From: a virus
Direction: 5' to 3' (one strand)
IMG/VR virus record: IMGVR_UViG_3300034096_000402
Span: 1-29,765 of that record
Length of the DNA stretch: 29,765 nucleotides
Part shown: in pieces, positions 1-29,765 of the stretch
Numbering within the stretch: the stretch's first letter is position 1
Layout: each line of letters opens with the position of its first letter
Translations under genes and position numbers: made by a program
The notes under the pieces: generated by a model
Database searches by the model: none
The model's input: only the letters and a program-made list of their open reading frames with translations
What the model was told of the DNA's origin: nothing

Positions 1-127
1 AATTTTATTATATTATAAATTAGGCGACCACTCCTATATTACAAATATACAAAAATAAACATTATGTCGTTTGCTTTTGCTCTGCCTTTTTGATTCCGAA
101 ATCTCGTTTAAATGTTTCATTGTTATA
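1..127. repeat. Terminal direct repeat marking a circular assembly (left copy)
   Basis: Bases 1-127 are identical to 29639-29765. The repeat starts inside an operon leader and ends inside the helicase gene, so it is not a designed terminal repeat. A length of exactly 127 equals a common de Bruijn assembler k-mer, so the simplest reading is the overlap left when a circular or circularly permuted genome is linearised. The unique circle is then 29,638 bp and the minus-strand genes at both ends are contiguous. Confidence 0.9.
42..49 (-). promoter_or_regulatory. Bacteroidetes-type promoter of the HNH/VRR-NUC operon (left copy)
   Basis: On the minus strand this reads TATATTTG, an exact match to the Bacteroidetes -7 consensus TAnnTTTG. 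Across the circular join it drives the leader and nuclease genes at 29589-28826. The same box lies at 29680-29687 in the right-hand copy of the repeat. No clear TTTG -33 box is seen at the expected distance. Confidence 0.65.
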
Positions 128-1309
128 ATCTTTTTTCTTAATTACTGAAGCGTAAATTTTGCTTTCAATTCCATCTTTGCTAAATATCCAATAAACATCA
201 TTGACTTTCCTGTCCATTGTTGTTAAACGATCTCTGCTCTGCCAATAACTTACTGCACTAAAATCAATATTATAGTAAACTAAATATTTGGCCTTTGCCA
301 AACTAATCCCCTCCCGGCCACTTACTATTTGCAAAGCGATATTTTTATCGGTTGTGTTAAACTCTTCTAAATCGTTTGTCAATCTATTGCCAAAAATGTT
401 TTTTAATGCGTTAAATTCCTCTACAAATTTGTAAAATATGGCAATCTTATCACATTCAAAACGTTTTTGAATGTAAATAGCCTTACTTAAATCAATTACT
501 TTGCTCGTGCCATCCTCAAATTTACAAGTTCCTGAATAAAGTTGATGCAATTTCTGCTGTAATTTAACTGAAGTATCAGCCAATATTAATTGGCCTTCTT
601 TGTTTTGCACCACTAAATCAGTTTTGAGCTTGTCAATTATCTTATAAGTAATTGCATCCATATCGCAATACAAAACGTTTTCATTTACTTGCGTTTCAAA
701 TCCCGCTTCAACTTGCGTAAAAGTTAAAATGTAATATCGTATTAAATGCCAAAAGTCTTTTTTCCTTGCATCGGTATAATCATTAACTTTTCCATGACCT
801 AAATGCTTCACTTTTATATTCACGTAATCATTTGCCCATTTGTAGAAAGTTGGTTGCTCAAATGGACTGTAATTGCTCACCCAAAACTGATGATACCATT
901 GGCTGTAACTTTCAGCAGTTGGAGTTCCTGACAAGAATATCATCGGCAAATCTCCGTACATCTTTTTGAATAGTTTGGCAGTTGCGTTTGGCTTTGGAAA
1001 TGCTCCAAATCGGTGATGCTCATCGTGAATGACTAAATCAAAATTGCATGAAATTTTATGTAAACTTTCATCATTAGCAATAGTTAAATGATAAGTAAAT
1101 CCAACATTGTCATAATCCGATTGAACTGAACTAAAAGCTTTTAATTTGGTTAGGAATAAAACGTTTTTAGCACCATAATTTTCAGCAGTTTGCAAAGCTG
1201 TAATTGTTTTTCCGGTTCTCACTTCCATCGCCAGGTACAAAATCTTTTTGCGTTGCAATATTTCAGCAGCTTCTTTTGAAAGTCTTGTTTGATAGTTCCT
1301 TAATTCCAT
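62..1309 (-). CDS. SNF2-like superfamily 2 DNA helicase/ATPase
   Basis: A nucleic-acid-dependent ATPase of helicase superfamily 2, probably acting in phage DNA replication, recombination or repair. Residue numbers count from the upstream TTG at 1315. Visible motifs are a Q-like segment near residues 5-13 (LRNYQ), a variant Walker A RTGKT near 33-37, DEHH at 98-101, SGTP at 129-132, a motif V-like SGREG near 332-336, and a motif VI-like QSRDRL near 359-364. At about 415 residues this is a minimal two-RecA core without accessory domains. The preferred start is the ATG at 1309, two bases after the stop of the primase gene. The TTG at 1315, which would overlap that stop, is a less likely alternative adding two residues. 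It is the last gene of a three-gene minus-strand operon starting at 3944. The family call is firm; the exact role is inferred. Confidence 0.87.
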   Translation of the reverse strand: MELRNYQTRLSKEAAEILQRKKILYLAMEVRTGKTITALQTAENYGAKNVLFLTKLKAFSSVQSDYDNVGFTYHLTIANDESLHKISCNFDLVIHDEHHRFGAFPKPNATAKLFKKMYGDLPMIFLSGTPTAESYSQWYHQFWVSNYSPFEQPTFYKWANDYVNIKVKHLGHGKVNDYTDARKKDFWHLIRYYILTFTQVEAGFETQVNENVLYCDMDAITYKIIDKLKTDLVVQNKEGQLILADTSVKLQQKLHQLYSGTCKFEDGTSKVIDLSKAIYIQKRFECDKIAIFYKFVEEFNALKNIFGNRLTNDLEEFNTTDKNIALQIVSGREGISLAKAKYLVYYNIDFSAVSYWQSRDRLTTMDRKVNDVYWIFSKDGIESKIYASVIKKKDYNNETFKRDFGIKKAEQKQTT

Positions 1310-1311
1310 AA

Positions 1312-3696
1312 TCAAAACATTATATCATTATCATCAATAATTGGAGCATTGTCATTTTTTATCTCAAACCATCTTTGACCATTGGAGTTCCCTGTCAAAT
1401 ATGTATGTCCATAAAATTTGCAATAGTGATCAAGCCATTGGGTGAATCTTTTTTGACTTAACTTATAAGTTTTAAAATCGGGATATTCGTTTATAAAGCT
1501 ATCATAATAAGTTTGTTTTATGCATCGTGTATTAAATTCAATATTCTCATTTTTACCTTCATTATTTGGTTTTGACCACTCATAAAATTCAAAAGAAGTA
1601 TTTTTAATGAATTTACGAACTTCTAAATTTTTAAAGTCGTGTTTAGTTAATCCGTTTTCTAAATAATATTGAACACAATTAATCATAAAATTGTCAAACA
1701 TTAACCATTCATTATCATCCCAATCATCAAAAAGCAAATGGCCAAACTCATCTAAAGGCGTATGCTTATAACTAAAATAGTCTGACATTTCAACCTCAAA
1801 TTTTCTTCTTTCAAATGATCCACCAACTCCTCCAATAGTATAATTTGTAGTTATTAATATTTTAGGACTTTGTTGAACTGGTAATTTAATAGCATCCTGG
1901 CCTTTGTACTCAAGGGTAATTCCTTCCGTAATTAAACTAAATAAACTTTCAAAATTAAAGTTCTTTTTTACATCATCAAAAACCAATATTTGTGTATCTG
2001 TGCTTACAGTTTGATAAGGAAAACTTTTTGTAAATTCAAATGTTTTCCCATCAATACTGCTTACTTTTTTAGTTTGACTTAATGCATTCCAAAACAAACC
2101 TTTTCCGCTTCCGCCATTAGGATTTTCGCTTATTGTTTCATCATTAAATATAATTGCTTTGTTATTTGCTGATGTTTTAAATGAATGTAAAAGGTAACCA
2201 ATTACAGATTTAAATGAATTATACTTTTCTACATTTTTACCGGATATCAACCATAAAAATTTTCTAAAAACAGCATTATGATGGTCATATTTTTGATACT
2301 CTCTATTTATAATTTGTCTTTTCCAAACAAAACCATCTAAATCTAAATAATCAATAGTTTCAATATTTTCAGATGTTACTTTTACAACACAATTATTGAA
2401 GTATAAAAAACATTCAGTTTGTGTATCTTCTTTTATATTTATTTCTGAACTTTCTAAAAAACTTAAAAAATCAGATTGAAAATATTTATTATTTGATGCC
2501 ATAAAATCATAAGGTTGAAAGCCTATATCATCACGACTTAATAAATGGTTTAGAACAAAATCTTTTATTTTCTTTTCACTTGTTTCCTCAACTAAATTTT
2601 GTTCAATTTTAATAAATGTAAAAGTATTGGCATCAGTTGGGAAATATTTAAAAAAGTTATTTTGTTGAAGCCAAAATTTATATTTATGAGGACTTAAATT
2701 TATCCTTCCTTTGTCATTATAAAACCAAAAATCTGAAACAGATATTTCCTCTTTTATATCGTCAATACAGCTTTCAATTTCTTCTTTTTTATATTCAGAG
2801 TAGTTTTCAATTACTTCTTTTTTATTCTTACCACTTCTTATTTGTTTCTCAATTTTTTCTTTAACTAATTTATCCTCAAAAAATTTAGTTCTAAAATTGG
2901 CAGTTTTTTTATATGCAGAGTTTAAAGTTGTTAAAATTTCCTTCCTGTCAAAATCTTCTTGTTCAAATTGATATAAAGTTTGTTCAGCTACATTTTTATC
3001 AATTCCAAAATCATTTAAAGCGGATGCTAATTTAAATATACTTTTATTTCTTTCATTAGGGTTGTACTTTTTTTCAAACCATTTTAAAAGATTATTTATT
3101 ATAATATTGTCAGATTTTATAGAAATTGAAACTGATTTTTTTCCTAAATCTTCAACCTCTGGAATCTCTATTTTTTCCCAAGTTTTAGAATCTTTATTAA
3201 TAAATAAATCCGGATCATAACTTTCAAAACAAAACCTACTTATATCAGAACCGCTATTATCCCATTTAGGATGGTTATAATATTCACGTAAAGAATTAAA
3301 ATATAAACTATGATTTTCAATGTCTTTTGGAATTTTAACTAAAGCTTTTACACCTTTACCACTTGGGGAAATCCAACAGCTAAAAATATAATCGTCATCA
3401 GATATTGAATTTCTAAAATCAATCGCATCTTGGGAAGTTTCAAATTTATCAAAATCTAAAATTATAAGACCAGAATGCTCTTTTATTCCTGCCTTTGATC
3501 TATAATTAAAAATACCATTAAAACAAACTCCAGGCAGTTGATTTTTATTTTTATCATAATCTATTTTTGGCAAAGTTCGTAACCACTCAACCATTTCTTT
3601 TGATTTACCTTGTCTTATTCTTTCAAGACAAAACAATACATCTTTATAAAATCCATTTGAAGTATCGTTTGATTTTCTATAAATAGTAACTATCAT
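1312..3696 (-). CDS. Primase-helicase (VirE N-terminal/PrimPol-like domain plus SF3-like helicase)
   Basis: The central replication protein of the phage. The N-terminal ~175 residues look like the BT4734/VirE_N branch of archaeo-eukaryotic primases: a metal-binding LDFD at 80-83, SPSGKG at 110-115, and SDISRF at 150-155. A lysine- and glutamate-rich linker follows. The C-terminal half has a helicase-like ATPase module of the DUF5906/SF3 type: GGSGKG (Walker A) at 528-533, LVFDD (Walker B) at 571-575, TTN (sensor) at 616-618 and ERRKFE (candidate arginine finger) at 629-634. Together these suggest origin melting or unwinding plus primer synthesis, with elongation by host polymerase because no phage polymerase is seen. 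It sits between a small upstream gene (2-base gap) and the SNF2-like helicase. The only large gene-free, iteron-bearing stretch lies just upstream of this operon. Confidence 0.85.
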   Translation of the reverse strand: MIVTIYRKSNDTSNGFYKDVLFCLERIRQGKSKEMVEWLRTLPKIDYDKNKNQLPGVCFNGIFNYRSKAGIKEHSGLIILDFDKFETSQDAIDFRNSISDDDYIFSCWISPSGKGVKALVKIPKDIENHSLYFNSLREYYNHPKWDNSGSDISRFCFESYDPDLFINKDSKTWEKIEIPEVEDLGKKSVSISIKSDNIIINNLLKWFEKKYNPNERNKSIFKLASALNDFGIDKNVAEQTLYQFEQEDFDRKEILTTLNSAYKKTANFRTKFFEDKLVKEKIEKQIRSGKNKKEVIENYSEYKKEEIESCIDDIKEEISVSDFWFYNDKGRINLSPHKYKFWLQQNNFFKYFPTDANTFTFIKIEQNLVEETSEKKIKDFVLNHLLSRDDIGFQPYDFMASNNKYFQSDFLSFLESSEINIKEDTQTECFLYFNNCVVKVTSENIETIDYLDLDGFVWKRQIINREYQKYDHHNAVFRKFLWLISGKNVEKYNSFKSVIGYLLHSFKTSANNKAIIFNDETISENPNGGSGKGLFWNALSQTKKVSSIDGKTFEFTKSFPYQTVSTDTQILVFDDVKKNFNFESLFSLITEGITLEYKGQDAIKLPVQQSPKILITTNYTIGGVGGSFERRKFEVEMSDYFSYKHTPLDEFGHLLFDDWDDNEWLMFDNFMINCVQYYLENGLTKHDFKNLEVRKFIKNTSFEFYEWSKPNNEGKNENIEFNTRCIKQTYYDSFINEYPDFKTYKLSQKRFTQWLDHYCKFYGHTYLTGNSNGQRWFEIKNDNAPIIDDNDIMF

Positions 3697-3698
3697 AA

Positions 3699-3944
3699 TT
3701 ATAAATCTTTAAAAGTTACAATTTTATGTTCTATCTCATACTCATTTAAAAATTCCCAAGCATCTGTTACTTTTGTTTTATCATAATCATTAGGTATAGA
3801 ATCCCAAATCACTGTTAAAATCCCTTTGTGATCATGTAATAAATAAATGTTATTAATATCAACTTGTATTAACATTTTTCTTAAAGTTCTTAATCTTTCA
3901 TCTGTGAAGCTTTCACCTCCACCATCTGTTCTTAAAATTTTCAT
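3699..3944 (-). CDS. Small protein of unknown function heading the primase operon
   Basis: An 81-residue soluble protein with no recognised domain. It begins MKILRTDGGGES, has a central hydrophobic strand pattern (NIYLLHDHKGILTVIWD) and a charged C-terminus. It is the first gene behind kissing-hairpin leader D and is followed after two bases by the primase-helicase. Its position suggests a replication-related or regulatory role, but the sequence does not show which. Confidence 0.75.
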   Translation of the reverse strand: MKILRTDGGGESFTDERLRTLRKMLIQVDINNIYLLHDHKGILTVIWDSIPNDYDKTKVTDAWEFLNEYEIEHKIVTFKDL

Positions 3945-3957
3945 TTTATATTTTTTT

Positions 3958-4041
3958 AAAAAGTTAATGCCCTACACCCACCGCTGGTAGTCGGTTTGCA
4001 TAAGGCATTGATAATATTTTAATTATAGCTACCAGACTACA
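3958..4041 (-). promoter_or_regulatory. Leader D: kissing-hairpin/terminator 5' leader of the primase operon
   Basis: Read on the minus strand. Hairpin 1 is UGUAG (4041-4037) with CUAUA (4028-4024), one G-U pair, and loop UCUGGUAG. Hairpin 2 is AAUGCCUUAU (4009-4000) with GUAGGGCAUU (3975-3966), ten pairs with two G-U. Its loop contains CUACCAG (3990-3984), perfectly complementary to CUGGUAG of loop 1 (4035-4029). A run of five U follows two to three bases after hairpin 2 (3962-3958), and the start codon is at 3944. The same architecture, with different sequence, precedes three other minus-strand operons. Confidence 0.7.
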
Positions 4042-4045
4042 TTTA

Positions 4046-4053
4046 CAAATATA
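4046..4053 (-). promoter_or_regulatory. Promoter of the primase-helicase operon
   Basis: TATATTTG on the minus strand, an exact Bacteroidetes -7 box, five bases before the first hairpin of leader D. The expected -33 TTTG is not evident; the upstream region is nearly all A and T. Confidence 0.65.
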
Positions 4054-4084
4054 ATAAAAAAATCAATATAAAAAATTTTATTTA

Positions 4085-4325
4085 TAAAAGTACACAAGTA
4101 CACATTGAAAGCCTTATATATATTATAGAAAAAAAACTTTTTTATTTTTTTTATTTTTTTTAGAAAAAAGTCAAATCAAAGTGTATATGTGTACTATTTT
4201 GTTGTAAACCCTTATATTTATTGACTTTAATAACAGTACACATTTTTAAAATAATGTGTACTTTATAGCTTTAAAAGTGTACTATTTAATAAAAAAAGTA
4301 AATTCAATACTTTAGTATTGAAATA
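4085..4325. other. Candidate replication origin: AGTACACA iterons and A/T-rich tracts
   Basis: Part of the gene-free stretch 3945-4372. The 8-mer AGTACACA occurs at 4089-4096 and 4097-4104 (head to tail), at 4235-4242, and inverted as TGTGTACT at 4188-4195 and 4255-4262; AGTGTACT at 4276-4283 is a 7-of-8 copy. The copies at 4235-4243 and 4254-4262 form a 9-bp inverted repeat. Between them lie long homopolymeric A and T runs (about 4129-4167), suitable for duplex opening. A 9-bp inverted repeat (4303-4311 with 4314-4322) follows. The stretch separates the SSB-like gene from the primase-helicase operon. An origin is inferred; the repeats could instead be operators. Confidence 0.5.
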
Positions 4326-4350
4326 AAAAAACCACCGGTTAAGGTGGTTT
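4325..4350 (-). terminator. Rho-independent terminator after the SSB-like gene
   Basis: On the minus strand, AAACCACC (4350-4343) pairs with GGTGGTTT (4336-4329) around a 6-base loop and runs into a T-tract. It lies about 20 bases after the stop of the SSB-like gene and closes the 5898-4373 operon before the iteron region. Confidence 0.8.
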
Positions 4351-4372
4351 AATTAGTTGTGTTGAACGCTAT

Positions 4373-5152
4373 TTAAAAATCTAAATCATCAAACTCTGAA
4401 GCTTCTTGTGTTTCATTAAAGTCATTGGCAATGTCACCATTTAAAACAACCTCAATATCGTTGACATCTTGTTTAACTAAATAGGTTTTAAGGTATGCCT
4501 CCAATATGTCAAAGCACTCATCTGCTTTAATAGCTTCTGATTCGCTTAATGACTTTCCAAAAGAAAAGCCAGGAGTTGAAAATTTAACCGCTCCTTTTTT
4601 ACCATCTTCAGCTTTGGCTATAACAATCCATTCATCAGCTAACCTGGAGCGAGTCTTTTGCGTAAAGTCTGCCCATTTGCCAACACAAGCTCCTTTAAAT
4701 TTAATATTTGCAAGTGATCCATCTTCTAACATCACATAAATAGATTTGTGATATTTAGCTCCGGCAGATACAACTTGATCCTTAATGTCTTTATATAAAC
4801 CTTTGGCAATTTCAGTAGTAGCATTTTCGCCTTTAATGTTTTTATGATAACATTTAGCGGTTAATGTTTCTTTAGAAATAAATTTAACTTCATTTGAAAT
4901 AATGTTACCACTTAAAGAATCGCTCCATCCTTTTACAAATGATAACTCATCTAATACTAAAAACTTAAATGGTAAAGGAATTGATACATTTGCCTTTTCT
5001 TTTATAACATCAATATCAGAACCTTTTAAAGATTCAGCGATTGCTTTGTCAAAATAAGAAAAACATTTGTCGTTAGATTTCCACTCAATAAATTTAGTGG
5101 CTGGGTTTGTTGCTGGTTGTGCAAACGCTTGTTTGCGGTTTGAAGTACTCAT
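4373..5152 (-). CDS. Probable phage single-stranded DNA-binding protein
   Basis: Probably coats single-stranded DNA during replication and recombination. The 259-residue product from ATG 5152 starts MSTSNRKQAF and has a beta-rich middle with aromatic and basic positions. It ends in an acidic tail closing with SEFDDLDF; such acidic tails with a terminal aromatic residue are typical of bacterial and phage SSBs, where they recruit partners. No OB-fold motif is provable by eye, so the family assignment is moderate. An upstream TTG (5179) would add nine residues but lies inside a predicted pseudoknot. The gene is last in its operon and ends at a strong terminator. The leader pseudoknot at 5172-5204 suggests gp32-like translational autoregulation. 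Confidence 0.65.
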   Translation of the reverse strand: MSTSNRKQAFAQPATNPATKFIEWKSNDKCFSYFDKAIAESLKGSDIDVIKEKANVSIPLPFKFLVLDELSFVKGWSDSLSGNIISNEVKFISKETLTAKCYHKNIKGENATTEIAKGLYKDIKDQVVSAGAKYHKSIYVMLEDGSLANIKFKGACVGKWADFTQKTRSRLADEWIVIAKAEDGKKGAVKFSTPGFSFGKSLSESEAIKADECFDILEAYLKTYLVKQDVNDIEVVLNGDIANDFNETQEASEFDDLDF

Positions 5153-5171
5153 AATTTTTATATTTATTTGT

Positions 5172-5204
5172 GGTTTCAATAGAAGCTCGTGAAACCTTCG
5201 AGCT
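5172..5204 (-). promoter_or_regulatory. H-type pseudoknot in the leader of the SSB-like gene
   Basis: On the minus strand, stem 1 is AGCUCG (5204-5199) with CGAGCU (5189-5184). Its loop is AA followed by GGUUUCA (5196-5190). Those seven bases pair exactly with UGAAACC (5178-5172), five bases after stem 1. The geometry is S1 6 bp, L1 2 nt, S2 7 bp, no gap between stems, and L3 5 nt, which is stereochemically favourable. A 19-nt unstructured AU-rich stretch separates it from the ATG at 5152, the arrangement known from the autoregulated T4 gene 32 leader. Confidence 0.65.
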
Positions 5205-5243
5205 GTTAATTATGATATGCTAATATAATATTTTTTTGTTTAA

Positions 5244-5690
5244 TTACCAAGAGATCGCTAAAGTATCTTTACGTGGTGATGTGCTTACTCTTGTTACTTC
5301 AACACCATCATCATCGTAAATGCTTGAATTAGACTTTAACGCTACCTTCAGGAGCATTTCCCTTTCGTTTAGTTTTTCTTTGATTTCTGACCATTTAAAA
5401 TCATCTTTATAGTTTATGGTTTCACCACCATTTCTAAACGTTCCTTTAAGGCCAAAAGCCTCAAAGTTTTCCTGTGGCACTACTTCTAAAATTTTAGCAG
5501 TAATTACATCGAGTGCTTCTTGCATTCTTTTAGCTTGTGCCAGGAGTTCGTACTTGTCAACCTCGCCTCCATCTATAACATCAGTTATAAATTTTGTCGC
5601 AGAGAATTGGATCTCTTTTTTGTTTGGCAAGAAGTTTTGCGTTTGTACTTCTTGCTCTCTCATCATCTGAAATAAATCTTTATTACTCAT
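5244..5690 (-). CDS. Unknown protein of the SSB operon
   Basis: A 148-residue acidic protein that I cannot place in a family. Residues 1-20 are polar, a helical segment follows (YELLAQAKRMQEALDVITAKIL), and the C-terminal half looks like a small alpha/beta domain with GGETINY and IKEKLNEREMLLK. It overlaps the upstream small gene by 8 bases and lies directly before the pseudoknot leader of the SSB-like gene, so a replication or recombination accessory role is plausible. That is inference from position only. Confidence 0.8.
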   Translation of the reverse strand: MSNKDLFQMMREQEVQTQNFLPNKKEIQFSATKFITDVIDGGEVDKYELLAQAKRMQEALDVITAKILEVVPQENFEAFGLKGTFRNGGETINYKDDFKWSEIKEKLNEREMLLKVALKSNSSIYDDDGVEVTRVSTSPRKDTLAISW

Positions 5691-5898
5691 AAAATAGGTC
5701 TGATAGGTTAGTTATTGAAAAGCTTTTGTTACTCGTGTTTAAAATCAATGTATAAGCATCTGATATTGTCAGTAGAGAATACAAATAATTATCCTCTAAT
5801 GCTTTTACCAATCTTGCGTGGGAGTTTGGATAAATTTCTTTCATCACTTCCAACTGCTCTTTGTGTTCTTCTTTTAAATTGTCAAATAGTGTTTTCAT
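5683..5898 (-). CDS. Small unknown protein, first gene of the SSB operon
   Basis: A 71-residue, probably helical protein starting MKTLFDNLKEEHKEQ. Codon choice and the 8-base overlap with the next gene support coding. It is the first open frame behind leader C, whose start codon lies 12 bases after the U-run. Function is unknown. Confidence 0.75.
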   Translation of the reverse strand: MKTLFDNLKEEHKEQLEVMKEIYPNSHARLVKALEDNYLYSLLTISDAYTLILNTSNKSFSITNLSDLFYE

Positions 5899-5910
5899 AA
5901 TAGTTTAAAT

Positions 5911-5996
5911 AAAAAATCCCTTCCAATTCAAACGAGGTCAGTCGTAAGGTCAGAAGGGAATTAGTTATGTTTTGGTTTAGAGTTCTGACCAACTCG
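5911..5996 (-). promoter_or_regulatory. Leader C: kissing-hairpin/terminator 5' leader of the SSB operon
   Basis: Read on the minus strand. Hairpin 1 is GAGUU (5995-5991) with AACUC (5984-5980) around the 6-nt loop GGUCAG. After about 20 AU-rich bases, hairpin 2 is UCCCUUC (5959-5953) with GAAGGGA (5923-5917), followed by six U (5916-5911). The hairpin 2 loop contains CUGACC (5941-5936), exactly complementary to loop 1. A second CUGACC overlaps the base of the stem (5953-5948), so this copy has two possible partners. The start codon is at 5898. Confidence 0.68.
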
Positions 5997-6000
5997 GTTA

Positions 6001-6008
6001 CAAATATA
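6001..6008 (-). promoter_or_regulatory. Promoter of the SSB operon with both -7 and -33 boxes
   Basis: TATATTTG on the minus strand (6008-6001) with TTTG at 6031-6028, separated by exactly 19 bases: an excellent match to the Bacteroidetes TTTG-N19-TAnnTTTG promoter. It lies 25 bases after the stop of the preceding small gene and six bases before hairpin 1 of leader C. Confidence 0.8.
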
Positions 6009-6032
6009 GTAATTTATAATTAATAAACAAAT

Positions 6033-6182
6033 TTATTTTTTAATTCTAAATTGATCCAAATCTTTGTTCCATTTGATCCGCAATCTTTCACGCTCTTTAC
6101 TTGGAACTGAAATAGGCAATACAACAGCAACATCGTCAATAAATGCTTTAGGTCTGCCTCCGAGATTTTTTTCTTTTTTCAT
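6033..6182 (-). CDS. Small basic protein (49 aa) with a GGRPK motif
   Basis: A 49-residue frame starting MKKEKNLGGRPKAF and ending FRIKK. The GGRPK segment resembles the AT-hook-like N-terminal arm seen in many small phage and plasmid DNA-binding proteins, and the SVPSKERERLRIKW segment could be a helix of a ribbon-helix-helix fold. It begins one base after the stop of the preceding gene, in tight operon spacing. DNA binding is a guess from the motif. Confidence 0.6.
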   Translation of the reverse strand: MKKEKNLGGRPKAFIDDVAVVLPISVPSKERERLRIKWNKDLDQFRIKK

Positions 6183-6183
6183 A

Positions 6184-6423
6184 TTATTCTTCTTTAAAAT
6201 TTTCTAACCATTGTTTAAATGTAATTGCTTTATATGCTGAACTACTAAATTGAAAGCGCATGTTTTGATCCGATGAGTTCCAGGCGCATTCTAACTGCTC
6301 CTTTTCCATTTCTTTGGCACGTTTAAATAAAGCTTCTATATCTGCTCTTGTATTCCAAACAAATTTACCATTTGGATATTGCTCTGTTAAGCAATCTTCT
6401 AACCATTCTACTGCTGTTTTCAT
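6184..6423 (-). CDS. Small unknown protein (79 aa)
   Basis: Begins MKTAVEWLEDCLTEQYPNGKF and ends WLENFKEE. Helical, with many tryptophan and phenylalanine residues for its size. It overlaps the upstream gene at ATGA, indicating translational coupling. I recognise it only as a type of short hypothetical protein typical of Bacteroidetes phages; no function can be given. Confidence 0.75.
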   Translation of the reverse strand: MKTAVEWLEDCLTEQYPNGKFVWNTRADIEALFKRAKEMEKEQLECAWNSSDQNMRFQFSSSAYKAITFKQWLENFKEE

Positions 6424-6743
6424 ATTATTTTACCTTTTACGTTATCTAATTCCTCTTGTAATTTCAATTTATAATTTGGCAATAATTGCCCTTTTGAGTT
6501 ATAAACTTCATGCAAAATAATTTCGTAAAGTATGAAATCACATTCACCTGTTTCCGGTGGATTAAAATAATTGCCTGTACATGGCTTACGATACACCTCA
6601 ACCTCAACCTCGAAATCAACTACAGCAATGCAATTAAAATCTTTATCGTAAATTTCAAAGCCTTTGGAGTTAATATAGTAATCAAACCAATTGTAATTCT
6701 CATTACAAAAATCTTTTATTGAATCTAATATTAATTTTTTCAT
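6420..6743 (-). CDS. Unknown protein (107 aa)
   Basis: Starts MKKLILDSIKDFCNENYNWFDYY, followed by an alternating hydrophobic strand region (IAVVDFEVEVEV), a loop with YRKPCTGNYFNPPETGECDF, and a helical C-terminus. The CTG...TGEC arrangement could be a disulfide or metal site but is not diagnostic. It is coupled by ATGA overlaps to both the 37-residue membrane peptide upstream and the 79-residue protein downstream. Confidence 0.75.
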   Translation of the reverse strand: MKKLILDSIKDFCNENYNWFDYYINSKGFEIYDKDFNCIAVVDFEVEVEVYRKPCTGNYFNPPETGECDFILYEIILHEVYNSKGQLLPNYKLKLQEELDNVKGKII

Positions 6744-6853
6744 AATAGATTAATTATAATTAGTAATCCAAAAAACAATACTGCTATTCCAATAGCGCAT
6801 TTCAATCCGGTCTTTAATACAAAGTCTAATTCCTTTTTTTCTTGTGGTGTCAT
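6740..6853 (-). CDS. Tiny single-pass membrane peptide (37 aa)
   Basis: A 37-residue frame starting MTPQEKKELDF with a hydrophobic segment at about residues 20-36 (AIGIAVLFFGLLIIINL). Its start overlaps the upstream stop as ATGA and its own stop overlaps the next start as ATGA, so both junctions show translational coupling. It is probably an inner-membrane peptide expressed early. Function is unknown; superinfection exclusion or host takeover is possible but unproven. Confidence 0.6.
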   Translation of the reverse strand: MTPQEKKELDFVLKTGLKCAIGIAVLFFGLLIIINLL

Positions 6854-7080
6854 TTTCTTTTAAATTCAATGTTAAACAATCCGAAATCAAAACTGCGAGG
6901 CTCTACATAAGCGGGAAAGCGATAGTTGTACATTTCTTTTATTTCAGCAGCTCGTTTCTTAAAACTGCTCTTGTGTTTCTGTGGTTGTGATAAATCCACT
7001 AAATCGTAGTTCACATTTGCCATGTCTATTCCTAAACTTTTGGCCTTGTTATAAAACTTTTGCTTTGCTCTGATACTCAT
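6850..7080 (-). CDS. Small basic unknown protein (76 aa)
   Basis: Starts MSIRAKQKFYNKAKSLGIDM and is rich in lysine and arginine, with KSSFKKRAAEIKEMYNYRF in the middle. No domain recognised. It lies in the early small-gene operon, with an ATGA overlap into the following membrane peptide. Confidence 0.7.
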   Translation of the reverse strand: MSIRAKQKFYNKAKSLGIDMANVNYDLVDLSQPQKHKSSFKKRAAEIKEMYNYRFPAYVEPRSFDFGLFNIEFKRK

Positions 7081-7085
7081 AATTT

Positions 7086-7172
7086 TTAATATAAAAATCG
7101 GGTTAAAAAATATACTGCAATAACTGCTATTGCGTAAACTTGGTACTTTTGTTTTAATAAAAATGTTTTCAT
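7086..7172 (-). CDS. Putative 28-residue membrane peptide
   Basis: The frame MKTFLLKQKYQ followed by a hydrophobic stretch (VYAIAVIAVYFLTRFLY) fills the gap between two small genes. Its start context matches neighbours, which also start MKT after an ATT-rich leader. Very short, so coding is plausible rather than proven. Confidence 0.4.
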   Translation of the reverse strand: MKTFLLKQKYQVYAIAVIAVYFLTRFLY

Positions 7173-7184
7173 AATGATTGTTTT

Positions 7185-7367
7185 TTAGTCAATTAAATAT
7201 GCAATGCATATTGTTTTGTTATTTTTTATAATTCTTAAATAGCAATGTTCAGTTTCACATAAATTACTATAAGTATAATTAGCGTCAGTTTGTACAGTTA
7301 ATCCAAATAATTTGCATAATGAATCAAATCTGTACCAATCTTTTTTTGTTAAATTTAATGTTTTCAT
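7185..7367 (-). CDS. Small unknown protein (60 aa)
   Basis: Starts MKTLNLTKKDWYRFDSLCKLFG and ends ICIAYLID. Three cysteines (CKLFG, NLCETEHC) give it a mildly metal-binding look, but the spacing matches no standard finger. Second gene of the early minus-strand operon. Confidence 0.65.
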   Translation of the reverse strand: MKTLNLTKKDWYRFDSLCKLFGLTVQTDANYTYSNLCETEHCYLRIIKNNKTICIAYLID

Positions 7368-7421
7368 AATGTTTTGGTTTAATTATTAATGCAGTTTATA
7401 GTATGCTGCTCCACTTGGTTA

Positions 7422-7628
7422 TTAATTACATTTACTTAAATTATAAATGCTTGGCATTGATTGTTGGTCATATCGGCCATTATCATCGCATTCTATTCCC
7501 GTAACTTTAGTTTCAGTTCCATCTTTAATTTTAAATTCATTAAATCCAGTAACTTTAAATTTCTCTCCAGTTGGAATCCAAGTTAAAATTGTACCCATTT
7601 TGATTGATTTGATTTGTGTAGTTGTCAT
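7422..7628 (-). CDS. Small unknown beta-rich protein (68 aa), first gene of the early operon
   Basis: Starts MTTTQIKSIKMGTILTWIPTGEKFKVTGF; alternating hydrophobic residues suggest a small SH3-like or OB-like beta barrel. It is the first gene after the strong promoter at 7660, with a plain 32-base AT-rich leader lacking the hairpins found in the other early operons. Function is unknown. Confidence 0.7.
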   Translation of the reverse strand: MTTTQIKSIKMGTILTWIPTGEKFKVTGFNEFKIKDGTETKVTGIECDDNGRYDQQSMPSIYNLSKCN

Positions 7629-7659
7629 AATATTTGATTTTTTAGTTATTAATTATATG

Positions 7660-7690
7660 CAAATATAGTTATTTATAATAAACTACCAAA
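7660..7690 (-). promoter_or_regulatory. Strong early promoter (TTTG-N19-TATATTTG)
   Basis: Minus-strand -7 box TATATTTG (7667-7660) and -33 box TTTG (7690-7687) with a 19-base spacer. This is one of the two best consensus promoters in the window. It drives the tiny-gene operon 7628-6033 and lies back to back with the plus-strand promoter at 7714. Confidence 0.8.
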
Positions 7691-7713
7691 CATTTTAGTA
7701 ATTATTTTTTATA

Positions 7714-7721
7714 TATCTTTG
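7714..7721 (+). promoter_or_regulatory. Plus-strand promoter, first of the late direction
   Basis: TATCTTTG matches TAnnTTTG. It ends only five bases before the ATG at 7726, so the transcript may be leaderless or nearly so. Confidence 0.55.
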
Positions 7722-7725
7722 TTAT

Positions 7726-7941
7726 ATGAAGCAACCAAGAGTTTTAATTGAAACAGAACATAATCAGGAATACCGAAACTTCGATTTTGTTATCTCTGAT
7801 GTGAATGGTTGTTATGTTATTGACAGCGAGACAATGTGTTTAGTTTTAAATGGAACTGATTTCATATTGGAGTTCAATGGTGAACTATACGATGAAATAA
7901 AAAAGAATATAGCTATTAGAAATTTAATAAATAAAAATTAG
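7726..7941 (+). CDS. Small unknown protein (71 aa) at the start of the plus-strand block
   Basis: Starts MKQPRVLIETEHNQEYRNF, with beta-strand-like alternation (FVISDVNGCYVIDSETMCLVLNGTDFILEF) and a helical C-terminus. No family recognised. It is the only gene between the divergent promoters and the terminase, and its start codon almost abuts the promoter. A late regulator or structural accessory role cannot be excluded. Confidence 0.65.
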   Translation: MKQPRVLIETEHNQEYRNFDFVISDVNGCYVIDSETMCLVLNGTDFILEFNGELYDEIKKNIAIRNLINKN

Positions 7942-7944
7942 CGG

Positions 7945-7993
7945 GAGTAGTAAATTAAAGTTACTCTTTACCTACTTTAGTAATAGAGTAGGT
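7945..7993 (+). promoter_or_regulatory. Alternative hairpins upstream of the terminase genes
   Basis: ACCTACT (7970-7976) pairs with AGTAGGT (7987-7993). The CTACT of its left arm can instead pair with AGTAG at 7946-7950, and GAGTA (7945-7949) can pair with TACTC (7962-7966). These mutually exclusive stems lie in the 74-base gap before the terminase small subunit. No U-run follows. TAGGTTTA at 7989-7996 is a one-mismatch -7 box. Confidence 0.3.
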
Positions 7994-8015
7994 TTAACGT
8001 ATTTAAAAAAATGAT

Positions 8016-8426
8016 ATGGCAAGACCAAGCGAATATAACTTTGATTTATGTATTGAGATTTGCGAGTTAGTTGCAAAAGGTGATAATATTATAAAAGTTT
8101 TGGATTCAGACAACTTATATCCAAGTTGGTCAACTTTTAGACGTTGGAAGCGTGAGAACGATGAATTACGAACATTGTACATAAACAGTGTGCAAGACAA
8201 AGCCGAAGCTTTAGAAAATGAAATGGATGATTACCGATCTATGTTATTGGCTAAAGAAATTGATGCTTCAACTTATAATACTTTAGTTCAAACATTAAAA
8301 TGGAAAATGGCTAAATTTTATCCAAAAATGTTTGGCGATAAAGTTCAAACAGAACACTCCGGTGAAATCACTACAAACATTATTAGTTTAGGTAGTGGAA
8401 TAAAACCAAATGAAATTATTAATTAA
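8016..8426 (+). CDS. terS: Terminase small subunit
   Basis: Recognises the phage packaging site and hands DNA to the large subunit. The N-terminus (MARPSEYNFDLCIEICELVAKGDNIIKVLD, then WSTFRRWKREND) is the helix-turn-helix pattern of Sf6/BPP-1-type small terminases. The middle is a charged helical oligomerisation region. The 136-residue length is usual. The gene overlaps the large subunit start by 17 bases, the normal coupled arrangement. Confidence 0.8.
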   Translation: MARPSEYNFDLCIEICELVAKGDNIIKVLDSDNLYPSWSTFRRWKRENDELRTLYINSVQDKAEALENEMDDYRSMLLAKEIDASTYNTLVQTLKWKMAKFYPKMFGDKVQTEHSGEITTNIISLGSGIKPNEIIN

Positions 8427-9708
8427 GCAGGAACACGCTGTTTATTATCTTAAAGATAATATCACAAAGGAAATATTATACGGTGGCGCTGCGGGTGGTG
8501 GCAAATCAGCACTCGGTGTATTATGGCTTATAGAACAATGTCAAGCTTATCCTGGCACCCGTTGGCTAATGGGAAGGTCAAAGCTAAAGACCTTAAAAGA
8601 AACAACTTTAAATACTTTCTTTGAACTTACATCTAATTTAAAACTATCTAATTGTTATAACTATAATAGTCAAACAGGAGTAATCACCTGGACCAATGGA
8701 AGCGAAATACTATTAAAAGATTTATATTCCTATCCCGCTGATCCAAACTTTGATAGTTTAGGTTCGTTAGAGATAACCGGAGCTTTTATAGATGAGTGCA
8801 ATCAAATTTCATTTAAGGCATGGCAAATAGTTACATCCAGGATAAGATATAAACTAAATGAATATAACTTAACTCCAAAGATATTAGGAACGTGTAACCC
8901 GGCAAAGAACTGGACCTATTCAAAGTTTTACATTCCAACTGCTGCCGGAACTATAAATGATACGAGAAAGTTTATACAATCATTACCAACTGACAATCCT
9001 AACTTACCTCCATCCTATTTAGATAGTTTACTCGCTTTAGACGAAAATAGTAAACAAAGGTTGTATTATGGCAATTGGGAGTTTGACAATGATCCGGCAA
9101 GGCTTATCGATTTTGATAAGATTCAGAACATATTTACTAACGACTTTGTTGATGCCGGTGATATGTATATTAGTGCCGATATTGCTCGATATGGTAGCGA
9201 TAAGATGGTTATACTTGTTTGGAGTGGATTCAGGGTTATTGAGATATTTACGCTTGACAAATCAAGTATTACCGAAACTGCCGAAGCAATCAAATCATTA
9301 ATGAATAAACATCGGGTGCCATTGTCTAACGTAATTGCCGATGAGGATGGTGTTGGTGGTGGTGTTGTGGATATTGTACGTTGCAAAGGATTTGTAAATA
9401 ATTCCAAAGCATTAAAAGAAGAAAACAATAATGTCGAGTATCAAAACCTAAAAACACAATGCTATTATAAACTCGCTGAACTAATCCAGGCTAACAAACT
9501 ATTTATCGATTGCAACAATGCCGATATACAAGATACCATTTGCAAAGAACTTGAACAGGTTAAAAGGGATAAGATTGACCAAGATGGTAAGTTGCGAATC
9601 CTTCCAAAAGAGAAAGTTAAGGAGTTAATCGGACATTCGCCTGACTATTCCGATGCGTTGGCCATGCGTTTCTACTTTGACTTAAAACAAACTTTCTTTA
9701 CATTTTAA
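8410..9708 (+). CDS. terL: Terminase large subunit (packaging ATPase and nuclease)
   Basis: The motor that cuts concatemers and pumps DNA into proheads at the portal. Residues 24-33 (YGGAAGGGKS) are Walker A, FIDE at 126-129 is Walker B, and GTCNP at 160-164 is the coupling motif. The C-terminal RNase H-like nuclease shows acidic residues in SADIAR (D257), near D311/D313 before the glycine run, and in PDYSDA (D412, D415). At 432 residues it has the length of the PBSX/Terminase_3-6 type. The start inside terS is supported by the conserved N-terminal adenine-binding segment. Unusually, the portal does not follow; it lies inverted 11 kb away. Confidence 0.93.
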   Translation: MKLLIKQEHAVYYLKDNITKEILYGGAAGGGKSALGVLWLIEQCQAYPGTRWLMGRSKLKTLKETTLNTFFELTSNLKLSNCYNYNSQTGVITWTNGSEILLKDLYSYPADPNFDSLGSLEITGAFIDECNQISFKAWQIVTSRIRYKLNEYNLTPKILGTCNPAKNWTYSKFYIPTAAGTINDTRKFIQSLPTDNPNLPPSYLDSLLALDENSKQRLYYGNWEFDNDPARLIDFDKIQNIFTNDFVDAGDMYISADIARYGSDKMVILVWSGFRVIEIFTLDKSSITETAEAIKSLMNKHRVPLSNVIADEDGVGGGVVDIVRCKGFVNNSKALKEENNNVEYQNLKTQCYYKLAELIQANKLFIDCNNADIQDTICKELEQVKRDKIDQDGKLRILPKEKVKELIGHSPDYSDALAMRFYFDLKQTFFTF

Positions 9709-9750
9709 TAAAAAATATATCTTATTTATATTTAGTCTAAATAAAATTTA

Positions 9751-9758
9751 TATATTTG
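9751..9758 (+). promoter_or_regulatory. Promoter of the prohead protease and capsid genes
   Basis: TATATTTG, an exact -7 consensus, 22 bases before the protease ATG in the gap after terL. Confidence 0.65.
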
Positions 9759-9780
9759 TGGTTAATTAAGATTAATTTAA

Positions 9781-10440
9781 ATGGAATTTAAACAATTAGC
9801 TTACGACTTAAAAGAGTTAGACGAAACAAAAGGCGTTGTTACTGCCTATGCTAACGTTTATAACTTTAAAGATAGCGATGGAGACATTTCGGCTTATGGT
9901 TCATTTGATAAAACTGTAAACGAAAACTTTAAACGCATCCGGGTATTGAAGGATCATAATCCAACAATGATGATAGGTGTTCCTTTGACTATTGATACTA
10001 AAGATAGTTATGGTTTACTTACTACTACTAAATTCAATATGAATAAGCCATTAGGTAAAGATATGTTTACTGATGTTAAACTTATGTTTGAGACTGGTTT
10101 AAATGCAGAGTTAAGCATTGGGTATAGAGTAATGCAAAGGGATCAAAAAGATAAAAGCATCATTAAAGAATATAAGTTAATGGAATATTCTTTTTTATCA
10201 TCCTGGGGAGCGAATCAACTATCAACAGTACAGGATATAAAATCAATCCAAAGTCATTACGGACTTATGGAACTTATTACAAAAGCTTACAATTTGCCTT
10301 ACTCTGACGAGAGATTAAGACAGATTGAAACAATATTAAAATCACTCACAATGGAGCCGTCAGAGACTGACACTTTTGATAATGAGCCGATATTATTAGA
10401 AACGTTAAAATCATTTACAAACTCGTTAAATTTAAAATAA
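9781..10440 (+). CDS. Prohead maturation protease (HK97 family, S78)
   Basis: A serine protease that cleaves the capsid protein delta domain during head maturation. The expected triad is visible: H59 in LKDHNP, S112 in AELSIGY, and E135 in KLMEYSFL as the third member. Spacing and the 219-residue length match HK97 gp4-like proteases. It sits immediately upstream of the capsid gene with a one-base gap and has its own promoter. Confidence 0.9.
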   Translation: MEFKQLAYDLKELDETKGVVTAYANVYNFKDSDGDISAYGSFDKTVNENFKRIRVLKDHNPTMMIGVPLTIDTKDSYGLLTTTKFNMNKPLGKDMFTDVKLMFETGLNAELSIGYRVMQRDQKDKSIIKEYKLMEYSFLSSWGANQLSTVQDIKSIQSHYGLMELITKAYNLPYSDERLRQIETILKSLTMEPSETDTFDNEPILLETLKSFTNSLNLK

Positions 10441-10441
10441 G

Positions 10442-11596
10442 ATGAACGAATTAGAATTAAAAGCGGAATTATCTGCTATCAAAACTGGTCTTGAAACAAA
10501 GACTGCAACCGAAGTAAAAAACGCAATCGATGCGTTAGAGGTTAAAATGACAGAAGCAAACAAAACACAATTTGCTACTGAATTAAAAGCTGCTACTGAA
10601 GCAATGGAAGCTAAATTTACTGCTGACTTGAAAGCTGTACAAGATCACGCTGACAAATTGGATGTTAAATTACAAGAAGGTGCTAAAGCAACTGCTAACA
10701 AAGGAGTTGATGCTATCAAATCTGTAATTAAAGATAACTCTGAAAAAATTGCATCTGTTGGTGAGAACAACAAAGTAAGATTGAAAGCTGTTGGAAATAT
10801 GACAACTGCTAACTTCACAGGAGAAGAGCCAAGAGATTATAACTTTGATATAGTTAAATTCCCTTCACAAATGTTAAACGTTGCTGACTTAACAGGTAAC
10901 ATCAACATTAATGGTGGAACTTATACTTACACAGTAGAAGGTGCAGGAGAAGGATCAATCGGAGCAAATTCAGAAGGAGCTGCTAAAAACCAAAGAGATT
11001 ACGACTTTACTGCTGTTGATGTTTCAACAAACTTCATCGCTGGTTTTGCTCGTTACTCTAAAAAAATGCGTAACAACCTTTCTTATATCACTTCAGCTAT
11101 TCCTGACTTGTTAAGAAGAGATTACTTAAAAGCTGAAAATGCTGCATTCAACACAGTATTAGCTGCTGATGCTACAGCTTCAACTGAAATCATAACAGGA
11201 AGTTCTAAATCTGAAATGCTTATCAATGAGATTGGTAAATTAGAAGATGCAAACTATACTGTAAATGGTATCGTTATCAGACCAACTGATTATTTAGATA
11301 TCTTGAAAACTGCGAAAATGGATTTAGAATCTGCCGTTACTTACGAAGGTGGAGTTTTAAGAGTTGCAGGAGTTCAAGTATTTAAAGCTACTTGGTTAGC
11401 TGCTAACAAATACTATGTTGGTGATTGGACAAGAGTTAACAAAGTAACTACTGAAGGATTGTCTTTAGAGTTTTCTGAAACAGAAGGAACAAACTTTGTG
11501 AACAACAATATCACTGCTCGTATTGAGGCACAAGTTGCTTTGGCTGTTGAGCAACCATTGGCAATTGTTTACGGTGATTTCACTGCTACTACATAA
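10442..11596 (+). CDS. Major capsid protein (HK97 fold)
   Basis: Forms the icosahedral shell. Residues 1 to about 110 are a lysine/alanine/glutamate-rich coiled coil, the scaffolding-like delta domain removed by the protease. The mature part begins around residues 110-125 and ends in the P-domain-like segment IEAQVALAVEQPLAIVYGDF. The 384-residue length is typical. Codon use differs from neighbours: more AAC, TTC and ATC where others use AAT, TTT and ATA, as expected for a very highly expressed gene. A terminator-like hairpin directly follows. Confidence 0.92.
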   Translation: MNELELKAELSAIKTGLETKTATEVKNAIDALEVKMTEANKTQFATELKAATEAMEAKFTADLKAVQDHADKLDVKLQEGAKATANKGVDAIKSVIKDNSEKIASVGENNKVRLKAVGNMTTANFTGEEPRDYNFDIVKFPSQMLNVADLTGNININGGTYTYTVEGAGEGSIGANSEGAAKNQRDYDFTAVDVSTNFIAGFARYSKKMRNNLSYITSAIPDLLRRDYLKAENAAFNTVLAADATASTEIITGSSKSEMLINEIGKLEDANYTVNGIVIRPTDYLDILKTAKMDLESAVTYEGGVLRVAGVQVFKATWLAANKYYVGDWTRVNKVTTEGLSLEFSETEGTNFVNNNITARIEAQVALAVEQPLAIVYGDFTATT

Positions 11597-11616
11597 TCAT
11601 TAAGATTTTTTAAACT

Positions 11617-11648
11617 AAAGCCACTGCTTGATTGTGGTGGCTTTTTTT
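11617..11648 (+). terminator. Terminator or attenuator after the capsid gene
   Basis: AAAGCCAC (11617-11624) pairs with GTGGCTTT (11637-11644) around a 12-base loop, followed by a T-run to 11648. It is a good intrinsic terminator between the abundant capsid protein and the low-copy connector genes, which have no obvious promoter of their own. Partial readthrough is therefore likely. Confidence 0.8.
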
Positions 11649-11678
11649 ATGATAAATAATTATACTAATAAACTCCAC

Positions 11679-11858
11679 ATGATATTTAAAGTATTAAAAC
11701 CATTTTACACTCATTCCAATAAACAAAACTATAAAAAAGGACAAACTATTGAGTTGACTAAAGAACAAGCTTTAGGAATGCTTACTGATGGTTATTTAGA
11801 GGAAGTTAAAGAAGTTAAAGAAGTTAAAGAAGTAAAAGAAACTAAAAGCAAAAAATAA
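11679..11858 (+). CDS. Small protein with a KEV-repeat tail (59 aa)
   Basis: Starts MIFKVLKPFYTHSNKQNYKKGQ and continues TIELTKEQALGMLTDGYLEE, a pattern of short head-region proteins between capsid and connector genes. The C-terminus is a run of EVK repeats encoded by a 9-base tandem repeat. I prefer ATG 11679 because frames starting upstream (TTG 11628, ATG 11649) begin inside or directly after the terminator. It overlaps the next gene by one base. Function is unknown, possibly head accessory. Confidence 0.6.
   Translation: MIFKVLKPFYTHSNKQNYKKGQTIELTKEQALGMLTDGYLEEVKEVKEVKEVKETKSKK
11802..11846 (+). repeat. 9-bp tandem repeat GAAGTTAAA
   Basis: Three perfect copies of GAAGTTAAA (11802-11828) and two degenerate ones (GAAGTAAAA, GAAACTAAA) encode EVK-EVK-EVK-EVK-ETK. 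Such repeats change copy number by slippage in 3-residue steps without frameshift. Confidence 0.85.
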
Positions 11859-12319
11859 TGACTAATTATACCGATGTTATTTCTTTAGAACAAGCGAAGT
11901 TATATCTTAAAATCGATGATGGGCAAACCGTTACCGATGATGAAATAACCGGCATGATAAACTCTGCACTTTCATTTATTGAGAAACGTACAAATCACAT
12001 ATTCAAAACACGTGATAAAGTTTATTTTAAAGATTGCGCTTTAGTGCAACAAGTTAGAGTTTACGATTATCCTATTGACAATACTGAAACCGAATTAGAA
12101 ATAGAATACAGGCCTTTATATGCTATTGTTCCAACGGTTAATAATATGGTTACTTTAACAACTGGATATACTTCTGTTGAGGATATTCCTTCGGAATTAA
12201 TCGATAGTGCTTTACAGCTTATCAACTTTTGGTTTTATAATTCAGAAACTAAAAACGCAATGAATAGCGTTCCTGACTTTGTCTTATCTAATATTGATGT
12301 TAACAGACGATTTTTATAA
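11858..12319 (+). CDS. Head-tail connector (gp6-like adaptor)
   Basis: Builds the ring beneath the portal. The N-terminal ISLEQAKLYLKIDDG, the TDDEITGMINSALSFIEKRT helix and the C-terminal helix around IDSALQLINFWFYN are the hallmark of HK97 gp6/SPP1 gp15-type adaptors. The length (153) fits. It overlaps both neighbours by a single base. Confidence 0.85.
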   Translation: MTNYTDVISLEQAKLYLKIDDGQTVTDDEITGMINSALSFIEKRTNHIFKTRDKVYFKDCALVQQVRVYDYPIDNTETELEIEYRPLYAIVPTVNNMVTLTTGYTSVEDIPSELIDSALQLINFWFYNSETKNAMNSVPDFVLSNIDVNRRFL

Positions 12320-12645
12320 TGATTTCAAGAAAATACGATAGAATTATTGAAATGTGGATCACAACAACTGTTTCCGATGGCTTCGGTGGAAATACCGTAA
12401 CAACTGCTTTAGATTATACTCTTTGGGCAAACGTAACTACAAACAATGCTTCAAGAACAAACGAGAACGGACAGAACGATAATTTTGTTCAGGTAGTTTT
12501 TACCATTCGTAATAATCCAAATTTAAACATTTCTATAAAAGACAATTTTATAAAGTATAATAATGTCATTTATAATATTGATAGCGTTTTAAATATTGAC
12601 TTGGATAATATTGACATTCAAATACAAGCCACTCAAAGAACTTAA
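12319..12645 (+). CDS. Head closure protein (SPP1 gp16-like head-tail joining)
   Basis: Seals the head exit after packaging. This 108-residue all-beta protein shows the family pattern DGFGG near residue 20, YTLWANV, FTIRNNPN, IKYNNVIYNIDSV and a final QIQATQR strand. It lies between adaptor and neck protein, the canonical order. Confidence 0.82.
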   Translation: MISRKYDRIIEMWITTTVSDGFGGNTVTTALDYTLWANVTTNNASRTNENGQNDNFVQVVFTIRNNPNLNISIKDNFIKYNNVIYNIDSVLNIDLDNIDIQIQATQRT

Positions 12646-13073
12646 TGGAAATAAAAGGCTTAAATAGTGTTTTGGCTAATATACGAAAGTACGGAAAAGA
12701 AGCTGAAAAAGATATTGAAGGAGTTACTGAATTAGTTGCTCGTAATATTGAAAAGAATGCTAAAAATTACGCTCCGGCAAACTTTGGTAAATTAGGTCAA
12801 TCCATACAAGCGGTTAAAGATAATCCTTTAAATTGGAAGGTTGAAGCTGGTGGAGTTATTGCTCCTTATGCTCCATTTGTTGAATTTGGAACAGGTGGTT
12901 TAGTGGAAGTTCCTAACGAGTTAAAAGATCAGGCGATTAAGTTTAAAGGTAAAGGAATAAAGCAAGTTAATTTAAGGCCAAGACCTTATTTATATCCGGC
13001 CTTATTGCAAGGTAGAACAGAATATTTAGAGAAGTTAAAAAAAGTATTAGACAAATATGGTAAATCCAAATAA
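12645..13073 (+). CDS. HK97 gp10-like neck/tail completion protein
   Basis: Links head to tail. Seen are ARNIEKNAKNYAPANFGKLGQSI, APYAPFVEFGTGG and the strongly conserved LRPRPYLYPAL near residues 111-121, the signature of the HK97-gp10_like family. Its end overlaps the next gene by 17 bases. Confidence 0.85.
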   Translation: MEIKGLNSVLANIRKYGKEAEKDIEGVTELVARNIEKNAKNYAPANFGKLGQSIQAVKDNPLNWKVEAGGVIAPYAPFVEFGTGGLVEVPNELKDQAIKFKGKGIKQVNLRPRPYLYPALLQGRTEYLEKLKKVLDKYGKSK

Positions 13074-13458
13074 ATACGTTAGGAAAGCTTTATACGATGC
13101 CATAATAGGCGATTATGATTGTTATGATATGCAAGTAACCGGCAATGATAATCAAACTGAATATGTTATTATTTCAACACAAGATAAAGAGATTGACAAA
13201 GCCACTAAATGCAATTATCAATGGGTTTCTTATACTCTTTTGGATATTGTAAAGATTTATAATGGCGCAGGGAATGTAGGTAGTAGATTGGTTAACGATG
13301 ACATGGAAAACAATATATTATCATTAATTGAAAACGTTACTATTGATGGATTTACAGTTGTTAACCGGAGATATGAGTTCCCAAGTAATTTAGACAGTAG
13401 TACAGCAACACAAACAGTTTATCGTAACTTTATCCGAGTTATTTTAACATTAGAATAA
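13057..13458 (+). CDS. Tail terminator/completion protein (gp17-like)
   Basis: Caps the tail tube at the head-proximal end. Position, the 133-residue length and the pattern MVNPNKYVRKALYDAII, EYVIISTQ and a C-terminal IRVILTLE strand fit tail-terminator proteins (DUF3168/gpU-like). Sequence identity to named members cannot be judged by eye, so the name rests largely on gene order. Confidence 0.7.
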   Translation: MVNPNKYVRKALYDAIIGDYDCYDMQVTGNDNQTEYVIISTQDKEIDKATKCNYQWVSYTLLDIVKIYNGAGNVGSRLVNDDMENNILSLIENVTIDGFTVVNRRYEFPSNLDSSTATQTVYRNFIRVILTLE

Positions 13459-13496
13459 ATTTTATAATTATTTAGAATAAATATAAATAAAATTAT

Positions 13497-13504
13497 TATC
13501 TTTG
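13497..13504 (+). promoter_or_regulatory. Promoter of the tail tube gene
   Basis: TATCTTTG matches TAnnTTTG, 35 bases before the ATG at 13540 in an 81-base AT-rich gap. A dedicated promoter fits the high demand for tube protein. Confidence 0.6.
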
Positions 13505-13539
13505 AATTTGAAATCATTAATTTATAAAAAATAGAAAAT

Positions 13540-13983
13540 ATGTCAATAAGAGGCGAAAAAGGAATACTTTACATTTGGGACACAGCAGCCTATAAGCCTG
13601 TTGCTTGTCTTACTTCAAATGGATTAAACACAACATTAGCAATGATTGAAAGCACAACTAAATGCTTTCCAGGTGTAGTTAAAAAAACGCCAGGAACATT
13701 TAGTTATTCAGTAGAAGCAGAGGGCGAATATATCGACACAACTACTGCTGGAGGTGATGATGCAAAAGCTTCACATGATGCTTTGTTTTTATTGCAACAA
13801 GACAAAACGTTAGTAACGTGGAAATTAGATACAAACGTTGATGATGCTACATCTGTTAAATACTATGGTGATGCTTACATTACTGATTTAAGTGCTACTT
13901 TCGGAAGTGGTGACGAGGTTACAACTTTCTCACTAACTTTAGATGGTGATGGTGCGATAGTATTAACAGATCCTAACGCTTAA
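13540..13983 (+). CDS. Major tail tube protein
   Basis: Polymerises into the tail tube. This 147-residue, beta-rich acidic protein contains PVACLTSNGLNTT, ESTTKCFPG, LVTWKLD, YYGDAYITDLSATFG and FSLTLDGDG, the plan of TP901-1-type tail tube proteins. It lies just before the frameshifted chaperones and tape measure and has its own promoter. A diverged paralogue is encoded at 20900-21412. Confidence 0.82.
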   Translation: MSIRGEKGILYIWDTAAYKPVACLTSNGLNTTLAMIESTTKCFPGVVKKTPGTFSYSVEAEGEYIDTTTAGGDDAKASHDALFLLQQDKTLVTWKLDTNVDDATSVKYYGDAYITDLSATFGSGDEVTTFSLTLDGDGAIVLTDPNA

Positions 13984-14333
13984 TGAAACAAATAACCTTA
14001 ACTATTGGAGAAAAAGAGCGTGTATTTCATTTCGGATTAGGTTTTTTAGGAAACTTACTCGAAAGCGAAAACATAGCAATGAATGAGATTGATGCTAAAT
14101 TAGCAGAGAATCCTTTTAAATGGATTCCATTAATTATGTATTATAGTTGTGCTTTTGGATTTAAACGTAGAAATGAATTTCCAGACTTTGATGCTTTTGA
14201 TGTAGCAGAGTGGATTGATGAAGTTGGAATGGATAGCGAAGTAGTTACATCGTTTTTTCAAGCGTTTACTCAATCCTTAACAAAGGATGTTCCGGAAGAT
14301 AAAAGCAAAAAAAAAATAGTAACGAAAAAATAA
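13983..14333 (+). CDS. Tail assembly chaperone, short form (gpG-like)
   Basis: Helps tape measure and tube assemble. The 116-residue helical protein ends in DKSKKKIVTKK across a run of ten A (14307-14316). A -1 slip there joins the frame that is open from 14303 and continues to 14656, giving a G-T type fusion of about 224 residues. Position between tube and tape measure is canonical. It overlaps the tube gene stop by one base. Confidence 0.82.
   Translation: MKQITLTIGEKERVFHFGLGFLGNLLESENIAMNEIDAKLAENPFKWIPLIMYYSCAFGFKRRNEFPDFDAFDVAEWIDEVGMDSEVVTSFFQAFTQSLTKDVPEDKSKKKIVTKK
14307..14316 (+). promoter_or_regulatory. Programmed -1 ribosomal frameshift site (A10 slippery run)
   Basis: Ten consecutive A near the end of the short chaperone frame, read there as AAA AAA AAA. 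The -1 frame is blocked by TAA at 14300-14302 but open from 14303 to 14656, exactly spanning the run. Both partners lie at the tail-chaperone locus, where -1 shifts are known in siphoviruses. Confidence 0.8.
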
Positions 14334-14377
14334 ACTGGAGCGAGGATGTAATTTCTTTTGCCATTGGTGAATTAAGA

Positions 14378-14656
14378 ATGTCGAGTTTGGAAGCGGTTTA
14401 CGATATGACGTGGGCGGAGTTTCAAATTCGACTTTTTGCATATAAAAGGATTGATTTATATGATTGGCAAAAGTTAAGGGAGTTAATGTGGACCAGTTAC
14501 ATTGCACCGCATCAAGATCCTAAAAAGATGGTTAAACGCAAAGAAGCGTTTTTGCCTTTGAATAATGAAAAGCAAGTTAGGTCAGGTGTAACAGATGAGA
14601 TGAAAGAAAGGTTTATGAATGAGTTTAGAAAATATCAAGAAAAAATAAAAGCATAA
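14378..14656 (+). CDS. Tail assembly chaperone, T part (made by -1 frameshift)
   Basis: The C-terminal half of the long chaperone. MSSLEAVYDMTWAEFQIRLFAYKR resembles the T domain that contacts the tape measure. The ATG at 14378 is given as start, but coding in this frame continues upstream without a stop to 14303 (reading NSNEKINWSEDVISFAIGEL just before), so it is most likely produced only as the fusion beginning at 13983. It overlaps the tape measure start by one base. Confidence 0.75.
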   Translation: MSSLEAVYDMTWAEFQIRLFAYKRIDLYDWQKLRELMWTSYIAPHQDPKKMVKRKEAFLPLNNEKQVRSGVTDEMKERFMNEFRKYQEKIKA

Positions 14657-16485
14657 TGGCAGGAGGTAAATTATCAGTTGAGATTGGAGCAGACATTACC
14701 GACTTTGAAAAGAAAATCAAAGAAGTTGAGTTTGATATAAAAGAACTGTCAAAGGTAAAACTTGATAGGTTAAAAGTTGGTTTAGATACTACTGAAATAA
14801 ATTCGCAGATAAAAGATGCAAAGGCAAGTTTAAACAGCCTTAAAAGTACTGTAAAAGATACAGGACAAAGTTTTGCATCCGCAGCTCCAAAGGTTGCCAA
14901 TGCGGGTAATACATTAACGCAGTTCAGTAGAATAGCACAAGATGCTCCATTTGGAATAATAGGAATAGGAAACAACATTACTGCAACTGCTGAAAGTTTC
15001 TCATACTTAAAAGCACAAACAGGAAGCACAGGCGGAGCGTTAAAGGCTTTAGCAAGTTCTTTAATGGGTACAGGTGGAATCCTTTTAGGAGTTTCTTTGC
15101 TTACTACCGGATTAACATATTTAGCACAAAATGGTTTAACTATAAGTGATGTTTTTAATAAATTAACAGGTAATACTGATGCCTATGCTGATGCTTTAAA
15201 GAAAGTTAATAGCGAAGCATATAATGATAAAGGTGTACAACAAGCTGTTACTAATGTAAACCAATTAAATATTGAAGTTGGATTAGCTAAACAAGGTTTT
15301 CTTGAAAAAGACCAAGTTGTTAAACATTATAACGAAACTATGGGTAAAACCACAGGAATAGTAAAAAGTTTAGATGAAGTTGAGCAACAACTTGTTAAAA
15401 ATGGCGATGCTTATATAAAAATGACTTTATATAAAGCTGCTGCAACTTTAGCTTTAGAAGAAGCTGCAAAAAGTCAATTAGAAGCTGAAAAAATAAGAGT
15501 AAAAAAATTAGCGGAATTTGCAAGTTTTAACGATAAAGTAAATATAGCTACTTCTGAAAGAGAAGATACTGAAGCGAATAAGGCATTTGTAAGAGAGCAA
15601 AATAAAATAAGATTAATTGAATTACAGAAAAAAAGAAAGCAAGAAGAAATAAATATAAATGAAAATGCTGCAAAAGCTAATTTATCTATTGCAAAAAAGT
15701 TTGAAGAAGATGCTGCTAAAATAGCAAAGGATTTTAAATTTAATTTCTTTGGCGATAATAAAGAAACAAAAACATTTAACACACAACAAGTTACAGGAAT
15801 AGGAAAAAATATAATCCCCGCTCCTTTATTTGATGTTAAAGGAATAGAAACTTTTAATGGTCAAGTTGATGCATTTGGAAATAAGATAAAAGAATTACCT
15901 GGTGTAATAAAATCATCTTTAGTTCAAATTCCAAATGAAATTAATGCAGGTACTATTTTAATGATGGAGGCCTTACTTGAATTTAATAACGCTGCAAATG
16001 AATTAATTACAAATAGTATAGCAAATACATTTAGCCAATTAGGATCTGCAATAGGTATTGCTTTGGCAACTGGAGGCAATGTTTTAAAGTCTGTTGGCGC
16101 TACTTTGTTAAGTTCTTTAGGTAGTATTTTAACAAATATGGGGCAAATGGCAATAGAAATAGGAATTGGTTTAATAGCAATAAAAGCAGCTTTAAAATCT
16201 TTAAACCCTTATGTTGCTATTGCAGCAGGTGTTGCATTAATTGCTTTAGGTTCATTCTTTAGTAGTAAATCAGCATCTATTGGAAGCTCAGTGGGCAGTA
16301 GTGGTAGTGCTTCAAATTCATCGGGAGCAGGTGCAAACAATCAAAGTTTTTCTTCAAGTGGTTTTAGTGGTGGCGGTGGCGGTGGAACGGTAGTCTTTGA
16401 AATTGCAGGTCAAAAGTTAATAGGAGTTTTAAATAATACCTTAAACTCAAATAAACGTTTAGGGGGAACTTTAGGTTTAGGATAA
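14656..16485 (+). CDS. Tail tape measure protein
   Basis: Sets tail length and is ejected into the host envelope. N-terminal coiled-coil (ADITDFEKKIKEVEFDIKEL), then FSRIAQDAPFGIIGIGNNIT, typical of Bacteroidetes tape measures. A hydrophobic region lies near residues 125-160 and a long C-terminal one around 455-545. The end is glycine- and serine-rich. At 609 residues it is short for a siphovirus; at about 1.5 angstroms per residue the tail would be near 90 nm (inference). Confidence 0.88.
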   Translation: MAGGKLSVEIGADITDFEKKIKEVEFDIKELSKVKLDRLKVGLDTTEINSQIKDAKASLNSLKSTVKDTGQSFASAAPKVANAGNTLTQFSRIAQDAPFGIIGIGNNITATAESFSYLKAQTGSTGGALKALASSLMGTGGILLGVSLLTTGLTYLAQNGLTISDVFNKLTGNTDAYADALKKVNSEAYNDKGVQQAVTNVNQLNIEVGLAKQGFLEKDQVVKHYNETMGKTTGIVKSLDEVEQQLVKNGDAYIKMTLYKAAATLALEEAAKSQLEAEKIRVKKLAEFASFNDKVNIATSEREDTEANKAFVREQNKIRLIELQKKRKQEEININENAAKANLSIAKKFEEDAAKIAKDFKFNFFGDNKETKTFNTQQVTGIGKNIIPAPLFDVKGIETFNGQVDAFGNKIKELPGVIKSSLVQIPNEINAGTILMMEALLEFNNAANELITNSIANTFSQLGSAIGIALATGGNVLKSVGATLLSSLGSILTNMGQMAIEIGIGLIAIKAALKSLNPYVAIAAGVALIALGSFFSSKSASIGSSVGSSGSASNSSGAGANNQSFSSSGFSGGGGGGTVVFEIAGQKLIGVLNNTLNSNKRLGGTLGLG

Positions 16486-18704
16486 TGGCAAAAAAAATAA
16501 TAATAGATTTTAGCGCACAGCCAATTATTGATGTAGTTGGATATAGTTATACAATAACAGTTAATTCATTTCCTTTATACTATCCAACAGGCGATTTTGA
16601 ATTAAAAGTTGATTTTATTGCTAATGGTGCAACACCATCAGAATATTACGAAGTTCCAATAGGAACATCACTTGATGAAACTTTGCAAATATTGTTAAGT
16701 TTTTTACGCCAAACATATCAAAATGATTTAATAAGTTATAGTTTAGTTAATAACACTATTGAAGTATTAATACAAGCGGATGCTGTTGTTACCATTGGTG
16801 AAGATTTAAACGAAAACATAACAATAACTACAGAAGATGTTGAGCCTTTTGGAACTAATTTAAAGTATTATTTATATTTTGATGATTATACACTAAATAT
16901 TTATAAAAGCAATTATCAAGGAACTGCATCTGAAATATTTGGCACATTTACATTAAAAAAATCAAATGTTGAAACTATATTAGATCAGATTAGAGGAACA
17001 GGATTAGATTTGTCTTTAGAAGCAAGTCAAACATTAACCTTTGATGAATTTTTACTTGAAGATGAGTTTACATATAAAACTGAATTATTAAAAGGAAGTC
17101 AAATAATATTTGAAGGATACATTAAACCCGATGGATGTCAACAAAGTTTTGTTAATGATATTTGGTATGTTAATATAGAAAGCAATGATGTTTTAGGTGC
17201 GTTAAAAGACTTATCTTTTGTTCAAACAAATGGATTACCATTTACAGGTAAAATGTCGGTTTACGATGTTATAAAAGGTTGTTTAGATAGAACACGTTTA
17301 TCTTTAGATATAAATACAAGTGTTTACGTTGAATATGTTGATTATACAGGAACAAATATTTTTAAAGACATATATGTTAATTCAGATCGTTTCATAAAAG
17401 ATAAAAACGATATTATTATAATGGATTGCAATGAGGTTTTAACTTCCATGTTAAATTTATTTTCCGCAGTTATAACTCAACAAGATGGGCAATGGTGGAT
17501 TTATAGACCTAATGATTTAGAGTTAAACGGTTATACTGAATTTATTAATCAAACAACTGATGCTGTTTTTACAAAGAATTTAAATGCAGTTTTAGGAAGT
17601 CAAATTAATGGATTTTATCCTCATCATGCAAGTGCAAATCAACAAATAGAAGTTAAAGGAGCAATATCGGCATATCGATTGAATTATCAATATGGATTTT
17701 TAGGAGGTATTGTTGCAAATCCTACTTTTATTCATTCACCTGAAATGGTATTTAATGCTTGGACAACAAATCCAAGTTTACCAACAGATTTTGCATTTAT
17801 AATAAATAATCCAAATGATGGATTAGAGATTTCAGTAAAACCAGCAAATCCAGATTTCCCTTTAAATATATTGACATCTGATCCTATAACTGTTTTTCAA
17901 GATGATGTTTTAAATTTAATAATAAAAACATCAACAATAAAAAATGGAGGTATTTATGATACAGGTCAAGCAAGATTATTTTTTAAAATATCTACAAGTG
18001 ATGGATATTATTTAAATCAATCAAATCAATGGACAACTACAAATTCAAATTTTACTTTTACAGTAGATGCATTAAAAAATTCAGAAAGATTTTATACAAA
18101 TGAAATTATATTGCCTCCAATAATAGGAGACTCCGAAATTACAATAATAATAATATGTCCTATTGTAGGTTCTTTTGATTTTGAAGATATAAATTATACT
18201 ATAAAATATAGTGAAATACAGATTTTAGACAATCAAATAAATAATAAAAAAATAATAGGAGAATTTCACACAGTTACTCGTTTATTGCCTCCAAGTTCAA
18301 TTACTAAAGAAAATCAAAAAGTTTTTAATGGCGATGGTGATAGGGTTTTAATTGGTTCTATATATAAAGATGATTTAGTAACTTTAACAACTTTTTGGAG
18401 TAGAAAAAATAAGTTTGAAAATTTACCTTTATTAGGTATTTCAGCTATGGATGATTTAAGAATACAATCAAATCCAATCAAAGTATTTACTGGTGATGTT
18501 TATGGATATATTCCTTATTTATCAGTAGTTACTATTGATAATGTTTTTGGATTATTTATGCCTATTGAATGGGATTATGATTATAAAAATAATATAACGA
18601 AAGTAAAATTATTACAATTTTATAATACGGACATTGCAGACATTCAATATACGATAACTCCTGATTATGGAAACAATACGGTTAAGCCAACTATTAAAGG
18701 ATAG
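16485..18704 (+). CDS. Tail hub/baseplate protein (distal tail region)
   Basis: Directly follows the tape measure and shares one base with it. The 739-residue protein is beta-rich. Its middle contains ELLKGSQIIFEGYIKPDG and NIESNDVLGALKDLSF, a pattern seen in hub (gp27/Tal-like) proteins, followed by DGQWWIYRPNDLELNGY. It probably combines distal-tail and hub functions and anchors the fibres encoded at 21412-24031. Its last 11 bases overlap the convergent minor head gene. The specific hub assignment is by position and fold pattern. Confidence 0.65.
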   Translation: MAKKIIIDFSAQPIIDVVGYSYTITVNSFPLYYPTGDFELKVDFIANGATPSEYYEVPIGTSLDETLQILLSFLRQTYQNDLISYSLVNNTIEVLIQADAVVTIGEDLNENITITTEDVEPFGTNLKYYLYFDDYTLNIYKSNYQGTASEIFGTFTLKKSNVETILDQIRGTGLDLSLEASQTLTFDEFLLEDEFTYKTELLKGSQIIFEGYIKPDGCQQSFVNDIWYVNIESNDVLGALKDLSFVQTNGLPFTGKMSVYDVIKGCLDRTRLSLDINTSVYVEYVDYTGTNIFKDIYVNSDRFIKDKNDIIIMDCNEVLTSMLNLFSAVITQQDGQWWIYRPNDLELNGYTEFINQTTDAVFTKNLNAVLGSQINGFYPHHASANQQIEVKGAISAYRLNYQYGFLGGIVANPTFIHSPEMVFNAWTTNPSLPTDFAFIINNPNDGLEISVKPANPDFPLNILTSDPITVFQDDVLNLIIKTSTIKNGGIYDTGQARLFFKISTSDGYYLNQSNQWTTTNSNFTFTVDALKNSERFYTNEIILPPIIGDSEITIIIICPIVGSFDFEDINYTIKYSEIQILDNQINNKKIIGEFHTVTRLLPPSSITKENQKVFNGDGDRVLIGSIYKDDLVTLTTFWSRKNKFENLPLLGISAMDDLRIQSNPIKVFTGDVYGYIPYLSVVTIDNVFGLFMPIEWDYDYKNNITKVKLLQFYNTDIADIQYTITPDYGNNTVKPTIKG

Positions 18705-19434
18705 TTTTTCTTATTGGTAATCCGTTTTCATCTTCTTTAACAGTAAACACCACTTTGCATCGGCAGTTAATTACATTTCCTGCTGATGCATTTGGATCAC
18801 CTGGATACATTATATTTTCACCGCTTGTAAAAAATGGCTGATTAAGACCAACTTTAACGCCATTCATATCTAAATGGTCATAAATTGAATTAGGCGGTCT
18901 GCGGGTTCTGTTATCTTGCACACTTATCCAAGTTTTCTCTAATACGAAATCGGAGTTTTGAGCAGCTACAACAGTGGCAAAATTAGTTGCGGTTGTGGTT
19001 TCAGTTCGTGCTATTCGTAACGCTTGATATTTATACCATCCAAACTTTTTTTGCAAGTTTCGAGTAATATCTTCAACTGATAGGTTATTCTCATAACCAT
19101 TGGCTATAACAGCAACTATTGCATCAATTAACGTTTGATGTACGGAAACAATACGTAAACCCATATTTGAGTTAAGCCAGTTGGCTATAATTGTTTCAAA
19201 GTCTAATTCAGCTTTAATGCTTCTTTTAATACGTTTATATTGTGGATTGCCTAAAGTAGTATAAATCTCTTTATACATATCCTTTATTTGAGTTTGAGTA
19301 ACGTTTGAATTAATTAAAGATTCATAAGTTAGCTTTGACATATTGTTAAATGGAATAGCGTTAACTATTTTAATAATATTTCTTCTAACTATTCGGTAGG
19401 CTTGAACTTCTTGTCTAAAGCGTAGTTTGTCCAT
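18694..19434 (-). CDS. Minor head protein (Mu F/SPP1 gp7-like head morphogenesis)
   Basis: An internal or portal-bound head protein. The C-terminal domain is clear: RIARTET at 140-146, KTWISVQDNRTR near 167-178, YDHLDMNG near 185-192, MYPGDPNASAGN at 209-220 and INCRCKVV ending the domain. The length (246) is that of short family members. It overlaps the portal gene by 20 bases in the usual portal-then-MuF order, but the pair is on the minus strand, away from the other head genes. It ends tail to tail with the hub gene, overlapping 11 bases, with no terminator between them. Confidence 0.87.
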   Translation of the reverse strand: MDKLRFRQEVQAYRIVRRNIIKIVNAIPFNNMSKLTYESLINSNVTQTQIKDMYKEIYTTLGNPQYKRIKRSIKAELDFETIIANWLNSNMGLRIVSVHQTLIDAIVAVIANGYENNLSVEDITRNLQKKFGWYKYQALRIARTETTTATNFATVVAAQNSDFVLEKTWISVQDNRTRRPPNSIYDHLDMNGVKVGLNQPFFTSGENIMYPGDPNASAGNVINCRCKVVFTVKEDENGLPIRKTIL

Positions 19435-20800
19435 CCATTAACGTGTTAAGTGTTGGATCGTTTAAGTTGACTATTCCGGTAGGGATATAAATCTCATTCA
19501 TCATCTCATCGTCAATTTCTTCATAATTGAAAACTTCACGTCTTTCGTTTAATGTCAAAGGAACACTATTCACCCATTTAGACATGGTTTCCATATCTGT
19601 TTGCATTTCCGGTAGTTCTGAAATATCCCATTCAATATAAGCATCTTCATAACCTTTGAATTTTTGTATAAATTCAAGGTTTAGGTATTCAGCTAACAAA
19701 TCTAAATCCGGTTTGATATTATCAGTTACAACTCGTTTACGAGCTTCATTCATTGTATCAACTCCAAATCCACTTCCGTTTTTTTCTTCATTTAATAAAT
19801 CTACATTCCAATTAAGGCAATTCGCTAAAGTACGTCTATCATAACTTAAATAGTCAAACGGTTTAAGTTCATCGGTTGTAAGTGATATACGTGTAAATCC
19901 TAATTTTGCAGATGCTCCGGCTATGTTTGAAAGTCGAGTGCTATCATTATCCATGTCAACTAAACGATCCTTTAAAGATTGCCCTTGTTCAGCTGTTAAT
20001 GGTGTTGCTCCATCACCGGCATGAATAAACCCATAAACTCCGCTGTTAAGCATTGTTTTAGAATTATTATCTATTCCATTATTAGAACTATTTATGTTTC
20101 TTATGGCTGCCATTAATTCGCTATAACCATAAAGATGGGAGCCACTATTATCATAAAAAGGATTTGATCGTTTAATATGGATTATATTTTCAGAAGGAAA
20201 CTTTATTAAATTATTTCCTTGTTGCATAATATAATAGTCAATAGGATTTTCAAGACTCATTAAAGATGCATTTTGTTTCAATACTATTTGCACCCAATGA
20301 GAAGGTAAAATATAAAGTTGTAATGGCTTACCGGCATTAGCTCCTTCCGAAACTGTTTGCTTATAAAAATAAACATTACCACAAACTTTAAGATATACTT
20401 TGTAAAGGAAAAATATATCATTCCAACTTTGGTTAACATTAGGTCTTTTAAGTGGCATAGGTAACTCGGTATCGGTATCGTATGCTTTCTTTTTAAGTTT
20501 GCTAATTGCTAACTTTTGTTGAAACGTTGGATTGTTAGGATATTTTTTTAACTTTTTATAAGCATCATCATCATCTATTTTTTTAATATAATAAGGAACG
20601 GATGTTGTTTTTGATGCTTGTTGATTTACGATTGCGTTTACATCGGGATTTTCGCCATAACCTCTTACTATTAAAGTTTCTAAAGTAGCATTATAAGTAG
20701 AGGTTATTCCTCCTACTAATTTATATATACTTTGGTTAAAAAGGTTTTTATTTGAGCCTGTAAGTGCATCCCAAGCTAAAGCTATTCTATTCTTTGCCAT
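19415..20800 (-). CDS. Portal protein (HK97 family)
   Basis: Forms the dodecameric DNA channel that docks terminase and connector. The 461-residue protein shows the family course: a beta-rich N-terminal wing (LYILPSHWVQIVLK, ENIIHIKRSNPFYD), the YGYSELMAAIRNINSSN stem entry, then LSYDRRTLANCLNWNVDLL and a C-terminal VPLTLNERREVF motif. In most phages this gene lies between terminase and protease; here it is inverted and about 9 kb after the capsid gene. It has its own divergent promoter at 20821. Confidence 0.9.
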   Translation of the reverse strand: MAKNRIALAWDALTGSNKNLFNQSIYKLVGGITSTYNATLETLIVRGYGENPDVNAIVNQQASKTTSVPYYIKKIDDDDAYKKLKKYPNNPTFQQKLAISKLKKKAYDTDTELPMPLKRPNVNQSWNDIFFLYKVYLKVCGNVYFYKQTVSEGANAGKPLQLYILPSHWVQIVLKQNASLMSLENPIDYYIMQQGNNLIKFPSENIIHIKRSNPFYDNSGSHLYGYSELMAAIRNINSSNNGIDNNSKTMLNSGVYGFIHAGDGATPLTAEQGQSLKDRLVDMDNDSTRLSNIAGASAKLGFTRISLTTDELKPFDYLSYDRRTLANCLNWNVDLLNEEKNGSGFGVDTMNEARKRVVTDNIKPDLDLLAEYLNLEFIQKFKGYEDAYIEWDISELPEMQTDMETMSKWVNSVPLTLNERREVFNYEEIDDEMMNEIYIPTGIVNLNDPTLNTLMDGQTTL

Positions 20801-20820
20801 TAAAGTAGTTTTAATATGTA

Positions 20821-20828
20821 CAAATATA
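20821..20828 (-). promoter_or_regulatory. Promoter of the portal/minor head pair
   Basis: TATATTTG on the minus strand, 20 bases before the portal start codon at 20800. It is back to back with the plus-strand promoter at 20873 in the 99-base divergent gap. Confidence 0.65.
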
Positions 20829-20872
20829 TAAAAATAATTTAGACTGATTATAAATAAGACGATATTTTATTA

Positions 20873-20880
20873 TATATTTG
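20873..20880 (+). promoter_or_regulatory. Promoter of the second tail-tube-like gene and fibres
   Basis: TATATTTG, exact -7 consensus, 19 bases before the ATG at 20900. Confidence 0.65.
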
Positions 20881-20899
20881 TAATTGTAAAAGTTACTAC

Positions 20900-21412
20900 A
20901 TGGAATATTACAACGGCAACGATAGAATTTTATATATAAAGCAACAAGGTAACTGGTTGCCAATAGGTTGTTTAACAAGTAATTCTTTTTCTGAAAGTGC
21001 GGAAATGTTATCCACTACAACAAGAGATAACGATGGTTGGAATACTTCAAGACCTATGATGCAAGGATATAGCATATCATTTGAAGGAATACAAATCAAT
21101 ACAGTTGTAGCGGGTGGAACTTTTAGCGTTGCTTCATACGATAAACTAAAGCTGTTGAAACGTCAAAAAATACTTTTGGATTGGAAAATACAAGGCAATA
21201 CATTTCCAACAGTTGACTATGGTAAATGCTATATTACTGAACTTACGGAGGTTTCGGCAGTTGATGACTTTTTAAGCTTTACTGGTTCAATGGTTGGTTA
21301 TGGTATTCCAAACACAAGAGGATTAGGTGAATTTGTATTAAATGATGGCGATCCGGATGTAATACTGACAACAAATACAGATGCAAATTATATAATTAAA
21401 ACAACAGAATAA
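20900..21412 (+). CDS. Second tail-tube-like protein (paralogue of 13540-13983)
   Basis: A 170-residue beta-rich protein with the same order of landmarks as the tube protein: ILYI near the start, PIGCLTSN, SESAEMLSTTTRD, LLDWKIQ, YGKCYITELTEVSA, then FLSFTGSMVGYG. It carries about 20 extra residues at the C-terminus. It may be a minor tube, tail-tip tube or decorating subunit. It has its own promoter and overlaps the following fibre gene by one base. The homology is judged by eye; the role is unknown. Confidence 0.72.
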   Translation: MEYYNGNDRILYIKQQGNWLPIGCLTSNSFSESAEMLSTTTRDNDGWNTSRPMMQGYSISFEGIQINTVVAGGTFSVASYDKLKLLKRQKILLDWKIQGNTFPTVDYGKCYITELTEVSAVDDFLSFTGSMVGYGIPNTRGLGEFVLNDGDPDVILTTNTDANYIIKTTE

Positions 21413-22017
21413 TGGCAATAAATCCATCAGAAATAACCACAATTCGTGTTGGTGAGTTACCAACAGGAACAATAGAATTGACTTCTAAAATAGCAGTTGA
21501 AAATGGAACTGATTTACAACAAATTGATGGTCAAGATTTAGTTGATTTTGTAAATATCAACGCAAACGCTTTTCAATTTGAGATTAAAGATTTATGGGTT
21601 TCACAAGCTTACATTGATGATAATTTTGATGTAACAGGATTAGGAATTGAATTGTGCGAAGGTTATGCTATTTGTAATGGTCAAAATGGCACTCCAAATT
21701 TAGATGGTTTAGTAAGTATTGGTTATGGAAATAATTACAATGTTATCAAAGCCATTGGTGGTAGTAAAAATGCAGTTGCTGTTGAACATCAACATTTAAT
21801 GTTTGCTCCTAATAATGGAGGTCAAACAGGAGTTGATATAACATCAATAGATTATGTTGCAAGGCGAGGTTCAGCCGGTGGTGATAATGATTATAGATTA
21901 GTAAAGCCAACAGATGGATCACAAGCAACAGTTGGACTTTCAGGATTTGCTGGAGTTAGTGGTGTTAATAAAAATATGCAACCTTACATGGTATTATTAA
22001 AAATAATGAAATTATAA
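21412..22017 (+). CDS. Tail fibre/collar-domain protein
   Basis: A candidate receptor-binding or fibre-tip protein. The N-terminal ~50 residues (MAINPSEITTIRVGELPTG) are shared with the next gene and probably dock to the tail. The C-terminal part looks like a phage tail collar domain: LCEGYAICNGQNGTPNLDGLVSIGYG, GGSKNAVAVEHQHLM, and a terminal NMQPYMVLLKIMKL. In collar proteins the histidine-containing segment binds metal within the trimer. Confidence 0.72.
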   Translation: MAINPSEITTIRVGELPTGTIELTSKIAVENGTDLQQIDGQDLVDFVNINANAFQFEIKDLWVSQAYIDDNFDVTGLGIELCEGYAICNGQNGTPNLDGLVSIGYGNNYNVIKAIGGSKNAVAVEHQHLMFAPNNGGQTGVDITSIDYVARRGSAGGDNDYRLVKPTDGSQATVGLSGFAGVSGVNKNMQPYMVLLKIMKL

Positions 22018-22021
22018 AAAT

Positions 22022-24031
22022 ATGGCAATAAATCCCGAATTAATTACAACAATAAGAGTTGACCAACTACCTGATGAAGCTTTAAGTTTAACAAATTTAA
22101 TTCCACATTCAGTAGGCACTGACTTAAAATCAGCTACTATACAAGAGTTAGTTGATTTAGTTGCTACTGCTATTGGTGTGAGTGGTGGTGTTGGTTATAT
22201 AGCGATATCAGTTACCGATGGCCAACAATTGCCGGATGTTCCAGAATTGCCGAGTTTCTTTTTATGTGGCGCAGGAACTTTTTTAAATATTAATGGTTAT
22301 CCGGATGTTATTTGCACCGAGAATTTAAATGCAGTTATGTCGTTAACTGACCATTGGGAATTGGCTGTTGAAATTCCTATAAATCCATTAAGCGGAACAG
22401 TTCAAAGCGTAACCGGTAGCGCAGTTGACAATACTGATCCTTTAAATCCGGTAATTAACTCAACCGGAGGTGGAACTCCAACGCTTCAAGAAGTTACTGA
22501 TGAGGGTAATACTACTACTAACTCAATTATAGTTAATAATAATGAAAATTTAACTTCTTTTGATATTAACGGATATGAATTAATTGCAACTGATTTAGGC
22601 ACTAACACACCAACATTTCAACTTGGATTCGATGGTAAAATGTATGCTTATGATCCGGCTCAAGTTTCATTTATACAATCATTAAGTTTTGATACAAGCG
22701 GAGATACACTCCAAAATTATGAGTTTCCAAACAAACCAACAGGAACATATACATTAGCAACAACAGACGATATTCCAACAGGAGGCGGAATACCTCACGC
22801 AACTGCATCAGGAACTGATACATATACTGCAACAATTACAGGTGTTACAGCTTATAATGATGCTGATGCTTACTTGATTAGATTCACCAATGGTAATACA
22901 ACAGGAGCAACTTTAAACATCAATTCTTTAGGGGCAAAAACTCTTTACAGAAACAACGATGGCGCTTTAATCGGTGGCGATATTATTTCAGGAGGCGAGA
23001 TGCTTTGTGTATATAATTCAACAAATAATCACTTTCAAGTCATTGGAACTGCTCCAAATAGTTTATTTGCTTATGTTACAAATGATGACTCTGTTACTTT
23101 AACTAAAGGGATGCCTGTTTATGCTTTTAGCGGTACAGGAGATAGAATGACTGTTAAGAGAGCATATAATACAACTGATGCTACATCCGCTCAAACAGTT
23201 GGATTAGTATTATCGACATCCATTGCAGCTAATCAAAAAGGATTAATAATGATGCAAGGTTTATTGGATGGGTTAAGTATTTTACCTACATCAACTTTTG
23301 CTGATGGTGATGCTGTTTATCTTGGAGCAACAGCAGGAACAATTACAAATGTTAAACCTCATGCGCCTAATCATTTAGTTTATTTGGGAGTTGTTACAAC
23401 AGCTTCAAATGGAAGCGCAGGTAGGATGTATGTTCGTATTCAAAACGGATATGAATTGTCGGAGATACATGACATTGACTTAATAACTAATGCACCAACT
23501 AACAATCAAGTTTTAACTTATGAAAGTTCAACTGACCTTTGGAAAAATAAATCAATTGGAACAATTTTAGGATATACACCTTTTAGATTTGTTCAAACTT
23601 CACAAACTGCTCATACTGGCACAGTAGCTGAAACTATTATAGCAACTGCAACTATTAATGGTGGTACTTTTAACAGTAGTGATGTGATGAAAGTATTATT
23701 TAAAACTACAAAATCAAATACTTCATCAGTTGCTATGCGTTTAAAAATAAACACTACAAACACATTAGTAGGTGCAACACAAATAGGTGTATTTAACTTT
23801 ACAGCTCTTGCTAATACCTATGTACTTATAACAAGAACATTTGATTTAAATGGTGGCAATCTTTATGGATATAATTTTAGTAGTTCATTAGTTTCGGATT
23901 TTACAGCAGTAAATACCGCTGGAACTTCAACTGCTTATAATACTGCAAATACTTTGTATTTATTTTTTACTTTACAATCTGCTACTGTTTTAGATACTGT
24001 AACACCTAATCTATGTAATATAAATAACTAA
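22022..24031 (+). CDS. Tail fibre protein
   Basis: A 669-residue, threonine-, asparagine- and glycine-rich beta protein, as expected for a trimeric fibre. The N-terminus (MAINPELITTIRVDQLPDEA, then VGTDLKSATIQELVDLVA) repeats the docking domain of the preceding gene. GTPTLQEVTDEGNTTTNSI and GTYTLATTDDIPTGG are common fibre-shaft motifs. The C-terminal third is probably the host-contact domain. No chaperone or peptidase domain is visible. The 56-residue gene follows at a TAATG junction. Confidence 0.72.
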   Translation: MAINPELITTIRVDQLPDEALSLTNLIPHSVGTDLKSATIQELVDLVATAIGVSGGVGYIAISVTDGQQLPDVPELPSFFLCGAGTFLNINGYPDVICTENLNAVMSLTDHWELAVEIPINPLSGTVQSVTGSAVDNTDPLNPVINSTGGGTPTLQEVTDEGNTTTNSIIVNNNENLTSFDINGYELIATDLGTNTPTFQLGFDGKMYAYDPAQVSFIQSLSFDTSGDTLQNYEFPNKPTGTYTLATTDDIPTGGGIPHATASGTDTYTATITGVTAYNDADAYLIRFTNGNTTGATLNINSLGAKTLYRNNDGALIGGDIISGGEMLCVYNSTNNHFQVIGTAPNSLFAYVTNDDSVTLTKGMPVYAFSGTGDRMTVKRAYNTTDATSAQTVGLVLSTSIAANQKGLIMMQGLLDGLSILPTSTFADGDAVYLGATAGTITNVKPHAPNHLVYLGVVTTASNGSAGRMYVRIQNGYELSEIHDIDLITNAPTNNQVLTYESSTDLWKNKSIGTILGYTPFRFVQTSQTAHTGTVAETIIATATINGGTFNSSDVMKVLFKTTKSNTSSVAMRLKINTTNTLVGATQIGVFNFTALANTYVLITRTFDLNGGNLYGYNFSSSLVSDFTAVNTAGTSTAYNTANTLYLFFTLQSATVLDTVTPNLCNINN

Positions 24032-24201
24032 TGAAATCAATAATAAACGAAATAACGGGAGAGTTTTTATATTGTACGGCAGTAGAATATTATTTGCAAG
24101 AAAATGAAATTGCAATAGATGAACTATTACTTGTTTTATATGAAAAGCCATATTTTAATTTTGAAACAAGGGAGTTTTACGAAGGTGCAATAGAAATCTA
24201 A
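24031..24201 (+). CDS. Small unknown protein between fibre and holin (56 aa)
   Basis: The frame MKSIINEITGEFLYCTAVEYY to FYEGAIEI starts on the last base of the fibre stop (TAATG) and ends four bases before the holin candidate, filling the gap. Acidic and helical, with no known family. Position suggests a fibre-associated or lysis accessory role. Confidence 0.65.
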   Translation: MKSIINEITGEFLYCTAVEYYLQENEIAIDELLLVLYEKPYFNFETREFYEGAIEI

Positions 24202-24205
24202 AGTT

Positions 24206-24619
24206 ATGATTTGGTTATTAGAAAATTGGGTTGCAATAGTTAGTACAATATCAATTCCAATAGCTTGGATATTTGGCGGTAAACAAGCCAAAAGAGTTGA
24301 GATAAAAAACAGCAATGGTGACTTTTTAACTAAAGTTCAAAATATTTATGATGCTTTAGTTGAAGATTTAAAAACTGATAGGGACGAATTAAGAGCTTGT
24401 AATGTTGAGCAAACTAAAGATATTTCAGATTTAAGAAACGATGTTAGAAGTTTACAAAAGCAATTTAATGATTTGTATTTAGCATACGCAAAAGAAGTAG
24501 AAGCTTCAAAGTATTGGAAAGATAAGTTTGATGAATTAGAAAGTAAATACATTGTTTTAGAAAAAGACCACGAAGCATTAAAAAAACAATTTGAAATTTA
24601 TAAAAAAAGTAACAAATGA
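24206..24619 (+). CDS. Holin candidate (N-terminal membrane segment, coiled coil)
   Basis: A membrane segment at about residues 4-24 (LLENWVAIVSTISIPIAWIFGG) is followed by a long cytoplasmic-type coiled coil (DELRACNVEQTKDISDLRND onward) to residue 137. The stop overlaps the endolysin start at ATGA. A one-segment protein coupled to a signal-less endolysin suggests a holin or holin regulator. The coiled-coil length is atypical, so pinholin or antiholin roles are alternatives. Confidence 0.6.
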   Translation: MIWLLENWVAIVSTISIPIAWIFGGKQAKRVEIKNSNGDFLTKVQNIYDALVEDLKTDRDELRACNVEQTKDISDLRNDVRSLQKQFNDLYLAYAKEVEASKYWKDKFDELESKYIVLEKDHEALKKQFEIYKKSNK

Positions 24620-25065
24620 TTTTAGATAATAAAGGTTATTTATTTATAACAAAACACGAAGGGTTAAGATTAAAACCTTATTTGTGTCCAGCTAAAATAC
24701 CAACAATAGGTTATGGAAATTGTTATTATAGTGATGGTAAACGTGTAACTTTATTAGACAAAGATATTACTAAACAACAAGCTTTTGAAATGTTTAAAGA
24801 AATAGCTAATAGATTTGCAAAAAGAGTAGATACATTAGTAACATCAAACATAAATCAAAATCAATTTAATGCTTTAGTTTCATTTGCTTACAATGTTGGA
24901 ACTGGTAATTTTGCTTCATCTACTTTATTAAAAAAAGTGAATAAAAACCCAAATGATTTAACAATAAAAGCGGAGTTTTTAAGATGGAATAAAGCTAATG
25001 GTAAAGTTATTAATGGCTTAACCAATAGAAGAATCGAAGAAGCTGATTTATATTTTTTACCTTAA
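24616..25065 (+). CDS. Endolysin, T4/P1-type lysozyme (GH24)
   Basis: Cleaves peptidoglycan glycan strands. The catalytic spacing E15-x8-C24-x5-T30 is visible in KHEGLRLKPYLCPAKIPTIGYGN. Cysteine replaces the usual aspartate, as in the E-8-D/C-5-T class. NQFNALVSFAYNVGTG and GLTNRRIEEADLY are standard GH24 landmarks and the 149-residue length is normal. There is no signal peptide or SAR domain, so release needs a holin. The gene ends at a strong terminator. Confidence 0.92.
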   Translation: MILDNKGYLFITKHEGLRLKPYLCPAKIPTIGYGNCYYSDGKRVTLLDKDITKQQAFEMFKEIANRFAKRVDTLVTSNINQNQFNALVSFAYNVGTGNFASSTLLKKVNKNPNDLTIKAEFLRWNKANGKVINGLTNRRIEEADLYFLP

Positions 25066-25090
25066 AGTATTGTTATTCAATACTTTTTTT
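25064..25090 (+). terminator. Rho-independent terminator after the endolysin
   Basis: AAAGTATTG (25064-25072) pairs with CAATACTTT (25078-25086) around a 5-base loop, running into seven T. It begins within the endolysin stop codon. Confidence 0.85.
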
Positions 25091-25091
25091 G

Positions 25092-25099
25092 TAGGTTTG
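25092..25099 (+). promoter_or_regulatory. Promoter of the metallophosphoesterase operon
   Basis: TAGGTTTG fits TAnnTTTG directly after the terminator and 20 bases before the ATG at 25120. ATTG lies at 25069-25072, 19 bases upstream, a weak -33 match. Confidence 0.5.
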
Positions 25100-25119
25100 A
25101 ATAACCAAACTAAAAACTT

Positions 25120-26145
25120 ATGAGCATAAAAGGCAATCAAAACGCTGCTACTTACAAAAAAGATATTGTTTTATCTTTTATAAATCAGTTCCCCAACGCA
25201 ACTACAATGGCCATTTCACGATTAATTTATGATAAACATAAATTAGACTTTAGTTCACTTGATACCGTAAGAACAAACGTTAGAAGATATAGAGGCGAAA
25301 ATGGTAAAAATAGTTCTCCTATTTCAATAACCGGAGAACGTACTGAAATCCAAAAAAAACAATCTATGAGCAAAACAATAGACTTACCGGATAGTGATTA
25401 CGAAAAGTGCGAATCCTTTATAATTCCAAAAGGGCAAAACAATATTTTAATCTTATCCGATATTCATTTCCCTTACCAGGACAATAAAGCACTTGAATTG
25501 GCAATTAATTACGGACTTGAAAACAAAGTCAATACAATCTATTTAAACGGTGATATTGCAGACTTTTACCAATGTAGCCGATTTACAAAAGACAGACGAT
25601 TGAGGGATATGGCGGGAGAGTTAGAAATGGTTAGAGGATTTCTAAAAATGATGCAAGATTTATTTAAATGCCCTATCTATTATAAAATCGGAAATCACGA
25701 AAAAAGATATGAAGATTATTTGATGATCAAAGCACCCGAATTATTGGGGATTGATGATTTTAAACTTGAACAGCTTTTAAGATTTAGAGAGTTCGGAGTT
25801 ACGTTGGTTAAAGATAAGCAAATGGCAATGGCAGGAAATCTTCCAATACTTCATGGCCACGAATGGTTTGGAGGATTTGCTCCGCCTGTTAATCCTGCAA
25901 GGGGTTTGTTTATGAAAGCTAAAGAGAGTGCAATCGTAGGACATCACCATAGAACATCAGAACACACAGAAAAGACTTTAAGCGGTGAAGTTACAACAAC
26001 TTGGTCAACAGGATGCCTTTGCGGTTTAGAACCTGAATATGCGCCTTATAATAATTACAATCATGGGTTTGCTCACGTTAAAGTTTTCCAAGATGGGAAC
26101 TATGAATTAAAAAATATTAGAATAATCAATTATAAAATTGTGTAA
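25120..26145 (+). CDS. Calcineurin-like metallophosphoesterase with N-terminal HTH-like region
   Basis: A dinuclear metal phosphoesterase. Metal ligands are visible in order: DIH (D114, H116), NGDIAD (D145), GNHE (N192, H193), LHGHEW (H245/H247) and VGHHHR (H275-H277). The N-terminal ~70 residues (GNQNAATYKKDIVLSFINQF, AISRLIYDKH, VRTNVRRYRGENG) look like a small helical DNA-binding domain. Similar proteins occur in many Bacteroidetes phages; the substrate is unknown, with nucleic acid or nucleotide likely. First gene of a separate plus-strand operon. Confidence 0.87.
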   Translation: MSIKGNQNAATYKKDIVLSFINQFPNATTMAISRLIYDKHKLDFSSLDTVRTNVRRYRGENGKNSSPISITGERTEIQKKQSMSKTIDLPDSDYEKCESFIIPKGQNNILILSDIHFPYQDNKALELAINYGLENKVNTIYLNGDIADFYQCSRFTKDRRLRDMAGELEMVRGFLKMMQDLFKCPIYYKIGNHEKRYEDYLMIKAPELLGIDDFKLEQLLRFREFGVTLVKDKQMAMAGNLPILHGHEWFGGFAPPVNPARGLFMKAKESAIVGHHHRTSEHTEKTLSGEVTTTWSTGCLCGLEPEYAPYNNYNHGFAHVKVFQDGNYELKNIRIINYKIV

Positions 26146-26285
26146 TGGAAAAGAAAGTTACGCCAAATCTTGATTCGCAAATTGAGAAAGTAGCGAATAA
26201 AATTCTTCGACAATATTTAAGAGGTCAAAACTGCGAAAAAACAAATGCTATTTATAGAGAATTAATAAAACAAAAATATGGCTGA
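26145..26285 (+). CDS. Small unknown protein (46 aa)
   Basis: The frame MEKKVTPNLDSQIEKVANKI to IKQKYG starts on the last base of the phosphoesterase stop (TAATG) and overlaps the next gene by 8 bases. Helical and basic. No family recognised. Confidence 0.6.
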   Translation: MEKKVTPNLDSQIEKVANKILRQYLRGQNCEKTNAIYRELIKQKYG

Positions 26286-26529
26286 TATAGCAAAATGTTC
26301 AGACAGTTTATGTCCAAGTAAAGATTACTGCCATAGGTTTACAGCTCCGGCAAGTTTAGTTTATCAATCTTATGGAGGATTCAGTAGAGAGGAAGACGCT
26401 GACAACTGCGATATGTTTTGGCCGAATGACAAAGACTCAAATAAGTGTAAACTTAAAGGAATTAAAAGAGAGGGAGAAATATGCAATTTAAACTATTGTA
26501 CTTATCCAAAATGCGTACAAGATACGTAA
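26278..26529 (+). CDS. Cysteine-rich small protein, probable metal binder (83 aa)
   Basis: Ten cysteines in 83 residues (C7, C12, C18, then NCDMFW, KCKL, EICNLNYC, PKC) with an early histidine (YCHRF). Spacing such as C-x4-C-x5-C suggests zinc or iron binding rather than disulfides in a cytoplasmic phage protein. Comparable small cysteine-rich proteins occur in phages without known function. Confidence 0.72.
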   Translation: MADIAKCSDSLCPSKDYCHRFTAPASLVYQSYGGFSREEDADNCDMFWPNDKDSNKCKLKGIKREGEICNLNYCTYPKCVQDT

Positions 26530-26541
26530 CTTATAAGTTAC
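26526..26541. repeat. Perfect 16-bp palindrome
   Basis: GTAACTTATAAGTTAC is its own reverse complement and overlaps the stop codon of the cysteine-rich gene. It could be a dimeric regulator operator for the next gene (26599) or a weak transcript hairpin. Confidence 0.5.
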
Positions 26542-26598
26542 TAATCGTTTAAAGATAGACCTTAAATTTTAGGGTTTAAATAGACACAAAAGGTAAAA

Positions 26599-26784
26599 AT
26601 GAAAGACACAATAGTTGAATCAGTAATAAACCAATTTAAAGAGCGGTCAGAAGTTGGAATTAAAAAATACAATACAACACTAGACCGAGAGGATTTAACT
26701 TGTTTAGAATGGATTAATCACGCTCAACAAGAGGCTATGGATTTTATCTTATATTTGGAGAAACTTAAACAATACGAAATATGA
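26599..26784 (+). CDS. Small helical protein resembling MazG-like/dNTP pyrophosphohydrolase domains (61 aa)
   Basis: INQFKERSEVGIKKYNTTLDR followed by WINHAQQEAMDFILYLEKL recalls the KYG...H..EE..D pattern of short MazG-like or dATP/dGTP-pyrophosphohydrolase N-terminal domains, although the first acidic position is Q. If active it would clean or bias nucleotide pools. Too short to be sure; it may be a structural remnant. It overlaps the next gene at ATGA. Confidence 0.65.
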   Translation: MKDTIVESVINQFKERSEVGIKKYNTTLDREDLTCLEWINHAQQEAMDFILYLEKLKQYEI

Positions 26785-26873
26785 AATATATTTTATTATT
26801 AGTAGCTTATGAGTTTATAAGAGAAAAATTAATTTGGCTTTGGTATTACTTAATTAAAAAAAATACAGAATGA
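26781..26873 (+). CDS. Tiny membrane-associated peptide (30 aa)
   Basis: MKYILLLVAYEFIREKLIW continuing LWYYLIKKNTE. Both junctions overlap as ATGA, with 26784 upstream and 26870 downstream, which strongly suggests real translation. A hydrophobic/aromatic peptide placed directly before the spanin candidate may belong to lysis. Confidence 0.5.
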   Translation: MKYILLLVAYEFIREKLIWLWYYLIKKNTE

Positions 26874-27364
26874 CAACAAGCGAAAACAACAACGGAAATA
26901 ACATTTTACTAATAGCTATAATACTGGCTTTAATTACCACAATAGTTTTAACCTCTTGCGGCTCTAGAAAGGTCCAGAAGTCAGAAACTAAAGAACAAGA
27001 GCAAAAAACTGAAAAAATTACTCTCGAAACTGAAACGAGAGTAACAGACAACACTAAAATAGTTGACACTTCAACAACTGATGAAATAGAGATATGTCCG
27101 GTATCTGATTCATTACCTATGGTTATAAATGGAATAACGTACAAAAACGCTAAAATAAAGCGTTCAAAAAAGAAAAACAATATAACTACTCAAAAAGATG
27201 TAAAAGTCCAACACAAAGCACAAAAAGAGGCTGTAGTGATGGTTAAAAGAAACAAAATAATAGAAGTAAAACAAACTGAACGTAAAGATTCATATTGGTG
27301 GCTTCTTTGGTTCTTGCTTTTAATACCGATTTATTTTGGTTATAAAAAATATAAAAATATATAA
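26870..27364 (+). CDS. Probable unimolecular spanin (lipobox plus C-terminal membrane segment)
   Basis: Likely the final lysis protein, connecting and fusing inner and outer membranes. Residues 11-30 form a lipoprotein signal ending in LTSC (lipobox, C30). The middle ~110 residues are charged and periplasmic in character, and the last 23 residues (YWWLLWFLLLIPIYFGYKK) form a C-terminal membrane anchor. An N-terminal outer-membrane lipid plus a C-terminal inner-membrane segment is the plan of u-spanins such as T1 gp11. It lies some distance from the endolysin but in the same direction. The topology is clear; the function is inferred. Confidence 0.72.
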   Translation: MTTSENNNGNNILLIAIILALITTIVLTSCGSRKVQKSETKEQEQKTEKITLETETRVTDNTKIVDTSTTDEIEICPVSDSLPMVINGITYKNAKIKRSKKKNNITTQKDVKVQHKAQKEAVVMVKRNKIIEVKQTERKDSYWWLLWFLLLIPIYFGYKKYKNI

Positions 27365-27380
27365 ACATTTTTGTTTATAT
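27359..27380 (+). repeat. 9-bp hairpin after the spanin gene
   Basis: ATATAAACA (27359-27367) pairs with TGTTTATAT (27372-27380) around TTTT. It overlaps the spanin stop codon and the TATATTTG box at 27376. All but two pairs are A-T, so it is weak as a terminator; it may be an operator. Confidence 0.45.
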
Positions 27381-27448
27381 TTGAAGCTTCATAATAATTT
27401 GGTTTAAGGTTGAATTCCCCTCTCACATAAATTAAGAGGGGTTTTTTT
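27376..27448 (+). ncRNA. Candidate short RNA: promoter-like box followed by a terminator
   Basis: TATATTTG at 27376-27383 is a perfect -7 box with no open reading frame downstream. About 35 bases later a strong terminator begins: CCCCTCT (27417-27423) with AGAGGGG (27435-27441) and seven T. Transcription would give an RNA of about 55-60 nt. The terminator is secure; the independent RNA is speculative, since the hairpin may simply end the spanin operon. Confidence 0.35.
27417..27448 (+). terminator. Terminator at the end of the plus-strand block
   Basis: A 7-bp G/C-rich stem (27417-27423 with 27435-27441), 11-base loop and T7 run. It separates the plus-strand genes from the convergent minus-strand gene ending at 27447. 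Confidence 0.85.
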
Positions 27449-27689
27449 ATTTAATCCTATCAAACAAATCATCCAACAGCAATTCATCAGCAGTACTATC
27501 AATCTTTAAAATGCTTTTATTTGCAAGTATAGATATTAGATATTTATGGCAATTCATCTTTGCCTTATCGCTTTGTGCTGTGCCTTTTCGATAAAGTTTA
27601 AAATCTGCATAATGGCAAATTAAATTTTTATAATCTTCTTTAGTCTGTTCGTGAGCTAAAAAATGCTCTTTTGATAATAGGTAGTTCAT
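27447..27689 (-). CDS. Unknown protein (80 aa)
   Basis: Starts MNYLLSKEHFLAHEQTKEDYK and ends DELLLDDLFDRIK. Predicted mostly helical with an acidic C-terminus; no family recognised. Last gene of the minus-strand regulator operon, convergent with the spanin terminator. Confidence 0.68.
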   Translation of the reverse strand: MNYLLSKEHFLAHEQTKEDYKNLICHYADFKLYRKGTAQSDKAKMNCHKYLISILANKSILKIDSTADELLLDDLFDRIK

Positions 27690-27691
27690 AG

Positions 27692-27886
27692 TTATGGCTT
27701 TATTAGTTCTACTTTATTAAATTTGTCTTTTTTTACAATATATCCAAGTGCTTCGTAAAGTTTAAGATACCGGTAAACTGTTCTATTACTTACATTTAAA
27801 TACCTTTCAATTGTATACATATTTCTTGGCTTGTCCTGGAGATATTCCATAAGCCTTATGCATCTATACATTTTGTGCTGATTCAT
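27692..27886 (-). CDS. Helix-turn-helix regulator (DeoR/HTH_11-like)
   Basis: A 64-residue single-domain winged-helix protein. The segment LMEYLQDKPRNMYTIERYLN, then VSNRTVYRYLKLYEALGYIV, is a clear helix-turn-helix with recognition helix and wing. I prefer ATG 27886, which follows the upstream stop by one base (TAATATG). ATG 27913 would add nine residues and overlap that gene by 26 bases. A candidate regulator of the early or late switch; the target is unknown. Confidence 0.75.
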   Translation of the reverse strand: MNQHKMYRCIRLMEYLQDKPRNMYTIERYLNVSNRTVYRYLKLYEALGYIVKKDKFNKVELIKP

Positions 27887-27887
27887 A

Positions 27888-28241
27888 TTAATAAAGGCTA
27901 AAGGTTGAGTCATTTAATTCAATAGTAACATCATTATCTAAAAAGTCTAAAACAATTCCTTTAAACTCATATACTTTGCCTGACTGATCCAACATTAAAA
28001 ATTTAATGTCGTTCTTAATATTTCGTTTGATTTTTGGCAATAATTGTAAACCGAAGCTTTCATTTAATTTGTCAGCTAATCTTTTGCCGTTTATAGAAAT
28101 CTTAAATTCATCCGTAAATATTTGCTGTTTATCTTTAGCAATTTTTATACACTCATCCCAAAAGGATAATATCTCCTGCTCTTTGTAATTAAGTTGCACT
28201 AAAGTGCTATTTATTTCGGTAATTCTTTCGTGTATATTCAT
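27888..28241 (-). CDS. Unknown protein (117 aa)
   Basis: The N-terminal ~40 residues are a coiled-coil-like helix (HERITEINSTLVQLNYKEQEIL). The C-terminal half is beta-rich (FKISINGKRL, IKFLMLDQSGKVYEFKGIVL, DVTIELNDSTFSLY). No family recognised. It overlaps the upstream gene at ATGA and sits between two helix-turn-helix genes. Confidence 0.72.
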   Translation of the reverse strand: MNIHERITEINSTLVQLNYKEQEILSFWDECIKIAKDKQQIFTDEFKISINGKRLADKLNESFGLQLLPKIKRNIKNDIKFLMLDQSGKVYEFKGIVLDFLDNDVTIELNDSTFSLY

Positions 28242-28483
28242 AATTCAAAATTTAGTTTGCTTTCGTAAATTGTATAAACTTCTTCATTCTCAAAATCAAA
28301 ATGTAAATTGTTTTGAGATATCTGTTCTAAAAAGGATTGTATAATAAATAATTGATAAAAGCTATATCCTTTTTTATTTCCGCAAATTATTTTTGGCCTT
28401 AACTCATTGGAGTCAATTATTCTTCTTATAAATCCAAAATCAACATCGCAAAACTCTGCTATATTTTTAATTGTGTAAATCAT
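28238..28483 (-). CDS. MerR-like small DNA-binding protein (81 aa)
   Basis: YTIKNIAEFCDVDFGFIRRI followed by IDSNELRPKIICGNKKGYSF, then a YQLFIIQSFLE helix, has the order of a MerR/excisionase-type winged helix-turn-helix. No integrase is present, so a transcription role is more likely than excision. It is coupled to both neighbours by ATGA overlaps. Confidence 0.65.
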   Translation of the reverse strand: MIYTIKNIAEFCDVDFGFIRRIIDSNELRPKIICGNKKGYSFYQLFIIQSFLEQISQNNLHFDFENEEVYTIYESKLNFEL

Positions 28484-28716
28484 ACTTTTGAAATAAAATT
28501 GTTAAACGGATCAAACTCAAAAGCAAAGAACTCATCTTTGTCTAAATACCTAAAGCTGTAAATAGTTCCATGCAGTAATAATTTATTTACCCATTGTGCC
28601 GGTTTGGTTCTTACTATTTCAACACCACTCAACCTAAATGGTCTGCCACTCTTTGAAATTTGCGTATTAAAGTGGTTAATGTCAATTTTAAATCCCTGTA
28701 CTGATATTGTATTCAT
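28480..28716 (-). CDS. Unknown protein (78 aa) heading the regulator operon
   Basis: Starts MNTISVQGFKIDINHFNTQI and contains SKSGRPFRLSGVEIVRTKPA; appears beta-rich. ATG 28716 is chosen; the longer frame from TTG 28740 begins inside the stem of the leader terminator hairpin and is unlikely. First gene behind leader B. Function is unknown. Confidence 0.68.
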   Translation of the reverse strand: MNTISVQGFKIDINHFNTQISKSGRPFRLSGVEIVRTKPAQWVNKLLLHGTIYSFRYLDKDEFFAFEFDPFNNFISKV

Positions 28717-28728
28717 ATTTTTTAAATT

Positions 28729-28809
28729 AAAAACCCGCAAATCAAAAGGTCGTCGTCTTTATCATTGCGGGAATTAAACAAATTTTTAAATGTAGCGACG
28801 ACTCTACAT
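28729..28809 (-). promoter_or_regulatory. Leader B: kissing-hairpin/terminator 5' leader
   Basis: Read on the minus strand. Hairpin 1 is AUGUAG (28809-28804) with CUACAU (28795-28790) and loop AGUCGUCG. Hairpin 2 is CCCGCAA (28771-28765) with UUGCGGG (28740-28734), followed by five U (28733-28729). Its loop holds CGACGAC (28755-28749), complementary to GUCGUCG of loop 1 (28802-28796). The loop matches leader A except for one base, and that change is compensated in loop 1. Confidence 0.72.
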
Positions 28810-28812
28810 CGG

Positions 28813-28820
28813 CAAATATA
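28813..28820 (-). promoter_or_regulatory. Promoter of the regulator operon
   Basis: TATATTTG on the minus strand, four bases before hairpin 1 of leader B and six bases after the end of the VRR-NUC gene. No -33 TTTG at the expected spacing. Confidence 0.65.
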
Positions 28821-28825
28821 AACAA

Positions 28826-29080
28826 TTAATTATAATTTACATCATAATCAACCCAAATTTTACAATCAAATCCTAAATCTTGTAATTGTTTGATTCTTAT
28901 CTTTTGCAATTCACTCAACTTTCCATTTGGCCTTTTAACTTCAATGAACATTGTTCCGCCATCTTTTAGGCACATCAAATCCGGTATGCCGTTCTTATTT
29001 GTTTTTATTAGTTTAACGACTAACCACCCATTATTTTCTAATTTTTTTTTAATTTTAGTTTGTATTTGTTGCTCTGTCAT
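28826..29080 (-). CDS. VRR-NUC domain nuclease
   Basis: A small PD-(D/E)xK nuclease of the VRR-NUC family, probably acting on branched or recombination intermediates. The signature is complete: an N-terminal helix with a possible catalytic glutamate, GIPDLM (D34), FIEVKRP (E47, K49), and GKLSELQKIR with Q59, then FDCKIW. The 84-residue stand-alone domain is the usual phage form. Its start overlaps the HNH gene stop at ATGA. Confidence 0.9.
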   Translation of the reverse strand: MTEQQIQTKIKKKLENNGWLVVKLIKTNKNGIPDLMCLKDGGTMFIEVKRPNGKLSELQKIRIKQLQDLGFDCKIWVDYDVNYN

Positions 29081-29589
29081 AATATTCGTAATTGTTTCTC
29101 TATTATTTTTGAAGCCTTATTTAAATTATCTATTGCAAATAGTGGCTGAAAATTAGTATAATGATTTAAATCTAAAACATCTTTTTCTGTTATAGCTGTA
29201 GATAAAGGTTTTATATGATCTAAATGAATGTTATTCCAATTCATTCCATTTATAAATTGAGATTCAATAAAATTCTTAAAAAAATCATAATCACATCCTA
29301 AAATATTATATGTAGAACTTCTTTTAGTAAATCCTTTCTTTTTAATGGATGCATTTATATTTTTTCTTATTTTGCATTTTAAACAATATAAATAATCCGT
29401 TTTTCTTCTATTATTTCTATATATTTTTCTTTTTTCTTTAGCCTTTTCATATTGCATTTTCATTTTTTCTTTATTATTATCTCTATATATTTTTCTCTTT
29501 ATATATATTTCTTCTTTATTTTCTTCTCTGTATTTTTTATATTTTTCTTTATTTTTTTGATAATAATTTCTAAAATATTCTTTGTCCAT
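29077..29589 (-). CDS. HNH endonuclease
   Basis: The N-terminal ~60 residues are extremely lysine-, tyrosine- and asparagine-rich with repeated KEKYKKYREENKEE-like units, probably a DNA-contacting arm. A YCLKC pair follows at residues 68-72. The HNH core is at 121-160: IHLDHIKPLS (D124, H125), TNFQPL (N146) and NLNKASK (N157, K158). ATG 29589 is chosen; the TTG at 29604 lies inside the leader hairpin. Unlike many cos phages, this gene is not next to the terminase, so a packaging role is uncertain; homing or host DNA degradation are alternatives. Confidence 0.83.
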   Translation of the reverse strand: MDKEYFRNYYQKNKEKYKKYREENKEEIYIKRKIYRDNNKEKMKMQYEKAKEKRKIYRNNRRKTDYLYCLKCKIRKNINASIKKKGFTKRSSTYNILGCDYDFFKNFIESQFINGMNWNNIHLDHIKPLSTAITEKDVLDLNHYTNFQPLFAIDNLNKASKIIEKQLRIL

Positions 29590-29595
29590 AAAAGT

Positions 29596-29674
29596 AAAAA
29601 CCAACGCTTCAAAAGGTGGTCGTCTTTATCAGCGTTGGAATTTTATTATATTATAAATTAGGCGACCACTCCTA
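29596..29674 (-). promoter_or_regulatory. Leader A: kissing-hairpin/terminator 5' leader of the nuclease operon
   Basis: Read on the minus strand. Hairpin 1 is UAGG (29674-29671) with CCUA (29662-29659) and loop AGUGGUCG. Hairpin 2 is CCAACGCU (29638-29631) with AGCGUUGG (29608-29601), followed by five U (29600-29596). Its loop contains CGACCAC (29622-29616), perfectly complementary to GUGGUCG of loop 1 (29669-29663). The start codon is six bases after the U-run. Confidence 0.72.
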
Positions 29675-29765
29675 TATTACAAATATACAAAAATAAACAT
29701 TATGTCGTTTGCTTTTGCTCTGCCTTTTTGATTCCGAAATCTCGTTTAAATGTTTCATTGTTATA
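29639..29765. repeat. Terminal direct repeat (right copy)
   Basis: Exact second copy of bases 1-127. It contains the promoter and hairpin 1 of leader A and the 3' end of the SNF2-like helicase gene, showing that the sequence closes into a circle. Confidence 0.9.
29680..29687 (-). promoter_or_regulatory. Promoter of the HNH/VRR-NUC operon (right copy)
   Basis: The same TATATTTG box as at 42-49, here shown contiguous with leader A. It ends six bases before hairpin 1. Confidence 0.65.

Follow-up and report, generated by a model that had tools for sequence, protein, structure and literature searches.

Leader RNAs with covarying kissing hairpins at internal promoters of phages of Flavobacteria-like bacteria

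Leaders and genes of the window

The window, by which we mean the whole stretch of viral DNA analysed (29,765 nt; IMG/VR record IMGVR_UViG_3300034096_000402), carries 127 identical nucleotides at positions 1–127 and 29639–29765, which indicates a circular or terminally redundant contig, and because of these identical ends leader A is partly present at the window start as well (minus strand). Four leaders (A–D) lie on the minus strand within a leftward gene array, each directly 3′ of the Bacteroidetes-type promoter TATATTTG. Their placement and the complementarity of their loops, as claimed by an earlier sequence-only reading, were confirmed by the sequence and by a motif-free finder that looked for TAnnTTTG, a hairpin, a terminator-like hairpin with a U-run and a kiss of at least 6 nt.

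29680–29687, minus strand: −7 element TATATTTG of the leader A promoter (consensus TAnnTTTG)
29659–29674, minus strand: leader A hairpin 1, TAGG / loop AGTGGTCG / CCTA, starting at about +2 (finder, RNAfold)
29601–29638, minus strand: leader A hairpin 2, CCAACGC, TGAT, AAAG, loop ACGACCAC, CTTT, TGAA, GCGTTGG (finder, alignment, RNAfold)
29596–29600, minus strand: leader A U-run, TTTTT (sequence)
29077–29589, minus strand: gene 3′ of leader A, weak endonuclease VII (HNH-like) match (phrog_1035, E=1e-4)
28813–28820, minus strand: leader B promoter TATATTTG (sequence)
28792–28807, minus strand: leader B hairpin 1, GTAG / AGTCGTCG / CTAC (finder, RNAfold)
28734–28771, minus strand: leader B hairpin 2, CCCGCAA, TGAT, AAAG, loop ACGACGAC, CTTT, TGAT, TTGCGGG (finder, alignment, RNAfold)
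28729–28733, minus strand: leader B U-run (sequence)
28480–28716, minus strand: gene 3′ of leader B, 78 aa, without family, at the start of a leftward gene array
6001–6008, minus strand: leader C promoter TATATTTG (sequence)
5980–5995, minus strand: leader C hairpin 1, GAGTT / GGTCAG / AACTC (finder, RNAfold)
5917–5959, minus strand: leader C hairpin 2, TCCCTTC ... ACGA / loop CTGACC / TCGT ... GAAGGGA (finder, RNAfold)
5911–5916, minus strand: leader C U-run (sequence)
5683–5898, minus strand: gene 3′ of leader C, 71 aa
4046–4053, minus strand: leader D promoter TATATTTG (sequence)
4025–4040, minus strand: leader D hairpin 1, GTAG / TCTGGTAG / CTAT (finder with relaxed G-U limit, RNAfold)
3966–4009, minus strand: leader D hairpin 2, 12-bp lower stem AATGCCTTATGC/GTGTAGGGCATT, upper stem ACCG/CGGT, loop ACTACCAG (finder, RNAfold)
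3958–3962, minus strand: leader D U-run, beginning 3 nt past the AU-ended stem (sequence)
1312–3944, minus strand: genes 3′ of leader D, an 81-aa protein followed by a primase/helicase-like protein (BT4734-N + PriCT_1)

The order of parts in A–D is promoter, 5 nt, hairpin 1 (H1), an AU-rich linker of 15–20 nt, hairpin 2 (H2), a U-run and the start codon. H1 has a stem of 4–5 bp. H2 consists of a lower stem of at least 7 bp and, separated from it by an internal loop, an upper stem of 4 bp: AAAG/CTTT for leaders A and B, ACGA/TCGT for C and ACCG/CGGT for D. The upper stem carries an apical loop with the kissing bases; this loop and that of H1 both measure 6 nt in C and 8 nt in the other three leaders. 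The loops pair as AGTGGTCG with ACGACCAC in A (7 nt), AGTCGTCG with ACGACGAC in B, GGTCAG with CTGACC in C and TCTGGTAG with ACTACCAG in D. For each of the four window leaders, unconstrained RNAfold yields H1 and H2, including the upper stem of H2. The open loop of 22–29 nt that the sequence-only reading had given H2 is wrong, its place being taken by the 4-bp upper stem and a 6–8 nt apical loop. Because the upper stem presents an apical loop of this size, the H2 loop is a proper kissing loop, and each leader is predicted to be a true loop–loop kissing complex.

Relative to mapped start sites, TAnnTTTG occupies −12 to −5 in F. psychrophilum and F. johnsoniae (PMC9723704, PMC6847099); with the same spacing in the phages, H1 starts at about +2 and the transcript opens with a hairpin. 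The leaders are thus predicted to form the very start of the RNA made from internal phage promoters. At the other end, the H2 lower stems mostly open with CCC, CCA, TCC or GCC and are GC-rich at the end adjacent to the U-run, as in a terminator; this GC-rich stem base stands directly 5′ of the U-run, with the exception of leader D (a 3-nt gap and an AU-ended stem). The short loop of an intrinsic terminator (3–8 nt) is absent, since about 24 nt with an internal hairpin lie between the lower stem arms, and a simple terminator scan, whose loop limit of 3–8 nt is exceeded by H2, did not call it. The UGAU/UGAU internal loop was considered as a conserved k-turn or ligand pocket, a reading that was rejected because this loop varies or is absent in other leader classes. 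An extra small hairpin inside the linker was seen in L239 (at 252 and 3342), L030 (at 8045) and L209 (at 12598, minus strand).

In the window the motif-free finder recovered A, B and C, and D too once up to three G-U pairs were permitted, against a mean of 0.065 matches and a maximum of 1 in 200 dinucleotide shuffles of the window. Across 30 related phage contigs and the window, 48 of 90 arrangements of promoter, H1 and terminator-like H2 kiss over at least 6 nt, where about 2.3 would be expected from shuffled loops; the contigs were mostly picked for an A/B-type leader and part of this excess is selection, while the leaders in them that are unrelated in sequence to A/B were not selected for. 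When the scan required no promoter, TAnnTTTG was still found at most 24 nt upstream in 42 of 54 kissing candidates, 41 of which also had a U-run, and removal of the U-run requirement added only 12 candidates, nearly all in apparent coding sequence. Promoter, kiss and U-run thus belong together, and the hairpin at +2 and an ATG 8–25 nt further on co-occur with them.

Covariation among homologues

Covariation had been claimed from the four copies of the window, which are paralogues within one genome and insufficient for the purpose; homologues elsewhere supply it in abundance. An exact IMG/VR scan for TGATAAAGACGACNACCTTTTGA returned 66 contig stretches, essentially all with a complete leader. 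A loop-free IMG/VR pattern (TTTGN{34,60}TGATAAAGN8CTTTTGA) also gave many chance matches in coding sequence, which were easily separated, and the genuine matches contained about 11 loop sequences, each with a perfect 7-nt complement in H1. The kissing pairs found in this way included GTCGTCG/CGACGAC, GTCGTAG/CTACGAC, GTGGTCG/CGACCAC, GTGGACG/CGTCCAC, GTAGTGG/CCACTAC, GTGGTAG/CTACCAC, GTGGAAG/CTTCCAC, GTAGTCG/CGACTAC, GGACTAG/CTAGTCC and GTCGCCG/CGGCGAC.

Pair counting over 38 aligned A/B leaders gave standard pairs in 98.8% of paired cells, with both sides changed in 17 of 22 pairs (counts that, the homologues being related, do not represent independent events). A lack of covariation among homologues had been named as one of the results that would speak against the family; instead, the kissing helix was 100% paired with five of its seven pairs doubly changed, and none of 500 shuffles attained any of five pairing measures. 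Sliding the partners by 1–3 columns lowered the pairing to 30–53%. With H1 and the loop fixed and the rest left free, the upper stem was found to covary too (AAAG/CTTT, AGAG/CTCT, TCAG/CTGA, AAGA/TCTT). Orthologues of the leader D gene carry the kiss CTGGTAG/CTACCAG or GTGGTAG/CTACCAC, and those of the leader C gene keep GGTCAG/CTGACC while H1 stems and H2 upper stems are swapped (ACGA/TCGT, ACAT/ATGT, TGTA/TACA). Leader D was scored by the A/B covariance model at E=6e-4; covariance-model searches are conservative here because the model cannot hold the kiss. The homologue alignment supports a covarying family of kissing leaders with a terminator-like second hairpin before phage operons. That the RNA fold is real we regard as practically certain, and the comparison indicates that a kiss of 6–8 Watson–Crick pairs is under strict selection, with stems, linker and loop sequence free to vary.

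Classes and distribution

Run over all the DNA collected, the motif-free finder gave 150 unique leaders, of which 71 fall outside the GATAAAG type, and slightly wider limits gave about 170 with more than 30 loop pairs, a few of which are chance matches. Some classes share no sequence with A–D, for example those with the loops AATGGTAC, ACTGGAAC, CATCCAC, GCATCTC, GATCCAC, GCTCAAC and GCACTAC. Named carriers are Flavobacterium phages of the mumin/hattifnatt group (three leaders in MN812207 at 9358, 13299 and 14334), an Elemovirus (MT497078.1) with a leader before replication genes, and Croceibacter phage P2559S with a leader at about 33901. One Hattifnattvirus leader precedes a NUMOD4 endonuclease gene. 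The Elemovirus leader, GTGGAGG/CCTCCAC, lies between a tRNA-Met gene and the replication genes (L281 20252–20375, minus strand). In P2559S the annotated start of P2559S_48 falls inside the leader (L332 about 1902–2005; JQ867099.1 33901–34004), and the likely start is the ATG past the U-run.

No leader was found in crAss001, B40-8, BT-TP2, phi10:1, phi46:1, Leef_1 and FPSV-S1, some of which were covered short of their 3′-most bases; P12024S gave a single doubtful match of 6 nt and no other. A bacterial house-keeping element was rejected: a pattern scan of bacterial genomes gave 21 matches with one real leader, that of L152, a MAG contig with a C-type leader and phage-type genes as well. The A/B covariance model found none in 395 Bacteroidia genomes (stricter filters, no positive control, A/B type only). 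The A/B leaders are phage elements.

Rfam searches at the gathering score returned nothing in the window and only tRNAs in seven loci with other leader classes, and a permissive search of four loci gave chance plastid matches only, so that a known RNA family was rejected and the earlier statement that no named family has this layout held. No description of this leader layout was found in the open-access literature, and it is apparently an RNA element of these phages that is new to description.

Genomic context of the leaders

The ATG lies 8–25 nt 3′ of H2 in most leaders, and 145 of 151 are followed within 120 nt by an ORF of 40 aa or more (20 aa or more where the ORF is cut). Upstream, a same-strand ORF ends at most 200 nt away in 128 of 140. 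Where the neighbourhood was clear, all 43 leader promoters stood behind a same-strand gene and none was divergent, whereas of 113 leaderless promoters 88 stood behind such a gene and 25 did not (Fisher p=1.7e-4, in related genomes). Leaders were seen only at promoters internal to co-directional gene arrays. The same holds in the window, where the leaders had been described simply as preceding four operons: all four internal leftward promoters carry them, but the first promoter of the array (7660–7667, minus strand) has an ordinary 5′ UTR without a kissing leader. The portal-type promoter of the window (20828) and the rightward promoters on the structural side have short ordinary 5′ UTRs. The operons are inferred to be early from gene content only.

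A/B leaders mostly precede homing endonucleases, with 27 HNH_3, 23 NUMOD4 and 5 GIY-YIG matches in a sample of 47 proteins 3′ of them. Such numbers would suit a signature of homing-endonuclease mobile cassettes whose fold has no regulatory function. This we consider scarcely credible, because leaders of other classes stand before genes of primase, helicase, ERF, methylase, VRR-NUC and HNH type and because the compensatory changes in the kiss show that the fold itself is selected, so that the covariation refutes the cassette as a full explanation. In L019, L023, L029, L042, L051 and L058 a near-identical promoter and A/B leader are followed by ‘TTTT(A/T)TTTTATATAACG’ and then by wholly unrelated sequence, as would result from a swap of cargo immediately 3′ of the leader.

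The position of the leaders also bears on operon punctuation, in which H2 would stop transcription arriving from the upstream gene and locally started transcripts would escape through the kiss with their 5′-terminal H1. The same-strand gene before every one of the 43 leaders, an upstream stop codon often 0–30 nt before the promoter (too tight for another terminator) and the leaderless first promoter of the array are consistent with this proposal. We nevertheless hold it to be quite improbable, since an ordinary terminator already precedes some leader promoters (at about 4340 before D in the window; L002 and L003) and since no discrimination between transcripts was found. Disruption of H1 by upstream RNA in readthrough transcripts was considered as such a means and rejected: the pairing probability of H1 drops with any upstream RNA, and real sequences disrupt it no more than shuffled (p=0.89) or swapped ones (p=0.42). 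The window terminator is of the ordinary short-loop kind (4320–4345, minus strand; ACCACC TTAA CCGGTGGT TTTTTTT) and closes the leader C operon well before leader D, and because of it H2 of leader D is not needed for stopping upstream transcripts.

Possible mechanism

Our preferred reading, to which we give slightly less than an even chance, is that the leader is a cis-acting RNA with a promoter-proximal terminator (an attenuator) whose read-through is controlled by the kiss. H2 with its U-run would terminate a share of transcripts, and the kiss would set how often RNA polymerase passes H2. RNA polymerase makes both kissing partners ahead of the 3′ arm of H2, and the kiss can therefore form first and bias the closure of H2. 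We lean towards a kiss that favours read-through; candidate triggers would be a phage or host factor, the time of infection or the transcript’s own short form acting in trans. The strict mutual exclusion proposed for guanidine-IV is not forced here, because the linker of about 20 nt would let the kiss and a complete H2 coexist in most leaders. By a rough rigid-stack estimate the ratio of needed to available linker length is mostly about 0.5, and the idea of a linker too short for both structures at once was rejected. It counts against attenuation that a constantly formed kiss would leave no obvious switch.

Translational control fits too, because H2 sits 8–25 nt from the ATG. The leader might accordingly serve 5′ stabilisation or translational control, with the U-run as a linker, an alternative that we consider unlikely but deserving of attention. 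An H1 at about +2, on the start sites of F. psychrophilum and F. johnsoniae (PMC9723704, PMC6847099), would suit it, as would the tuning of translation by structure near the start codon in F. johnsoniae (PMC6847099) and the control of translation by 5′ hairpins in T4 homing-endonuclease genes (PMC2988022). However, it leaves unexplained why, in nearly all classes, the U-run comes directly after a stem with a GC-rich base, and why leaders avoid divergent and late promoters. The T4-type hairpins (I-TevI, mobE, segB) resemble the leaders as structured RNA before homing-endonuclease genes (PMC2988022), but they hide the Shine–Dalgarno site and late transcripts avoid them, whereas here the promoter lies upstream of the entire fold, and replication genes too are preceded by this architecture.

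If H2 terminates, the freed RNA of about 75 nt could be a small or immunity RNA that, in the manner of P4 CI RNA, uses its loops in trans against copies of its leader carried by superinfecting or sister genomes. The leader would be a compact, self-terminating unit, which suits this reading. A loop 6-mer was shared in none of 61 pairs of leaders from the same genome against 6.9 expected, but this signal is confounded by the choice of genomes and is not significant without the A/B leaders by which the genomes were picked, so that within-genome orthogonality of loops was rejected. With a gene following nearly all leaders (145 of 151), we judge a small RNA very unlikely.

Comparison with known systems

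The sequence-only reading likened the leaders to HK022 put, a weak comparison. That phage RNA, about 70 nt long, forms two stem-loops immediately downstream of an early promoter (PMC9378689), and the leaders are alike in size, in having two hairpins and in their place directly after a phage promoter, as at putL (PMC9378689). A folded leader of about 75 nt might in the same manner bind RNA polymerase and make it resistant to downstream terminators. However, put is conserved in sequence, contacts the zinc-binding domain of RNA polymerase β′ (PMC9378689), retains the bases needed for that contact and acts on distant terminators, whereas the leaders conserve architecture only, share no sequence between classes (compared with put by description), form a kiss and end in a U-run of their own. 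Since the put contacts require conserved nucleotides, a put-like antiterminator appears highly improbable.

By analogy, the guanidine-IV riboswitch, in which two hairpins are joined by a pseudoknot and the 3′ hairpin is a regulated terminator (PMC9788692), is a closer functional analogue than put. Guanidine-IV (mepA) and its variant Gd4v have, as do the leaders, two hairpins, a loop–loop pseudoknot and a terminator-like 3′ hairpin with a U-run. They also have many conserved nucleotides around the pseudoknot, which form the ligand site, whereas the loops of the leaders vary freely while pairing, with more than 30 loop pairs and no loop sequence common to the classes. The leaders further differ in being carried by phages, in having H1 at the 5′ end of the transcript and in lacking a match in the Rfam copy used. 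Kissing hairpins with 6–7 bp between loops control plasmid copy number in ColE1 (RNAI/RNAII) and pT181, and in the pT181 type the kiss controls a terminator; in these plasmids the kiss forms between two RNAs, in the leaders within one.

Significance

The leaders may represent a class of gene-control RNA defined by architecture only, in which terminators at internal promoters are self-addressed and a 5′-terminal hairpin is the key to the terminator loop. Key and lock would be arbitrary and would diversify between leaders, which may stop cross-action within a genome or between competing phages; we put this forward as an unlikely possibility. Similar architecture-only RNAs may exist elsewhere, because sequence-based searches would miss most members.

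The finding adds a widespread RNA element to the phages of Flavobacteria-like bacteria, whose gene control is poorly known, and direct testing is possible because cultured environmental phage–host pairs carry the leader (phages of Flavobacterium sp. LMO6/LMO9 and BAL314). As only the pairing is conserved and many natural compensatory variants are on offer, the leaders provide a clean natural system for the effects of kissing loops on co-transcriptional folding and termination. The leader also marks phage genes under putative common control, namely those for homing endonucleases, replication and recombination.
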